A stretch of DNA of 64,000 bases from Maribacter arcticus (GTDB taxonomy: Bacteria; Bacteroidota; Bacteroidia; Flavobacteriales; Flavobacteriaceae): contig NZ_FUYL01000002.1 of the NCBI RefSeq assembly GCF_900167935.1, positions 484,985 through 548,984 of the forward strand, given 5' to 3'. The position numbers and the translations under genes are program-made. Below, piece by piece: positions 1 through 64,000 of this stretch. The notes under the pieces were generated by a model, which saw only the letters and a list, made by a program, of their open reading frames with translations, was not told the origin of the DNA and ran no database searches. How positions within the stretch are numbered: position 1 is the stretch's first letter; each line of letters opens with the position of its first letter.

Positions 1-2
1 TT

Positions 3-1529
3 GTATTTGTTTACCACGTTACATCCTTGTTAGAAGTTCTAAATGCGTTTAAATCGTTTAAGTTTAATACGCCAGACGATTATATTAATATCTACAAAGA
101 TGAATTATATAAAGTTGACTTCCACTACAGAAAGGCTAGTCTAGCGTTTAATAGCGTTAGAGACAAATTGTTTGAGTTTGAAGACAAAGCCAAGCTTTTG
201 TTTGATGAAATTAATGGGAAATATGATCGTTTTTTAATTGAATTAAATACGGAGTGGCAAAGAATATTACAGGAAAACAATTTTAATTTTCACAACATTA
301 ACGTTAATAAACAATTTGATTTCTATAAAAACTATTTGGAAGATTTCACTTCTAAAATAGTGGTCATAATTTCGGATGCCTTTAGATATGAATTGGGATA
401 CGAGTTGTATGATGAACTTATGGCCGACAGCAAGAATCTAGTGGAAATTGAACCTTATTTGGCTTCCTTACCTTCCTATACTAATTTGGGAATGTCTAAT
501 TTATTGCCGAATAAAGGTATAACTGTTGAAAAAGGTGATAAGGATTTAGTGTTTAAAATAGATGGTAAATCTACAATTAGTACAAACAGGGTTAAAATTT
601 TACAGAATAGAGAACCTAAAAGTGCTTGTTTAGACTACTCACAAGCCATGAAATTAAGTCGAGATGAGGGTAGGGATTTTTTTAAAAATCATAGAGTGCT
701 TTATATCTATCATGACTGGATGGATGCCATTGGAGATAAAAAAAGAACGGAGCACGAAACGTTTAATGCATCGACTAAAACCATAGAAGATATCAAAGAC
801 ATGATCATGAAAATTTATGGTTGGAATGTGTATCATGTTTTAGTCACATCTGATCATGGATTTTTATACAATAATACAGAGCTAACCGAGTCGAGCAGAG
901 AACAATTACCAAAATCTATAGGCTTTAATAGAGAGCACAGTCGTTTTGTAGTTGCTGATGATTTTGAATCGAAATTAGATGGTTATGGTCTAGAAATGAA
1001 AAACACCACTAATATTGATACAGACTTAAAAATTGCGATTCCACGCGCAATAAACCGGTATAGAAAACAAGGCAATATAGGAGTGCAATTTGTTCATGGT
1101 GGTGCCAGTTTACAAGAGTTATTGGTTCCTGTTGTTAAATTTTATAAGGATACAAAAAAAGAGAAAAGTGATTTGGTATCCTTTAATCGAATAGATCAAA
1201 ACGATAGAATATCTTCTGGAAGTATTAAGATCACCTTATTACAAGATCAACCTGTAGATAATGAGTTAAAAAGTACTGAGGTATTATTTGGCCTATATTC
1301 TGAAAAAGGAGATTTATATTCAAAAGAAGTTGAGGTACAATTCAATTCTACGTCAGGCAACCCAAAAGAACGCATTTTCGAAATCATCTTGTCACTGAAC
1401 ACTTTAGGCTCTAATTCAAGTTTTTGTTATCTCAAAGCCTATCATAAAGAGGATAAATCAAGATTAAACCCATTGGGCATAAACGACTTGATTAAGGTGA
1501 ATACATTAATGGAAAAAGATGAATTTTAA
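3..1529 (+). CDS. pglZ: BREX type 1 alkaline-phosphatase-superfamily protein PglZ (5' truncated)
   Basis: The reading frame is already open at the window edge, so this is the C-terminal part of a larger protein; family members run to roughly 800-850 residues and about 508 are visible. The visible part has the PglZ hallmarks: ISDAFRYE about residue 120 (metal-binding Asp), TSDHGFLY about residue 280 (Asp-His), and HGGASLQELLVPV about residue 360. These belong to the alkaline phosphatase superfamily core of PglZ, an essential BREX component. brxL follows 2 nt downstream on the same strand, the usual type 1 order, so brxA, brxB, brxC and pglX are expected to the left. The TTG at 27 is not a credible start because coding sequence continues upstream of it. 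Confidence 0.9.
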   Translation, partial: VFVYHVTSLLEVLNAFKSFKFNTPDDYINIYKDELYKVDFHYRKASLAFNSVRDKLFEFEDKAKLLFDEINGKYDRFLIELNTEWQRILQENNFNFHNINVNKQFDFYKNYLEDFTSKIVVIISDAFRYELGYELYDELMADSKNLVEIEPYLASLPSYTNLGMSNLLPNKGITVEKGDKDLVFKIDGKSTISTNRVKILQNREPKSACLDYSQAMKLSRDEGRDFFKNHRVLYIYHDWMDAIGDKKRTEHETFNASTKTIEDIKDMIMKIYGWNVYHVLVTSDHGFLYNNTELTESSREQLPKSIGFNREHSRFVVADDFESKLDGYGLEMKNTTNIDTDLKIAIPRAINRYRKQGNIGVQFVHGGASLQELLVPVVKFYKDTKKEKSDLVSFNRIDQNDRISSGSIKITLLQDQPVDNELKSTEVLFGLYSEKGDLYSKEVEVQFNSTSGNPKERIFEIILSLNTLGSNSSFCYLKAYHKEDKSRLNPLGINDLIKVNTLMEKDEF

Positions 1530-1531
1530 TT

Positions 1532-3544
1532 ATGGAATTAAAAGACAAAATTTTAAAGCACTTTGAAGGGAAGGTTGTTAGAAAAGATTTAACCGCATTA
1601 GTAAAAGGAAATAATCCAGTACCTGCCTATGTATTGGAGTATTTGTTAGGTCAACACTGTGCAATAGATGATGAAGAAATCATAAAAACAGGGGTTGAAA
1701 CTGTTAGAAATATAATAAAGAACAATTATGTACACAGGTCTGACGCAGAACTTGTAAAGGCAAGAATAAGAAATTCTGGAAGCTATAAAATTATTGATAA
1801 AATAAATGTATCACTCAACGATACCCAAGCCAATATGTATGAGGCAGATTTTGCAAATTTAGGTATTCGTAAAGTCCCTATAGCAGATCAAATGGTGTTG
1901 GACAATCCTAAATTATTAAGTGGTGGTGGTGTCTGGTGCATTTTAACTGTAGGTTATTCCCACGCTGACGACATAAACATGAGATGGCTGGTAGTGGATT
2001 TAAAACCTATTCAGGTTGCAAATATTAATTTACAAGAATATATTAATCTAAGAAGTGAATTCACCACAGATGAGTGGTTAGATTTATTAATGCATAGCAT
2101 TGGTTTAAATCCAGAATACTTTAACAAAAGAGATAAATTTATACAGTTGTCTAGATTAATTCCTCATGTTGAAAATAACTACAATTATATAGAACTAGGA
2201 CCTAAAGGAACAGGGAAATCACATGTGTTTTCAGAACTTTCACCTCATGGTGTTTTAGTTTCTGGAGGTGACGTCTCTAAAGCTAGGTTATTTGTCAATA
2301 ACACGGGTAAAGGAGCTATAGGTTTAGTAGGTTATTGGGACGTAGTAGCGTTAGATGAGTTTGAGCAGGAGAAAGGCGGCAAACGTACTGATGGAGATTT
2401 GGTTAAGATTATGCAGAACTATATGGCCAACCAAAGTTTCAACAGGGGTAAAGAAACCTATCAAGCAACAGCTTCAATGGCATTTGTAGGTAATACAAAA
2501 CACAATGTGCCTTATATGCTGAAGAATTCACACTTATTCGAATCCATACCTGAAGGATATATAAAAGGTGCATTTTTAGATCGCATGCATATGTACGTTC
2601 CTGGTTGGGAGGTAAGTATTTTGAAAAGTGCTGTATTCTCAACTGAATACGGTTTTATCGTAGATTATTTGGCGGAGATTCTTAGAGAGTTAAGAAAGTC
2701 TGACTTTTCAACTTTGTTGGATGATACCATAAGATTAGACGGGTCATTAACCACTAGAGATAAAACTGCTATTAGAAAATCGTTTTCCGGATTGGTAAAA
2801 TTGATTTACCCACATCAAGATTTAACAGAAAAAGAAGTTTTAGAATTATTAGATTTTAGCATTGAAGGCCGAAAGCGCGTTAAAGATCAATTATATATTA
2901 TTGATGAAACCTTTAGGTCTGACCCTGTAGAATTTAAATATACTATTCTCTCTTCAGGTAAAGAGGTGTTTCCAGAAACCTTGGAAAACTTAAATTACAG
3001 AGCAGAAGTTGAAGTTCGAGAAGAATTAAATGAAGATAATTCTGAAGCCAGAATTGAGAAACCAAGACTTAACTTAGAACCTCATGAAGTAGAAATAAAA
3101 GATAACCAAACAGGTATCTCTTTTAAAAAACTCTTCGGTAATTATTTAAAAGGAGCAAACAATATTACAATACAAGACCCTTATATAAGAATGTATTATC
3201 AGTTCAACAATCTTCTTGAATTCTGTGTAATGCTTGGAAATAACAAAGAGCCAGATCAAGAAATAAACTTAGAGGTTGTTACTTGGAATCATGAAGAATA
3301 TATGAGTGATTCAATTGGTTTCTTTGAAGAATTAGTGCTTTCTGTTCAAGGACTGGGAATTAATCTAACTTATAAAATGGAACAACACCATGACCGATTT
3401 ATAGCTTCAGATAATGGTTGGAAGATTAATTTAGGTAGAGGTTTGGATATATTCGAAAAAATTGAAGGAAGATTTAACGTTGCCGAATTAGACCAAAATA
3501 GAAGAAAATGTAAGGAGTGTCATATAACTTACTTGAAAATTTAA
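1532..3544 (+). CDS. brxL: BREX AAA+ protein BrxL with MIT_C-like C-terminal domain
   Basis: 670 residues, the normal length for BrxL, starting 2 nt after the pglZ stop. It has a Walker A motif GPKGTGKS at about residues 223-230 and a Walker B VVALDEFE near 271, giving an AAA+ ATPase core. BrxL is a DNA-binding, ring-forming component needed for BREX phage exclusion. The last ~130 residues carry IQDPYIR, HDR and GRGLDI, which resemble the phospholipase-D-like MIT C-terminal domain; I see no Ser-Lys Lon protease site, despite the family name. The operon appears to continue into the small frame starting at 3547. Identity as BrxL is firm; the C-terminal domain assignment is by motif memory. Confidence 0.9.
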   Translation: MELKDKILKHFEGKVVRKDLTALVKGNNPVPAYVLEYLLGQHCAIDDEEIIKTGVETVRNIIKNNYVHRSDAELVKARIRNSGSYKIIDKINVSLNDTQANMYEADFANLGIRKVPIADQMVLDNPKLLSGGGVWCILTVGYSHADDINMRWLVVDLKPIQVANINLQEYINLRSEFTTDEWLDLLMHSIGLNPEYFNKRDKFIQLSRLIPHVENNYNYIELGPKGTGKSHVFSELSPHGVLVSGGDVSKARLFVNNTGKGAIGLVGYWDVVALDEFEQEKGGKRTDGDLVKIMQNYMANQSFNRGKETYQATASMAFVGNTKHNVPYMLKNSHLFESIPEGYIKGAFLDRMHMYVPGWEVSILKSAVFSTEYGFIVDYLAEILRELRKSDFSTLLDDTIRLDGSLTTRDKTAIRKSFSGLVKLIYPHQDLTEKEVLELLDFSIEGRKRVKDQLYIIDETFRSDPVEFKYTILSSGKEVFPETLENLNYRAEVEVREELNEDNSEARIEKPRLNLEPHEVEIKDNQTGISFKKLFGNYLKGANNITIQDPYIRMYYQFNNLLEFCVMLGNNKEPDQEINLEVVTWNHEEYMSDSIGFFEELVLSVQGLGINLTYKMEQHHDRFIASDNGWKINLGRGLDIFEKIEGRFNVAELDQNRRKCKECHITYLKI

Positions 3545-3546
3545 CG

Positions 3547-3732
3547 ATGGAAAAAGCATTAGTGATTGGGGCTATTGTTGGCGAATTTAAATGTGAAAGT
3601 TTCAAAGATCCTGGAACAGGCAGAATTCGTGTACGCCCTTTAGGCAATCAAAGCTTGCCAACTAAAATTGTTATTGAATGTAGTAGCTCCGAACGGAAGG
3701 CTCATCCTGTTGGTACCAAATTCAGAATTTGA
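3547..3732 (+). CDS. small protein after brxL, probably a truncated remnant
   Basis: A 61-residue frame begins 2 nt after the brxL stop and ends at a TGA (3730-3732) in PVGTKFRI. I do not recognise the family. The product is beta-rich in appearance, with GAIVGEF and TGRIRVRPLG and no signal or membrane segment. Reading past the TGA in the same frame gives NVKVCKKSAGR; then, one base out of frame, YLRAKDQMIYKI ends at TAA 3803-3805. Both pieces look like protein sequence, so the ancestral gene probably ran to about 3805 and has lost its end through a nonsense and a frameshift mutation. The longer start at 3517 overlaps brxL and is unlikely. Confidence 0.5.
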   Translation: MEKALVIGAIVGEFKCESFKDPGTGRIRVRPLGNQSLPTKIVIECSSSERKAHPVGTKFRI

Positions 3733-3890
3733 AATGTAAAGGTATGTAAAAAATCTGCCGGTCGAATACTTGAGAGCTAAAGACCAAATGATTTATAAGA
3801 TATAATGAGAAAACGTGTGCGCTTACATTGCACACATAAGAGTAATATTTGCAAAGTTCTTTGAAAGCCCAAGCCAAAATTATTGACAAC

Positions 3891-3924
3891 AAAAAACCCT
3901 TCAATTTCTTGAAGGGTTTTATTT
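3891..3924. terminator. bidirectional Rho-independent terminator after the BREX operon
   Basis: AACCCTTCAA and TTGAAGGGTT form a perfect stem around a TTTC loop. A-run upstream and T-run downstream let it work for both the BREX operon (+) and the convergent M14 peptidase gene (-). A 29-nt stretch (3891-3919) recurs exactly at 17281-17309. Confidence 0.8.
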
Positions 3925-3942
3925 GTAACACGGGTTCAAATT

Positions 3943-6558
3943 TTAATCCGAAGCCCCCTCATATATCGTATTGAATATAAGCTTATATGTGCCACGAGGT
4001 TGTGCTCTAAACTGCGGCCGAAATGCAAATAACACTACGGCGCCTTTACCATACTTTGCTTTTACCATGGCTGGTTTTTTAGCAATGTATTTTTTCTCAC
4101 CCATAGCCCAACCGCTCATGAGCAAGTCTTTTTCGGCGTAATTGGCAATCACCTCAATTTCTGGTGCAGGAGCATCTTTAATATCTTCTGTACCCCCTTC
4201 TCCTTTTTTCTCTTGTTTTTCAATCTCAAACGCGCGGCTTTTATTGAACGATACTGCTACCGTATCTTGCATACCAAATGCCAACGGGTGCGTCGTATCG
4301 AAGCCTGTTTTAATTAAGGATCCCGGGATAAAAAACTGTTTGTTATCGGTACCTGCGGTAGCATCTTTAATCGGTAACCCGAATTGTTCAATCACGTAAT
4401 TACTAGCCTCATCAAAAGCCATTAGCGTACCGCCATTCTTTACATAGTTACTTAAGGCTACAGAACCTTCAAGGCCTAATCCTCCTGTAAATTTTTCTGG
4501 CATTTCTAAAGTAGAATTTCCGTGTAAAAGTGATTTCACGCGTTGCGAAGGCAGTATCAACACATCGTATTGAGACAAGTCTGCCGTTTGAATATCTTTA
4601 TCATGTAAGGTATCGGTTTCAAAGGCATATTCATCCATGATAAAACGTGTCCACCCTTCATCCATATTCGATACCCAAGACTTGTACAGCCCCACTTTAG
4701 GAAGGTGAATTTTAGTCATTTCAATTTTTGGTTCTGCAGATAACCCTGTAACCTCAAGACCATATTCGCTAGCCAATGCATCGATAGACGCACTACCCCC
4801 AGAAACGATATACGATCCTGCAGGAATGGTTGTTTTACCCGATTTAAAAGCCGCTTTGGTTTTGTACGCTGTACCACCTGCCTTTAATATTTTGTTGGTG
4901 GCAATAACCGAGGCATTCGTGTTGGCGCTCAACGCATAGCCAAAAGAAGCTTTGCCCTTTACTTCGCCCTCATAATACTTCGCTACATCAGCTACTTTCT
5001 CGGTAGCAATTTCCATAGGTGCTGCAATTTTATCTACGGCAACGCCCATTTGAAATGGTAAGGTCCATCCCGCTAAATCATAAGGGGTATCCGGTGGTCC
5101 ACCAGGATATTGAAAACGGGTCGGGTAATTTTGTTTTTCCAGCAAATCCATCAAATACGGCCGAAATGCTTGTCCCGCATAAATAACATACGAACCTGCT
5201 TCATATTTCTTATCATTGGCCTCAAAGCTCTTCGTGGCCTTTTCAATTTCTATGCCGCCTTTAAGCAACACGTTTACAAGGTTTACAGACTCAAAAGCAT
5301 CCCATTGGTCCTTGCCAATTACATAGGCATACGGACCTTCTGTTTTCGACTTTTCAATGGCCGAAGCGCCCATTTTATAAATGTTATGTAGGTAGTTGCT
5401 CTTACGGTCTGCAGCCAAGTCTAAGGTTGCCCAAGTTGCGGTCAACATATAATCTACGGCATCACGAAAATGCGATTCGCCACCTTTCCAAGGGTCTGGG
5501 TACATAATATCGGTACCGTCTGTCGGTGTATCACCAGCTACTGTTTTCGGTAGTTTCTCTGGGTCGTAAAATCGAGGTGTTGGGGTTGTGTGCCCCGTTT
5601 CGGTCAAAATACCAATCATATTATGGTAATACGGTACGGTACGGCCTCCGCCATTCCAAAACATGGTATAGAAATTATCAGCGATTGCCCCTGGCATATT
5701 CTCTAATGAAAATCGTTTTGTCATGGCTGAACCTACTTCACTCACTGCAGCCGTAATAGCAGGGTGAATTTTAGGGTTCACAGGATCCGCATACGGCGGT
5801 AATGAAATTTTTGTCCATGAAGGTGACGATTGGTGGTGGTTATACACAATCTGTGGATACCATTCGTTGTACAAAATCTTAGTCACATTATAGGTCTCTG
5901 GCATGGTATTCATAAACCAGTCTCTATTGTTATCATGGCCCATGTAATAATGATATAAAATTGGCGGCCGTGAAGTTTCATAGGCCGTACCCATATTCTT
6001 TCGATACCAATCAACAACAATATCTAACCCATCAGGATTCATTACCGGCATTAATATGGTGATGACATTTTCCCTAATTTTTTTCATTTCGGTCGTCTCC
6101 GACGTTGCCAAGGTATAGGCCAGTTCAGAGGTCATTTGACCATGTGCCAATTCGGTAGAGTGCATACCGCCATCTACCCAAACGATTGCTTTGCCTTCTT
6201 CTGAAAGTTTTAAAGCTTCGTCTTCAGTAACCTGTACGCGTGCCAATTTGGTGCTGATGTCTTTCCACTTATCGAGTTGCGTAAGGTTTTGCTCACTTGA
6301 AATGAATAAGATGTACATTTTTCTACCTAAGACCGTAGTGCCTATTTCAACTTTTTTAACCCTGTTAGAAGCATCATCTAGTTTACTTAAATAGTCTTCT
6401 ATTTGAGTATAATCGGCCAGTTTGTAGTCTGCACCGACCTTGAAACCATACACATCTTCTGGGGAAGGAACATTTTGAGCCATAATCATTGGTATACATG
6501 ACATGGCTAGTGCAATAGTCAGTACTACGACTTTGCGCCTAGAGTTTTTTAAAATCAT
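3943..6558 (-). CDS. secreted M14-family zinc carboxypeptidase
   Basis: 871 residues with an N-terminal signal peptide (hydrophobic VVVLTIALAMSCIPMI ending near Ala27). The M14 zinc site begins with H133-S-T-E136 in GGMHSTELAHG; MPVMNPDGLD, NNRDWFMNT and YNHHQSSPSWT supply the substrate-binding Asn-Arg region and further conserved residues. Such enzymes trim C-terminal residues from extracellular peptides. The C-terminal ~300 residues follow the catalytic domain and include a stretch resembling a class I glutamine-amidotransferase-like fold (YDVLILPSQRV, NYVKNGGTLMAF), common in long Bacteroidota members. It is a single gene, convergent with the BREX operon and divergent from the DUF1080 gene. 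Confidence 0.85.
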   Translation of the reverse strand: MILKNSRRKVVVLTIALAMSCIPMIMAQNVPSPEDVYGFKVGADYKLADYTQIEDYLSKLDDASNRVKKVEIGTTVLGRKMYILFISSEQNLTQLDKWKDISTKLARVQVTEDEALKLSEEGKAIVWVDGGMHSTELAHGQMTSELAYTLATSETTEMKKIRENVITILMPVMNPDGLDIVVDWYRKNMGTAYETSRPPILYHYYMGHDNNRDWFMNTMPETYNVTKILYNEWYPQIVYNHHQSSPSWTKISLPPYADPVNPKIHPAITAAVSEVGSAMTKRFSLENMPGAIADNFYTMFWNGGGRTVPYYHNMIGILTETGHTTPTPRFYDPEKLPKTVAGDTPTDGTDIMYPDPWKGGESHFRDAVDYMLTATWATLDLAADRKSNYLHNIYKMGASAIEKSKTEGPYAYVIGKDQWDAFESVNLVNVLLKGGIEIEKATKSFEANDKKYEAGSYVIYAGQAFRPYLMDLLEKQNYPTRFQYPGGPPDTPYDLAGWTLPFQMGVAVDKIAAPMEIATEKVADVAKYYEGEVKGKASFGYALSANTNASVIATNKILKAGGTAYKTKAAFKSGKTTIPAGSYIVSGGSASIDALASEYGLEVTGLSAEPKIEMTKIHLPKVGLYKSWVSNMDEGWTRFIMDEYAFETDTLHDKDIQTADLSQYDVLILPSQRVKSLLHGNSTLEMPEKFTGGLGLEGSVALSNYVKNGGTLMAFDEASNYVIEQFGLPIKDATAGTDNKQFFIPGSLIKTGFDTTHPLAFGMQDTVAVSFNKSRAFEIEKQEKKGEGGTEDIKDAPAPEIEVIANYAEKDLLMSGWAMGEKKYIAKKPAMVKAKYGKGAVVLFAFRPQFRAQPRGTYKLIFNTIYEGASD

Positions 6559-6886
6559 TTTTGAATTGGTTTGTTTGAATCAGAAATTTAAGAATTTGTA
6601 GGGTAGAAACTGACTCCTAAGGAAAAGAAAATGTTAAAGGAAATGTTAATTTCTGAATTCGTAATCTAAGAGGGTTGAAATTGTTGCTATAACGGGTTGC
6701 GCTTCATGAAAAACCTATTTTTTTTGAAAGGTGATGCGCTGTGGAAGTTGTTACGTTTTTTGCTCCTCAACACGAACATGTTTCAACTTTGCCAATTAGG
6801 TTTTCCGTACTAAATAAAACCTTACTTTTATAAGAGGTACCTTGAAATGGTATCACCAAACCACCATCATAAAACAAATCGAGACC
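6559..6886. other. divergent intergenic region
   Basis: 328 nt between the M14 peptidase and DUF1080 genes. It must hold both promoters; I see AT-rich sequence but no exact TAnnTTTG element, no hairpin of note and no credible small gene. Confidence 0.5.
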
Positions 6887-7900
6887 ATGAAAAAATTAGT
6901 ACTTGCCCTTATTACCGTTATAATTACGAATCCCCTATTTGCCAACACACCCTGTGAATCATACCCCGAACTAGAAAACAGTTTTATCGGTACATGGGGC
7001 ATTGATATTGTAGGTGGTGGCGTTGGTTGGCTTAAAGTGCATGAGCAACAAGGCGTTTTAGACGGAGAGCTGTTATGGATCGGGGGTAGTGTACTACCTG
7101 TTTCCGATATGTACTTGGTAGATGAAAATACCTTGGTAGTAACCCGTACTTCTGAACAAGAGCTGAAAGGTACAGACCGTAAACATATTAAAACCTGGAC
7201 CCTACGCATTACCAAAATGAACGATGACATTGCTGGGACCATGACGGGACCATCTTGGGGAGGAAATGGAGAACAACTCAATTATTTCACGGGAAAACGG
7301 ATGCCTGCACCAGGTGCTGCGCCAGACTTAAGTACCCTTAAGTTTGGCAAGCCCATAAAACTTTTTAATGGAAAGGATATGGCTGGCTGGAGATCTATTG
7401 ATCCTAACATGGCTAATGGCTTTAAGGTAGTAAACGGCACCATGCAGAATGATCCTGTACAACCCGAAAATGGCGAGCATATCAGTTATGGCAACCTACG
7501 TACCGAGCAAGAATTTGGTGATTTTAACCTAAAACTAGAGGTTAATGTGCCCAAAGGAAATAACAGCGGTGTATACCTTAGAGGATTATATGAAATACAA
7601 GTGGTAGACTCTTATGGTTTAGAACTTGATAGCCACAATATGGGTGCTGTCTATAGCCGCGTTACCCCAAGTGAAAATGCAGAAAAGCCCGGTGGTGAAT
7701 GGCAAACGATGGATATTACTTTGGTAAACCGCCATATCACGGTCATCTTAAACGGGAAAAAGATTGTTGATAATGCCCCTGCGGAAGGACCAACTGGTGG
7801 AGCAATCAGTTCTGATGTTTTTGCACCAGGTCCAATTTATTTGCAAGGGGATCACGGTACTGTTGCCTATAGAAATATAGTGTTGACTCCGATATTATAA
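6887..7900 (+). CDS. secreted DUF1080 (3-keto-disaccharide hydrolase) family protein
   Basis: Starts at the ATG of MKKLVLALITVIITNPLFA, a clean signal peptide; an upstream TTG at 6842 would bury it. 337 residues. An N-terminal beta-rich domain (FIGTWGIDIV, about residues 20-130) precedes the DUF1080 lectin-like jelly roll, recognised by KLFNGKDMAGWRS, NGEHISYGNLRT, FNLKLEVNVPKGNNSGVYLRG and IYLQGDHGTVAYRNI. The family is now described as hydrolases of 3-keto-disaccharides. It lies upstream of a GMC oxidoreductase, Gfo/Idh/MocA oxidoreductase and Tat-type partner subunit that could make and process 3-keto sugars, which supports this role by inference. Confidence 0.8.
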   Translation: MKKLVLALITVIITNPLFANTPCESYPELENSFIGTWGIDIVGGGVGWLKVHEQQGVLDGELLWIGGSVLPVSDMYLVDENTLVVTRTSEQELKGTDRKHIKTWTLRITKMNDDIAGTMTGPSWGGNGEQLNYFTGKRMPAPGAAPDLSTLKFGKPIKLFNGKDMAGWRSIDPNMANGFKVVNGTMQNDPVQPENGEHISYGNLRTEQEFGDFNLKLEVNVPKGNNSGVYLRGLYEIQVVDSYGLELDSHNMGAVYSRVTPSENAEKPGGEWQTMDITLVNRHITVILNGKKIVDNAPAEGPTGGAISSDVFAPGPIYLQGDHGTVAYRNIVLTPIL

Positions 7901-8035
7901 TCTTAATTTCAAAATACGACAAGACCACTTTATTAAAGTATACAGTATCTCTAAAAGTCAATGCCATTCATTTTTCTTAGCTAGAGCATTTTTCACATCA
8001 AGAATGAATAGCACCATGGCTTTGCTAGATCTAAC

Positions 8036-8929
8036 TTAAAACTGACTATTCTTTAGCCAGTTCACGAACAATGCTACCCATTGATCAGTACCATCAGTGG
8101 GTTTGCCCACTCCAAAGCCATGACCACCTCTGGGAAAAATATGTGTTTCATATAAAACTTGATGCTCCCTTAATTTTTGGGCATACAGCGTGGTCTCTTC
8201 AAGGTTACAGGAATCGTCATCGATTGCATGTACTAAAAAAGCTTGAGGTGTCTCTTCATTAACAAGGTCTAGCAATGTATTCTGAACAATTTCCACTTCA
8301 GTAAGTTTTCTGTGATACAAATTGCTTTCCAACCAGCCTTTATTACCCTCAGTTAAATTGGTCACCCCATAAATTAAGCCTGTAAAATCTGGATGCTCAT
8401 TCTCGTTTTCACTTTTCCAAAGCCCAAGAACTGTTGCTAAATGGCCTCCAGCAGAAAAACCAATAACCCCTATTTCATTCGTGTTTATCCCATATGCTTC
8501 CGCCTTTTCATGCATCATTTTAAGTGCTTTACGACCATCTGTCAATGGTACCAAGTGAGGTTCATTAGAAGATTTTAAATTGGGAATTCTATATTTCAAA
8601 ACAGCAGCCGTAATTCCATTTTTTGAAAGCAGGGCTGCCAATTCATATCCTTCATGGTACATGGCTACCAATTCATATCCCCCACCAGGTATAATGACCA
8701 CCGCCTTACCCGTATTTTGTCCTTCAGCTTTGTAGATCGTCAACGTTGGTTCTGTAATGTTACCAACGGCCGTTGTTCCCCATGCCTCTTTCTCAAACTC
8801 TTTAAGGTCATTCTCCTTATAAAAAGGTTTTTTTTCGTCTTCCCAGAGTTTAAATTCCTCTTGGGCATTTCCTATATTAGTAATCAGAAAAAATAAAAGA
8901 AGATGAATTACTTTGGCTTTCGTTTTCAT
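8036..8929 (-). CDS. secreted alpha/beta-hydrolase, esterase type
   Basis: 297 residues from the ATG of MKTKAKVIHLLLFFLITNIGNAQ, a signal peptide cleaved after NAQ; the longer frame to 8971 adds an unlikely leader. The fold is shown by the oxyanion segment IPGGGYELVA, nucleophile elbow GFSAGGHLA (Ser), acid segment HAIDDDSCN and catalytic His in GGHGFGVG. These match the acetyl/feruloyl esterases and xylan-esterase-like hydrolases of Bacteroidota, which remove acyl groups from plant or algal glycans. It is transcribed away from the dehydrogenase gene starting at 9066, so it forms its own unit beside the carbohydrate cluster. The exact substrate cannot be told. Confidence 0.8.
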   Translation of the reverse strand: MKTKAKVIHLLLFFLITNIGNAQEEFKLWEDEKKPFYKENDLKEFEKEAWGTTAVGNITEPTLTIYKAEGQNTGKAVVIIPGGGYELVAMYHEGYELAALLSKNGITAAVLKYRIPNLKSSNEPHLVPLTDGRKALKMMHEKAEAYGINTNEIGVIGFSAGGHLATVLGLWKSENENEHPDFTGLIYGVTNLTEGNKGWLESNLYHRKLTEVEIVQNTLLDLVNEETPQAFLVHAIDDDSCNLEETTLYAQKLREHQVLYETHIFPRGGHGFGVGKPTDGTDQWVALFVNWLKNSQF

Positions 8930-9065
8930 ACTATAAAAGTATTTAAAATTAAATAACAATGTATGGATCAATACTTTAACTTCACAGGACTATTTTGAGT
9001 TTTTGCAGTAAAAGTGCCTTTCAAATAGTAACGTTTAAAACGTACCGATTTTTTAAAACCAACCA

Positions 9066-10337
9066 ATGAAACTAATACGCAGTATCAAGAACCTATGTTT
9101 AGTAGGAGCCGCCATTACTTTTACCTCTTTTTTCGTGGGATGTAAAAGCGAAACGAAACCAGCTGTAAAAACAGTGAACAATGAAACCATCTTAAAAGCC
9201 CAAGACGGATTTTCAGTAGAAGAAATTGCTAAAGATTTAGGGGCTGTTCGGCATCTAACGATTTCAAAAAATGGTGATATCTATGCCAATAGGTCCGTAC
9301 TGAAAGATGGTAAAGCTATTGTCTTGCTTAAAGACACGGATAAAGACGGCACCATAGATGAACAACAGTACTTTGCCGATGTGCCTGGTACCGGAATTCT
9401 TGCAAAAGACAATTACCTGTATGCGTCTTCAAATACCGGAGTGTTTCGCTATAAACTGAATGATGCCCATGAAGTTATAGATACCAATACCCCAGAAAAA
9501 ATAGTAGACGGATTAATAGATATGGGTGCAGACAATGCCAAACCCTTTGCCATTGATAATAATGATAACCTATACGTAACTATTGGCTCTTGGAACGATG
9601 CCTGTAGAGATAACGACGCGGGTGCCGGAATGATGCCGTGCGCCATTTTAGATTCTGCTGGCGGAATCTGGAAGTTTAAGGCCGATGAACTGAATCAGTC
9701 CTTTGCAGATGGATCACGATATGTAACCGGAATTAAAAATGCGGTTGGCATCACCTGGAATTTTAAAACGAACTCTTTGTTTGCGACCGATCATGGCCGT
9801 GGCGGACTTCATAATTTTTACCCAGAGCTCTATACCCAAAAACAAGACGGTGAATTACCTGCGGAAACCTTATACGAACTAAAGGAGGGTGATAATACTG
9901 GATGGCCTAAAACATATTACGACCCCATTAAAAATAAGCGTATGCTAGCTCCTGAGTATGGTGGAGATGGTGAGCAAACCAGTGAAGAAGGTTTTATTAA
10001 TCCGCTTGTGGCATTTCCAGCGCATTTAGGTCCAAATGACTTACTTTTCTATACGGGCGATATGTTCCCAGAAAAATATAAAGATGGTGCTTTTATCGCT
10101 TTTCACAATCAATCTTCTGAGCTTAAAAAGGGCTTTTTTGTAGCCTTTGTTCCTTTTAAAAATGGGAAGCCAAGCGGAGATTGGGAAATCTTTCTAGATA
10201 ATTTTGCCGGTTTCGATTTGGCAAATCCAACGGATGCCACATTACAACACCGCCCATGCGGATTAGCTCAAGGGCCAGATGGCGCCTTATATGTCTGTGA
10301 TGATTTTGGCGGTAGTATTTTTAAAATAACGTATTAA
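9066..10337 (+). CDS. PQQ-dependent sugar dehydrogenase-like lipoprotein (glucose/sorbosone dehydrogenase fold)
   Basis: 423 residues. A lipoprotein signal ends in FFVGC (Cys about residue 26), so it is probably membrane-anchored in the periplasm or outer membrane. The repeated blade pattern of a six-bladed quinoprotein beta-propeller is visible: LTISKNGDIYANR, FAIDNNDNLYVTIG, WNFKTNSLFATDHGRGG, and the C-terminal HRPCGLAQGPDGALYVCDDFGGSIFKI. Such proteins oxidise sugars or aldehydes or simply bind them. DUF3500 follows 26 nt downstream and the GMC oxidoreductase after that, all on the same strand, suggesting one catabolic operon. PQQ use is not provable from the sequence. Confidence 0.75.
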   Translation: MKLIRSIKNLCLVGAAITFTSFFVGCKSETKPAVKTVNNETILKAQDGFSVEEIAKDLGAVRHLTISKNGDIYANRSVLKDGKAIVLLKDTDKDGTIDEQQYFADVPGTGILAKDNYLYASSNTGVFRYKLNDAHEVIDTNTPEKIVDGLIDMGADNAKPFAIDNNDNLYVTIGSWNDACRDNDAGAGMMPCAILDSAGGIWKFKADELNQSFADGSRYVTGIKNAVGITWNFKTNSLFATDHGRGGLHNFYPELYTQKQDGELPAETLYELKEGDNTGWPKTYYDPIKNKRMLAPEYGGDGEQTSEEGFINPLVAFPAHLGPNDLLFYTGDMFPEKYKDGAFIAFHNQSSELKKGFFVAFVPFKNGKPSGDWEIFLDNFAGFDLANPTDATLQHRPCGLAQGPDGALYVCDDFGGSIFKITY

Positions 10338-10363
10338 CTCGAACCTTATAAAAAAGCTGAACC

Positions 10364-11380
10364 ATGGTCTTACATCTGAAAAAGAATATCCTTTTATTCG
10401 TTGTTGCAATTTTACCGGTATTGGGATTCTCCCAAGATGTAACCATCGTCAACCAATTTATACGTTCAATGACAGATGCTCAGAAAGAGCAAATTGTCTA
10501 TGAATTCAATGCAGATGACCGAGACGACTGGCACTTTCTACCTTGGAGTTCGTATGAACGACAAGGCCTATCGCTAAAAGAGTTACGTACAGAGCAAAAA
10601 GAATTGGTTCATAAACTGCTACGGTCATCATTGAGTGATACCGGCTATAAGCAGACCACAGAAATCATTGGCTTAGAAAACGTACTGGCAGCTAGTTCAG
10701 GAGACCCCGTTTACCGTGACCCAGAACGGTATTACGTTTCCATTTACGGTGATCCAACACAAGAAGATGTATGGATGTGGAGTTTTGAAGGGCATCATGT
10801 TTCGCTACATTTTACGACCGTTGCAGATGCCGTTTCATACACCCCTAGATTCTTCGGTTCAAACCCTGGAAGAATCATGGAAGGTGAGCGGAAAGGATTT
10901 AGCCCTTTGGTAAATGAAGAGGATATGGGCTTGCAACTCATACATATGCTAAGCAGTGAACAACGAAAAATGGCTATTATTAGTAACAAAACCTACAATG
11001 ATATTATTAGCTTTAATAAACCCGTAGCAGAGAAACCAGCCCCTGAAGGCATATTGGTCAGCAATCTGACTGATGATCAGAAAAAACTTGTAATGGACAT
11101 TATTTACGAATATGCTTCCACTATCCCTGCCGACCAGGCCATGGCGAGAATAAGTAAAATTCGTAAAGAAGAACTCGTTGAAATGCGGTTTGCATGGGCG
11201 GGTGCTACAGAACTTGGAAAAGCACACTACTACCGCATACAGGGCAAAACCTTTATGATCGAATTTGATAACAGCCAAAATAATGCAAACCACATACACA
11301 CGGTATGGCGTGATTTTGATGGCGATTTTGGAAGGGACTTACTAAAAGAACACTACACCAACCACGAGCATCAGCATTAA
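10364..11380 (+). CDS. secreted DUF3500 family protein
   Basis: 338 residues with a signal peptide (LLFVVAILPVLGFSQ). The body matches the DUF3500 family: YEFNADDRDDWHFLPW, RQGLSLKELRTEQKEL, RDPERYYVSIYGDP, WMWSFEGHHVSLHFTT and FMIEFDNSQNNANHIHTVWRDF. The function of the family is not established to my knowledge; the conserved Trp, His and acidic residues suggest a ligand- or metal-binding protein. It sits 26 nt behind the sugar dehydrogenase-like lipoprotein and 103 nt before the GMC oxidoreductase, so it probably belongs to the same sugar-oxidation operon. Confidence 0.8.
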   Translation: MVLHLKKNILLFVVAILPVLGFSQDVTIVNQFIRSMTDAQKEQIVYEFNADDRDDWHFLPWSSYERQGLSLKELRTEQKELVHKLLRSSLSDTGYKQTTEIIGLENVLAASSGDPVYRDPERYYVSIYGDPTQEDVWMWSFEGHHVSLHFTTVADAVSYTPRFFGSNPGRIMEGERKGFSPLVNEEDMGLQLIHMLSSEQRKMAIISNKTYNDIISFNKPVAEKPAPEGILVSNLTDDQKKLVMDIIYEYASTIPADQAMARISKIRKEELVEMRFAWAGATELGKAHYYRIQGKTFMIEFDNSQNNANHIHTVWRDFDGDFGRDLLKEHYTNHEHQH

Positions 11381-11483
11381 GAATTTCTTAGGGCAAGGCT
11401 GCAAGGCGGGTATCTCATGAAGTCACTTTGCTTTTAAATTCCCCTAGGTATTGGTTATATTTAAGAAATAGAATCCTTATTAA

Positions 11484-13175
11484 ATGAATACAACGTACGA
11501 TGCCATCGTTATTGGGTCCGGCATTTCTGGTGGATGGGCCGCTAAAGTATTGTGTGAAAACGGTCTTAAAACCTGTGTTGTAGAACGGGGAAGAAATGTA
11601 GAACACAAAAAAGATTACCCTACTGCTCACCTGCAACCGTGGGATTTTCCCCATGGCGGTATGATGACCAATACCTTCAAAGAAGAGAATCCATTGATTT
11701 CTAAAGCGGCAGGTTTTGGCGAAGACACCGCTCACTTTTTTATTAAAGATAAGGATCAGCCTTATGTACAAGAAAAGCCTTTCGATTGGATCCGTGGCTA
11801 TCAAGTAGGTGGAAAATCGTTAACATGGGGTAGGGCGTGCCAACGGTGGAGCCAATCGGAATTCGAATCTCCTTCCAAATATAAGTATGGTATTGAATGG
11901 CCTGTAGATTATACCGAAATGGCCCCTTGGTATTATATGGTTGAAGACTTTATTGGGGTCTGTGGAAATAAAGATGGGTTAGCCTCTATGCCCGATGGGG
12001 AGTTCTTGCCCCCATTTGAAATGAATTGTGTGGAACAGCACATGAGTAAGACCATAGCAGACAACTATCCAGATAGGCACTTGGTACATGGACGATGGGC
12101 GCACTTAACCGAGCCTAAAGAACACCATTTAGCATTAGGTAGGGGAAAATGCCAATCTAGAAATCTTTGTATGAGAGGATGCCCTTTTGGTGCCTATTTT
12201 AGCAGCAATTCTAGCACATTACCCGCAGCAAAAAAAACAGAAAACCTAACCATTCTTTCCGATGCAGTGGTGGTTAAAATCATATATGACGACGATAAAA
12301 AAAAGGCAACAAGTATTGAGTATATAGATACGACTACAGGAGAGCGCCAAGAATTAAAAGCCAGTATCGTTTTTGTGAATGCCTCGGCACTGAATTCAAA
12401 TCTTATCCTATTAAACTCTACCTCAGATCGGTTTCCAAATGGCCTAGGAAATGATCATGATATTCTTGGGCGCTTTATTGGTTTTCATAATTACCGCGGA
12501 TGGACTTCGGGCAAGTTTGAAGGTTTTAAAGACACGTATGTTTATGGTAGAAATCCTTCGGAGCTAATTTTAGCCAATTATAGAAACGTATACAAACATG
12601 ATATGCCCTTTGTTGGGGGATATACTATTTTCAGTGGCGCATCACGACCAAGAAATCAAGAGGCTCCAGAAAATGGACCTGGTATTGGAGCGGCCTACAA
12701 AGAAGGTCTTCGTCTTCCGGGAGATTGGCAGGCGTATATGTATATGCAGGGCGAAACGATTCCGAAAGCATCAAACAGGGTGTATTTATCAAAGACAGAG
12801 AAAGATCCCTGGGGAATTCCACAACTCGTAACAGATGTGAATTATGACGATAACGACGAATTGATGGTGCAAGACTTTTTAACCGAAAGTAAAGCGATGT
12901 TTGAAACCATGGGCTGTACAGATATTGAACAAAACGATTCTAAACAGGCCCCTGGCCTTGATATACACGAAATGGGAGGGTGCAGAATGGGAACCGACCC
13001 AAAAACATCTATGCTCAATGAGCATAACCAACTGCATCTGTGCAAGAATGTATTTGTCACTGATGGTGCATGTATGACGAGCACGGGAAACCAAAGTCCG
13101 TCATTACTTTATATGGCATTAACCGCAAGAGCTGCAACCTACGCCGCCGAACAATTAAAAGCACAACAACTATGA
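11484..13175 (+). CDS. GMC-family FAD-dependent oxidoreductase (possible glucoside 3-dehydrogenase catalytic subunit)
   Basis: 563 residues. The N-terminal Rossmann FAD site is IVIGSGISGGWAAKVL followed by CVVERGR; GKSLTWGRACQRWS and the C-terminal block DIHEMGGCRMGTDP ... VTDGACMTSTGNQSPSLLYMAL carry the conserved catalytic His and Asn region of glucose-methanol-choline enzymes. No export signal is present; the fourth gene along encodes a Tat-signal gluconate-2-dehydrogenase subunit 3 protein, the usual hitch-hiker partner that carries such subunits across the membrane. Its stop overlaps the next gene's start (ATGA). In known systems this pair oxidises sugars at C3 or gluconate at C2; with DUF1080 nearby I favour C3. 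Confidence 0.85.
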   Translation: MNTTYDAIVIGSGISGGWAAKVLCENGLKTCVVERGRNVEHKKDYPTAHLQPWDFPHGGMMTNTFKEENPLISKAAGFGEDTAHFFIKDKDQPYVQEKPFDWIRGYQVGGKSLTWGRACQRWSQSEFESPSKYKYGIEWPVDYTEMAPWYYMVEDFIGVCGNKDGLASMPDGEFLPPFEMNCVEQHMSKTIADNYPDRHLVHGRWAHLTEPKEHHLALGRGKCQSRNLCMRGCPFGAYFSSNSSTLPAAKKTENLTILSDAVVVKIIYDDDKKKATSIEYIDTTTGERQELKASIVFVNASALNSNLILLNSTSDRFPNGLGNDHDILGRFIGFHNYRGWTSGKFEGFKDTYVYGRNPSELILANYRNVYKHDMPFVGGYTIFSGASRPRNQEAPENGPGIGAAYKEGLRLPGDWQAYMYMQGETIPKASNRVYLSKTEKDPWGIPQLVTDVNYDDNDELMVQDFLTESKAMFETMGCTDIEQNDSKQAPGLDIHEMGGCRMGTDPKTSMLNEHNQLHLCKNVFVTDGACMTSTGNQSPSLLYMALTARAATYAAEQLKAQQL

Positions 13176-14263
13176 AAATCACACAACACAAACAGGTAGG
13201 CGTTGGTATCATAGGGTCTCAATTTATCGCGAATATTCATGCCGAAGCACTAAAAACAGTAGCCGATGCAGTGATCGTTGCCGTAATGTCTCCCAACGAA
13301 GCGCATGTAAAAACCTTTGCAGAACAACACCAGATTCCGAATTGGTTTACTGATATAGATGCCTTTTTAGCCCTAGACGATATTGATATGGTTATTCTTG
13401 GTGCACCCAACTATTTACATTGTGAAATAGCAGTAAAAATTGCCAAAGCAAAAAAGCATGTCGTCGTAGAAAAACCCCTTTGCCTAAACCTAGAGGAGGC
13501 AGATCTTATGATCGAAACCTGTAAAGAAAATAAGGTGAAATTGATGTATGCAGAAGAATTGTGTTTTACACCTAAATATGTGCGATTAAAAGCGCTATTA
13601 GATGAAGGCGCTTTAGGGTATCCGGTACTTTTTAAACAGTCTGAAAAGCACGATGGTCCTCACGCAGACCATTTTTATGATGTTGAAAAATCAGGGGGTG
13701 GGGTTATGATGGATATGGGATGCCATGCCATTCAATTCTTCAGATGGTTAAACCCAAACGCTTCTATTGTTTCGGTCTATGCACAAATGCAAACCTCTGT
13801 GCATAAAGACAAAACTATAGGAGATGACAATAGCGTACTCATCTTAGAATTTAGCAATGGGGTAACCGCCATTGCAGAAGAAAGCTGGATTAAAAAGGGA
13901 GGTATGGATGATAAAGCAGAAATTCATGGAAGTGAAGGAGTCGCCTATGCCGATGTGCTACAAGGAAATTCCATATTAACCTATAGTGAAAAAGGAATTG
14001 GCTATGCCGTGGAGAAAGCAGGGAATACAAAAGGCTGGAGTTTTACCATGTATGAAGAACTGTGGAACTATGGATTTCCACAAGAGATGGCACACTTTGT
14101 AGACTGTGTAAAAAATGACCGAACTCCCCTAGTTACCGGTGAGGATGGTAAGGCCGTTTTAGAGGTTCTTTTCGCAGCATATGCTTCGGCAGGAGAAGGG
14201 AAAAAAATCAAGTTGCCTTTTAAAACCGACGCCAAAAAACCGTACTTATTATGGAAAAAATAA
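13172..14263 (+). CDS. Gfo/Idh/MocA family NAD(P)-dependent oxidoreductase
   Basis: 363 residues from the ATG that overlaps the GMC stop by 4 nt; the longer frame upstream lies inside the GMC gene. The N-terminal Rossmann domain has VGIIGSQFIANIHAEAL, and VVEKPLCLNLEEADLM contains the Glu-Lys-Pro motif of the family. The C-terminal domain has SGGGVMMDMGCHAIQFFRWLNP, with the conserved Asp/His active-site residues. These enzymes oxidise or reduce sugar hydroxyls. Translationally coupled to the GMC subunit and to the gene behind it (13-nt overlap), it most likely interconverts the 3-keto sugar made by that enzyme. Confidence 0.9.
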   Translation: MKITQHKQVGVGIIGSQFIANIHAEALKTVADAVIVAVMSPNEAHVKTFAEQHQIPNWFTDIDAFLALDDIDMVILGAPNYLHCEIAVKIAKAKKHVVVEKPLCLNLEEADLMIETCKENKVKLMYAEELCFTPKYVRLKALLDEGALGYPVLFKQSEKHDGPHADHFYDVEKSGGGVMMDMGCHAIQFFRWLNPNASIVSVYAQMQTSVHKDKTIGDDNSVLILEFSNGVTAIAEESWIKKGGMDDKAEIHGSEGVAYADVLQGNSILTYSEKGIGYAVEKAGNTKGWSFTMYEELWNYGFPQEMAHFVDCVKNDRTPLVTGEDGKAVLEVLFAAYASAGEGKKIKLPFKTDAKKPYLLWKK

Positions 14264-14781
14264 ATCGCCGAAATGCTTTAGGGGTAGTAGCCCGATGGTC
14301 TGCCGCAAGTTTTATCCCCTTTTCTTGGCTTCTTGAGGGGTGTGCAGAAGATAGTAATCCCTCTTTATTAAACCACGAATATCAGTCGCTTCTAGCTGTT
14401 ATCGTTGAAATTATATTACCCGAAACACCTAGCTCTCCTGGAGCAAAAGAGGCCAACGTGCAGCATTTTATAGGGCTCATAGTAGAAGACTGTTATGAAC
14501 TCGAAAGAAAAGACCGCATCATTATTGGACTAAACCAATTATTGAGCAGTGGGTTTTTAGACCTCACCGCAGAAAAACAATACGATATCATTGCCCAATT
14601 AGACGAGGAGGTAAATTCGACAACCAGTACAACCCCTTCTTATTTTAAGGATATTAAGTCGCTTACGCAATGGGGGTATTTTTCATCTAAAATTGGCATC
14701 ATGCAAGGGTTACGATACAACCCTATACCCGGATCATATAAAGGCTGCGTTCCTTATACTAATGAAATAGCCTGGTATTAA
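14251..14781 (+). CDS. Tat-exported gluconate 2-dehydrogenase subunit 3 family protein
   Basis: 176 residues. It begins INRRNALGVVARWSAASFIPF, a twin-arginine signal, with a Cys soon after (LLEGC) that could be lipidated. The body has the helical subunit-3 pattern: LLAVIVEIILPETPSSPGAKEANVQHFI and LTQWGYFSSKIGIMQGLRYNPIPGSYKGCVPY. This subunit binds a GMC flavoprotein and brings it through the Tat pathway to the periplasm. It overlaps the Gfo/Idh gene by 13 nt and shares its last base with the next start (TAATG), so it is in the same operon as its probable GMC partner. Confidence 0.85.
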   Translation: MEKINRRNALGVVARWSAASFIPFSWLLEGCAEDSNPSLLNHEYQSLLAVIVEIILPETPSSPGAKEANVQHFIGLIVEDCYELERKDRIIIGLNQLLSSGFLDLTAEKQYDIIAQLDEEVNSTTSTTPSYFKDIKSLTQWGYFSSKIGIMQGLRYNPIPGSYKGCVPYTNEIAWY

Positions 14782-15488
14782 TGAACAAACATCAATGTAA
14801 AGACTATAAGGAAGTAAGCAAAACGGCTGCCGATTGGTTCATTCAAAAGGTCAAAAAAAACCCTGTAAGTAAAATTGGTATTGCCACCGGAAATTCTCCT
14901 TTGGAAATGTATCGCAACATCGCAAAGACAGCAAGCCAGTATACTACTGCTCTTTCTTTGTTTCAATTGGATGAATGGGTGGGATTATCTGAACAGCAAC
15001 ATAGTTGTAGAAGTTTCATTGAAAAAGAGGTGAGAATTCCTTGGGGAATACCCGTTGAAAAAACACATTACTTTTCTCCTTCTTTACATCTTACTGATAA
15101 AATTCAAGCAGAGAACGCCGTGGCTTCGATGCAAAAAAAACTTGATGAGAAAGGTCCGCTAGATATCCTCATTTTAGGAATGGGGAAAAACGGACATTTG
15201 GGGTTTATAGAGCCCAGTGAAAAATGGCCTCACAATACGTGTTATGTTTCTGAATTGGCAGCATCAACCCAAAATCATACGATGATTCTCTCTGAGCAAA
15301 CTCCCCCAACGATTGGCGTAACTTTAGGTATAAAATCCATTTTAGAAGCAAAAGAAATTCTATTTATAGTTACCGGAACGGGGAAAACAGCAGCGTATAC
15401 TAAATGGCTAACAAAGGAAATTACCCCAAGCCTACCAGCAAGTATTTTATGGAAACACCCCAAGGTTACGTTGGTAACAGACTTGTGA
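14781..15488 (+). CDS. glucosamine-6-phosphate deaminase/6-phosphogluconolactonase family (NagB-like)
   Basis: 235 residues, ATG overlapping the previous stop. Family motifs are IGIATGNSPLEMYRNI (phosphate loop), LFQLDEWVGLSEQQHSCRSF (catalytic Asp region) and DILILGMGKNGHLGFIEPS (His-containing NGHxGF motif). It would isomerise/deaminate an amino-sugar phosphate or act on a related sugar phosphate in the cytoplasm. As last gene of the tightly packed operon it may feed the liberated sugar into central metabolism. The sequence is closer in feel to NagB/AgaI isomerases than to Pgl, but I cannot fix the substrate. Confidence 0.75.
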   Translation: MNKHQCKDYKEVSKTAADWFIQKVKKNPVSKIGIATGNSPLEMYRNIAKTASQYTTALSLFQLDEWVGLSEQQHSCRSFIEKEVRIPWGIPVEKTHYFSPSLHLTDKIQAENAVASMQKKLDEKGPLDILILGMGKNGHLGFIEPSEKWPHNTCYVSELAASTQNHTMILSEQTPPTIGVTLGIKSILEAKEILFIVTGTGKTAAYTKWLTKEITPSLPASILWKHPKVTLVTDL

Positions 15489-15684
15489 TTCTATTAATTG
15501 ATGACTGATTAAAATGACCAAAAAAAATAGTCAGGAAGAGAATTCGGGTCTTGTAAAATCGTAATACTTAGTGCCCTTATATTGCAACCCTAAGCTACAG
15601 GGCTCTTACTTTCTTGGTGAAAAATAAACTTACCTATGAGCACAATTGATTACTACATTATATTTATCCTATCTTAATGCATAT

Positions 15685-17145
15685 ATGAAGAAATTTTTAA
15701 GAATTTTATTGATCCTTGTGGGCCTCTATTTGTTACTTCTTATCCCACTGCCGCAATATGAACATGAACTACAAAAGCCATCACAGACTCCTTTTGTTTG
15801 GGGTCAAGATACCCTTTGGGAATCGTTGGAAACGAATTTTATGCGCGCGAAAGCAATGCCTTCCGTAACGTTAGATTCCATTGTACAACATTTAACTATT
15901 GAAGCAGATAGTATTCTAGCGATCTATGAAGATAAAAAGTTACTACCTGAAGATGATTATTATGGATTGGTTGAGCGTAAGTTTTTCCAACTTGCTCCAC
16001 TTATTGCTGCTCAGGAAAACAAAACACATTGGTATATCAATTTTTATAACCGAGTACGGAAAAAGTTGAAGTTCGATTCCCGTTTTTGGGATATGACCAA
16101 TGCCCATTCCCGTAATACCTCTTACCGTATTTTATATGGTATGAGAGCTACAGTGGAGGAAATATTATTACAATCTAATGAGGATCAGTTTGTCTCAACA
16201 ATGATTGTTTCAGACGAACCTTCAATTACCCCGCACGCAGATATTCTTGGCATCAAAGTACATAGTGGTGATTTGCTCGTAAGCCGAGGTGGAGCTGAGG
16301 TTTCCGCTTTTATTTCAAGAGGTAATGATTATCCGGGAAATTTTTCACATGTAGCATTGGTACATATTGATTCCAAGACCAATAAGCCCTATTTTATTGA
16401 GGCCCATATTGAAAAAGGAGTGGCCATAGCCACATTAGATGAGTATTTAAGTGATAAAAAGCTGCGGTTTATGGTAATGAGACCTCGGGCAGATTTGGCT
16501 CAAATGATGGCTAATCCTATGCTTCCGCATGAAGCGTCCTTGTTTATTTCTAAGGAATCTAAAACCAGGCATATACCTTATGATTTTAAAATGGACTACT
16601 ACGATGCCTCGGCAATGTTCTGTTCGGAAGTTGGATCATATGCCTATAAAAAATTTGGGGTTGATTTATGGGAGTTTGAATCTACCATCTCTTCAAACGG
16701 AATTATTGATTGGCTAAACAATTTTGGTGTTGAAAATTTCGTGACCCAAATGCCATCTGATCTTGAATATGACCCCATGCTTAGTGTTGTAGGTGAATGG
16801 AGGAATAGGGATGTGCTTTTTCAGGATCATTTAGACAATGCCGTAATGGATGCTTTGATCAGCCGTGCAAATAAAGGTGAAAAACTAGATTATAATATTT
16901 GGATGTTACCTGTAGCAAGAGTTGTTAAGGGATATTCATTTTTTCTCAATACCATAGGAAAAGAAGGAATTATTCCAGAAGGAATGGGAGCCGTTACCGC
17001 ATTGAAAAATACTGATTTCGTAGACCGATTTAATAAATGCAAATTAATTACAGTAACAAAAACTAAAGCTTTTGAAAAAGAAAATAACTATTTACCTCCT
17101 TACTGGCAAATGGTTAGAATGGCAGAAAGTAGTATGTTGAAGTAA
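15685..17145 (+). CDS. YiiX-like permuted NlpC/P60 cysteine hydrolase
   Basis: 486 residues starting at MKKFLRILLILVGLYLLLLIPL, a signal or anchor segment; the frame upstream to 15646 is unlikely coding. Two catalytic elements of the YiiX/permuted papain-like family are present: DLLVSRGGAEVSAFISRG ... NFSHVALVHID (His) and SAMFCSEVGSYAYKKF (Cys). Such proteins hydrolyse amide or thioester bonds, possibly in cell-wall peptides or lipids. It stands alone after a ~200-nt gap with nothing notable. Its 3' end overlaps a decayed GIY-YIG fragment on the other strand. Confidence 0.7.
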   Translation: MKKFLRILLILVGLYLLLLIPLPQYEHELQKPSQTPFVWGQDTLWESLETNFMRAKAMPSVTLDSIVQHLTIEADSILAIYEDKKLLPEDDYYGLVERKFFQLAPLIAAQENKTHWYINFYNRVRKKLKFDSRFWDMTNAHSRNTSYRILYGMRATVEEILLQSNEDQFVSTMIVSDEPSITPHADILGIKVHSGDLLVSRGGAEVSAFISRGNDYPGNFSHVALVHIDSKTNKPYFIEAHIEKGVAIATLDEYLSDKKLRFMVMRPRADLAQMMANPMLPHEASLFISKESKTRHIPYDFKMDYYDASAMFCSEVGSYAYKKFGVDLWEFESTISSNGIIDWLNNFGVENFVTQMPSDLEYDPMLSVVGEWRNRDVLFQDHLDNAVMDALISRANKGEKLDYNIWMLPVARVVKGYSFFLNTIGKEGIIPEGMGAVTALKNTDFVDRFNKCKLITVTKTKAFEKENNYLPPYWQMVRMAESSMLK

Positions 17146-17257
17146 AATTCTTTGAACCGTACGTTCCAGAGTTATGATTCTCAATTCTATTTTCTAAATC
17201 TTCATGGCGTGCCCCAACATAGAATTTATTGAGCGAACTACTGTGTAGAATGCAGGT
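17114..17257 (-). pseudogene. fragment of a GIY-YIG endonuclease-type gene
   Basis: Reading the minus strand from about 17257 gives TCILHSSSLNKFYVGARHED then LENRIENHNSGTYGSKNFTS, a good match to the first half of the small GIY-YIG proteins common in this family (the Y-V-G and R..H core). It stops at 17114-17116 inside the end of the YiiX-like gene, so only ~48 codons survive, with neither a clear start nor the catalytic Glu half. It lies just outside the left attachment site. Confidence 0.5.
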
Positions 17258-17280
17258 GTGTGATGACAAGGCTGTACATA

Positions 17281-17310
17281 AAAAAACCCTTCAATTTCTT
17301 GAAGGGTTTA
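17281..17310 (-). terminator. former tRNA terminator, now separated from its gene
   Basis: Perfect AACCCTTCAA/TTGAAGGGTT stem with a T-run on the minus strand. It lies 11 nt beyond the truncated tRNA copy and reads in the tRNA direction, so before the element inserted it probably ended the tRNA transcript. Confidence 0.65.
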
Positions 17311-17320
17311 CCTCTAAAGG

Positions 17321-17368
17321 AAGTGGTCCCACCTGGACTCGAACCAGGGACCACCTGATTATGAGTCA
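17321..17368. repeat. attL, 48-bp copy of the tRNA 3' end
   Basis: Identical to 29911-29958; the flanking bases differ on both sides. It carries the T-arm and the anticodon arm up to the anticodon of the tRNA but no D-arm or 5' acceptor strand, so it is not a functional tRNA. Confidence 0.9.
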
Positions 17369-17482
17369 TACCCCGCACACAAAACAAACAAATACAAAAC
17401 TACTATCAAAAGCCCATAAAAGTTATAAATCAGTGATTTACGAATAGCTTTGTTTATAAATAACTTCTGTTTGTTTTGTGTT

Positions 17483-17515
17483 ATTGTGTTACATTTGTGT
17501 AACAATTGTGTCACA
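17483..17515 (+). repeat. three tandem 11-bp repeats, putative integrase arm sites (left)
   Basis: ATTGTGTTACA, TTTGTGTAACA and ATTGTGTCACA follow each other without a gap, 16 nt before the integrase start. Two further copies lie just inside the right end at 29844-29865. The consensus is WTTGYGTNACA. Position at both ends and same orientation fit binding by the integrase N-terminal arm domain, with possible self-repression of int. Confidence 0.7.
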
Positions 17516-17531
17516 ATCTAAAGTTTAGGGT

Positions 17532-18758
17532 ATGAAAAAAGCAGATGCAGCCATTTATTTGGACGAGAACAGACCAAAACAGAACGGGAAGTGTTCCGTC
17601 AAAATCAGGGTAACCTTTGACCGAAAAAGAAAATACTTTGCAACTGGAATTGATTTGACCAAAGACAGTTTTGAGCAGATATTCTTTGGCAAACGATTAA
17701 AGCCTGACCAAAAGGAAATTAAAACTAAAGTTGATTATTTCGAGAGAAAGGCAATTAATGTAATCAACAATCTTAATGTTTTTTCTTTTGATGCTTTTAT
17801 AGAACACTTCCTAGATCAACGAAATACCGCAAACAGCGTTTCTTTCGCCTTTGATAAATACATAGACAGTTTAAAACTTGAAAATAGAATAGGTACAGCC
17901 GTAAGTTACGGTTGTGCAAAAAATAGTATTGAGAAATTTAAGAATGATTTGACCTTCGCCGAGGTTACCCCGTCTTTTTTGAAGAAGTACGAAAACTGGA
18001 TGCTGACAAATGGTAACAGCAAAACAACCGTAGGTATTTACATAAGAAGCCTAAGGGCCATCTATAATTTACAAAATATAGATAAGAGCGTTTACCCCTT
18101 TGGAAATGGCAAAAATAAATACACTATTCCCACTAGTAAGAATACTAAAAAAGCCTTGACAGTTGAAGAAATAGCAAAAATTTACAACTATGAAGCAGAA
18201 CCAAAAAGCAGTAAGGAAATGGCAAAAGATTATTGGCTGTTCCTTTATCTATGTAATGGTATGAATGTAAAAGATTTTTGTTTATTGAAATGGGAAAACA
18301 TAGACGGTAATATGTTTAGCTATAAAAGGGCTAAAACGGAACGAAGCCAAAAGCAAAGCAAACGAATTTCGGTCGCATTAAAGCCTGAGACATTGGACAT
18401 TATCAAGAAATGGGGCTTACCCTCTTTAGATAAAAATGCGTTTATATTTCCGCATCTCAACACCAAAATGAACGCTGAACAAAAAAGAGCAAAGTACAAA
18501 CAACTTACCAAGCTAATAAACAAGTACATGAAGCGGATAGCCACCGAAACAGGCATTGATAAAAACGTTACCACGTACTTTGCTCGACATAGCTTTGCAA
18601 CCGTCTTAAAGCGTTCAGGGGTTAAAATTGAAATGATTAGCGAATTACTGGGGCATAGTTCCGTTGATGTAACAGAAAGTTATTTAGACAGCTTTGAGAA
18701 CGAACAAATACAAAATGAAACGGACGTTTTGACCGCAGGATTTAAAAAAGCTAACTAA
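17532..18758 (+). CDS. tyrosine recombinase/integrase
   Basis: 408 residues. The N-terminal ~80 residues (AAIYLDENRPKQNGKCSVKI ...) look like the arm-DNA-binding domain of Bacteroidota integrases, then a SAM-like core-binding domain (about 100-190), then the catalytic domain. TTYFARHSFATVLKRSG holds the catalytic Arg-His (about residues 353-354), LLGHSSVDVTESYLDSF the nucleophile Tyr (about 383). The first box reads YLCNGMNVKDFCLLKW, with Asn at the place where many relatives have Arg, a common variant in this group. It sits 163 nt inside attL with tandem repeats directly upstream, and would integrate and excise the element at the tRNA gene. Confidence 0.93.
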   Translation: MKKADAAIYLDENRPKQNGKCSVKIRVTFDRKRKYFATGIDLTKDSFEQIFFGKRLKPDQKEIKTKVDYFERKAINVINNLNVFSFDAFIEHFLDQRNTANSVSFAFDKYIDSLKLENRIGTAVSYGCAKNSIEKFKNDLTFAEVTPSFLKKYENWMLTNGNSKTTVGIYIRSLRAIYNLQNIDKSVYPFGNGKNKYTIPTSKNTKKALTVEEIAKIYNYEAEPKSSKEMAKDYWLFLYLCNGMNVKDFCLLKWENIDGNMFSYKRAKTERSQKQSKRISVALKPETLDIIKKWGLPSLDKNAFIFPHLNTKMNAEQKRAKYKQLTKLINKYMKRIATETGIDKNVTTYFARHSFATVLKRSGVKIEMISELLGHSSVDVTESYLDSFENEQIQNETDVLTAGFKKAN

Positions 18759-18818
18759 AAAAAACTTTTTTTAGAAGTTCACATTTTTCACGGTTTTCAC
18801 GAATAGAATAAAAGACAA

Positions 18819-20069
18819 ATGATTACACCGAAAATAAAAGCCCTGTTTCAATTTATTGAATACCTACATTCAAATATTGATAATTTCAACCAGTATAACG
18901 GTTTAATACAAGAACTGGAGCAGCTAGACATAGAACGCAACCAATTAAAGCCCGAAAACAACTACAAAGACAAATTACAATACAATAAAGTACAGGCTGA
19001 ACTTGAAAGCAAATTTAAAATCTTGCAGAACAGTACAGCCGACTTAATAAAAGCTAAATCAAAAAAGCTGAATGTTTGCAATTTTGATAACGAGCCGAAT
19101 TACTCTTTTAATGGAATTGAAACCGAAATACGCCAGTTAAAAGAGAATTTCAGTCAAAAAGATTTATCCAAAATATTTAAGTATAAAAGCCTATACCTTG
19201 AATATAGAAGCCAAACACATGGTACGTTTTTATCCTTACAGCTTTTCTTTAACGACTTAGACAGAACCGTTAAAAGCCTATTCGATTACTTCAAAGACAC
19301 AGAGCAGGACGAATTTGAACCTTTTGAAACCAAAGCAATACAAGTAAATAGTATTGCAGAAGCTATACAAGGGTTTAAGCAAGGGCAAACTAAATTTATT
19401 GTTCCTACGCCTATGAATGAATCTAAAGCAAGAATATTAAACAACCTTGCATGCTTTAATTTTTTCCAAATCTATTTTGATACTGATACAGGAAAGGTTA
19501 AAAACAACAAAAGTATTTTAACACCTGAAAACTGGGAGCAGCACAAAGAAAAGTTCTTTACTCAAAGAATAGCAACTTATAAAGACAGTTATACCCTTCC
19601 GGAAAAGATAAAGTTAGAGCTTTCAGCACTTGAAAAATTACCTCAAGACAATGTGGACTATGAAATTTTAAAAGCCCGTTACAAGGCTTATTTGGAGCAA
19701 GAAAATGCCTTACCACCTCAACCAATAGACGAGAACCAAAACAGAACAAAAAGGGTAATTGCAGAAACTTTTGAAAATATGGATAAAAAAGGTTGGCAAT
19801 ACGCCTTTGCTAATGAACAGGATTACAACCTGTTTACCGATTTACTAACTAACTTTTTTGAATACAATGACTATTCAATACCTGAAAAAGCAATACAGCT
19901 TAAAAGAGGTTGTAAAACAAAACTTGCAAAAGCTTTAGGCGAAATACACAAAGAGTTAAGCAATGAAAACAAGCTAACAAACGACACTGAATACTTTAAA
20001 CTTATCGGGGCTTTAAGCCACTTTGAAAGAGAAAATCAAAATGATTTATACAAAGCCTTAACACGATAA
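18819..20069 (+). CDS. uncharacterised element protein behind the integrase
   Basis: 416 residues, 60 nt after int. I do not recognise it firmly. It is Lys/Gln/Asn-rich and largely helical, with a coiled-coil-like N-terminal part (LIQELEQLDIERNQLKPEN, residues ~28-80) and a C-terminal helical segment (VIAETFENMDKKGWQYAFAN to the end). No ATPase, nuclease or HTH motif is seen and there is no signal peptide. The position immediately behind the integrase suggests a backbone role in excision, regulation or replication rather than cargo. Confidence 0.7.
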   Translation: MITPKIKALFQFIEYLHSNIDNFNQYNGLIQELEQLDIERNQLKPENNYKDKLQYNKVQAELESKFKILQNSTADLIKAKSKKLNVCNFDNEPNYSFNGIETEIRQLKENFSQKDLSKIFKYKSLYLEYRSQTHGTFLSLQLFFNDLDRTVKSLFDYFKDTEQDEFEPFETKAIQVNSIAEAIQGFKQGQTKFIVPTPMNESKARILNNLACFNFFQIYFDTDTGKVKNNKSILTPENWEQHKEKFFTQRIATYKDSYTLPEKIKLELSALEKLPQDNVDYEILKARYKAYLEQENALPPQPIDENQNRTKRVIAETFENMDKKGWQYAFANEQDYNLFTDLLTNFFEYNDYSIPEKAIQLKRGCKTKLAKALGEIHKELSNENKLTNDTEYFKLIGALSHFERENQNDLYKALTR

Positions 20070-20098
20070 AACCAACCAAAAACAAAGAAACAAAGAAC

Positions 20099-20131
20099 CC
20101 CGTAAATACCACCTTTTTACCCGTAAATACC
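20099..20131 (+). repeat. two 12-bp direct repeats before the HTH gene
   Basis: CCCGTAAATACC occurs at 20099-20110 and 20120-20131, a 21-bp period (two helical turns). Located 44 nt upstream of the HTH gene; likely operator half-sites or iterons. Confidence 0.55.
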
Positions 20132-20174
20132 GTACCGATCATTGCAAAAGAAATATTAAAAATCTTTTGTAATT

Positions 20175-20525
20175 ATGGAACAAAATTTAACATTCGACCA
20201 GTTGCCCAAAGCGGTAACAATGCTAACAAAAGAAGTTAGCGACCTCAAACGCCTGTTAATTGAAAAACAGGTACAAACACCCACCGAACAGCCCGAACAG
20301 CTCTTAACAGTTCAGGAAGCTGCACAATTTCTAAACCTTACAGTACCTACCATTTACAGCAAGGTAAGTAAAGGCGAATTACCTGTAATGAAACGAAGCA
20401 AACGCCTGTACTTTTCAAATATAGAACTTATCGATTACCTAAAAGAGGGGCGCAAAAAATCAAACGCTGAAATAGTGCAAGAAGCAGAAGCCTATTTGTC
20501 TAACAATAAAAAAAGGCTGCAATAA
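20175..20525 (+). CDS. helix-turn-helix excisionase-type DNA-binding protein
   Basis: 116 residues. A coiled N-terminal part is followed by a classic MerR-like HTH_17 domain: LLTVQEAAQFLNLTVPTIYS (residues ~43-62), KVSKGELPVMKRSKRLYFSN and IELIDYLKEGR. Such proteins act as recombination directionality factors or AlpA-type activators on integrated elements. The stop overlaps the next start by one base, so the two are co-transcribed and probably end at the hairpin at 20841. Direct repeats upstream may be its operator. Confidence 0.85.
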   Translation: MEQNLTFDQLPKAVTMLTKEVSDLKRLLIEKQVQTPTEQPEQLLTVQEAAQFLNLTVPTIYSKVSKGELPVMKRSKRLYFSNIELIDYLKEGRKKSNAEIVQEAEAYLSNNKKRLQ

Positions 20526-20830
20526 TGGATAACCAAAATAACAGCCAAAATTCGTTTGAGAGCGAACAAGGCAAAAATACAAAAAAGGCATATGCTAAAA
20601 GACTATTTGACATACTATTTAAGCAGTCTCAAAGCCGAAGAATGGCCGCTACTGAATTAGGTTATGCAGACCAAACCTACATGGTTACACAATTAATATC
20701 GGACTGGATTAAACAAGGAAAAGCCGCTGTTGTCGGTCACATAAAGTGTAATAGATCCAATCGTTGGGTTGAAGCTGTAACTACAAACCCAGAACTATTC
20801 CCAAAGTCGAATCAATTGGAGTTGTTTTAG
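20525..20830 (+). CDS. small element protein, possible winged-helix
   Basis: 101 residues, start overlapping the HTH gene stop. The central part, KRLFDILFKQSQSRRMAATE ... MVTQLISDWIKQGKAAVVG ... NRWVEAVTTNPELF, has the helix spacing and small beta wing of a winged-helix domain; I do not recognise a named family. A DNA-binding partner of the upstream excisionase-type protein is the simplest guess. It ends 11 nt before a strong terminator. Confidence 0.6.
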   Translation: MDNQNNSQNSFESEQGKNTKKAYAKRLFDILFKQSQSRRMAATELGYADQTYMVTQLISDWIKQGKAAVVGHIKCNRSNRWVEAVTTNPELFPKSNQLELF

Positions 20831-20840
20831 TAGGAATATG

Positions 20841-20873
20841 AAACAGGGAAAAGTACATATTTCCCTGTTTTTT
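20841..20873 (+). terminator. Rho-independent terminator
   Basis: AAACAGGGAAA and TTTCCCTGTTT form an 11-bp perfect stem with an 8-nt loop, followed by T residues. It closes the HTH operon and lies upstream of the ATG at 20910, deciding that start for the next gene. Confidence 0.8.
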
Positions 20874-20909
20874 GGTGCTAATGACTTCAATAACCAAAAA
20901 GAAAAAATT

Positions 20910-21950
20910 ATGCTCGATTGGTTGCAGTTTTGGATTACAGACCATAAGGAGGTCTTACGCTTGTGGGATAATCCTTTGTTGTATTTTAAAGAAAATCACA
21001 AGAAAAGAAATGACAGAACTGGAGAAATCTTCAACAAACAAACAAAGGAATTTAAAGGCATTACTTTCCGTTTAGAGCCACATTGGCCAAAGAACGAAAA
21101 AGAGGGCAATAAACGTATTGTAATAGGCTTTAAGCCACATTATTGGTTTAATAACAACAAACACAATGCAAATGATTTTACGCTATCAAATAGTATGCAA
21201 ATCATTCTAGGGTTTATAGGGCTATTTGAAATAGAAAACCTTCGTAATTATCAGGTGAACAACTTAGAATATGGCGTTAATTTCATAATAAACGGTTATA
21301 GCAAAGAATTGATAACTTTTAACTCATACCATTCGAGAAAGCAGTTTATACAAGACGATTTACGCTACAGCAAGAAAGCGATTAATTTTAACCCGAAAAC
21401 AGGTAAGGTCGACACTTACTTGAAGGTGAAATTATATTCAAAAGGGTTTCAATTTCCAAATTACTGCGATAATAGGACGCTTCGGTTTGAGATAAGTACC
21501 AAAAAATCAAAAAAGATAAATGCACTGGGCATCTATAATATTGGTGACCTGTTAAAAGAGGATGTCTATTTTGCAATGAAAAAAGATTTATTGACTGCGG
21601 CAAAAAATGTATTGATAATCAATCCTACTCCAATACTAAAGCAACTTAATAAAAGGGAAGAGAACCTATTGCAGAAATACTCCAATGATAGATTTTGGTA
21701 CAATGCCATAAATCAAAAACGACCCAATGCCTTTAATGAAAAAAAGCAAACATACTTTCGATACTTAGACCAAATAGGTCAAAACATCAGCAAAGATTTT
21801 TATAATGCAATTGATAACAAATTACAATTACTTTTCAAGCAAAACGGTAATGAATCCCCAGGATTCCTAAATAACGAAAACGGTAACTATTCCCACTTAG
21901 TTAATGTGGGAATAGTTACCGATAAGACAATGATAAATTACACCGTATAA
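20910..21950 (+). CDS. putative rolling-circle replication initiator, filamentous-phage (G2P/CRI) type
   Basis: 346 residues from ATG 20910; the longer frame from 20838 would run through the terminator at 20841-20873. It opens MLDWLQFWITDHKEV, like the MIDWLTF starts of filamentous-phage Rep proteins, and contains VDTYLKVKLYSKGFQF (K-x-Y-x-K, ~170-185), then LRFEISTKKSKKINALGIYN and IGDLL, the order seen in the G2P/CRI family. A clear HUH pair is not obvious. The gene's own 3' end holds a perfect hairpin and short repeats that could be the origin. Replication of an excised satellite is the suggested role; this is inference from motif memory. Confidence 0.55.
   Translation: MLDWLQFWITDHKEVLRLWDNPLLYFKENHKKRNDRTGEIFNKQTKEFKGITFRLEPHWPKNEKEGNKRIVIGFKPHYWFNNNKHNANDFTLSNSMQIILGFIGLFEIENLRNYQVNNLEYGVNFIINGYSKELITFNSYHSRKQFIQDDLRYSKKAINFNPKTGKVDTYLKVKLYSKGFQFPNYCDNRTLRFEISTKKSKKINALGIYNIGDLLKEDVYFAMKKDLLTAAKNVLIINPTPILKQLNKREENLLQKYSNDRFWYNAINQKRPNAFNEKKQTYFRYLDQIGQNISKDFYNAIDNKLQLLFKQNGNESPGFLNNENGNYSHLVNVGIVTDKTMINYTV
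21841..21921. repeat. hairpin and repeats in the 3' end of the Rep-like gene, candidate origin
   Basis: A perfect 16-bp inverted repeat (CGGTAACTATTCCCAC, 21881-21896, with its complement at 21906-21921, 9-nt loop) is preceded by a smaller one (GAATCC-CCA-GGATTC, 21852-21866). AAAACGGTAA is repeated at 21841-21850 and 21877-21886. This lies within the last codons of the Rep-like gene and lacks a T-run, which argues against a simple terminator. Confidence 0.65.
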
Positions 21951-22018
21951 AAAACTTAAATATGAGTGTATTTTATAGCTAGAATTTTAAATAATTAAAA
22001 CAATATTAATTTTGAAAT

Positions 22019-22375
22019 ATGGATGGTAGAAAATTTAACGGCGGTCATTCGACCAAGGGTTATGCGGGGAGAAAACCCAAGGCAGATGAGGATAGGATAA
22101 GGACTTTGTCAATAAACTCTTTAGAATCGATATTTGGAAGTGAAGAAAAGGCGTTCGAGCATATTGCAACGAAGGCAAAAGACAGTTTTCCACATCTTAA
22201 ATTGTTGTTGGAGTATGCCTATGGGAAACCGAAAGAAAGTGTAGAACTAGAAACCCCGATTGAGCAGCCCTTATTTACGGACACCCCTTTTCCACTAGAA
22301 AGACTATCATCTGAAACTTTAACGGAATTAATATCAGTGTATAAAGAAATGGGTATTGATTCTCCGATAAAATAA
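22019..22375 (+). CDS. phage terminase small-subunit-like protein
   Basis: 118 residues. The start MDGRKFNGGHSTKGYAGRKP closely follows the opening of small proteins that lie next to phage terminase large subunits in Bacteroidota prophages, and YAYGKPKESVELE is the usual end of their helical domain. No large terminase, portal or capsid gene follows; the neighbour is a convergent FRG gene. A lone small terminase is what PICI-type satellites use to redirect a helper phage's packaging. The assignment rests on motif resemblance. Confidence 0.6.
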   Translation: MDGRKFNGGHSTKGYAGRKPKADEDRIRTLSINSLESIFGSEEKAFEHIATKAKDSFPHLKLLLEYAYGKPKESVELETPIEQPLFTDTPFPLERLSSETLTELISVYKEMGIDSPIK

Positions 22376-22517
22376 CGCTCTTATGTATCTAGGTCCAATG
22401 AAATGAATAGATCATGTTGTGAACTGTAAAAAAATAAATTCAAAATTTGATTATCTTAAGAGCTGATGTGTTTTTTCATTAACTCTTTATTTTCGGAACA
22501 GCTTTTTTATGTCTTTT

Positions 22518-23762
22518 CTATTTAGTAGTAGCTCTTTTACAATCTTCATAAATATGCAATGTATTCAAATCGGAATCGGGATAAATAAATTCCCTCGTAA
22601 CTCCGTCTTTTTCAAGTTTAGCTAAAATGTAAGGCGCCAGCTCTTTATTGATGTTGTAACAACCGCTAAATCGGTAATCTTCTGGTTCACTTTTGCTCCG
22701 AGATTCGTTATACAATTCATTACCTTTTATTTCAAGAGGTTTTGAAACATCGGCATTCCAAATGAAAACTCCTTTTTGATTCTTGATATTACCACTATTT
22801 GTAAGTGAAAAAATAAGATGAGAATCTGATTCGCTGTCACTAAAATAAGTTACTGGAATATTGACTAGGTTTTCTATTCTTGTCAATTGCTTTATAAGAC
22901 CTGAACCTTTTATTCTGTTTGTGTCAAAAAAGCTTCGTTCCTCAAAAAGTTCTTTCATTTTTTTGAAATCATCCTCATCAACAGCGAGTTTTTCCATAAA
23001 AGCTAACTTCAATTCAGTCCCAAGTCGGTTCAAACTATCATCCAGTATTTTTCTCATACCACCTTGTCCAAAATCTTTTTCTTGAATATAATAAACACTA
23101 AAATAGTTGTCAATTTCTTTCATTCCAACATTAGACTCAATATTGTCGGTTCCAAAAAAAAGTGAATTTTGAAAACTATAAGTCCAATCTAATAATGGAG
23201 TAGGTGTCTCGTGATGTTGTAAAAATCCAAGAATAGCAATTTCATTTATTGCGTCCATATGATTTTCCTCTAAAATTTCTTCCATTTTATCTTGGTATTT
23301 TGCTTTTCCAGCTTTAACCATTTTTTGTAGAAAATCTAAATAATTATTTTCCGTTTCGTACAGTTTATGCCAAATCCAAAATCTTTGTAATTTGCTATAA
23401 AGCCTCCATCGCGATTCTCTTTGACCTCTAAAAAGCATATGATTTACCCCCTTTAGGAGTTCATAAACTTTATCGAACTCCTCTTCCTTGTCAATTTGTA
23501 TTTGGTCAAAATAATTACTTTTTTGGAGGAAAGACTCGTATTCTGATATTTGACTTTCTGAAAAATAAGGTGGTGTAATATGATTACCAAGAATTGATGA
23601 CATAAATGCATTTAGTCTTGTCGTAACTGTATTTAGGTCGTTTTTATTAAAATTGATTAAGTCCTCAAGTAATTGATTGTCCCGAATTGATTGTAATCCA
23701 CCATTTCGAAGAAATTCGTTTGTCAGTTGAATTTTTAAATCAAGGTTAGAAACTTTACTCAT
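22518..23762 (-). CDS. FRG-domain protein, possible defence effector
   Basis: 414 residues. The FRG domain is clear: MLFRGQRESRWRLYSKLQR (FRGQ at residues 111-114) and GFLQHHETPTPLLDWTYSF (residues ~178-196), the latter being the conserved QH-x-PTPLLDWT signature. The N-terminal ~100 residues and the C-terminal ~200 are helical and unplaced. FRG proteins are frequent in defence islands and mobile elements; their biochemical action is not settled. It is read from the minus strand, 93 nt behind a GIY-YIG-like gene, apparently one two-gene unit set against the plus-strand backbone, as expected of cargo. Confidence 0.85.
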   Translation of the reverse strand: MSKVSNLDLKIQLTNEFLRNGGLQSIRDNQLLEDLINFNKNDLNTVTTRLNAFMSSILGNHITPPYFSESQISEYESFLQKSNYFDQIQIDKEEEFDKVYELLKGVNHMLFRGQRESRWRLYSKLQRFWIWHKLYETENNYLDFLQKMVKAGKAKYQDKMEEILEENHMDAINEIAILGFLQHHETPTPLLDWTYSFQNSLFFGTDNIESNVGMKEIDNYFSVYYIQEKDFGQGGMRKILDDSLNRLGTELKLAFMEKLAVDEDDFKKMKELFEERSFFDTNRIKGSGLIKQLTRIENLVNIPVTYFSDSESDSHLIFSLTNSGNIKNQKGVFIWNADVSKPLEIKGNELYNESRSKSEPEDYRFSGCYNINKELAPYILAKLEKDGVTREFIYPDSDLNTLHIYEDCKRATTK

Positions 23763-23855
23763 AGTTGTTTTTCAGTTTACAAATAATGGTTTATCTATAA
23801 GCAGCAGAGTCCTGTAGGTCGCTATTGCCCATAGGTTTTGTTGAGCATAGGGTTT

Positions 23856-24854
23856 TTATTCAAAGTATTCATTGTTGAACATTTTAAACCTGTCCTTATC
23901 AGTTGTGAAATGAAATTCACCATATTGCCAATATTGAATGCCGATTTGCCCCTCTGGTCTTCTTGGTAGGTGATCCGAGTATAACCAACGGGCAACATTT
24001 GTAGTGTCTAACTCAACCACAATTCCATTAACTCCTAATTCATAGCATTCTTGATATGAACTATGATTTGGGCTAGGAAATGTTCCTTTAAACTCCTTAT
24101 TATAACGTGGTAAAAATGTTTGAATCAATGCAGCTTCTGTAAAATTTATTTTTTGGTCTTCAGAGAATTTCGAGCCACTTGGATTCATAAAGTCGGCAAA
24201 ACGTTGAATATTCTCCTCTTGATTCTCAGTAGGCATAATGATTTTTCCATTCATTGCCCCAAATCTCTGTTCTTCGAAATGAGCAAGCATTAACCAAATC
24301 TCAGAATCAGGGTTTCTTTGCATTGCTTCTGAATAAATTTTTTGGAGCGTAGAATGAGAACCTAATCTATCTATCGCCGTGCGCTTACCATCAGTCCCAA
24401 AAGCTTGTCCAACATAAAGCACTTTATAATCTAGTAAAGGCTCAGATTTAGAATTTTTTGAATGTATGATGTCAAGTATAGCAGCTAGTTTGAAGTTTGC
24501 ATTTATTTTACCGTTGTCTGTAATTTTAAATGTGTCATACGGATATTCACACATCAACATAAAGTTTTTGGAATCAGAAGGTTTCCCTATTCTAAACAGC
24601 CTCTCGTGTTTCTCATCCTGAACATGTATGTAGTATTTGAACTCAAAAAAATCTTGATCTTGAACGAAGTAGTCTTTGTCTAGTGAAAGTCTTGGTCTTT
24701 TCAAAATAAAATAAAGATGACATGGAGTATCTTCCGTAAAGACTTTTTGAGTTTTAGCAAATAATTCCAATTCTGTTTGTTGCAAGAATTGGTACTTGTT
24801 TAAATACATTCCTATAGAATATTCAGAATCGTATTTAAAATGCTTCTTTTTCAT
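23856..24854 (-). CDS. GIY-YIG-like nuclease-domain protein, partner of the FRG gene
   Basis: 332 residues of unnamed family. The middle and C-terminal half has the pattern of a GIY-YIG domain: VLYVGQAFG (147-150), Arg163 and His167 in AIDRLGSHSTLQKIYSEA, then Glu240 in NFTEAALIQTFLPRYNKEF with Asn252, the usual metal-binding Glu and terminal Asn. The N-terminal 140 residues are beta-rich and could sense a ligand. It is the first gene of a probable two-gene unit with the FRG protein, preceded by ~220 nt of AT-rich promoter region. A nuclease in an anti-phage pair is inference. Confidence 0.6.
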   Translation of the reverse strand: MKKKHFKYDSEYSIGMYLNKYQFLQQTELELFAKTQKVFTEDTPCHLYFILKRPRLSLDKDYFVQDQDFFEFKYYIHVQDEKHERLFRIGKPSDSKNFMLMCEYPYDTFKITDNGKINANFKLAAILDIIHSKNSKSEPLLDYKVLYVGQAFGTDGKRTAIDRLGSHSTLQKIYSEAMQRNPDSEIWLMLAHFEEQRFGAMNGKIIMPTENQEENIQRFADFMNPSGSKFSEDQKINFTEAALIQTFLPRYNKEFKGTFPSPNHSSYQECYELGVNGIVVELDTTNVARWLYSDHLPRRPEGQIGIQYWQYGEFHFTTDKDRFKMFNNEYFE

Positions 24855-25075
24855 TTAAGTAATGTCCAACAATTGTATAAGCGCACTATTACGCACATTC
24901 CCCATCAATAAATACTTATCTAAAAAAATAATAGATATTTCTGCAAGTAGTTCTTCAAATTAAGTGTTTCAACATTTAACAACGTTCAATCTAGACTGTA
25001 ATTATAAAACGCATTTTAATTTTTTTTAATACTGTATCCCAATATCAAATCTTAAATTTTATAAAAAATTTCAAA

Positions 25076-25480
25076 TTAGTTTATAGGTATTATTCCCCTA
25101 TTCTTTGATTTCATTGACCATTGAGCCTGCCAAAGCCTACCATCAATTTGATCCACTAAAATAAAATTGTATGTGTTTTGAGTAGGGTACAAAGTGAATC
25201 TGCCATTATCTTCAAATTCTTCTAGTACTAATGGAAATTCATTTAAAAATGTTTCAAATCTATTATCACCCCCTACATCAAATTGAACTTGCCACATCTG
25301 TCCATTACGAGTGTTTAACTTAATAAATGTCCACATGTTTTCAGTAGGGAATAACCTATAAACAACATTGTCAACTATTACACTATCATTAGAAATAAGC
25401 TTTAGGGTATTGGGTAGATTTATAGCATAGGTTGTTGAAAAGAAACATAAGCAAGCAATGAGGGCAAAATAATTTTTCAT
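25076..25480 (-). CDS. small secreted protein with two internal repeats
   Basis: 134 residues with a signal peptide (YFALIACLCFFSTTYA). Two ~35-residue repeats follow: RLFPTENMWTFIKLNTRNGQ MWQVQF and TLYPTQNTYNFILVDQIDGR LWQAQW, an all-beta pattern with conserved Tyr/Phe-Pro-Thr-x-Asn and Trp-Gln. Function unknown. Its own short gene in the cargo of the element; periplasmic location is likely. Confidence 0.7.
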   Translation of the reverse strand: MKNYFALIACLCFFSTTYAINLPNTLKLISNDSVIVDNVVYRLFPTENMWTFIKLNTRNGQMWQVQFDVGGDNRFETFLNEFPLVLEEFEDNGRFTLYPTQNTYNFILVDQIDGRLWQAQWSMKSKNRGIIPIN

Positions 25481-25553
25481 AATGTACTAATCTTAAAATT
25501 AGAAACCACGAACATAATTGATATTAGTAGGGAATGTATTGTACCTGTATTAT

Positions 25554-26051
25554 TTATTTATTTATTAAAGAATCTACTTTTTCAAGTCTAGACCGGTACT
25601 TATTGACTAAATATGGATTATAAATCCACCAACCATTATCTCCAAGAACTTTTTCAAATTTTTCATGTGCGTTGAGTATTTCTTGTTTTTTAGATTCACT
25701 GTTCGCTTTACCCAATGCCATTTGTAATCTCATTTCATTTTCTTTAGAAAATACTTCTATTGCGATTTTAATCACCCTGCCTTCATTTACGTAGTCCTTT
25801 CTTTTTCTATACAAAATCATTAATCTATCGTATGCATGAGTTGCTGCACCTCTTACTTTTATATTCTGTTCGTAAATTTCTATTGCGCCATCAATATCTC
25901 CCTTCTTTTCTAAATCAATTCCACTATTATTACTAGACGCTATGTTTTCCAATTTAACTTGAACTATCTCATTTTTCTTTTTAATTGTTTCAAGTTTATC
26001 TTTAATCGATTTTTCATCTATTGACTTTTTATTCTTAAAAAATCCGAACAT
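25554..26051 (-). CDS. TPR-like protein
   Basis: 165 residues. NSGIDLEKKGDIDGAIEIYE and AYDRLMILYRKRKDYVNEGR read as one to two tetratricopeptide helices, preceded by a Lys-rich coiled coil (residues ~10-45) and a short MFGFFKNKK start. No signal. Probably a protein-interaction module; role in the element not evident. Confidence 0.7.
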   Translation of the reverse strand: MFGFFKNKKSIDEKSIKDKLETIKKKNEIVQVKLENIASSNNSGIDLEKKGDIDGAIEIYEQNIKVRGAATHAYDRLMILYRKRKDYVNEGRVIKIAIEVFSKENEMRLQMALGKANSESKKQEILNAHEKFEKVLGDNGWWIYNPYLVNKYRSRLEKVDSLINK

Positions 26052-26165
26052 TTTATTTATTATTCTTTAGTAGGTAAAATATAGCATACAAAGAAATCAT
26101 TTGTTCTACTTAATTCACCTTGATTAGACTAGTGTATTTTCAAGACTAAATTAATTAATCCTTTT

Positions 26166-26444
26166 TTAATGTTCCTCTTTTCGGTCTATTTCCCAATTTT
26201 TGGAAGGAATACCCCAATAACCCAGAACAGGCATAATAAATAAAGTAACCTTTGAGGGGTATTTGTAATAAAGGTTAATATCCTTTGTGTCGACTTCAAA
26301 TTCTACAAAGAAGCCATCCATCCCTAAAGGTTTTTGCTCTATTCCTTGGTCTTTTAAAGCACACTCATATCTTTCCTTTCCAACTTCTTTTAAAAGTTGA
26401 CGAACTGCAATCTTATCATAATTTCTAAACACAACTTTGGACAT
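26166..26444 (-). CDS. small hypothetical protein
   Basis: 92 residues, not recognised. Begins MSKVVFRNYDKIAVRQLLKE and has mixed alpha/beta appearance with YYKYPSKVTLFIMPVLGYWG near the end. No signal or motif. It is divergent from the lipoprotein gene at 26590. Confidence 0.5.
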   Translation of the reverse strand: MSKVVFRNYDKIAVRQLLKEVGKERYECALKDQGIEQKPLGMDGFFVEFEVDTKDINLYYKYPSKVTLFIMPVLGYWGIPSKNWEIDRKEEH

Positions 26445-26589
26445 TGTCCAAAATTATGGTTATAATCCAACTTATTTTAGTGTTGTTAATAAATTAAATT
26501 TAAAACTAGAATCATATAACAAGCACATACAAACAGGCAGAATATTCAAAAAAAAAAGAAGAATAAGCAATGTTTTGTATTTTTCAAGT

Positions 26590-26811
26590 ATGCGAATAAT
26601 AGTTTTACTTATCCTATTGACTGGCTGCATCAATCAAAACCTAGAATTGCAAAAAGAGAATATGCGGTTAAAAGATGAGGTCAACACCATACGACAACAA
26701 GCCAATACTTTACGCAATGAAGCCGAAGCACTAACCAATGAAGTGGATAGCCTTAAAACTGAATTATTCAAATGTGATATGATGTTAGAATCTTTTGAAG
26801 GAACTCGGTAG
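26590..26811 (+). CDS. small coiled-coil lipoprotein
   Basis: 73 residues from ATG 26590 (MRIIVLLILLTGC); the longer frame to 26437 overlaps the divergent gene and would bury the signal. Lipobox LLTGC, then a heptad-type coiled coil (LELQKENMRLKDEVNTIRQQ ... LTNEVDSLKTELF), resembling phage-spanin-like or Lpp-type small lipoproteins. Function unknown. Confidence 0.6.
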   Translation: MRIIVLLILLTGCINQNLELQKENMRLKDEVNTIRQQANTLRNEAEALTNEVDSLKTELFKCDMMLESFEGTR

Positions 26812-26839
26812 AATGTTGAATTAAATAAATTAATAGACC

Positions 26840-26855
26840 TTACGGTTTACCGTAA
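26840..26855. promoter_or_regulatory. 16-bp palindrome before the first MGIYDF gene
   Basis: TTACGGT-TT-ACCGTAA, perfect 7-bp arms, 42 nt upstream of the ATG at 26898. No T-run follows, so an operator is more likely than a terminator. Confidence 0.35.
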
Positions 26856-26897
26856 ACAATATTATTTTTATTTAAGGATATTGCAAAGTAAAAATAC

Positions 26898-27134
26898 ATG
26901 GGTATTTACGATTTTAACATATTATCCGACCATTACAAATATGACATAGCATTCACCAAAGGTAAGTTTGTGGATACCGTTACAAAGGGGAAAATAAAGT
27001 ATTCCCTTTATGCCGTTTCAATGTTCTGGGTCGAGGTTACCTATAATGCAAAGGATAACAAGATTAAAGGGATAAAAAGTTTTGTAGGTGGTGAAACCTT
27101 GGACAAGTACAGTAATATTCCTAAGGAGATTTGA
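26898..27134 (+). CDS. MGIYDF small protein, copy 1
   Basis: 78 residues, unknown family. MGIYDFNILSDHYKYDIAFT, then SLYAVSMFWVEVTYN and SFVGGETLDKYSNIP. It is a paralogue of the product at 28772-29008: 51 of 78 positions match by eye, without gaps. No signal peptide. Two copies in one element suggest a role in element or host fitness (possibly an immunity-type protein), but nothing in the sequence proves it. Confidence 0.7.
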   Translation: MGIYDFNILSDHYKYDIAFTKGKFVDTVTKGKIKYSLYAVSMFWVEVTYNAKDNKIKGIKSFVGGETLDKYSNIPKEI

Positions 27135-27153
27135 TTTGTTCAATTCAGATAAG

Positions 27154-27169
27154 TATGATAATTATCATA
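27154..27169. promoter_or_regulatory. 16-bp palindrome
   Basis: TATGATAATTATCATA is a perfect palindrome between copy 1 of the MGIYDF gene and the small lipoprotein gene; possible operator, no T-run. Confidence 0.3.
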
Positions 27170-27234
27170 TTTATTCCAGCACATTAAAAATACATTACTC
27201 TCGTTAATTTCTATATTAACCAAACTAAACGAGA

Positions 27235-27438
27235 ATGAAAAAAATACTATTAGCATTGGTATTATTGGTGGCGACATTGGGTTGCTCGAAAAGCGGTGAT
27301 GAGGATTGTAGTTGTGAGAACATCAGGGGTTATAAGATTTGCGTAGGTAATGATTGGGGGTGGGACTTGGACGAATACAGGGAACTAGCAAGCGACAAGG
27401 AACTGACATTGATGCAGCAAAGGAGCCCTTGTAACTGA
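27235..27438 (+). CDS. small lipoprotein
   Basis: 67 residues: signal MKKILLALVLLVATLGC with a LGC lipobox, then an acidic Cys-rich part (CSCENIRGYKICVGNDWGWD, ending SPCN). Function unknown. Followed by a broken small frame and an attC-like hairpin. Confidence 0.65.
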   Translation: MKKILLALVLLVATLGCSKSGDEDCSCENIRGYKICVGNDWGWDLDEYRELASDKELTLMQQRSPCN

Positions 27439-27453
27439 GATTATGAAAAAGAC

Positions 27454-27591
27454 ATGGATGAACCTAGAAAAATCAAAACTCAGTTCGATAATAAACTTAT
27501 TCTTGATTTTGTTGTATAGGTCGAAAAAGAAAATGATGTGGATTTCTGGGAAATGACCCAAACCCACCGAAAGACACAAAACATTGAATAA
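27454..27591 (+). pseudogene. possible small gene interrupted by TAG
   Basis: From ATG 27454 the frame reads MDEPRKIKTQFDNKLILDFV, meets TAG at 27517-27519, and goes on with VEKENDVDFWEMTQTHRKTQ to TAA 27591. The composition looks coding on both sides of the stop. Too short to be sure; could be chance. Confidence 0.25.
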
Positions 27592-27597
27592 ATAAAA

Positions 27598-27730
27598 GCC
27601 CATAACAAAGAAGTGTATAGTTAATGGCGGCTTTATGCTAAAATTCAAGGTTAAGCATTTAACAAATTTTGTGCTTAACCGAAAGTTTAGGGCTTCATAA
27701 TCCGCCACTAACCATACACAGACCGTTGGC
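27598..27730. repeat. attC-like long imperfect hairpin 1
   Basis: GTGTATAGTTAATGGCGG (27613-27630) pairs with 27702-27719 at 16 of 18 positions. Inside is a second stem, GGTTAAGCA/TGCTTAACC (27649-27657 with 27672-27680). The ends, GCCCATAAC and CCGTTGGC, are partly complementary, like the outer core boxes of integron attC sites. It lies directly after a small gene. Confidence 0.5.
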
Positions 27731-27774
27731 GTGAATTACACAAAATATAGCTAATCAATTTAAAATAAAATGTT

Positions 27775-28164
27775 ATGAAAATGCAGTTCAATATGCTTAG
27801 ACAAACAATCATCTTATTAACACCAATTGCATTAATGATTTTAATTGGTTGTGGCCAACAAGAAGAATCAAAAAATAAAACCCCAGAGGTGTCAACCCAA
27901 CCAACAGAAATTAAAGTAGACTCGAGTAAAATTTATAAACAAGAAGCAATTCAACTATTGGACGAGGTTAATAATGCGGTGCGAAAAGGAATAATGGGTG
28001 AGGTTTCTCAAAAAGCGACTAATGAAGAAATTAACCCAAAAATGAAAGAATATATTCAGCTCATGACAAAGATGTCGCCACTTGATACTATGGATGTTCA
28101 TAATTATAGAGTACAAGAAATAAATAAAATAATTGACATACAAATTGAACAAAGTCCACGTTAA
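27775..28164 (+). CDS. small lipoprotein
   Basis: 129 residues; LTPIALMILIGC lipobox (Cys about residue 26), then a charged linker and a helical domain (IYKQEAIQLLDEVNNAVRKG ... VQEINKIIDIQIEQ). Not recognised. It lies between the two attC-like hairpins, as a cassette gene would. Confidence 0.6.
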   Translation: MKMQFNMLRQTIILLTPIALMILIGCGQQEESKNKTPEVSTQPTEIKVDSSKIYKQEAIQLLDEVNNAVRKGIMGEVSQKATNEEINPKMKEYIQLMTKMSPLDTMDVHNYRVQEINKIIDIQIEQSPR

Positions 28165-28169
28165 TTGAA

Positions 28170-28310
28170 GCCACAACAGCTAACATGCGTTTTGCGTCAG
28201 TGTGGCATTCGTACAAGGCTCAACATTTACTTTCTATGAACATTCTACCAACCTCAAACATCAGTACATTCTATTTTACACCGAACGCAAGGCACAAATC
28301 CGTTGTGTGC
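28170..28310. repeat. attC-like long imperfect hairpin 2
   Basis: Left arm GCCACAACAGCTAACATGCG with TTTTGCGT following; the right arm (CGAACGCAAGGCACAAATCC then GTTGTGTGC) pairs imperfectly over ~28 nt, with CACAAC/GTTGTG at the tips. Begins 6 nt after the lipoprotein stop. Different sequence from hairpin 1 but the same layout. Confidence 0.45.
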
Positions 28311-28419
28311 AATTGGGTCAGATTCGTGAACAGTGAAGTCAAAGACGAAAAAAAGTAATGACAGTTTAATTATGAATTTTGTGACGTAAAAGGTAATTTA
28401 ATTTAAATTTTATAGGAAT

Positions 28420-28713
28420 ATGATTTATGTTGTAATCTGGATTGGCTTAGGGATTGTTGGAGCAATGATAGCCAATAGTAAAGGTAATAGTGGTTGTGCG
28501 GGATTTGTTCTGGGTATACTTCTTGGACCCATTGGACTTTTAATTACATTTTTTTCATCGGATGATGACAATGTAAAACGACAAAGAACAGGCGACACAA
28601 AAAAATGTCCTTTTTGTGCAGAGTATGTAAAATTTGATGCAAATGTTTGTAAACATTGTGGTCGGACATTGGGAGGTGACTCAAATTTTAATATTGAGAA
28701 CTTTAGAAGGTAA
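28420..28713 (+). CDS. small membrane protein with zinc ribbon
   Basis: 97 residues. Two membrane segments (VVIWIGLGIVGAMIA and GFVLGILLGPIGLLITFF, residues ~3-45) are followed by a treble-Cys pair CPFCAEYVKFDANVCKHCG (64-82), a zinc ribbon of the type found in many small bacterial membrane proteins. Role unknown; cytoplasmic zinc ribbon tethered to the inner membrane. Confidence 0.7.
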   Translation: MIYVVIWIGLGIVGAMIANSKGNSGCAGFVLGILLGPIGLLITFFSSDDDNVKRQRTGDTKKCPFCAEYVKFDANVCKHCGRTLGGDSNFNIENFRR

Positions 28714-28771
28714 CTTAACAAACACCAAACAACAAGCGACTGGTGATTCTTACGTTACCAAACAATCTGTT

Positions 28772-29008
28772 ATGGGAATATACGATTTCAATATACTATC
28801 AGACCATGATAAATACGACACCGTTTTTACCAAAGGTCGATTTGTAGATAGTGTCAAAGAAGGAAGGATAACATATGTACTTTATTCTCTATCTTATTTT
28901 TGGGTTGAGGTAATGTATGATAGACCAACTAACAAAATTTTGGAAATAGGGAGTTTTGTAAGTGGTAAGACTTTGGATAGGTATATTAACATTCCCAATA
29001 AAATTTAA
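28772..29008 (+). CDS. MGIYDF small protein, copy 2
   Basis: 78 residues from ATG 28772, aligned end-to-end with the product at 26898-27134: MGIYDFNILSDHDKYDTVFT, FWVEVMYD, SFVSGKTLDRYINIP. The frame upstream to 28634 overlaps the zinc-ribbon gene and is not needed. Function unknown. Confidence 0.7.
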   Translation: MGIYDFNILSDHDKYDTVFTKGRFVDSVKEGRITYVLYSLSYFWVEVMYDRPTNKILEIGSFVSGKTLDRYINIPNKI

Positions 29009-29030
29009 ATTAATCTTTACAAAAGTATTT

Positions 29031-29747
29031 ATGAATTATTCAGAGCACGCATTTTGGTCAATCTTAAATGAAAATAAAAAATATCTATTAGAAGAGAATG
29101 ATTCAAGTAATGGTCATGAATATGCTTTAAGATTAGCATACCAATTGTCAACATTTGAAACAAAACACTGTCAGGAATTTTTTTCTATTCTTTTACAAAA
29201 ATTTAATTCGCTTTTCTCAGCAAAACATATTGAAGTATTCCAATTATATTTTCTTGCTGAACGTTTTTTTCTTAATGAAAGCCATTATATGCTAGGTTTC
29301 GATGATAGTATTAAAAATAAGGAAAGTCTTTACGATTGGGTTTTTATTAATAAATACCGTGCTTTTAGATGGACTCTAATAGCAGAAGGTCAAGAATTTT
29401 ACAATAAATTTCTTAATGACCCATATTCACTTATAGAACTTAAAGAAATTATAGAATATCCCATACTTGATTCTATTTTTAGGACTAAGGATTTAGTTGA
29501 TTTTTATAAAGATTTAGACTTTGAACATTTCAACACTGGTACAATTTTAGGGAGAGGTTCTTTGTCAATTGTAGAAAAACATCGTACAATGAGAAATATC
29601 ACCTACGATGGGCATGAAGAAACATTTGACGATATGATTAATAATTTAAAAGATTTTACCGAGTTAGCATGGGTTCCTAATACTCTAACAAAATTCAATG
29701 ATGACGATAGAAATTTTATTGAAAAAAGATTAGCTCAGATAAAATAA
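29031..29747 (+). CDS. DUF4240-like protein
   Basis: 238 residues from ATG 29031, 22 nt after copy 2 of the MGIYDF gene; the frame to 28962 overlaps that gene. HAFWSILNENKKYLLE, a helical LQKFNSLFSAKHIEVFQLYF, then YRAFRWTLIAEGQEFYNKFL NDPYSL follow the DUF4240 pattern (FW near the start, FR-x-x-LI-x-x-G-x-x-x-Y and DP-x-SL later), though the match is divergent. Function unknown. It is the last gene before attR. Confidence 0.6.
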   Translation: MNYSEHAFWSILNENKKYLLEENDSSNGHEYALRLAYQLSTFETKHCQEFFSILLQKFNSLFSAKHIEVFQLYFLAERFFLNESHYMLGFDDSIKNKESLYDWVFINKYRAFRWTLIAEGQEFYNKFLNDPYSLIELKEIIEYPILDSIFRTKDLVDFYKDLDFEHFNTGTILGRGSLSIVEKHRTMRNITYDGHEETFDDMINNLKDFTELAWVPNTLTKFNDDDRNFIEKRLAQIK

Positions 29748-29843
29748 CTTATCGAATACCAACATTTTCATCTATTTAAATATGAATAAAAGTTGTGTAA
29801 TAAAACTCGGCGGTTAATATTTCAAATGATCTTTAAAAACCAC

Positions 29844-29865
29844 TTTGCGTTACAATTGTGTTACA
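29844..29865 (+). repeat. two tandem 11-bp repeats, putative integrase arm sites (right)
   Basis: TTTGCGTTACA and ATTGTGTTACA in tandem, 45 nt inside attR. ATTGTGTTACA is identical to the first left-end copy (17483-17493), in the same orientation. Confidence 0.7.
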
Positions 29866-29870
29866 ATAGA

Positions 29871-29903
29871 AATAAAAAAAGGGTTACATTTCTGTAACCC
29901 TTT
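29871..29903 (-). terminator. tRNA terminator supplied by the element
   Basis: AAAGGGTTACA and TGTAACCCTTT form a perfect 11-bp stem with a 4-nt loop; on the minus strand seven T residues follow. It ends the tRNA transcript in place of the displaced terminator at 17281-17310. Confidence 0.8.
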
Positions 29904-29910
29904 GAAAACT

Positions 29911-29958
29911 AAGTGGTCCCACCTGGACTCGAACCAGGGACCACCTGATTATGAGTCA
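29911..29958. repeat. attR, 48-bp repeat within the intact tRNA gene
   Basis: Identical to 17321-17368. It covers the tRNA 3' half to the anticodon plus 3 nt beyond the discriminator base. Confidence 0.9.
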
Positions 29959-29987
29959 GGTGCTCTAACCAGCTGAGCTATAGGACC
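29914..29987 (-). tRNA. tRNA with CAU anticodon (Met or Ile2)
   Basis: Folds fully: acceptor GGTCCTA/TGGGACC, D-arm with AGCTCAGCTGGTTAGAGC, anticodon stem CCTGA/TCAGG with loop CTCATAA (CAT), T-arm CCTGG-TTCGAGT-CCAGG, discriminator A, no encoded CCA. CAT can be elongator Met or lysidine-modified Ile2; the variable region slightly favours Ile2. The 3' end is regenerated by the integrated element. Confidence 0.92.
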
Positions 29988-30217
29988 GGTTATAATTCAA
30001 TACTTGAAGCTCTGTAAACTCTTGTTTCGATTAAAATCGATAGAGACTGGCGCTCAAACCAGTTACAAAACCCGCGAATTGCGGATGCAATATTACTACT
30101 TATTTTTAACTGACACAAGATTTTTATGCATAGTTGTAGAATAGTTTACTTGCTTATCACTAGTGTTTCATTGACAGTTTAGGTCATGCCTAAATAATCA
30201 TTCTCGCCCATAAGAAA

Positions 30218-30240
30218 CTTCGACTGCGCTCAGTATGACA
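30218..30240. repeat. short dispersed-repeat-like sequence
   Basis: CTTCGACTGCGCTCAGTATG followed by ACA, a motif I associate with high-copy intergenic repeats in Flavobacteriaceae. No second copy is seen in this window. Confidence 0.3.
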
Positions 30241-30263
30241 GCTGGCTATAAAATTATCAAACC

Positions 30264-30668
30264 TTACTCTCGAATTTCTTGGCACAACTCTACCAATACC
30301 CCATTTGCAGTCTTTGGATGAATGAAGGCCACCCATTTATTATCAGCCCCTTTTTTAGGCTTTTCATTCAGCAATGTAAATCCTTCTGATTTTAGTCGTG
30401 CCATTTCTGCAACAATATCATCCACCTCAAAAGCTACATGATGTATGCCCTCACCTTTCTTTTCTAAAAATTTGGCAATAGGTCCGGTTGGGTCTGTTGA
30501 TGCCAGTAATTCAATCTTATTAGGTCCGTTTTGAAAGAAGGAAGTATTCACCCCTTCTGAAGCAACTTCTTCTTGTTTATAGGGTGCGACTCCCAATAAT
30601 TTCTCGAAAAGCACATTGGAATCTTCCATGTTTTTCACCGCTATACCTAAATGTTCTATCTTTTTCAT
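30264..30668 (-). CDS. mce: methylmalonyl-CoA epimerase
   Basis: 134 residues, the usual length. VOC-fold motifs: IEHLGIAVKNMEDSNVLFEK (metal His6), NKIELLAS, GEGIHHVAFEVDDI (His) and NGVLVELCQE (Glu). It interconverts the (R) and (S) forms of methylmalonyl-CoA in propionate metabolism. Single gene, divergent from rbfA. Confidence 0.93.
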   Translation of the reverse strand: MKKIEHLGIAVKNMEDSNVLFEKLLGVAPYKQEEVASEGVNTSFFQNGPNKIELLASTDPTGPIAKFLEKKGEGIHHVAFEVDDIVAEMARLKSEGFTLLNEKPKKGADNKWVAFIHPKTANGVLVELCQEIRE

Positions 30669-30721
30669 GCCTTATTTGCTTCAGAGTGCATCACATAGGG
30701 GTTAAGATACATTTTAATATG

Positions 30722-30729
30722 TATTTTTG
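30722..30729 (+). promoter_or_regulatory. TAnnTTTG -7 element of rbfA
   Basis: TATTTTTG matches the Bacteroidota -7 consensus and lies only 4 nt before the ATG, so the true transcript would be leaderless or nearly so; I see no clear -33 TTG at the right distance. Confidence 0.35.
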
Positions 30730-30733
30730 CAGT

Positions 30734-31126
30734 ATGGAAACGCAAAGACAACGTAAAATAGCTGGGGTCATTCAAAAAGATATTGTAGACATTCTACAAA
30801 AAGCTGCCATTGATGGCGGACTTCGTAATACCCTTATATCTGTGTCTAAAGTTGCAGTGACCACAGATTTATCTATCGCGAAAATTTACCTAAGTATTTT
30901 TCCGAACGATAAGGCAGCTGAATTGATGGAGGGTATTAAATCGAACCAGCCATTAATTAAGCATGAACTTTCGCAACGTACCAGAAACCAATTGCGTAGG
31001 GTGCCAGAATTACTGTTCTATTTAGACGATTCGTTAGATTATATCGAGAATATAGAAAAGTCTTTAAAACGCGAGGAAAACCCTATTGAGAACAGAGATT
31101 TGTTACCTAAGCGTAAAAAGTCCTAA
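30734..31126 (+). CDS. rbfA: ribosome-binding factor A
   Basis: 130 residues from METQRQRKIAGVIQKDIVDI; the longer frame upstream overlaps mce. KH-type fold with ISVSKVAVTTDLSIAKIYLS and RNQLRRVPELLFYLDDSLDY, the conserved RbfA C-terminal signature. Binds the 30S subunit and helps 16S rRNA 5'-end maturation. The permease gene begins 4 nt after its stop. Confidence 0.95.
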   Translation: METQRQRKIAGVIQKDIVDILQKAAIDGGLRNTLISVSKVAVTTDLSIAKIYLSIFPNDKAAELMEGIKSNQPLIKHELSQRTRNQLRRVPELLFYLDDSLDYIENIEKSLKREENPIENRDLLPKRKKS

Positions 31127-31130
31127 TCGG

Positions 31131-32336
31131 TTGAATTTTCCTCTCTATATCGCCAAAAGGTATGTACGTTCAAAAAGTACCCAGAACGCGGTTAACATCA
31201 TTAATTTTATCACCTTTTTAGTTATTGTTATTGGTTCTGCAGCACTGTTTATTGTGCTTTCGGCCTTCGCCGGATTAAAAACCTTTAGCCTTTCGTTTAC
31301 CGAATCTTTTGACCCACAATTAAAAGCTTTACCTGTAGCCGGAAAGACGTTTACCTTATCCCCCGAACAAGAACAACGTTTACATGCTGTAGAAGGACTA
31401 GCTTTTTATTCCAAAGAACTAGAGGAAAAGGTTTCCTTAGAACACCAAGGTAAAAATCATATTGCCTACATAAAAGGTATAGATAGTAATTATACCAAAG
31501 TCACCGCAGTAGATAGCACACTTTACATGGGCGATTGGACGGTTAATGATACACAGGTAGTATCAGGTTTGGGTATTGCAAATATTCTTGGTGTAACCAT
31601 CAATCAGTTTAGAAGTCCCATGCAGATATATGCGTTTAAGCCTGGTAAAGGTTCTATATCGCAACAAAGTATTTCATCACTTTACAATCAAATTCCTATG
31701 GTCATTGGTGGTGTATACGCCGTAGAAGCCGATTTGGATAATAAATACGTATTTGCAGATTTACGATTAACGCAGGCATTGTTAGAAAAAGACTCGCTAC
31801 AGATTTCAGGTATAAATTTTAAAATGGACGACGGGGTTGAGCCTAGTACAGTTCGTTCAGAAATTCAGGCAATTTTAGGTTCGGGTGTTGAATTAAAGAA
31901 CAGGCAGCAACTAAACAGTACACTTTATAAAATGTTGAATACCGAGAACGTTGCTACGTATCTCATTTTTACCCTCGTGCTTATTATTGCCCTTTTTAAT
32001 GTGGTCGGCGCAATTATCATGATGATTTTAGATAAGCAGCAGAACTCAAAAACACTTTATAGCCTAGGTACGACTATAAAAGAATTACGCCGTATTTACT
32101 TCGTACAAGGAGTTTTGGTTACAGGTTTTGGCGGATTAATTGGTGTGCTTATTGGTGTGCTTATCGTATGGTCACAACTTGCTTTTGGTTGGTTAAAAAT
32201 AACCCCTTCTCTAGCTTACCCTGTAAAATTTGAATTCATCAATATTGCTATTGTTCTTGCTACAATTATTGTGTTGGGCATTATTGCTTCTAAAATTGCA
32301 AGCAGCCGTATCAACAAGAAATTGATTGAACTTTAA
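31131..32336 (+). CDS. FtsX-like ABC transporter permease (LolC/E type)
   Basis: 401 residues from TTG 31131 (MNFPLYIAKRYVRSKS), directly behind rbfA; the frame to 31086 lies inside rbfA. One N-terminal membrane segment (IINFITFLVIVIGSAALFIV), a ~210-residue periplasmic domain, and three C-terminal segments (YLIFTLVLIIALFNVVGAII, GVLVTGFGGLIGVLIGVLIV, INIAIVLATIIVLGIIA), as in lipoprotein-release permeases. The ATPase partner is not adjacent. Probably moves lipoproteins to the outer membrane. Confidence 0.85.
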   Translation: MNFPLYIAKRYVRSKSTQNAVNIINFITFLVIVIGSAALFIVLSAFAGLKTFSLSFTESFDPQLKALPVAGKTFTLSPEQEQRLHAVEGLAFYSKELEEKVSLEHQGKNHIAYIKGIDSNYTKVTAVDSTLYMGDWTVNDTQVVSGLGIANILGVTINQFRSPMQIYAFKPGKGSISQQSISSLYNQIPMVIGGVYAVEADLDNKYVFADLRLTQALLEKDSLQISGINFKMDDGVEPSTVRSEIQAILGSGVELKNRQQLNSTLYKMLNTENVATYLIFTLVLIIALFNVVGAIIMMILDKQQNSKTLYSLGTTIKELRRIYFVQGVLVTGFGGLIGVLIGVLIVWSQLAFGWLKITPSLAYPVKFEFINIAIVLATIIVLGIIASKIASSRINKKLIEL

Positions 32337-33331
32337 GCCAAGGTAAAATTATGATCTCCAAATTTTTCCATTACCTCATCAAAGGCTGCGAAAACTGATG
32401 CAGAATCATCGCTAGTAACCATTTTCATGCGATACTCTTTAAAATTCGGAATACCCTTAAAGTAATTGGTATAATGTCTACGAGTTTCGAAAACACCTAA
32501 AATTTCACCTTTCCAATCAATCGACATCTGTAAATGACGACGGGCAGCATCTACACGCTCCTCCATCGTTGGTGGTGCCAAATGAGTGCCTGTTTCAAAA
32601 AAGTGTTTTATCTCTCTAAATATCCAAGGGTAGCCGATACTTGCACGGCCAATCATAGCACCATCCAAGCCGAATTCATCTCGCATTTTTAGGGCTGCTT
32701 CTGGCGTATCTACATCACCGTTACCAAATACAGGAATATGCATTCTTGGGTTGTTCTTTACCTCTCTAATTGGATTCCAATCGGCGTTGCCCTTATACAT
32801 TTGCGCTCTTGTACGCCCATGAATGGATATTGCCTTACACCCTACATCTTGTAAGCGTTCTGCAACCTCAACTATTCGTATAGAATCATCATCCCAACCC
32901 AAGCGGGTCTTTACAGTGATAGGTAATTTGGTGTGTTCGACCATAGCCTTGGTCAATGTAACCATTAAATCGATGTCTTTCAATATTCCTGCACCTGCAC
33001 CTTTAGAAACTACTTTTTTCACCGGACAACCAAAATTGATATCGATAATATCTGGTTTTGATTTCTCTACAATCGCTACAGACTGTAACATACTTTCTAA
33101 ATTAGCGCCAAAAATTTGAATGCCTACTGGGCGTTCTTTCTCATAAATATCAAGTTTCATAATGCTTTTTGCAGCATCACGAATCAATCCTTCAGAAGAT
33201 ATAAATTCGGTATACACTACATCGGCGCCTAGCTCTTTACAAAGGGCGCGAAATGGTGGGTCGCTCACATCTTCCATAGGTGCTAAAAGCAACGGAAAAT
33301 CAGGCAGTTGTATGTCTCCTATTTTGGGCAC
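32333..33331 (-). CDS. dusB: tRNA-dihydrouridine synthase
   Basis: 332 residues. LLAPMEDVSDPPFRALCKEL (FMN site), INFGCPVKKVVSKGAGAG (catalytic Cys), TVKTRLGWDD, IHGRTRAQMYKGNADW and GNGDVDTPE are the Dus hallmarks. It reduces specific uridines in tRNA D-loops. Its 3' end overlaps that of the convergent permease gene by 4 nt. Confidence 0.95.
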   Translation of the reverse strand: MPKIGDIQLPDFPLLLAPMEDVSDPPFRALCKELGADVVYTEFISSEGLIRDAAKSIMKLDIYEKERPVGIQIFGANLESMLQSVAIVEKSKPDIIDINFGCPVKKVVSKGAGAGILKDIDLMVTLTKAMVEHTKLPITVKTRLGWDDDSIRIVEVAERLQDVGCKAISIHGRTRAQMYKGNADWNPIREVKNNPRMHIPVFGNGDVDTPEAALKMRDEFGLDGAMIGRASIGYPWIFREIKHFFETGTHLAPPTMEERVDAARRHLQMSIDWKGEILGVFETRRHYTNYFKGIPNFKEYRMKMVTSDDSASVFAAFDEVMEKFGDHNFTLA

Positions 33332-33483
33332 TGGCTTCTTTTAATTTTGGGATGCAAAGTTATATAAAAATTCGAGACGGTAAATGAGAACAACTTTGCG
33401 AACAACGATAACAAAATGTTTAAGGTTTCAATGTTGTTTAAAGGGCTGAAAAAATCTGTAAGAACGAGGGAACCTTTAGTTAG

Positions 33484-33620
33484 CAGATTGCTTCGTTGCC
33501 TTTGGTTCTTGTGCTTAGATTTTAAATTTTGAACAAGGCTCATCACAAAGACGTTTTCTTATGGTATTCGACTAAGCCTGGTTGCTAAACATCGTTAAAC
33601 TATTTGCTTGCAATGACGTG
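33484..33620. repeat. degenerate intergenic repeat
   Basis: GCAGATTGCTTCGTTGCC (33484-33501) and CTTGCAATGACGTG (33608-33621) look like the two arms of the dispersed repeats often found between Flavobacteriaceae genes; the centre is eroded. No gene is seen in 33332-33623. Confidence 0.3.
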
Positions 33621-33623
33621 TTT

Positions 33624-34850
33624 CTAGAATGTGATTTCAGCGTTTATTTTTTCGCCTTTACGGTCTACAATAACTTTTGTGGTGTTTCCTTTTTCAAAAC
33701 TAGAAAGTGCGCGCATATAACTCATCATATCTGTTACAAGACTATCGCCTAATTGAATAACAACATCCCCTTTTTGGAGGCCTGCCATTGCTGCTGGTCT
33801 ATCGTCTGTGATGCCGTCGATACGCATTCCTTTTCCATCAAAAAGATAATCGGGCATAACACCCAATGCAACTTTAAACATCGGCACTTCTTCGCTCTCA
33901 TTTTTAGTTTTCCGAAATGCCAATTTAGAACTGTTATTCAGCTCCAGAATTACAGCTTCTATATATTCTTGAATCTGTCGCATGCCTTGATAATTTAACT
34001 TATCTGAATCATCACTGGGCTTATGGTAATCTTCATGTTGGCCGCTAAAAAAATGTAGTACAGGAATATTCTGAAGATAAAAGGAAGTGTGGTCAGATGG
34101 CCCTACACCAGATTCACCCAACACCAATTTAAAATCGGTGTTCGTAGCATTCAATACTTGATTCCAAATTGGGCTGGTGCCTGTTCCTGTAATAGACAAT
34201 GTTTTGTTTTCCCGTAACCTGCCAACCATATCCAAATTCAACATATAATTGACTTTTGACAAATCGATGGTCGCATTTTTGGTAAAATAGTTAGAGCCCA
34301 ACAAACCCATTTCCTCTCCCGAAAAAGCTATAAATAGAAAGTTATTTTCTTGATAGTCTTCTTTTTGTACCTCTAAAGCCAATTGAAGAAGAATTGCAAC
34401 GCCACTGGCATTATCATCTGCTCCATTGTGAACAGCCTCACCTTCGGTATATAAAGAGCCTGAACCGCCCATTCCCAAGTGGTCATAATGTGCCCCTATG
34501 ACTATGGTTTTATCCGCATTATTATCCAAAAATCCAATGACATTGGTGCCTGTAATAGTACTATCTCCATTTACAAATTGCACTTGGCCATGCGGGTCTA
34601 TTTTAGAAGTAAACGTAAAGGTTTGAAAATAGGTGCCTAGATTTCCCTTTGGCGATAAGCCTATGTCTTGAAAACGTTGTTGAATATATTCTGCGGCAAC
34701 TTCTTCTCCTGGGCTTCCGGTTTCCCTACCCTTTAATATATCATTTGCTAAAAAAGCAACATCATCCTCAATACTTAATGGAGGTTTCATATCTTGTTTA
34801 CATCCCAGTAACAAAAATAAAATGAACGGAAATAGAATTTTTTTAGCCAT
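33624..34850 (-). CDS. M28-family aminopeptidase with PDZ domain, lipoprotein
   Basis: 408 residues from MAKKILFPFILFLLLGC (lipobox LLGC); the frame to 35000 overlaps the divergent gene. Zinc ligands: IGAHYDHLG (His, Asp pair), ADDNASGVA (Asp), FSGEEMGLLGSNYF (Glu-Glu), LDMVGRL (Asp) and EDYHKPSDDSDKL (His). A PDZ domain (MRIDGITDDRPAAMAGLQKG DVVIQLG) closes the protein. Secreted dizinc exopeptidase for peptide nutrition or turnover. Confidence 0.88.
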   Translation of the reverse strand: MAKKILFPFILFLLLGCKQDMKPPLSIEDDVAFLANDILKGRETGSPGEEVAAEYIQQRFQDIGLSPKGNLGTYFQTFTFTSKIDPHGQVQFVNGDSTITGTNVIGFLDNNADKTIVIGAHYDHLGMGGSGSLYTEGEAVHNGADDNASGVAILLQLALEVQKEDYQENNFLFIAFSGEEMGLLGSNYFTKNATIDLSKVNYMLNLDMVGRLRENKTLSITGTGTSPIWNQVLNATNTDFKLVLGESGVGPSDHTSFYLQNIPVLHFFSGQHEDYHKPSDDSDKLNYQGMRQIQEYIEAVILELNNSSKLAFRKTKNESEEVPMFKVALGVMPDYLFDGKGMRIDGITDDRPAAMAGLQKGDVVIQLGDSLVTDMMSYMRALSSFEKGNTTKVIVDRKGEKINAEITF

Positions 34851-34868
34851 TTTTGATTTTATTTCTTT

Positions 34869-34876
34869 CAAAATTA
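34869..34876 (-). promoter_or_regulatory. -7 element of the M28 peptidase gene
   Basis: On the minus strand TAATTTTG matches TAnnTTTG, 18 nt before the ATG. The two divergent genes share only 34 nt, so their promoters overlap. Confidence 0.35.
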
Positions 34877-34884
34877 AGCATCCT

Positions 34885-35991
34885 ATGAGAACTATTATCC
34901 TGCTTTTACTTCTATTTATTGTTGGTAGTTGTAAAAATGAGCCAAAAAAACAAAAAGAAGTTGCTATTGAAACACCCTCCTTAATGGCTGGTAACGACAC
35001 ATTAATTTATCCTGAGGAAAAATACTTTAAAAGTATTCGGCAAATTACATTCGGGGGCGATAATGCTGAAGCATATTGGAGTTGGGACGATACGCAAATG
35101 ATTTTCCAATCTAACAATACCTCATGGGATTTGAATTGCGACCAAATGTTCTTAATGAACATTGATGAAAACTTTAAGGATGCCAAACCGCCCATGGTTA
35201 GCACTGGAATGGGACGTACTACATGTGCCTATTTTCTTCCAGACAATAAACATTTTGTGTATGGGTCTACCCATTTAGTAGATAAGGAATGCCCAGAAGT
35301 GCCCTTGCGTAAAAATGGTAATTATGTGTGGCCTGTATATGATTCCTTTGATATTTTCGTGGCCGACCTAGAGGGTAATATAACCTCTCAACTTACAAAA
35401 GAACCAGGTTATGATGCTGAGGCCACAGTTTCGCCAAAGGGTGATAAAATTGTATTCACCTCAACCAGAAGTGGTGACTTGGAACTTTACACCATGAATT
35501 TAGATGGTACTGAAGTAAAACAAATTACAAACGAATTAGGATATGATGGTGGCGCTTTCTTTTCTCCAGACGGCACCAAACTCATCTTTAGGGCTTCGAG
35601 GCCTAAAACTCCAGAAGCCATTAAGAAATATAAAGACTTATTAGCAGAAGGTTTGGTAGAGCCAACTGATATGGAACTTTTTATCTGCAATGCTGATGGT
35701 AGTGACCTAAAGCAACTGACCTTTTTAGGAAATGCCAATTGGAGTCCGTTCTTTCACCCGTCAGGAAAAAAAATACTGTTTTCTAGTAATTTTGAAGCTG
35801 AAAAGGGTTTTCCTTTTAATCTATATTTTATAGATATTGATGGTAAAAACCTTGAGCGGGTTACGCATGGTGAAACCTTTGATGCCTTTCCGGTGTTTTC
35901 AAATAACGGTAAATACTTGGCCTTTTCAAGCAACCGAAATAATGGAGGAACAAGAGATACCAATTTATTTATTGCAGAATGGCAAGAGTAG
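34885..35991 (+). CDS. TolB-like beta-propeller lipoprotein (PD40 repeats)
   Basis: 368 residues from MRTIILLLLLFIVGSC (lipobox VGSC); the start at 34822 falls in the divergent gene. WD40-like PD40 blades recur: YDAEATVSPKGDKIVFTSTR SGDLELYTMN, YDGGAFFSPDGTKLIFRASR, WSPFFHPSGKKILFSSN and FDAFPVFSNNGKYLAFSSNR. Likely periplasmic or surface; the divergent M28 peptidase suggests a joint role in peptide or protein handling, without proof. About 270 nt after it, to the next gene, hold no clear feature. Confidence 0.85.
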   Translation: MRTIILLLLLFIVGSCKNEPKKQKEVAIETPSLMAGNDTLIYPEEKYFKSIRQITFGGDNAEAYWSWDDTQMIFQSNNTSWDLNCDQMFLMNIDENFKDAKPPMVSTGMGRTTCAYFLPDNKHFVYGSTHLVDKECPEVPLRKNGNYVWPVYDSFDIFVADLEGNITSQLTKEPGYDAEATVSPKGDKIVFTSTRSGDLELYTMNLDGTEVKQITNELGYDGGAFFSPDGTKLIFRASRPKTPEAIKKYKDLLAEGLVEPTDMELFICNADGSDLKQLTFLGNANWSPFFHPSGKKILFSSNFEAEKGFPFNLYFIDIDGKNLERVTHGETFDAFPVFSNNGKYLAFSSNRNNGGTRDTNLFIAEWQE

Positions 35992-36260
35992 TTGTTGTGT
36001 ATAATTGGTGTTTTATCTCCTTTTGATATTCGGATAACCTTGAAGGAAGTACGACAAAAAATAGTAGAGCAATCTCCCATTTTTAAACCTGATGATCTAA
36101 TACCGGTAACATGTAATCTAAATGCTTTGGTGATGGCCTATGCCTTAAAAATTGGAGGCATACTGTTCGCAAAGCAGAAGAAATATTTATGATATTGGCA
36201 GAAGTCTATATCTCTTAATAAGTCTTGGTATTTGCGGCTCTATGATGGACTAAAATAGCA

Positions 36261-38660
36261 CTACAAACGTCTGCCCTCTTCGGTGTTTTTCCTCTTGTAA
36301 TTATCCCTTATTTTGGTGTTGCCGAATTTGTACCTGAAACCTGCAATGAATAATCTATTTTCCCATCTTGAATATGTGCTGTTACTTTGATCAAGATAAT
36401 TTCTTGTTCCTTTGATACCTCCATCATTAAATATATCCTCTACTGCCAACGAAATACTCGCTGCTTTGTTCCACAAGGTTTTTCTTAAGGATAAGCCCAA
36501 TTTACCATAAGAAGCATACTTTGTGTTTCCACTAATTCTCGGTGAAAAATGGATGTAAGTCAAATCTGCATATAACGATTTGTCATTTAAAAATGTAAAG
36601 CTGTTGGTGGCTCGGGTATGTGTGGTCCAAATAGAGTTTTCTACAATGGTGTTGGAGTTTAAATCTGTGAAGCTGTCCTTGTCATAATAGTGACTTATCA
36701 ATAAAAACAAATTCCAAAAAGAGGTAATATCTTTCGAAACGCTTGCGTCTACACCATAATAATTATTCGATTCTAGATTAATGTACTGTGTGCGTATGAT
36801 ATTTGTGGTATTATCTTGAAACACTTGTTGCGATTGTTCATTAGATTTTTTGCCTGCAAACAAGACTAGTTTATATGCTTTATCATAAACATAATCGAAC
36901 TGCACATAATCACTATATGCTGGCTTCAAATTTGGGTTACCCTCTATAATAGAATTTGCCGATAAATAATATTGAAAGGGGTTTATAGTATTATATCTAG
37001 GTCTTGTGATTCGTCGATATGATTTTAAATAAAATGCATTTTTATTGATTGTATAAGATAAAGCCATTGTAGGAAACCAATTCATGTATGAATTGGTATT
37101 TGCTATCGATTCGGTATTTAATTCGCCCTTGGTTTCTGTATATTCTGCTCTTAAGCCTACGTTTAATTTCCAATTTTCCCAGCTATTATTTAAACTAATA
37201 TATCCTGCATAAATTTTCTCATCATAATTAAAAATACCTGATTCAGTTAGACCTACTCTCTCTGTATTTTGGTCAAAACCAGATTGAACTATACTTGCCT
37301 CAGAATTAATTGACGCATACCTTAACCCTGTCTCCATCGTCGAATGCTCACCGAAAGGTTGTGTAAGGTCGGTTTGTGCACTATACAGATTGATGATTTG
37401 ATTTGATGTAATATTAAAAGTATCTTCTGTAATAAACTCAGATTCACCTTCTACAAAATCATTATTCAATTCTTGATTTATTCTGTAATCATAATACGTG
37501 AAATGGGTATTGAAAGAAAGCTCGGCTCCCTTTTCGTTTAATTTATGTACCCAATCTAAATAATACGCGGTATTTAAAACATCTTTGTTAGAAATATTAA
37601 GGCCCGCTAAAAGTGCTGTGGTTACTCCGTTCGTGTCTTCTATTTCAGTTTCAGACGTATAATCATCGATGCCATTTGGGGAGTAGCTACTATTGGAAGT
37701 TAGACTTATTGTATTCTTCTCATCTAATTGAATATCTAGAAATAAGTTTAGGGTGTGACTTTTTTTATTAACAATAGATTTCTGTTCTGCCCTCCAAGTT
37801 TCACTAGGTTGGCCGTTATTAAAAAAATTAGTGATATCGGTATATCTCGTCCAATCTCTATTATGGCTAAAACTGTAATTCGTAGAAAAATCTAACTTCT
37901 TTCCTTTAAAGAAATGATCCATACCCAAGGTGTGTTTGGGTAAAACGCCCTGGGTATATCGGTTGAATACAGAACCATTATAGCCAGAGACTAAATTTTT
38001 CTTCATTTTAATATTGATTAATAAACCGCCTTCTGCGCTATACTTTGCTGGCGGACTAGTAATCACTTCTATAGATTCAACATTGCCTGCCGAGTTACCA
38101 GAAAGCAAATTCATAATATCTTCTTCAGGCAAATTAACTCGTTTGCCATTAATCATGATATTCACATTCGAGCTACCATTAACCAACAATTTATTGTTCA
38201 TGACCATGACCCCCGGTGTGCGTTTTAAAACACTCCAAATATCATTATCAGAAAGGGCGGTATTTTCAATATTAAACACATGGCGGTCTGCCATATGTTC
38301 TAAAATTGGTTTCTTTTGGGTAACCACCACCTCATCTAATTGCTGTGCACTATTCAAAACAAGAGTTTCAATTTCTGTCTCTTTAGATACTTGAATCAAC
38401 TGACTTTCTACCGTGTTTTCAATGTAGCTAGCAACAATCTGATATGTACCTTCTTTAATACCCGAAAACTGATAGAAGCCGTTATCATTGGTTACTGTGC
38501 CTTTTATAAAATCACCCTCTTGCGTCAATAAAAGAACATTTACCAATACCATCGGCTTTTTGTATTCATCTAAGACCAAACCGGTAATTTCAAAATCTTG
38601 CGAGTAGGTAAGAGAAACTATCAGGCTAAAAAGCAATGTGGTAAAGAAATTCCTAATCAT
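36261..38660 (-). CDS. outer-membrane beta-barrel receptor (TonB-dependent-receptor-like), copy A
   Basis: 799 residues with signal peptide (FFTTLLFSLIVSLTYSQ). Order: carboxypeptidase-regulatory-like domain (ITGLVLDEYKKPMVLVNVLL, ~25-105), plug domain (VWSVLKRTPGVMVMNNKLLV ... VESIEVITSPPAKYSAEGG), then a large barrel ending in RWENRLFIAGFRYKFGNTKI. No TonB box is obvious. It follows copy B on the same strand after 107 nt; the two have the same length and architecture and appear to be an old tandem duplication. Substrate unknown. Confidence 0.85.
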   Translation of the reverse strand: MIRNFFTTLLFSLIVSLTYSQDFEITGLVLDEYKKPMVLVNVLLLTQEGDFIKGTVTNDNGFYQFSGIKEGTYQIVASYIENTVESQLIQVSKETEIETLVLNSAQQLDEVVVTQKKPILEHMADRHVFNIENTALSDNDIWSVLKRTPGVMVMNNKLLVNGSSNVNIMINGKRVNLPEEDIMNLLSGNSAGNVESIEVITSPPAKYSAEGGLLINIKMKKNLVSGYNGSVFNRYTQGVLPKHTLGMDHFFKGKKLDFSTNYSFSHNRDWTRYTDITNFFNNGQPSETWRAEQKSIVNKKSHTLNLFLDIQLDEKNTISLTSNSSYSPNGIDDYTSETEIEDTNGVTTALLAGLNISNKDVLNTAYYLDWVHKLNEKGAELSFNTHFTYYDYRINQELNNDFVEGESEFITEDTFNITSNQIINLYSAQTDLTQPFGEHSTMETGLRYASINSEASIVQSGFDQNTERVGLTESGIFNYDEKIYAGYISLNNSWENWKLNVGLRAEYTETKGELNTESIANTNSYMNWFPTMALSYTINKNAFYLKSYRRITRPRYNTINPFQYYLSANSIIEGNPNLKPAYSDYVQFDYVYDKAYKLVLFAGKKSNEQSQQVFQDNTTNIIRTQYINLESNNYYGVDASVSKDITSFWNLFLLISHYYDKDSFTDLNSNTIVENSIWTTHTRATNSFTFLNDKSLYADLTYIHFSPRISGNTKYASYGKLGLSLRKTLWNKAASISLAVEDIFNDGGIKGTRNYLDQSNSTYSRWENRLFIAGFRYKFGNTKIRDNYKRKNTEEGRRL

Positions 38661-38767
38661 TTAGTTGGTTGTAGGAATTAAAAGTAGGAAAGTAAATCGG
38701 AAAACTCTGTAAGAAATGTTAAAGATTTAACAAGGAAAATTCAAATGCCTTGACAGTGTATGAATTA

Positions 38768-41173
38768 TTAATTTTCTAGACGCTCACGCTCGCTTTTTTC
38801 TATATCACGTTGGTTGTCCTCTAATCGGAAATTTCCGAAATTATACGTGAACCCAAACTTGACGTATTGTGTTTCTGGTGTAGTTAAATAACGGTTGTCT
38901 TGATTTAAATATTTAGAAGAAACATAGGCATTGTATTTTCCTAAAAGATCATTAGCGCTTACACTAACTACCGCTCTATTGTTCATAAACGACTTTCTAA
39001 GCCCCAATGTTAAATTGGTAGATTGTTCTTGAATATATGACCCCTGTAAATAGCCTGACATATATACAAAGCCCAATTCTCCTTTAAATGTACCGTCGTT
39101 AGAAAGGGTAAAATAATTAGTTAAATCTAAATAAGCTCCGTTGAATTCATTCTTAAAAGAATAGGCTTCACTTTGTAAGGCAATAAATGTTTCGTCTTCA
39201 TGAAAGAGTGAAATATAACTATACAGGTACCAATTATTAGTGATGGACTTACCATAGGTAAAATCAAGACCAAAGGAAGTACTTGCAAGTACGTTTTGGG
39301 TAATATCCCTTAAAACTAAATTTTCATTGTCTTGAAATGTAAGTGTGGAGATATACCTACCATTATCCCGGTAATAAAAATCAAAAAAGTATTCTTGATT
39401 AAGCGTATAGTTTAAATTAAAATTATGACTAAAACTTGGAGTTAGGTTTGGGTTGCCCTCTTCAAAGGTTCGTTCATTAATGTAGGTTCTAAAGGGATTT
39501 AAATCTTCATATCTAGGTCTTTTTAATTTTCTAGAATAATCAAAAGAAAGGCTATGGTGTTCATTAATATTGTGAAGTACATATAATGATGGAAACAGTT
39601 CAAAATAGCTAAGGTTGTTAATGGTAGAAACATTTGCTGAAATACCTGAACTTTCTGTTTGCTCTGCTCGTAAGCCCGTTTTTAAGCTCCATTTCTCCCA
39701 ATCTTTTGAAAAGCTAAAATATGCAGCAAATACATTTTCATCGTAGATATAATCATCAGATAAGTTAGGTATAAATTCTGGGCCATTATTTCGAAGAATA
39801 TAGTCTAACTTACTTTCAGAATTGATAAATGACCCTTTAACTCCTGTTTCAAAAAAAACGCTTCCCAAATTGTCATTATAATCTAGTTGAGCAGTTTTAA
39901 TTTCTATTTGTTGATTCGCATTGGTTGAGAAGTTAAAATCACGAATAAATGACCCATTGGGTAAAAAATAATTAGAGTTCACATCTTGTGATCTATCAAG
40001 GTCAAAGTATGTGTAGTGGGTATTAATATTTAGATTTCCACTTTCCTTAAATTTATGTTTATAGGTAAGATCTCCAGATATATTATTCTTTATTTCATTA
40101 AGATAACTACCTGTAGTAAATGTAGAATCTATAACCCCCGAACCATTTTTAATGGTGGTATTCTGAAAAAAGTCGGACTCTCTTTTGGGTTGTAGTTGTG
40201 CGTTAGAGGTTAGGCTAAGGCTATTTTTGTCATCGAAATCATAATCTATAACAAGGCCTGCGCTATGCGTATTACTTCGAATTATTTGGTCAAAATCAGT
40301 ATCCCAAATAGAAAAGACACCTGTATCATTAATATAATTAGTATTACTCAATGTATTTTTAAATTCCTTTTTTGGAGCAAAGTTGTAGCTCGCATTCACA
40401 TTAAGTTTATTAGTCTTGTAAAAATGAGACGTGCCAAAATTATATTTAGGGAAAACGCCTTGGGTATACCCTGCACTGATGTTTCCTTTATACCCAAGAG
40501 ATACGTTTTTGCTGGTAATGATATTTAAAATTGATCCCCCTTCGGCATCGTAACTCGCTGGAGGGTTATAGATAACCTCTACCGATTTTATATTTTCCCC
40601 TTGATAATTTTCTAAAAGATTTCGAACCTCTTCTGATGATAATTGTACTTTTCGATTGTTAACATAAACGGTAGTCGCTTGATTTCGTACTTGTAATTCA
40701 TCATTCATTACAATTACCCCTGGTGTCTGACGCAGAATATCCCATGAGCTATTTTGTGAAATTACCGTATTTTCAACATTAAAAACAATGCGGTCTACCT
40801 TACGTTCTACTACAGGTCTGTTGCTTGTTACGGTAACCTCATTAAGTTCCTCTGCTTGTTGCTCTATAATTACAGCGCCAATTTTTGTGTCTTTTAAAAT
40901 CTCTATTGCAAGATTATTTGACATCTGCCCTACATAAGATGCTTTCAAAAAATAGAGCCCCTCTGAGATGTTTGTAATTGAAAATATTCCGTTCTCATCT
41001 GCAGAAGTTCCCTTAACCAAAGTGGAATCGGTCACATTCAAAAGAAAAACAGAAGCAAAGGCAACAGGTTCTTGAAATTGATCTTTAACCTCTCCTTTTA
41101 ATTCATAGGTTTGACTAAACACACAATCTGAGATACCTAAGGTTAAGATTAAAATCGCAAATAGTAGTTTCAA
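38768..41173 (-). CDS. outer-membrane beta-barrel receptor (TonB-dependent-receptor-like), copy B
   Basis: 801 residues, signal peptide LLFAILILTLGISDCVFSQ. Same domain order as copy A: regulatory-like domain (LKGEVKDQFQEPVAFASVFL), plug (SWDILRQTPGVIVMNDELQV ... IKSVEVIYNPPASYDAEGGS), barrel ending KFGFTYNFGNFRLEDNQ. RPRYEDLNPF and NPNLTPSFSHNF correspond to RPRYNTINPF and NPNLKPAYSDYV in copy A. Upstream gene of the pair. Likely imports or binds a ligand at the outer membrane; which one cannot be told. Confidence 0.85.
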   Translation of the reverse strand: MKLLFAILILTLGISDCVFSQTYELKGEVKDQFQEPVAFASVFLLNVTDSTLVKGTSADENGIFSITNISEGLYFLKASYVGQMSNNLAIEILKDTKIGAVIIEQQAEELNEVTVTSNRPVVERKVDRIVFNVENTVISQNSSWDILRQTPGVIVMNDELQVRNQATTVYVNNRKVQLSSEEVRNLLENYQGENIKSVEVIYNPPASYDAEGGSILNIITSKNVSLGYKGNISAGYTQGVFPKYNFGTSHFYKTNKLNVNASYNFAPKKEFKNTLSNTNYINDTGVFSIWDTDFDQIIRSNTHSAGLVIDYDFDDKNSLSLTSNAQLQPKRESDFFQNTTIKNGSGVIDSTFTTGSYLNEIKNNISGDLTYKHKFKESGNLNINTHYTYFDLDRSQDVNSNYFLPNGSFIRDFNFSTNANQQIEIKTAQLDYNDNLGSVFFETGVKGSFINSESKLDYILRNNGPEFIPNLSDDYIYDENVFAAYFSFSKDWEKWSLKTGLRAEQTESSGISANVSTINNLSYFELFPSLYVLHNINEHHSLSFDYSRKLKRPRYEDLNPFRTYINERTFEEGNPNLTPSFSHNFNLNYTLNQEYFFDFYYRDNGRYISTLTFQDNENLVLRDITQNVLASTSFGLDFTYGKSITNNWYLYSYISLFHEDETFIALQSEAYSFKNEFNGAYLDLTNYFTLSNDGTFKGELGFVYMSGYLQGSYIQEQSTNLTLGLRKSFMNNRAVVSVSANDLLGKYNAYVSSKYLNQDNRYLTTPETQYVKFGFTYNFGNFRLEDNQRDIEKSERERLEN

Positions 41174-41302
41174 TAGTAGCTTTGGTTGAATTTCAAATCT
41201 AATTAAAAAAACGTTGTAAACCTTTACAAATTATGTAATCCAAAGAAAAGATAACATCTATAAATTGGCGATTACACTCAAGCTTAGCGCTATAAATTAG
41301 AT

Positions 41303-41310
41303 TATATTTG
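41303..41310 (+). promoter_or_regulatory. -7 element before lepA
   Basis: TATATTTG fits TAnnTTTG, 65 nt before the lepA ATG; the -33 partner is not evident. Confidence 0.4.
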
Positions 41311-41375
41311 CAATTGCTCTTTAAAGCCGAGTACTATTCTTGGTTTAAAATTGTACTATTATTACCGTTACCGCT

Positions 41376-43172
41376 ATGAAAAACATTAGAAATTTCTGCA
41401 TTATTGCGCATATTGACCATGGTAAAAGTACCTTGGCCGACCGACTGTTAGAGTTTACCGGTTCGGTTACCGATCGAGAGAAAAAGGAGCAATTGTTAGA
41501 TAGTATGGATCTTGAAAGAGAGCGTGGTATCACTATAAAAAGTCACGCCATACAAATGGACTACACCTATAAGGGTGAACAATATATTCTAAACCTTATT
41601 GACACTCCTGGTCACGTAGATTTTTCATATGAAGTTTCTAGATCTATTGCGGCTTGTGAAGGTGCATTATTGGTTGTAGATGCGGCACAAAGTATACAAG
41701 CACAGACCATTTCTAACCTTTACTTGGCTTTAGAGAATGATCTTGAGATTATACCTGTTTTAAACAAAGTGGATTTGCCAAGTGCAAGCCCCGAAGAAGT
41801 TACCGACGATATCGTTGATCTTTTAGGCTGCAAGGCAGAAGATGTTATACCTGCAAGTGCAAAAACGGGTATTGGTATTGAAGAAATTTTAAGTGCAATT
41901 ATTGAGCGTATTCCTCCTCCAAAAGGAAACCCAGATGAAGCATTACAGGCACTTGTCTTTGATTCTGTTTATAACCCTTTTAGAGGGGTTGAAACCTATT
42001 TTAGGGTAGTGAACGGCTCAATTAAAAAAGGTCAGAAAATAAAATTCGTTGCAACTGATAAAAGTTACTTTGCCGATGAGGTAGGAACTTTAAAATTAAC
42101 ACAACAGCCCAAAAAGGAAGTTAAGGCTGGTGATGTAGGGTACTTGATTACAGGTATTAAAGACGCGCGTGAAGTGAAAGTGGGTGATACGATTACCGAT
42201 TCCGCTCATCCAACTACCAACCCTATTGCAGGTTTTGAGGATGTAAAACCAATGGTTTTTGCCGGTATCTACCCAGTTGACACAGAAGAATTTGAAGAAT
42301 TGCGGTCTTCTATGGAGAAATTACAATTGAACGATGCGTCTTTGGTCTTTGCTGCAGAAAGTAGTGCTGCGCTAGGCTTCGGATTTCGTTGTGGATTCTT
42401 GGGGATGCTACACATGGAAATCATTCAAGAGCGTTTAGAGCGTGAGTTTGACATGACCGTAATTACTACGGTACCTAACGTTAGCTACCATGCCTTTACT
42501 CGTAAGGACCCACAGGTTCCAATGATTGTGAATAATCCGACCGATTTGCCAGACCCATCAACCATAGACCGTGTTGAGGAACCTTATATTAAAGCTACTA
42601 TAATTACTAAAGCTGATTTCGTAGGTAACGTTATGTCACTTTGTATTGAAAAAAGAGGACAGATCACGAATCAAACCTATTTGACTACAGAGCGTGTTGA
42701 GCTTAACTTTGATATGCCATTGGCAGAAATTGTTTTTGACTTCTATGACCGCCTAAAAACGGTATCTAAAGGCTATGCTTCTTTCGATTACACGCCAATT
42801 GGCATGAGAGAATCTAAATTGGTGCGTGTAGATATATTATTAAACGCACAAACGGTAGATGCACTTTCCGCATTGATACATGCTGATAATGCTGCTAACA
42901 TTGGTAAAAAAATGTGTGAAAAATTAAAAGAACTTATACCAAGACAACAATTCGATATTCCTATTCAAGCGGCTATAGGCTCTAAAATTATTTCTAGAGA
43001 GACTATTAAAGCATTACGTAAAGATGTAACCGCTAAATGTTATGGTGGTGATATCTCTCGTAAAAGAAAACTTTTAGAAAAACAGAAGAAAGGTAAAAAG
43101 CGTATGCGTCAAGTTGGTAATGTAGAAATACCACAAGAGGCATTTATGGCCGTACTTAAACTAAACGATTAA
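41376..43172 (+). CDS. lepA: elongation factor 4 (LepA)
   Basis: 598 residues, standard length. GTPase G1 [16 protein letters not shown]3 [13 protein letters not shown]4 [10 protein letters not shown]-Tu-like domain II, and the LepA-specific C-terminal part ([48 protein letters not shown]). A ribosomal back-translocase active under stress. Its end overlaps the convergent antiporter gene by 4 nt. Confidence 0.97.
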
Positions 43173-45028
43173 GAAATTTCTTTAACGCCTTCTTTTTCTT
43201 GACTTTCAGTAGGAAATATTTTACCCAAATAGACTAATTTATAGCCTTCCTTTATATCTGTGAAATCTTTGCTGAAGGCAGTAATAATTTCAATATCCCC
43301 TTCAGGATCTTTAAGAAATAAAGGAACAATATCAGCATCGGCCTTGGTAATTTCTATCAACCCTTCGTAATGTTCCGTATCATGAAGTTCAATTTCATGT
43401 ATTGCCGGAAACTTTCTAGATGCTTCGGTTAGTTTAATAAAATCATCTGTATGGGAAAATAAACCTTCTTTAGGATTGTTTTCTGGGTCTCCCATTTCAT
43501 CTGCATCTACCAACCTAAAAGAACCGTTTTCGCCAAATATATCTTGAAACTTGTTGATGGCGTATTTATTGATATCAGAGTTACCGGTCAGTGCCATTAA
43601 ATATCCAATATCATTAAGTTCTATATTATCTGTCAAACTATCAGAATAAATATTGGCAGAAATAGCTTCCAATCCTAATTTATTAGCCTTGTCAATGTTT
43701 GATTGATTATTGTCTATTAATACCACATGCCTATCATTCTGATGTAAATATGCACCAATTAACCTCGAGGCTTTTGATGCACCTAAAATTAATATGCCTT
43801 CAGATTTATTAAGAAAGACCCCTACTAATTTTGCAAATAATCGAGCTGTTGTGGCGTTTAATAAAACCGTGCCTAAAACAATCATAAACACCAATGGTGT
43901 AATGTACTCAGCACCTGGTTCTCCTCTCGATAATAATTTAGAGCCAAATAGCGAGGCGATACCCGCTGCAACGATACCTCTTGGGCCTACCCAGCTAATA
44001 AATAGTTTCTCATTAAGTTTCAAATTGGAGCCTATAGAACTAAGAAAAACGCCAAGCGGCCGAATTAACAATACAATAGATAAGAATAAAACTACCGTTT
44101 TCCAGGTATATATTAATTCGAGTTCAGCAATATTGATATTGGCTGCAAGTAATATGAACAAAATCGAAATTAGAAGAATGCTCAAAGATTCTTTGAAATA
44201 GAGCAGCTCTTTAATATTGGGCAAATTAGTGTTTCCCATGACCATCCCCATTACGACAACGGCCAATAAGCCAGATTCATGAGCAAAAACATCAGACATT
44301 ACGAACACTCCCAACACAACAGAAAGTGTAACTACATTTAGCAAGTAATGTGGTATAAAACTCTTTTTTATCAAAAAAGTAAGCGCATGGGCAAATGTAA
44401 AACCAAATGTAAACCCGAATAATAAAATTTTACCAAACTCTATTAAAGCGGTCATTGTATATGCCTGTCCCTCTCCTACACTTATAAATTCATATACCAA
44501 AACTGCTGCCAATGCCCCGATAGGGTCGATAAGAATACCTTCCCATTTCAAAATTGCAGATACATCTTTTTTAAGCGGAATGTTTCTCAGAATTGGGGTA
44601 ATAACTGTCGGGCCTGTTACAATAATTAAAGCAGAGAATAAAAAACACAACTGCCATGAAAGACCAAATAGAAAATATGCTGCTAATGCTGCCCCAAAAA
44701 ATGTAGTTACGCTTCCTAAAGTGATTAATTTAGTAATCACCGGACCAATGCTTTTTATTTCAGAACGCTTAAGGGTTAGTCCGCCTTCAAAAAGTATAAT
44801 ACTTATCGCAAGAGAGACAAAGTAATATAAACTTTCGCCCGGGAATAGTCCTTTTTCCCCATTCCAAATCGGTTCAATTATCTTAGATCCATCGGCAGTA
44901 TAAAGCGTAGAAAATGGCCCAACCAGTAGGCCGATAAGTATTAAAGGTAAAATCGCAGGTAATTTTAAACGCCAAGCTACCCATTGAGCAAGTATCCCTA
45001 ATATAATGATTCCTGCAAGCTCTAACAT
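43169..45028 (-). CDS. CPA1-type Na+/H+ antiporter with C-terminal TrkA-N-like domain
   Basis: 619 residues from [20 protein letters not shown]; a further upstream start at 45055 is less likely. About 12 membrane segments; [15 protein letters not shown] and [18 protein letters not shown] hold the conserved acidic transport residues, and [17 protein letters not shown] is the NhaP-like signature. After residue ~410 a Rossmann RCK/TrkA-N-like domain follows ([20 protein letters not shown]) with a further ~110 residues. Exchanges Na+ or K+ for protons, probably gated by a nucleotide. Confidence 0.85.
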
Positions 45029-45157
45029 ATTATTTATTTTGGATAAAAATAACAATTAAAGCGTATTAATTACCATAAAAATACACCTAAACAACGCGTT
45101 TTTAAACACCTGAATTAGTATGGGAGTTTTCCTTGTTATAATTAAGCCCTATCTTGG

Positions 45158-46030
45158 ATGGCACAACCAACTAATCAAAATCTTATCAAGTTATATTCAT
45201 CGATTTTATTCGGCTTTGCCTTTTCACCTTCGCTTAAGGTGAATATTTTAGAATCTACTCGTATTGCCCATTTCCTGAATTGCAAATTAATCTTATTACA
45301 TGTGGGTAAAAACACCCCTGAAAAATTAAGTGAAATCAATTCCATTATTTCTCAAACAGAACATTCAAACCTTTCTATTGAAGTTCTTTGGAAGGAAGGA
45401 AATCCTGAATCTGTCATAACCAAAGCTTGTTTAGAACTGAATATTGACTTGTTAATTCTAGGGGCACTACAGCATGAGAATAGATTTCAGTTTTATGTAG
45501 GGTCTATAGCAAGAAAGCTAACACGCAAAGTAAACTGCTCTGTTCTTTTATTAATAAAACCGTCAGAAACACGAGTACCCTGCATGCATGTTGTGGTGAA
45601 CGGGCTAGATGCACCAGACACCCCGATGGCCATAGAACATGCTTTTTATTTTTCTAGTTTACTTGGCGCACAACAAATTACCATTGTTGAAGAAATTTTG
45701 CCAAAAGAAATACATGTTACTGTTGAAGATGACCGCTCGTTAAAAAAGGCGAATATTATTAAACAACGATTAAGGCACAGAGAAGAATCAAGGGTAAAAA
45801 ATATAGTAAGCAACTTACCTAAAAATATTACTCAAAATATAAATGTTAAAACGCAAAGTATATTTGGAAAAAGAGGGTATTCGATTGGGCACTATGCCGA
45901 AGTAGTCAGAGCTGATCTTTTAGTGATGAATGCACCTGTAAAAACTGGTATTTGGGACCGAATTTTTCCACATGATATAGAATATATTTTATCTGATTTA
46001 CCAACCGATTTATTAATAGTTAGAAAATAG
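45158..46030 (+). CDS. universal stress protein, tandem UspA domains
   Basis: 290 residues in two UspA-like halves. First: SSILFGFAFSPSLKVNILES ... DLLILGALQHENRFQFYVGS IARKLTRKVNCSVLLLI, second: HVVVNGLDAPDTPMAIEHAF ... LLVMNAPVKTGIWDRIFPHD IEYILSDLPTDLLIVRK. The end of the first half keeps the G-x(2)-G-x(9)-G-like turn only partly. The SulP gene starts 2 nt later, so it probably regulates that transporter or shares its stress response. Confidence 0.8.
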   Translation: MAQPTNQNLIKLYSSILFGFAFSPSLKVNILESTRIAHFLNCKLILLHVGKNTPEKLSEINSIISQTEHSNLSIEVLWKEGNPESVITKACLELNIDLLILGALQHENRFQFYVGSIARKLTRKVNCSVLLLIKPSETRVPCMHVVVNGLDAPDTPMAIEHAFYFSSLLGAQQITIVEEILPKEIHVTVEDDRSLKKANIIKQRLRHREESRVKNIVSNLPKNITQNINVKTQSIFGKRGYSIGHYAEVVRADLLVMNAPVKTGIWDRIFPHDIEYILSDLPTDLLIVRK

Positions 46031-46032
46031 AT

Positions 46033-48249
46033 TTGACAGCCAAAAAAAAGAAAAACACTACATTCATTGGTTCACTTCCCAAGAATTTATTTTCTGGCTT
46101 TGTGGTATCTCTAATTGCACTACCCTTAGGTCTTGGGTTGGCATTAGCAAGTGAGGCACCTCCAATTTCTGGTATTATTGCTGCTGTCGTTGGTGGTATT
46201 GTGGTTTCTCTTTTAGGGGGTTCTAATGTAACTATTACCGGACCCGGAAATGGTTTAGTTATCGTTCTATTAGGTGCTATAACAACCTTAGGCGGTGGTA
46301 ACTTGTATGAAGGCTATCTCTTTACATTAGCTGCTATTGTCTTTTCTGGTATTCTCATGCTTATTCTTGGATTTTTAAAAATGGGGCGACTGGCAGATTT
46401 CTTTCCGGCCTCTGCAATTGAGGGCATGTTAGCCGCCATTGGTTTAGGTATTCTTGCTAAACAGTTTCATATTATGATAGGTCATAATAATGAACATGGT
46501 AGCATTGTCTATTTGCTCTTACAGATTCCTGAAGGTATAATAGGCTTATATGAAAATTACCACATAGAGGAACTAATTGCAGCAATTATTGGCTTAGTTG
46601 GATTGGTTATCATGGCGAATTATTCTAAAATAAGGAACAAGTATTTACACCTTATTCCTGCGCCAATGTGGATTTTAATTTTATCGGTAAGCTTAAGTTA
46701 TGTTTTTGTTTCGCTAAATCTTCCGTATCCCTTAAAAGATGAATTTTTGGTCAACATTCCTGATAATGTGCTCTCCAATTTAGCTTTTCCTAATTTTTCA
46801 AAAGCACTGGAGCTTGATTTTATAATGACCGTCTTAGCGATTACACTAATTGCAAGTATAGAATCATTATTAAGTATTAAGGCAGTAGACAAGCTTGATC
46901 CCGAACGAAGAAGGTCTAACGTAAACAAAGACCTTAAAGCTCTTGGTTTAGCTACTAGTCTAAGTGGTTTAGTGGGTGGTTTAAATGTGGTAACCGTAAT
47001 CGCAAGAAGTTCTGTTAATGTGAATAATAGCGCGACCAATAGATCTGCTAATTTTTTTCACGCCCTTTTTCTAGTCATATTCGTGCTTCTTTTTCAAGAT
47101 CAATTACGACGAATTCCTTTGGCAGCTTTGGCGGCAATACTTGTATATACGGGTTATAAGCTAGCTACACCAAAAAATTTCTCTAAGATTGCGCAAATTG
47201 GAAAGGAACAGATTATTATCTTTTTAGCAACCCTATTAACTACCTTATTTACAAATCTCATAACAGGTATAGCTATGGGAATTCTTGTCACATTTGTAAT
47301 TCATGTGGTATTAAACAAAAGCTTATCGCTATTTATTAATCATTTAGCAAAGCCTAATATTTTAATGTTTAAAGAGAATGATGGTAGCAGTTATTATATA
47401 AGTGTTAAGTATTTTGCGAGTTTTCTAAACTTTTACAGACTAAAGAATAAATTGGATGTTATACCCGAAAATGAAAATGTCATTTTAGACTTTTCTCTAT
47501 GTCGTTTTGTAGATCACACCGTAATGGAAGGTTTAGAAAACTATGTGGACACCTTTTCTAAGAAAGATGGTAGTATTGAAATTATTGGGCTAGATAAGCA
47601 TGGTGCAGACTCAAAACATCCTTTTGCCATTCGTAAATTGATGCCTTTGACCAAGCTAGGTCCTATAGAAAAATATTTCACCAAACGACAAAGTCTTTTA
47701 AAATCTATGGCCAAAGAATACAATTGGTCATACTTTCCTAATAGGTCTAATGAAACCACGTTTTTACAGAAGTTTATTTTCTTTAGAACACGAAAAGTGC
47801 CTTTTTTCTACAACAGCTTCTATGATGAAACTAAGACATTTCATTTATTTGATATAGAGTTTAGTGAGGGTGAGTTTATAGCTAGAGAAGTGGTTAAGAC
47901 TACTATTTTACGCATAAAACTAAAACGAACAATACCTGTGTTTACCTTAGATAAAGAAGGGCTATTAGATTTTATTTATGGCATGGCGGGCTTCAAAGAC
48001 ATTCAATTAGAGAATCATCCAGATTTTAATAAACGCTTTTTCTTAAGTGGAGAAGATCAAGATGCTATTCAAAATCTATTTTCCAATGAATTAATTCTAT
48101 TTTTAGAAAGCAATCCATATTACCATATAGAAACTAACGGAAATTCTATCTTAATTTTGAAAAAAGAACGGCTTCTAAGTGTTAAAGAAATTAAAGCAAT
48201 GATCTATTTTGGAAAACAACTTAACCAACTATTAAGTCAAAATACATAA
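46033..48249 (+). CDS. SulP-family anion transporter with extended C-terminus
   Basis: 738 residues from TTG 46033, 2 nt after the Usp stop. The N-terminal ~430 residues are a SulP transport domain (GFVVSLIALPLGLGLALASE, NVTITGPGNGLVIVLLGAIT, VVTVIARSSVNVNNSATNRS). A STAS-like part follows (VILDFSLCRFVDHTVMEGLE, ~475-545). A further ~190 residues after it (from about ESLL... YNWSYFPNRSNETTF to the end) are not part of the usual SulP plan and I do not recognise them. Likely bicarbonate, sulfate or related anion uptake. Confidence 0.85.
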   Translation: MTAKKKKNTTFIGSLPKNLFSGFVVSLIALPLGLGLALASEAPPISGIIAAVVGGIVVSLLGGSNVTITGPGNGLVIVLLGAITTLGGGNLYEGYLFTLAAIVFSGILMLILGFLKMGRLADFFPASAIEGMLAAIGLGILAKQFHIMIGHNNEHGSIVYLLLQIPEGIIGLYENYHIEELIAAIIGLVGLVIMANYSKIRNKYLHLIPAPMWILILSVSLSYVFVSLNLPYPLKDEFLVNIPDNVLSNLAFPNFSKALELDFIMTVLAITLIASIESLLSIKAVDKLDPERRRSNVNKDLKALGLATSLSGLVGGLNVVTVIARSSVNVNNSATNRSANFFHALFLVIFVLLFQDQLRRIPLAALAAILVYTGYKLATPKNFSKIAQIGKEQIIIFLATLLTTLFTNLITGIAMGILVTFVIHVVLNKSLSLFINHLAKPNILMFKENDGSSYYISVKYFASFLNFYRLKNKLDVIPENENVILDFSLCRFVDHTVMEGLENYVDTFSKKDGSIEIIGLDKHGADSKHPFAIRKLMPLTKLGPIEKYFTKRQSLLKSMAKEYNWSYFPNRSNETTFLQKFIFFRTRKVPFFYNSFYDETKTFHLFDIEFSEGEFIAREVVKTTILRIKLKRTIPVFTLDKEGLLDFIYGMAGFKDIQLENHPDFNKRFFLSGEDQDAIQNLFSNELILFLESNPYYHIETNGNSILILKKERLLSVKEIKAMIYFGKQLNQLLSQNT

Positions 48250-48953
48250 GTTTCAATCTTTAGATATTCAATAACGTTGGGCGGTAAATATTTCAAAAAT
48301 CCTCCGTTTAAAGAGTCATTCAAAATTCTTGACAGCCAATTTCAATTACCCCGAATAGTAGTTTTACCAAAACTGTTTTTTTGACATTGCTCTATAGAAT
48401 GTCTTACTGTTGGTTCTTTGACCAATATAAATATTGAGTAATTTAACCATGCTTGTTGGTTAAAGAGTTAATTATAGGCGCAATAAAAACAAGGTTCAAC
48501 AAAAAACATAACAATTGGCTGTTTGTGGCATTCTTATATGATTGATAAACAAAGGCTTGTTATAATTTTAATATCAATTGACACAAATAGCTATTTCGTT
48601 TTGAGCTTCAAATCATAATAGCTAATTATAATATATCTCTTACAAGAAATAGAGAAAATGCCTAATTTTATATCCGCTTTTTTTAACTTTGCCTAAAGTT
48701 CTCATTTTTAATTAGTTTCCCTTGGCGGTTAAAGTGCTATGTATCATGAGATAAATTTTAAAAATGCAACGCTTTAATTATACTTAACCATATTAAATTG
48801 GCCTTGGCAAGTAATGGAGTTAGAAAAGACTATAACTTATCAATTACTCCCTTCTTTATGATTTTAAAGCTGACGGCTTATTGCAAGTAATTCATATAAA
48901 TTGTTTATCTTAAATGAACCCCAACCCAAATTTTAATTACAAAAAAAATCTAA
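48250..48953. other. 704-nt intergenic region
   Basis: No gene is visible. GGCGGTAAATATTTCAAA at 48280-48297 matches 17 of 18 positions of 29809-29826 in the mobile element. TAACTTTG at 48684-48691 fits the -7 consensus, but 260 nt upstream of the kinase gene; a long leader or unrelated. Otherwise AT-rich without recognisable structure. Confidence 0.4.
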
Positions 48954-50627
48954 ATGCCTGAACCTAAACAGCATTCTATTTTTAACAAACCATTTTTAAT
49001 AGGTTTTCTGGTTTTTCTGTTAGTGCTCATAATTTCTCAAACAATTACTTATCAGAAATTTCAAATACTTCAAGAAGCACAGCAGCATGAAGTGAATGAA
49101 AGAGTACTAAAATTAAAAGAAGACTTACAGGACATTTTTGATCAAAGTTTTGACGCAACCCAAACCTTGTCATTTATAGTTGAAAACTATGGTATACCCA
49201 ATAATTTTGATAGTATTACACAGTTACTTTTAAATAGTAATAAGCATATTGACGCCCTAGAACTTGTCGATGACCAAGGGGTTATAACACATGTATATCC
49301 TTTAAAGGGCAATGATATTTTGGGATTTAATATTCTAGAAGATTCTATAGGGCAAGACGGAGCGCTTACAACCCTTAAAAGAAGAGATTACTTTACAGCG
49401 GGTCCAATTAGCTTAAAACAAGGGGGTACAGGTTTTGTGAGTAGAAGACCGTTGTTTAACGAAAATGGTTTTGCTGGCTTTGTAGCTACCCTCGTAAAAT
49501 TGTCTACCGTTGTAACTGTAGCACAGCTAGATTCTTTGGAAAACACTAATTTTTCCTATCAATTGGCAAAAATCAATGCTGATCAATCGGAAGAAATATT
49601 TTACAACAATACTAAAACTTCAACGGAAGGAGCTATTAAAGTTCCCATAACGACCAGCCATGGGGAAATGAAACTTTACGTGATTTCAAATCGATCACAG
49701 TCCTATTCAACCATTCTTTTCTTTTTCATTTTAGGACTATTACTCGCCCTTGTTTGCGGGGTTTTTACTATGTTTTTTCTACGACAACCCATTAAACTAA
49801 ATCAATTGGTTCAAGAAAAAACAGGGTTGTTAAAGGAAAGTCAAGAGAAGTACCAAACATTAATAGAACAAGCCTCTGATGGCATACTCGTTTTCAATAA
49901 TTCTGGTGACATTATAGATATCAATATCTTGGGTGCAGAAATGATCGGATATGCAAAACATGAATTGACACAAAAAAACATTGCCGATATAATCGCCCCA
50001 GATGATTTGGCAAAAACCCCTTTAAGATTTTCTAAAATCACGAAAGAAAAACCTTTTCTATCTGAACGAAAGTTAATCCGAAAAGATGGTAGTGTTTTTT
50101 ATGGGGAAATCAGTTCCAAAATGTTACCCGATAACACCATACAAGGCATCATAAGGGATACAACCGAAAGAAGAGAACTAGAACAAACTGCTCAAAATAA
50201 TTTACAAAAATTCAGCAAGGCATTTAATAATAGTACCATTGGCATGGCGATAAGAGACCAAAACAAACGTTTTGTGGATGCCAATTGCTATTTTCTAGAT
50301 TTAATTGGCTACACCCTAGAAGAAATAAAAGGAAAAGCAATTCAAGAATTAGGCATTTTTGATTTTGAGGCGAATCTAAAAATTAACCCGTCATTAGCGG
50401 ACTTTGCTACCATAGACAAGATAGGCAAATTGGACGTGGTATTCAAAACAAAATCTGGCAAGGTTTTATATTTATTAGCATCTAAAGAATCGTTTGACTT
50501 TGAAAATGAAAAATTCTCCTTGACTTCCTTTGTGGATCAAACAGAGGCAAAAAAGGCGAGCCTAGAAATTAGACAGAGTGAAGCTAAATTTCGTGAATTG
50601 ACCGTCATTGGAATTATACTTACATAA
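48954..50627 (+). pseudogene. N-terminal half of a CHASE/PAS histidine kinase, frameshifted
   Basis: 557 codons: membrane segment (LIGFLVFLLVLIISQTITYQ, ~12-33), an extracellular CHASE-like domain (VITHVYPLKGND ... GGTGFVSRRPLFNENGFAGF, ~40-235), second membrane segment (TILFFFILGLLLALVCGVFT, ~253-275), two PAS domains (~295-415 and ~420-535), then the start of a third: SEAKFRELTVIGIILT and stop. The third PAS resumes in another frame at DRHWNYTYINARAAKIL (50600-50650). A short deletion after FREL has joined the frames wrongly; the original single gene ran 48954-53113. Confidence 0.65.
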
Positions 50628-50668
50628 ATGCCCGGGCTGCAAAAATATTAAACATTGATCCAAAAATA

Positions 50669-53113
50669 TTGATTGGCAAAAATGTCTGGGAAGAATATCC
50701 GGATTTCGCGAAAACGGAGGCTTATTCATTTTTTCATGATGCCATGAAAAATCAAACCTATACTAAATTTGAACAATATCATCCACAATTTAATTCTTGG
50801 ATAGAAAATAAACTTTATCCTTCCCCAGAAGGAGTTACCGTATACTTTAGGGACATTACCAAAAAGAAAAAGGCAGACCAAGAGAATCAAAAATTGATTG
50901 CCATTATTGAAAATAGCCCTGGCTTTATTGGGTTAACATCTTTGGAGGGTAATTCACTTTACTTAAATGAAGCCGGCAAAAAATTAGTTGGTTTTTCTGC
51001 AGAGAAGGATATTACTGAGACTACTATTGCTGACTTTTTTCCAGAAGAATATGGTGATGACATAATCAACAAACATCTTACATATTTACATAAAACTGGG
51101 GTGTGGAATATGGAAGTTCCTTTTAAGAATTTTAAAACGAACAAAATAGTACCTGCCGAATTTTCAGGTTTTATAATTCGTGACAAAACATCAAATGAAC
51201 CCATTGGTATTGGTTGTATCGCCTTTGATTTAACTGAGCATAAAAGGTCACAGCATGAAATTCTTGACCTACAAACAAAAATGGATGCTGCAATACGCAT
51301 TGGTAAAATTGGGTATTGGGACTATGATATTGAAACAGAAAATGCCAATTGGTCTCCTAGATTGTATGAAATTTACAATGTTAAGCCAGGCACCACTATT
51401 ACCATTCCATTGCTTGAAAATTTAATTCATCCAGATGACGTGGATCTTCACCGTAAAGTTTTGAAGGAAACAATTGTTGAAAATGGCACGCATTCATATA
51501 CATATAGAATATTTGACAACAATGGCTCAATTAAATACTTGCATATAGAAATGGAAGCTGATTTTAATGAGGAGGATTTACCTGTTAAATTAAGAGGTAC
51601 CGTTGTTTATATTACAGAACAAAAGGAAGCGAACAACAAAATTCTTGAACTGCAAAATAAGATGGACGCTGCCATTCGAATAGGAAAGATTGGGTATTGG
51701 GGCTGGGATTTGGAGAATAATCTCGTAGAATGGTCTAATGAGATGTTTGAAATATACGGTATTCCTAATAAGAATAACATAACTATAGAAGAAGCAATCG
51801 AATTTATTCATCCAGACGACTCTAATGTATTAGCAGAGGTTTTGAGCAGAAAACAAGACGAGGACCAGACGACCCCAGCGGTTTATAAAATCTGCCTTAA
51901 AGATAAAACCGTTAAACATATTTTAAGTTTCAGCGAGAATGTTTATAATAATCAAGGCAAACCCATAAAATTACATGGTACTGCTATTGACATCACTAAG
52001 AGTGTTTTAGCAGAAGAAGCACTTAAAGAAAACAAAGAGAAATTTACAAAAGCATTTCAAACCAATTTAATGGGCATAATTATGCTTAATAGCGAAAGAA
52101 AAGTAATAGAAGCCAATGATGTTGTTTATAAACTATTAGAGGTTAATCGAGAAGGGTTGATCGGAAAAACAATTATGGAATCTGCCATCGCTGTAATGGA
52201 AAACTATGATGACAATGAAAGAGAAAAATTTTGGAAATACTTTCTCAAACATGGTAAAGTAATAAATCAAAAATTTAAAATAAACTTAAAAAGCGGTCAA
52301 AAAATATCTCTTTCAGTATCTATAGAGTCATTATTTTTTAATGACAAGGAACATTATTTGGTCAATTTAATTGATGAGACTACGAGAAAAGAGGCTGAAG
52401 AGGCTTTAGAACTGCAAAACATACAACTTAAGAAAACCAACTCTGAACTTGATAGTTTTGTGTACAGTGCGTCTCATGAACTAAGAGCTCCTTTAGCTTC
52501 AGTTTTAGGTCTTATAAACCTTATTTTAACAGAGGAGAATAAGCCTGGTTTAGTTGCCAGTCTTAATATGATGGAAAAATCTGTTAAAAGATTAGACGAT
52601 TTTATTAAGGATATTATCGAGTATTCTCGAAATAAACACCTTAAAGTAAACGTAGAAACCATAAATTTTACTAATTTAATAGAGAGTTCAATAGAAAGTT
52701 TTTGGTATTTAGAAAACATGAACAAAATAAAGATGAAGATTAATGTCGATGATAAAATTGATTTTGCTTCAGATAAAAAAAGAATCTCAATTCTATTAAA
52801 TAACTTTATTTCAAATGCGATTAAATACCACGATGTTAGCAAAAGGACACCAACAATATGGATTTCTATAAAGACTTCTAAAAAAGAAGCAATAATAACG
52901 ATAAAAGACAATGGTCTAGGAATGGCAGAAGAACAATTAGATAAAATATTTGATATGTTCTACAGAATATCTTCCCAAATAATGGGTTCTGGTATTGGTT
53001 TATTCATCGTTAAAGAAGTGTTAGGAAAATTGAATGGCACAATAGCGGTGAAATCTGCATTAGGAGAAGGTTCAACGTTTACATTAAAAATACCGAATGG
53101 ATCAGATAAATAA
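50669..53113 (+). CDS. C-terminal half of the same histidine kinase (PAS repeats, HisKA, HATPase)
   Basis: 814 codons open from a weak TTG; no good start or leader is present. It holds the rest of the broken PAS (GKNVWEEYPDF), a PAS (residues ~80-195), two near-identical PAS_3 repeats (MDAAIRIGKIGYWDYD at ~209 and MDAAIRIGKIGYWGWD at ~331), another PAS (~450-565), then HisKA with the phospho-acceptor in YSASHELRAPLASVLG and the HATPase boxes NNFISNAIKYHD, DNGLGM and GSGIGLFIVKEVL. If translated at all it would be a soluble kinase cut off from its sensor. A response regulator overlaps the end. Confidence 0.6.
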   Translation: MIGKNVWEEYPDFAKTEAYSFFHDAMKNQTYTKFEQYHPQFNSWIENKLYPSPEGVTVYFRDITKKKKADQENQKLIAIIENSPGFIGLTSLEGNSLYLNEAGKKLVGFSAEKDITETTIADFFPEEYGDDIINKHLTYLHKTGVWNMEVPFKNFKTNKIVPAEFSGFIIRDKTSNEPIGIGCIAFDLTEHKRSQHEILDLQTKMDAAIRIGKIGYWDYDIETENANWSPRLYEIYNVKPGTTITIPLLENLIHPDDVDLHRKVLKETIVENGTHSYTYRIFDNNGSIKYLHIEMEADFNEEDLPVKLRGTVVYITEQKEANNKILELQNKMDAAIRIGKIGYWGWDLENNLVEWSNEMFEIYGIPNKNNITIEEAIEFIHPDDSNVLAEVLSRKQDEDQTTPAVYKICLKDKTVKHILSFSENVYNNQGKPIKLHGTAIDITKSVLAEEALKENKEKFTKAFQTNLMGIIMLNSERKVIEANDVVYKLLEVNREGLIGKTIMESAIAVMENYDDNEREKFWKYFLKHGKVINQKFKINLKSGQKISLSVSIESLFFNDKEHYLVNLIDETTRKEAEEALELQNIQLKKTNSELDSFVYSASHELRAPLASVLGLINLILTEENKPGLVASLNMMEKSVKRLDDFIKDIIEYSRNKHLKVNVETINFTNLIESSIESFWYLENMNKIKMKINVDDKIDFASDKKRISILLNNFISNAIKYHDVSKRTPTIWISIKTSKKEAIITIKDNGLGMAEEQLDKIFDMFYRISSQIMGSGIGLFIVKEVLGKLNGTIAVKSALGEGSTFTLKIPNGSDK

Positions 53114-53519
53114 TAACATGAATGAGGAAATTATAGTGCTGTTAATAGACGATTCGGATGTTGACAATTTTATAAATAAGGCTATAGTTTCAAAAGAAGA
53201 GTATGTTTCCCAGATTATCGTCAAAAATTCTGGCTTAGATGCTCTTGTGTTTTTAAACATCATTGTGGATCAGCCAGAATCTTATCCAGATTTTATTTTT
53301 CTAGACATAAGAATGCCTGGCATGTCTGGCTTTGAATTCTTAGAGGAATATATGAAGTTACCAGAGGCCATAACAAATCATCCAAAAATATATATCTTAA
53401 GTTCTTCAATGGATCCTTTAGATAATGAAAAAGGTGCAAACTATAGCGTTGTTAAAGGACACTTAACCAAACCCCTCGCACATCACAACCTTACTGATTT
53501 ATTATTAGCAGATTCTTAA
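53097..53519 (+). CDS. single-domain response regulator
   Basis: 140 residues. IVLLIDDSDVDNFINKAI (acidic pocket), DFIFLDIRMPGMSGFEFLEE (phospho-acceptor Asp), YILSSSMDP (Ser) and KGHLTKPLAHH (Lys-Pro) make a complete receiver domain with no output domain. It overlaps the kinase end by 17 nt (or starts at 53118 without overlap) and is its evident partner, in the CheY-like style of Bacteroidota phosphorelays. Confidence 0.88.
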   Translation: MDQINNNMNEEIIVLLIDDSDVDNFINKAIVSKEEYVSQIIVKNSGLDALVFLNIIVDQPESYPDFIFLDIRMPGMSGFEFLEEYMKLPEAITNHPKIYILSSSMDPLDNEKGANYSVVKGHLTKPLAHHNLTDLLLADS

Positions 53520-53655
53520 ACACCCTGTTTATATTTATTTTGGTCTTTTAAATTATCCTGTTTTAACTCTATAAGAGTTTTTATTTCAATGGTTAAAATG
53601 ATAATATATTCTTAATAAACCTACGGTTTCATACGCTTTTATTATTTTGCCCCTT

Positions 53656-54516
53656 ATGAAAATTTATCCTGTTGAAACTGGTAATTTTAAATTGGACGGT
53701 GGTGCCATGTTCGGTGTGGTTCCAAAAACTATTTGGCAGAAAACAAATCCTGCAGATTCAAATAATCTTATTGATATTGCGGCTAGAAGTCTTTTGATAG
53801 AAGACGGTGACCGCCTGATATTAATAGATACAGGTATGGGGGATAAGCAATCTGATAAATTTTTTGGTTATTATTATCGCTGGGGAGACTATTCTATTGA
53901 TACTTCTTTAAAAGAACTTGGATTCCATAGAGATGATATCACTGATGTTTTTTTAACACATCTACACTTTGACCACTGTGGTGGTGCCATACAGTGGAAC
54001 AAAGATAGAACTGGTTATGAGCCCGCTTTTAAAAATGCACGTTTCTGGACCAATGAAAACCACTGGAAATGGGCAACGGAACCCAATCCACGAGAAAAAG
54101 CTTCTTTTTTAAAGGAAAACCTCATCCCCATGCAAGAAAGTGGTCAATTAACTTTTATTAACCATACAAGCGAAAATTTCCTTCATAATAGTCCATTAGG
54201 TTTTGACATCCGTTTCGTAGACGGTCATACCGAAAAACAAATGTTGCCTCAATTTTCTTATAAAGGAAAGACTATAGCATATGTGGCAGACCTTATACCA
54301 ACTGTTGGGCATATTCCATTACCCTACGTAATCAGTTATGACACAAGACCTTTAATTACCATGACAGAAAAAGAATTATTCTTAAATGATGCAGTGGAAA
54401 ATAACTATTATCTATTTTTTGAACATGACGCACATAATCAACTATGTACCTTAAAACATACCGAAAAAGGTGTTCGATTGAATCAAGTTTATTCTTTTGA
54501 TGAAATCTTCAATTAA
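53656..54516 (+). CDS. MBL-fold metallo-hydrolase
   Basis: 286 residues from ATG 53656; the TTG at 53647 is less likely. THLHFDHCGGAIQW is the HxHxDH zinc motif; FVDGHTEKQMLPQF (His), IAYVADLIPTVGH (Asp) and YYLFFEHDAHNQ (His) complete the site. No signal peptide. Fits the lactonase/phosphodiesterase-like branch with a ~50-residue insertion around the metal loop; substrate unknown. Confidence 0.85.
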   Translation: MKIYPVETGNFKLDGGAMFGVVPKTIWQKTNPADSNNLIDIAARSLLIEDGDRLILIDTGMGDKQSDKFFGYYYRWGDYSIDTSLKELGFHRDDITDVFLTHLHFDHCGGAIQWNKDRTGYEPAFKNARFWTNENHWKWATEPNPREKASFLKENLIPMQESGQLTFINHTSENFLHNSPLGFDIRFVDGHTEKQMLPQFSYKGKTIAYVADLIPTVGHIPLPYVISYDTRPLITMTEKELFLNDAVENNYYLFFEHDAHNQLCTLKHTEKGVRLNQVYSFDEIFN

Positions 54517-54569
54517 CTTTACACTACTATACATTAACTAATAAATCATTTATATTAAAGTTCCCATTT

Positions 54570-56222
54570 ATGACAAATACATATTTAAAATCATTATTTG
54601 CTCTTTCAATTGTTGCATTACTAACCAGTTGTGGTAGTACGAGTTCGGCAACAGGCGGGGGCGGACTAATTCTCACTCCCGTTGAGAATATTGATACAAC
54701 CCCTTTAAAAATAGCAGACCTCACCACAAGTGAAAAGAATAATTGGGGACATTTAGATTTAGTAGCAGACACTATACCAGGAATGAGTGTTGATAAAGCA
54801 TACGCTGAAATTATAAAAAACAGAAAAGGAACTAAAACCATTGTAGCAGTTCTTGACTCGGGTATTGATTTAAACCATGAAGATCTTGATGGAGTTCTAT
54901 GGACAAATACCAAAGAAAAAGCAGGCAACAATATCGACGATGATGGCAATGGCTACATAGATGATATTCATGGATACAATTTCTTAGGCGAATCTTACAA
55001 TGAACAACTAGAGTACGTTCGTATGTTGCGCTTAAACATTGGTGACGCAGCAACGCTTTCGAAGGCAAAAACAAAACTAGATGCAAAATATAACGAGGCT
55101 CTACAGGGTAAACAGCAATACGAGCAAATATTACAAGCTGTTAAAAATGCAGGCGCAGGTGTTAAAGAATATTTGAAAAAAGATACGTACACTAAAGAAG
55201 ATTTGGCGGGCATAAAGACAACTGATGAAGCTATGCAACGAAACATTGCTGTTCTTAATCAAATGTTCAGCATTCAAGACTCTATCCCTAAGGTATTAAA
55301 GGAATTAAATGAGGGCGTTAAATATTATACCGAGCAACTCAACTACAACTTAAATAAAGACTTCAACGGTAGATTACCTGTAGGTGATGACGCATATGAT
55401 ATAAGTGATGTAAATTATGGTAACGGTAACCCTAAAAACAGGGTTGACGATGAAAGCCATGGTACACATGTTGCTGGTATTATAGCTGCTGAACGTAATA
55501 ATGGTAAAGGAGTAAATGGAGTTGCCAACAACGTTGCAATTATGAGTATCAGAGCCGTACCAAATGGTGATGAATATGATAAAGATATCGCGCTAGGTAT
55601 TCGCTATGCTGTTGATAATGGTGCCCGAGTTATAAATGGAAGTTTTGGAAAATCATTTTCACCAAAATCAGAATGGGTATATGAAGCGATTAAATATGCC
55701 GCTGAAAAAAATGTGCTTTTTGTACATGCAGCAGGTAATGATGGTGCAAATCTAGACGACCCAACTAATGGTAATTACCCAAATGACCAAGTGAACAACG
55801 GTCCTGAAATTGCAGATAATGTAATAACCGTTGGTGCTTTGAATCCGAAATATGGTTCAGAATTGGTAGCAAGCTATTCTAATTACGGTAAAGTAAATGT
55901 TGATGTTTTTGCTCCTGGTACCGATATCTATTCTACCTTCCCAAACAATGAATATGAGTATTCACCAGGCACGTCAATGGCAGCACCTGCCGTAGCGGGA
56001 GTAGCAGCCTTGGTAATGTCACAATATCCATCACTTACAGCAGCACAGGTAAAAAATATTCTGTTGCAATCTGGTCTTCCAATTAAAACTAAAGTGATAT
56101 TAGGTGGAGATAATGCTAAAAGTGCTTCATTAGACCAAATTTCAACTTCTGGAAAAATCGTGAATGCCTACAATGCATTAGTATTGGCAAGCAAAGTAGC
56201 TGCAGGACAGATTCAATTATAA
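54570..56222 (+). CDS. S8 subtilisin-like serine protease, lipoprotein
   Basis: 550 residues; lipobox LLTSC then a Gly/Ser linker. Catalytic triad: Asp96 in VAVLDSGIDLNHEDLDG, His297 in DDESHGTHVAGIIAAE, Ser469 in SPGTSMAAPAVAGVAAL. About 140 residues are inserted between Asp and His (a helical part with LDAKYNEALQGKQQYEQILQ). The M1 peptidase gene starts 16 nt later, so the two probably make one secreted proteolytic unit. Confidence 0.92.
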   Translation: MTNTYLKSLFALSIVALLTSCGSTSSATGGGGLILTPVENIDTTPLKIADLTTSEKNNWGHLDLVADTIPGMSVDKAYAEIIKNRKGTKTIVAVLDSGIDLNHEDLDGVLWTNTKEKAGNNIDDDGNGYIDDIHGYNFLGESYNEQLEYVRMLRLNIGDAATLSKAKTKLDAKYNEALQGKQQYEQILQAVKNAGAGVKEYLKKDTYTKEDLAGIKTTDEAMQRNIAVLNQMFSIQDSIPKVLKELNEGVKYYTEQLNYNLNKDFNGRLPVGDDAYDISDVNYGNGNPKNRVDDESHGTHVAGIIAAERNNGKGVNGVANNVAIMSIRAVPNGDEYDKDIALGIRYAVDNGARVINGSFGKSFSPKSEWVYEAIKYAAEKNVLFVHAAGNDGANLDDPTNGNYPNDQVNNGPEIADNVITVGALNPKYGSELVASYSNYGKVNVDVFAPGTDIYSTFPNNEYEYSPGTSMAAPAVAGVAALVMSQYPSLTAAQVKNILLQSGLPIKTKVILGGDNAKSASLDQISTSGKIVNAYNALVLASKVAAGQIQL

Positions 56223-56238
56223 TATTTATAAAATACAC

Positions 56239-58092
56239 ATGACTAAATCAATCTTAAGTTTTTTTATCGCATTATTCACTATTGGTTTAATAGCTCAGAA
56301 CAAAACTGACTATTGGCAACAACATGTAGACTATACCATGGAAGTGGATATGGATGTTGATAGTTTTCATTACACCGGAACCCAAACTTTGGTCTACACC
56401 AATAATTCGCCAGATGAATTGAAAAGGGTTTACTTCCATTTATATTTTAATGCCTTTCAACCAGGTAGTGAAATGGATATTCGTTTGCAAACTATTGCTG
56501 ATCCTGATGGTCGTATGATATCCAAAGAGAAGAAAAGTAGAATTTCTACCCTCTCAGAAAGTGAAATTGGTTATCTACACGCTACTTCCTTAACGCAGAA
56601 TGGTAAGAAAGTGATGTATTCTGAAGAAGGCACTGTATTAGTCGTTGACTTAGATTCACCAATAGCACCGGGTAGTAAGTCTACTTTTAACATGTCTTTT
56701 AATGGTCAAGTTCCTTTACAGATAAGGCGTACTGGTAGAAATAATGAGGAAGGTGTTGCCTTGTCTATGAGCCAATGGTACCCAAAACTTGCAGAATATG
56801 ATTTTGAAGGATGGCACGCAGACCCATACATAGCTCGAGAATTTCAAGGGGTTTGGGGAGATTTTGATGTGAAATTAACCTTAGATAAAAAGTATACTGT
56901 TGGCGGTACCGGTTATCTTCAAAACCCAAATGAAATAGGGCACGGGTACGAAACCCCTGGAACAAAAATTAAAAAGCAAAAAGGGAAAACATTAACCTGG
57001 CATTTTAAAGCACCCATGGTTCATGATTTTATGTGGGCGGCAGATCCTGAATACATTCACGATATACAACAAGTGCCAAATGGTCCGGTATTACATTTCC
57101 TATATAAGAACAACCCTAAAATATTAGAAAACTGGAAAAATCTTCAACCAAAAACAGTTGAGGCTATGGAATTTTTCAATAAGAATATCGGTGAATATCC
57201 TTACGATCAATATTCTGTTATACAAGGTGGTGATGGCGGAATGGAATATGCCATGTCTACCCTAATAACTGGTGACCGTAAATTTGGTAGCTTAGTTGGT
57301 GTAATGGCACATGAAATGGCGCATTCTTGGTTTCAGCACATATTGGCGACCAATGAAGCAAAACACGAGTGGATGGATGAAGGGTTTACTTCTTTTATCT
57401 CTAAACTTTGTATGAGCGAAATAATGGACTTGGATAAGGACAATCCTTTTGAAGGTACTTACAAAGGGTATAGAAATCTAGCGCTATCTGGTAAAGAACA
57501 ACCACAGACTACTCACGCAGATCGTTATGACCTTAATTTTGCTTACGGTATCTCAGCATATAGTAAAGGCTCTATTTTCTTATCTCAATTAGGGTATGTG
57601 ATTGGTCAAGATAAATTAATGGAGACCATTCGTAAATACTATGCTGATTTTAAGTTTAAACATCCGGTTCCTAATGATATTAAACGAGTTGCAGAAAAAG
57701 TCTCTGGTTTTGAACTAGATTGGTATTTAACTGATTGGACCCAAACAACAAACACCATTGATTATGGTATTAAAGATGTTATAGCTTCAGATAATTCTAC
57801 TAAAGTAACCTTAGAACGTATCGGGTTAATGCCAATGCCTATAGATGTTTTGGTGGTGTATAAAGACGACACAAGAGAAACATTCTACGCACCTTTACGA
57901 ATGATGCGTGGGGAAAAAGAAAATCCTTATGCTGGTATTGAAAGAACTGTTTTAGAAGATTGGCCTTGGGCTTACCCAACCTATGATTTTGTAATCAATA
58001 AACCTTTGTCGACCATAAAAGCTGTTGTTATCGATCCATCACAATTAATGGCTGACATTAATTTGGAGAACAATGTTTGGCAAGCGGAGTAA
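56239..58092 (+). CDS. M1-family metallopeptidase, secreted
   Basis: 617 residues with signal peptide (SILSFFIALFTIGLIAQ). Zinc motif VMAHEMAHSWFQH (His358, Glu359, His362) and the downstream Glu in HEWMDEGFTSF; the exopeptidase GGMEYAMSTLI stands just before it. Acts as an aminopeptidase outside the cytoplasm. A weak hairpin without T-run lies after the stop (58122-58141). Confidence 0.92.
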   Translation: MTKSILSFFIALFTIGLIAQNKTDYWQQHVDYTMEVDMDVDSFHYTGTQTLVYTNNSPDELKRVYFHLYFNAFQPGSEMDIRLQTIADPDGRMISKEKKSRISTLSESEIGYLHATSLTQNGKKVMYSEEGTVLVVDLDSPIAPGSKSTFNMSFNGQVPLQIRRTGRNNEEGVALSMSQWYPKLAEYDFEGWHADPYIAREFQGVWGDFDVKLTLDKKYTVGGTGYLQNPNEIGHGYETPGTKIKKQKGKTLTWHFKAPMVHDFMWAADPEYIHDIQQVPNGPVLHFLYKNNPKILENWKNLQPKTVEAMEFFNKNIGEYPYDQYSVIQGGDGGMEYAMSTLITGDRKFGSLVGVMAHEMAHSWFQHILATNEAKHEWMDEGFTSFISKLCMSEIMDLDKDNPFEGTYKGYRNLALSGKEQPQTTHADRYDLNFAYGISAYSKGSIFLSQLGYVIGQDKLMETIRKYYADFKFKHPVPNDIKRVAEKVSGFELDWYLTDWTQTTNTIDYGIKDVIASDNSTKVTLERIGLMPMPIDVLVVYKDDTRETFYAPLRMMRGEKENPYAGIERTVLEDWPWAYPTYDFVINKPLSTIKAVVIDPSQLMADINLENNVWQAE

Positions 58093-58166
58093 TTGGATAT
58101 TGTACTATTTAAGATAACAACGCCTCCTTTTTAAGGGGGGCAAATCTTCATAATAATTATTTCATA

Positions 58167-58550
58167 ATGGATGTATCCTTCGGTAAAAAGGAAAAACTTA
58201 AAAGTAAAAAACTCTTCACCCAATTGTTTGAAGAAGGTAAGGGTGTTTCCGTATATCCGTTGAAGTTAATTTATATCTGTACCGAAAAGAAGGAAGCCCC
58301 TATTCAAACAGGAGTAACTGTATCAAAGAGAAATTTCAAAAGTGCCGTTAAAAGAAATAGAATAAAGCGCCTATTACGAGAGTCTTACAGACTTAATAAA
58401 GCATTGATTTTTAACAATACAGATGCAAACTTTGCGTTTCTATTTTTATACCTTGGTAAGGATATGCCTTCCTTTGAGCTATTAGACCAGAAAATGAAGC
58501 TCGTATTGAACAAGTTTAAGCTCCAGATTAATGAAAAAAATACTCAGTAA
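58167..58550 (+). CDS. rnpA: ribonuclease P protein component
   Basis: 127 residues. LKSKKLFTQLFEEGKGVSVY, TGVTVSKRNFKSAVKRNRIK and RLLRESYRLN hold the RNR motif of RnpA. It helps the RNase P RNA mature tRNA 5' ends. The next gene overlaps its end by 20 nt, a Flavobacteriaceae arrangement rather than the rpmH-linked one. Confidence 0.95.
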   Translation: MDVSFGKKEKLKSKKLFTQLFEEGKGVSVYPLKLIYICTEKKEAPIQTGVTVSKRNFKSAVKRNRIKRLLRESYRLNKALIFNNTDANFAFLFLYLGKDMPSFELLDQKMKLVLNKFKLQINEKNTQ

Positions 58551-60159
58551 AAAAGTACTTGTACCCATTATAGCGATTGTCTTTCTCTTTGTAGGGAGTA
58601 GTTATAAAAGTGACTTTTTTGAAATAGCGAAGCAAATAGAAATTTTCACTACCCTGTTCAAAGAATTGAACATGAATTATGTGGATGAAACCAACCCTGC
58701 AGAATTAATGGATACCGCCATTAAAAACATGTTAGAGGAATTGGATCCTTATACCAAATTTTTAAACGAACAAGATGTTGAAACCTATCGCATAAATAAT
58801 GCTGGCGAATATTCTGGCATAGGCGCTATGGTTCGCTCATTTAAAGATAAGTTGTTAATTATTGAGCCACACCAAGGGTACCCTGCAGATAAGGCTGGTT
58901 TAAAAGCAGGAGATGAGATTATACAGATAGGAGACATAAAAGTAGCTGATTTTGAAGAAAACGCCAGTGAGCTCTTAAAAGGCGCAAACGGATCAACAGT
59001 GACCGTAACTTATAAAAGGCAGGGTAAAACGAATACAACTACTATTACTCGTGAAGGTATAGAGGTTGATGCGGTTCCTTACTTTAAAATGATTGATGAT
59101 AAAACTGGTTATATTGTATTGGCAAAATTCAATGCAAAAGCTACCGAACAAACAAAGGCCGCCTTGCTGGACTTAAAAGGAAAAGGTGCCGAAAAAATAA
59201 TACTAGACCTTAGAGATAACCCTGGTGGGTTGCTTTCTGAAGCAATTAATGTGACTAACCTTTTCGTGCCCAAAGGGGAATTAGTGGTAACAACTAAATC
59301 TAAAGTCAAAAAATTTAATCGAGAATACCATACCAACAATCAACCTGTAGATGAAGAGATTCCTTTAGTGGTTTTAGTAAATGGCAGCAGCGCTTCGGCA
59401 AGTGAAATTGTATCGGGCAGCTTACAAGATTTAGATAGGGCGGTAATCATGGGCGCAAGAAGTTTTGGAAAAGGCCTAGTTCAACGCCCCTTAAAATTAA
59501 CGTACGGAACCCAGTTAAAAGTAACCATTTCAAGATACTACACTGCTTCTGGCCGCTGTATTCAAGCATTAGATTATTGGAATAGGGATGAAAGTGGCAA
59601 TGCCGTAAGAAACACAGCATATAATGATTTCACTACCCGAAATGGCAGAAAAGTACAAGATGGAGGTGGAATTTTACCAGACATTGAAGTGGCTACCTCT
59701 AAAACCAATGACCTTACATTGGCCTTACTTCAAAACAATGTAATTTTTGATTATGCTACCAATTACTTTTATGCGCATAAATATAACTCGGTTACCGATT
59801 TTAAATTTACAGATGCTGATTTTAGTTCTTTTAAAAATGATGTAAAGAAAAGTAGTTTCTCTTTTGAGACTAAAGCAGAGAAGGCCATTAAAAATGCACT
59901 CTCAGGAGATGAAAATGACTTCTTGGGAAGCGATGTTAAGGATAGTTATAAAACACTTTTGGCTAATATAGAAAAAGGCAAAATTAATGCTCTTGACAAA
60001 TACCAAAGCGAGATTCAAAAAAATCTAGAAGATGAAATCGTAAAACGATACTTCTACAGAGATGGGTTATACCAGTATTATTTAAATAACGATGAAGCTA
60101 TTTTAGCGGCAACAGAATTATTAGGAAATAATTCTAAGTATAACGGTATTTTAAAATAG
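58531..60159 (+). CDS. S41-family C-terminal processing protease with PDZ domain
   Basis: 542 residues, N-terminal membrane or signal segment (VLVPIIAIVFLFVGSSYKS). PDZ domain (about 85-165, IEPHQGYPADKAGLKAGDEI), then the S41 core: DLRDNPGGLLSEAINV, VNGSSASASEIVSGSLQD (nucleophile Ser), MGARSFGKGLVQRPLKL (Lys). Cuts proteins from the C-terminus in the periplasm. Overlaps rnpA by 20 nt. Confidence 0.93.
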   Translation: MKKILSKKVLVPIIAIVFLFVGSSYKSDFFEIAKQIEIFTTLFKELNMNYVDETNPAELMDTAIKNMLEELDPYTKFLNEQDVETYRINNAGEYSGIGAMVRSFKDKLLIIEPHQGYPADKAGLKAGDEIIQIGDIKVADFEENASELLKGANGSTVTVTYKRQGKTNTTTITREGIEVDAVPYFKMIDDKTGYIVLAKFNAKATEQTKAALLDLKGKGAEKIILDLRDNPGGLLSEAINVTNLFVPKGELVVTTKSKVKKFNREYHTNNQPVDEEIPLVVLVNGSSASASEIVSGSLQDLDRAVIMGARSFGKGLVQRPLKLTYGTQLKVTISRYYTASGRCIQALDYWNRDESGNAVRNTAYNDFTTRNGRKVQDGGGILPDIEVATSKTNDLTLALLQNNVIFDYATNYFYAHKYNSVTDFKFTDADFSSFKNDVKKSSFSFETKAEKAIKNALSGDENDFLGSDVKDSYKTLLANIEKGKINALDKYQSEIQKNLEDEIVKRYFYRDGLYQYYLNNDEAILAATELLGNNSKYNGILK

Positions 60160-60166
60160 AAGTCGT

Positions 60167-61042
60167 CTATTCATAAGAACACGATTTAGCATCTGAAACA
60201 ACGAAATACTCTTTATAGTTTTTAGCCTTAGGGTCTGTACACCCTTTTAAATTCTTGATTTTAATATCCCTGAAATCGATAGGTTGACCTTCGCTTTGTA
60301 ATGCTATTAACCCTTCTTTTAAAGGCTTACCATCTTGCTTAATTTTAGGGTCATAACCATTCGCTACTTCTCCGCCAATTTGTGGCTTTGTGTATTGCAA
60401 TACGGTTTTTCCATTTATGATGTGCGTAATTAAAGAATCATGCAATACAATTAATTCTGCTGTTACCCATTGATCACCAAAATAGGTGTCTGAACTCGAA
60501 TTAATACAGTGCCTAGGGTCTATCTTACCCTCATAAACCACATCTGTACCCGGAGAGCACATGTTGCCCGTAGGTCGCTCTATACCCTCTTCTATTCCTG
60601 CCAAAAATTGCATTTCTACAGAAATTGGCCAGTCTTGCTCTTTAAGCATCGTTTTGGGGTCTTGCGAGTGGAACATTATCCCACTGTTTTTCATGGTATA
60701 CTCTGGTGCACCTTGATAAAGTTCACCAACAAATCTATATTGCATAGTCAAATGAAAATCAGAGAAAGGTTGATTATAATATAAATGAGAAAAACGGTAG
60801 TTGAACTCCCCTTCATACTGATCATAGCGTACTTTTACCATACCATCTTCTGCCCTAAATGTTTCCCCATAATTATCACCAACTTCATAGTGATGAATTT
60901 TTGTTGTCCATCCACTTAAATCACTTCCATTAAACATCGTTTCCCAACCATCTTCTGTCTGTTGAGATATTAATACACCACATCCTAATAAGAATAATAG
61001 TGCCGTAAAAGTTAAGCTGGTCTTTAGAAATTGTACTTTCAT
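60167..61042 (-). CDS. DUF1080 (3-keto-disaccharide hydrolase) family protein, secreted
   Basis: 291 residues. Signal peptide or lipoprotein start (LTFTALLFLLGC, lipobox LLGC). DUF1080 core: MFNGSDLSGWTTKI, SDFHLTMQYRFVGE, NSGIMFHSQDP, ALQSEGQPIDFRDIKIKNL. It ends with GCTDPKAKNY ... SCSYE, a short Cys module common at Bacteroidota protein ends. Lies 50 nt behind the PIG-L gene on the same strand. Probable role in sugar or glycoside breakdown, as with the copy at 6887-7900 but divergent in sequence. Confidence 0.8.
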   Translation of the reverse strand: MKVQFLKTSLTFTALLFLLGCGVLISQQTEDGWETMFNGSDLSGWTTKIHHYEVGDNYGETFRAEDGMVKVRYDQYEGEFNYRFSHLYYNQPFSDFHLTMQYRFVGELYQGAPEYTMKNSGIMFHSQDPKTMLKEQDWPISVEMQFLAGIEEGIERPTGNMCSPGTDVVYEGKIDPRHCINSSSDTYFGDQWVTAELIVLHDSLITHIINGKTVLQYTKPQIGGEVANGYDPKIKQDGKPLKEGLIALQSEGQPIDFRDIKIKNLKGCTDPKAKNYKEYFVVSDAKSCSYE

Positions 61043-61092
61043 TTTTTTGGTTTTTTGTTTAATCGGATATTTTTTAAAGTCTAAAATCTAAT

Positions 61093-61899
61093 TTAATCAA
61101 ATAGAGAATCAGAGTCTTTAGAAGGTGCTTCGAACTTTCTCAAATAAATGATTCGTTCATTTTTATTTCTTCTATTGATAAATTCTTCTTTTGTTAGCTT
61201 CGGGTCAATTTGACTATAATGACATTTGTATGAATCAAATGCCCTACTTAGATCTTCCGTTGAATATGATATTTTGGTTCTTAAGTATTTCATATCCTGC
61301 CCTCTCAAGATTTTGGTGTCAGCGTCATCTATTGATTCAGAAGGTGTGCCATAATAGAATAAGGACATTGGTTTCTCCCATTGCTTACTCAAATATACCT
61401 GTGTTACCGAAGCGCCTACCAACCTGTGATCCATATGGGTTGAACCTCCATCCGGTCCCCAAGTAATTAGAACATCTGGCCGAACCATTTCAATAATATC
61501 TTTTAACTCTAAAACAATAGCCCTAGCATGTGGTACATGACCATCATAGCCTTCATCAGCTTTTAACTGGTCGTGGTATTCTAAATGTGTCAATTCTGCC
61601 CCTAATTGATTAGCAGCACACTTCATTTCTTCTCTACGGGTAGCGACCAATGTTTCTCCTGCTATATGGTCATGAAAATCATTAGTACCATATCTACCGT
61701 CTGTAACAATGACCAAATGCACTTTGGCACCTTCCCGTGTGTATTTTGCTAAAATTGGTGCTACTGTACTTTCATCATCTGGGTGTGCAAACACCGCCAA
61801 AATTGTTTTTCCTTCGTAAGGTTTTTGACCACGTACCTCAACTGTATTAAAAAGAATTAGTGATGTAAGGAAAATGAGAACTAAAGAGTGGCGCCTCAT
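61093..61899 (-). CDS. PIG-L/LmbE-family N-deacetylase, secreted
   Basis: 268 residues from MRRHSLVLIFLTSLILFNTV, giving a signal peptide; ATG 61932 is the alternative. AVFAHPDDESTVAPIL (zinc His, Asp-Asp catalytic pair) and GGSTHMDHRLVGA (zinc His) are the family signature. These enzymes remove N-acetyl groups from GlcNAc-type sugars or similar compounds. First gene of the pair with DUF1080; export fits a role on extracellular glycans. Confidence 0.85.
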   Translation of the reverse strand: MRRHSLVLIFLTSLILFNTVEVRGQKPYEGKTILAVFAHPDDESTVAPILAKYTREGAKVHLVIVTDGRYGTNDFHDHIAGETLVATRREEMKCAANQLGAELTHLEYHDQLKADEGYDGHVPHARAIVLELKDIIEMVRPDVLITWGPDGGSTHMDHRLVGASVTQVYLSKQWEKPMSLFYYGTPSESIDDADTKILRGQDMKYLRTKISYSTEDLSRAFDSYKCHYSQIDPKLTKEEFINRRNKNERIIYLRKFEAPSKDSDSLFD

Positions 61900-62113
61900 G
61901 AGAATTAATAATGCAGCTTTTTTATGATTCATAATACCTCGTTTTACTTTTGAATATTTTAAAAAGACCTTCCTAAAAGTTCACATTTAAATATAATACA
62001 TGTTGCTTGATTTACGCCTTTTTATATTGTAGTATAACAAATCTGTAATGTTAATGACTTAACTATAAATTAGAAACAGAATTGAAGTATTGTGTTTTCT
62101 AGTACGTAATACT

Positions 62114-63220
62114 TCAGATTTTGAAATAGATTTTTTTCTTGTCTAAAAAGTAGGTGATGAACCAAAAAATAAATAATACCAGCAGTGAGTTCAATACCAG
62201 AATAAATAATTCAGATACTCCAAATGGTGCTAATAGCCCTTCCGTCCAAATTAAACCAAAATCCCTAAACCATTGTACTCCTACTGTTTCGGCAAAAAGA
62301 TAAATAAATATAGCATTAGTGCCCACTACCGAAAATACAGCACCCCATTTTTTATGGTTGGCCCTTACATCTATAACCCAGTAGAAAAAGGTTAAGGTTA
62401 AGATGGCCAAACCACCTGAAACTAGGGTAAAAGAGGAGGTGGCAATGCGTTTGATAATAGGTGTGATATTTAAAATATCTAAGGCAAACCCAATAATCAA
62501 TATCGAAATTCCCCAAATTAGAAAAGTTTTTAGTTTATAGGCTGTCGATTTATTCTGTAATAATAGTTGTCCACATAGTACGCCCCATATAGTGTGAGCA
62601 GCTGTAGGAATAAAGTTTACAAAAACCCAATACCCACTATTTACCTTTCCCATAACCAACATATCAACATAAGAGCCGAAACTATCATGCCCTTCTACAT
62701 AAGGTGCTTCGGTGTTATAGCCTCTATATAACAACTCTGTCAATATCAAAAGTGTGGCAGATATAATTATTTGATTTTTGTGTGACATGCCCATAATGGC
62801 GTAGGCTATTAAAATGGTAAAAGCCAATTGCACTAAAACATTCCATAATTCCCAAACCAAGGCATGGTTATAAACACAATGCAATAAGACACCAAAGCTG
62901 AACAAAAGAAAGCATCGTTTTAAAATATGCTTAGTTATATTTTTTCTATTACCTATTGCAAGACGTTTTCGCAGCGAAAAAGGCATAGCAACCCCCACAA
63001 TAAACATAAAAAAAGGCTGAATTAAGTCCCAAAATCGCAATCCGTTCCATGGATGATGATGTAACTGTAATGCTAAAGGTTCTAAAAATGTGCCTTGGGT
63101 AAGTTCGAAAAAATGATGATGAAATCCTGCTGCTTCCGCAATTAATAAAAACATAATCACTCCTCTAAATACATCTAGGGAATAAAGTCGTTCAGAAATT
63201 GGAGCAGACAATTGAGCCAT
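62114..63220 (-). CDS. DUF5009/HGSNAT-like membrane acyltransferase
   Basis: 368 residues, about ten membrane segments. It starts with the family mark RLYSLDVFRGVIMFLLIAEA; a His-rich loop (FHHHFFELTQ ... LHHHPWNGLRFWDLIQPFF) holds the conserved His used by heparan-alpha-glucosaminide N-acetyltransferase relatives, followed by MFIVGVAMPFSLRKR. Likely transfers acetyl groups from cytoplasmic acetyl-CoA to a sugar across the membrane. It lies behind a PIG-L deacetylase, opposite in effect. Single gene. Confidence 0.8.
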   Translation of the reverse strand: MAQLSAPISERLYSLDVFRGVIMFLLIAEAAGFHHHFFELTQGTFLEPLALQLHHHPWNGLRFWDLIQPFFMFIVGVAMPFSLRKRLAIGNRKNITKHILKRCFLLFSFGVLLHCVYNHALVWELWNVLVQLAFTILIAYAIMGMSHKNQIIISATLLILTELLYRGYNTEAPYVEGHDSFGSYVDMLVMGKVNSGYWVFVNFIPTAAHTIWGVLCGQLLLQNKSTAYKLKTFLIWGISILIIGFALDILNITPIIKRIATSSFTLVSGGLAILTLTFFYWVIDVRANHKKWGAVFSVVGTNAIFIYLFAETVGVQWFRDFGLIWTEGLLAPFGVSELFILVLNSLLVLFIFWFITYFLDKKKIYFKI

Positions 63221-63346
63221 TAAATTTTACTTGTTTGAACTTCCTCTTAAATGTAATAGATTTAAATGGAAAAAAGTTACTGTTCGTATTTTATACCTAC
63301 TTTTAAATTGACAAACTAAAACCTCTACCATTCAATAAATCAGATT

Positions 63347-64000
63347 ATGCGCAACCATTTTTTAATAACTACAATCTTGTTTTTGTGCCTATTCTCTCAG
63401 GCACAAGAGACTAAAAAAGATACTTCTCCAAAACCTATACCTGAAGCCAAATCTTTTGTCACAAAACATCAAGGAGTCTTTGGTGGTAAAACCATTGATT
63501 ATACTACTACTGCGAAAGAAACTTTTCTAACGAATAAAGATGGTGATTCAATAGCCTCTTTTTGGTCGGTTGCATACACCAAAACAGCGATGGGTGATGT
63601 TACTAAACGACCTGTAACTTTCGTTTTTAATGGTGGCCCAGGCTCTGCTTCAATGTGGTTGCATATGGGGTTTTTTGGACCTAAAATCGTAAAAGTAGAT
63701 TCTGACGCTAAAAATGATGATGGTGCAGCACCATATAACCTAGTAAATAATGAAAATGGTTTATTAGACCTAACCGATTTGGTCTTCATTGACCCTGTAG
63801 GTACAGGATATAGTAGATTAGTTGGAAAAGGTGAGGGGAAAGATTTCTACGGACTTAAAGAGGATGTAGATTCGTTCGCCCAATTTATTCGTAAATGGGT
63901 AACAGAAAACGAGCGCTGGTTTTCTCCTAAATATTTGGCAGGTGAAAGTTATGGAACTACACGTGCCGCAGCTCTTGGCAAAGCTTTGGAAGGATCCGGA
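63347..64000 (+). CDS. S10-family serine carboxypeptidase (3' truncated)
   Basis: 218 codons from ATG 63347 to the window edge, still open. Signal peptide (LITTILFLCLFSQAQ). VTFVFNGGPGSASMWLHMGF (oxyanion) and LAGESYGTTRAAALG (nucleophile Ser) are S10 hallmarks; the Asp and His of the triad lie beyond the edge. Secreted peptidase; relatives are about 500 residues. Divergent from the DUF5009 gene. Confidence 0.88.
   Translation, partial: MRNHFLITTILFLCLFSQAQETKKDTSPKPIPEAKSFVTKHQGVFGGKTIDYTTTAKETFLTNKDGDSIASFWSVAYTKTAMGDVTKRPVTFVFNGGPGSASMWLHMGFFGPKIVKVDSDAKNDDGAAPYNLVNNENGLLDLTDLVFIDPVGTGYSRLVGKGEGKDFYGLKEDVDSFAQFIRKWVTENERWFSPKYLAGESYGTTRAAALGKALEGSG

Follow-up and report, generated by a model that had tools for sequence, protein, structure and literature searches.

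In the window, a 64,000-nucleotide stretch of the Maribacter arcticus genome, a gene for a large membrane histidine kinase with multiple PAS domains has very probably been broken in recent time; the gene encodes HisKA and HATPase_c modules and is followed by a single-domain response regulator. As judged from comparison with related genomes, the split appears to be a real-looking deletion-frameshift of non-triplet length within the third PAS domain (PAS3). The positions of the two halves, of the joint, and of the associated features are collected in Table 1.

Table 1. Features of the split kinase locus and of the corresponding gaps in relatives that lack the sensor. Positions are those of the window, except for residue numbers (aa) and the last three rows.
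Feature	Position	Strand	Description
Upstream half	48954..50627	+	Membrane sensor region, PAS1, PAS2, first PAS3 residues, 7 out-of-frame residues (VIGIILT), TAA stop
Pfam matches in upstream half	aa 308-405; aa 419-473		PAS_9; PAS_8
Changepoint support interval	50584..50610		Identity to G019 71% upstream, 96% downstream; lnL gain 112.8
High-identity segment	50595..52713		90-96% identity to G019; 71-72% in the segments on either side
Single remaining ATTGACCG, copy of 8-bp direct repeat	50597..50604	+	Site of 34-nt loss and frame change
Downstream half	50600..53113	+	Remaining PAS3, further PAS modules, HisKA, HATPase_c
Single-domain response regulator	53118..53519	+	PF00072, E 8.4e-11; directly 3' of the kinase
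SulP-MBL gap, G012 (L088)	about 5750-5841
SulP-MBL gap, G009 (L089)	about 5771-5865
SulP-MBL gap, G024 (L090)	about 5190-5285

The upstream open reading frame encodes 557 residues and stops seven residues past ...KFRELT, while the sequence continues in another frame as DRHWNYTYINARAAKIL and stays open to the end of the kinase; neither half contains further stops. The comparisons described below confirm the original prediction that the FREL part and the DRHWNYTYINARAAKIL part are adjacent pieces of one PAS domain in different frames. Pfam recognises HisKA and HATPase_c in the downstream half (PF00512, E 3.1e-10; PF02518, E 7.2e-24), where we also read four further PAS modules. PAS modules occur in both halves, but they are spread over two frames instead of sharing a single one with the kinase. 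In G019, which is the closest relative found, the PAS_4 match starts at profile position 2; in the window it starts at position 12, indicating that the start of PAS3 is missing there. The first start codons of the downstream frame, TTG at 50669 and ATG at 50744, both lie within PAS3. The response regulator retains an intact frame from its ATG at 53118, with a further in-frame ATG upstream at 53097.

The original prediction also assigned CHASE sensor and membrane parts to the upstream half and the kinase to the downstream half. The membrane sensor and the kinase were found as described, but the CHASE label was not borne out: residues 1-285 matched no CHASE family in Pfam at E values up to 0.1, and the sole hint of a sensor domain was PF22309, below its Pfam cut-off. 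With neither CHASE nor any other sensor above the Pfam cut-off, naming the sensor by domain family was rejected.

The closest point of reference is the orthologue in G019, a single open frame of 1398 codons with the same sensor, PAS, and kinase modules as the window. The gene order is also the same, USP-SulP-kinase-response regulator-MBL-S8 protease, where SulP and MBL are Pfam matches and USP and S8 are names from our own reading. The match to G019 covers residues 1-550 for the upstream half and all 837 codons for the downstream half, both in the same open frame, so the adjacency of the two halves is not due to chance. At the site of the break, G019 has ATTGACCG, 26 bases, and a second ATTGACCG, the two copies being 34 nt apart. 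Compared with this intact multi-PAS membrane histidine kinase, the copy in the window is 34 nt short where PAS3 begins, and from that point it continues out of frame. The loss of about 34 nt is measured against G019, whose flanking genes are 85-91% identical to those of the window and which serves as a proxy for the parent sequence. The two copies encode parts of E-L-T-E and I-D-R in G019 and lie in different frames; since 34 is not a multiple of three, their collapse shifts the frame.

Junction homology of at least 8 bp is expected for just 0.2% of the possible 34-bp deletions in the G019 gene. Given the size of the loss and its fit to the 8-bp repeat in G019, a base-calling slip is very unlikely as the source of the break, in line with the earlier view that a true mutation was the likelier of the two. 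The anticipated kinase split by a deletion-frameshift inside a PAS domain, with roughly a dozen residues missing, is likewise upheld by G019 and by the other relatives.

Within the genus, the sensor half was found in 31 of 36 genomes, the window genome included (E 1e-20 or better). Among the 30 other sensor-bearing genomes, 28 encode the sensor and the kinase end in one open frame, ranging from 656 to 1528 codons. In G010 the kinase is scattered across several frames and the S8 protease is split as well, breaks that are probably assembly or sequence errors; in G020 a contig end truncates the kinase, which also contains Ns and stops. Intact orthologues are thus present at the same place in relatives, as is looked for in a frameshift pseudogene. 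When 20 related loci were aligned at the break, the halves were continuous in 14, with exactly 10 residues between them (ERISDA[FY] plus three); the remaining six loci have no such PAS domain there, are broken into fragments, or gave no alignment across the site. The ERISDA motif occurs in 20 of the 30 relatives; among these 20, a repeat of at least 8 bp at the site is present only in G019, and no repeat there exceeds 5 bp in the other 19. The junction string of the window was absent from all 396 other genomes in a sample of 397 from the family, which holds only two other genus members; beyond that sample, coverage of the genus comes from the frames seen in the relatives' kinase genes. None of the relatives and family genomes examined encodes two genes with the same junction.

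The break coincides with an abrupt change in relatedness to G019. Identity in the flanking genes is 91% for USP, 85% for SulP, 87% for MBL, and 90% over the first 1487 nt of the S8 protease, and the MBL and S8 proteins of G019 are 93% and 92% identical to those of the window. In the kinase, identity is 71% up to 50594, 96% up to 51681, 90% up to 52713, and 72% thereafter, and it stays low in the response regulator. The support interval of the best changepoint, 50594, overlaps the remaining ATTGACCG, and the lnL gain at this changepoint compares with a largest value of 13.0 in 1000 codon-order shuffles. Synonymous difference (pS) from G019 drops at the junction, from 0.71 over the 67 codons that precede it to 0.21 over the 60 that follow. 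Accelerated evolution alone was rejected as an account of the divergence of the N half, because synonymous differences, too, change abruptly at a single site. By its identity profile, the window kinase gene is a mosaic whose sharpest ancestry boundary is where the break lies.

High divergence of the sensor is usual in this kinase gene. Measured against a genus-wide fit, however, similarity to G019 falls short of expectation by 14 points in the window sensor and 17 points in the response regulator, whereas the kinase end shows no such shortfall (-3.6). A test on 20 sequences, the window included, found parts of the shared segment to be atypical in the window genome as well as in G019; it comprised the sequences in which the motif was found or the halves were given and left out G010, G020, and G050. 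As donor of the N half, nothing closer than G019 (59%) was found in the 397 family genomes, with their two other genus members, and a search of genome_contigs returned five loci, two from Maribacter and three distant PAS matches elsewhere, none of them closer than G019.

Mosaicism of the kinase extends beyond the window genome. Abrupt identity steps were seen in the kinase of 7 of the 11 closest other pairs of genomes, the remaining four being without a step, whereas the S8 protease used as a control stepped in 0 of the 11. This suggests that segment exchange at the locus is common. The seven stepped pairs overlap and come from three groups (G016/G017/G041/G049, G040/G046, and G004/G015), so they are not independent. 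Only one other pair has a cut near ERISDA, 87 nt away. In the pair formed by the window genome and G019, the S8 control does show one step in identity, towards the 3' end of the gene. The pairwise comparisons behind the MBL and S8 protein identities, the genus-wide fit, the sensor divergence, and the 20-sequence test left out G010 (breaks in several frames), G020 (cut contig, Ns, and stops), and G050 (distant, on a short contig). The 3' end of the window S8 protease (56057-56219) is 71% identical to G019, against 90% in the remainder of the gene. The range of intact kinase lengths between genomes, taken together with the steps in close pairs, marks the locus as a possible hotspot of module exchange.

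How the break arose can be read in two main ways. On balance we lean towards plain replication slippage between the two ATTGACCG copies, or a deletion between them that did not need RecA, in either case with no connection to the older recombination breakpoint. An 8-bp direct repeat with copies 34 nt apart is a classic slippage substrate, and the one seen in G019 fits this role. The window locus resembles deletions between short direct repeats as they are generally known, in that the repeat is 8 bp long, one copy is kept, and the intervening DNA is lost; it differs from them in that its break sits on an ancestry boundary between divergent alleles. Slippage gives no reason for the break to lie just there, where the change of ancestry within the gene is strongest. 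We give it the larger share because it needs nothing special.

A less probable but serious alternative is that recombination itself made the break, an incoming allele segment being joined out of register where the upstream ATTGACCG in one parent matched the downstream copy in the other, so that the crossover removed 34 nt. The overlap of the changepoint interval with the repeat, the drop in pS across the junction, and the contrast between kinase steps and S8 controls in the other pairs all speak for it. The weight of the overlap depends on how often such coincidences arise. The G019 gene contains 20 repeat pairs of at least 8 bp with an offset of 10-100 nt, one of which lies at the 50594 changepoint and one near another: this second 8-bp pair, at G019 position 2761, is close to the changepoint at 51681, where no deletion occurred, so overlap of a repeat with a changepoint is not rare. 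With 20 repeat pairs and three changepoints, we roughly estimate the chance of such an overlap at 5-10%, and the coincidence therefore favours an out-of-register crossover only modestly. In addition, the atypical parts of the shared segment, being found in both genomes, do not tell the direction of exchange, the stepped pairs stem from just three genome groups, and the S8 control of the window genome and G019 is not free of steps. A clean exchange followed by slippage would also yield an identical final sequence.

The joint, where the ancestry change and the 8-bp microhomology coincide, can also be set beside homology-facilitated illegitimate recombination (PMC3240628). Recombination that is homologous at one end of a segment and joins illegitimately at the other would produce the pattern seen in the window. 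Unlike in that process, homology (at least 71%) extends to both sides of the window joint, which could also be secondary. A bolder reading, which we consider less likely than not, is that the Maribacter kinase locus is a hotspot for the exchange of sensor and PAS segments between species and that the window records a failed exchange, in which an 8-bp out-of-register crossover broke the kinase.

Whichever route produced it, the collapse of the two ATTGACCG copies shifts the frame. The sensor half now ends after seven foreign residues that fit no PAS domain, and the kinase half is left without a start region of its own. The kinase would then no longer be under the control of the sensor. Little or no kinase half may be made, which would render the system inactive and leave the response regulator without a partner.

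Such a loss seems tolerable in the genus, because 5 of the 36 genomes are without the sensor (no match at E 1e-20; two of them, G009 and G024, are 85% and 64% complete) and in three of these, G012, G009, and G024, the space between SulP and MBL is about 90 bp and contains neither a kinase nor a response regulator. On this gene content, the kinase is dispensable in Maribacter. The absence of other stops suggests that the event was recent. Taken as a whole, the sequence comparisons make the window copy most likely a recent loss-of-function allele of a dispensable kinase.

The clean open frames in both halves fit a recent event but would also fit a functioning split, in which the cell makes a membrane sensor protein without a kinase and translates a soluble kinase separately. 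In favour of this, neither of the two long frames is interrupted by further stops, and HisKA and HATPase_c are still recognised by Pfam. We nevertheless regard a functional split as improbable: the downstream frame has no plausible start, its first TTG and ATG lying inside PAS3; a scan with a Bacteroidetes promoter consensus gave 4 matches across the window, where 5.8 were expected, and none lay in the kinase locus; and the same split was seen in none of the relatives examined. A sequencing or assembly error is less probable still, since, even though G010 shows that at least one assembly in the genus has error-like breaks, the window lacks 34 nt with clean repeat ends on contig 12, 591,694 bases long, of an assembly (4.2 Mb, 22 contigs) rated 100% complete, and the open reading frames adjoining the split kinase are long and open. 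A mutation acquired in the laboratory could in principle also account for the loss.

A repeat-mediated frameshift is an ordinary kind of mutation; what is of interest is its position in a recombining sensor gene. With a mosaic gene in 7 of 11 close pairs and intact copies that differ so widely in length, the locus could serve to gauge the success rate of sensor-module swapping against the rate at which it ends in a broken gene. Among the literature matches listed, no title or abstract start names the locus.

The kinase is preceded by a 704-bp A+T-rich intergenic stretch (48250-48953). This stretch has no blastn match among the fetched relatives, and it is longer than the gap between the SulP and kinase frames in all eight relatives in which both were measured.
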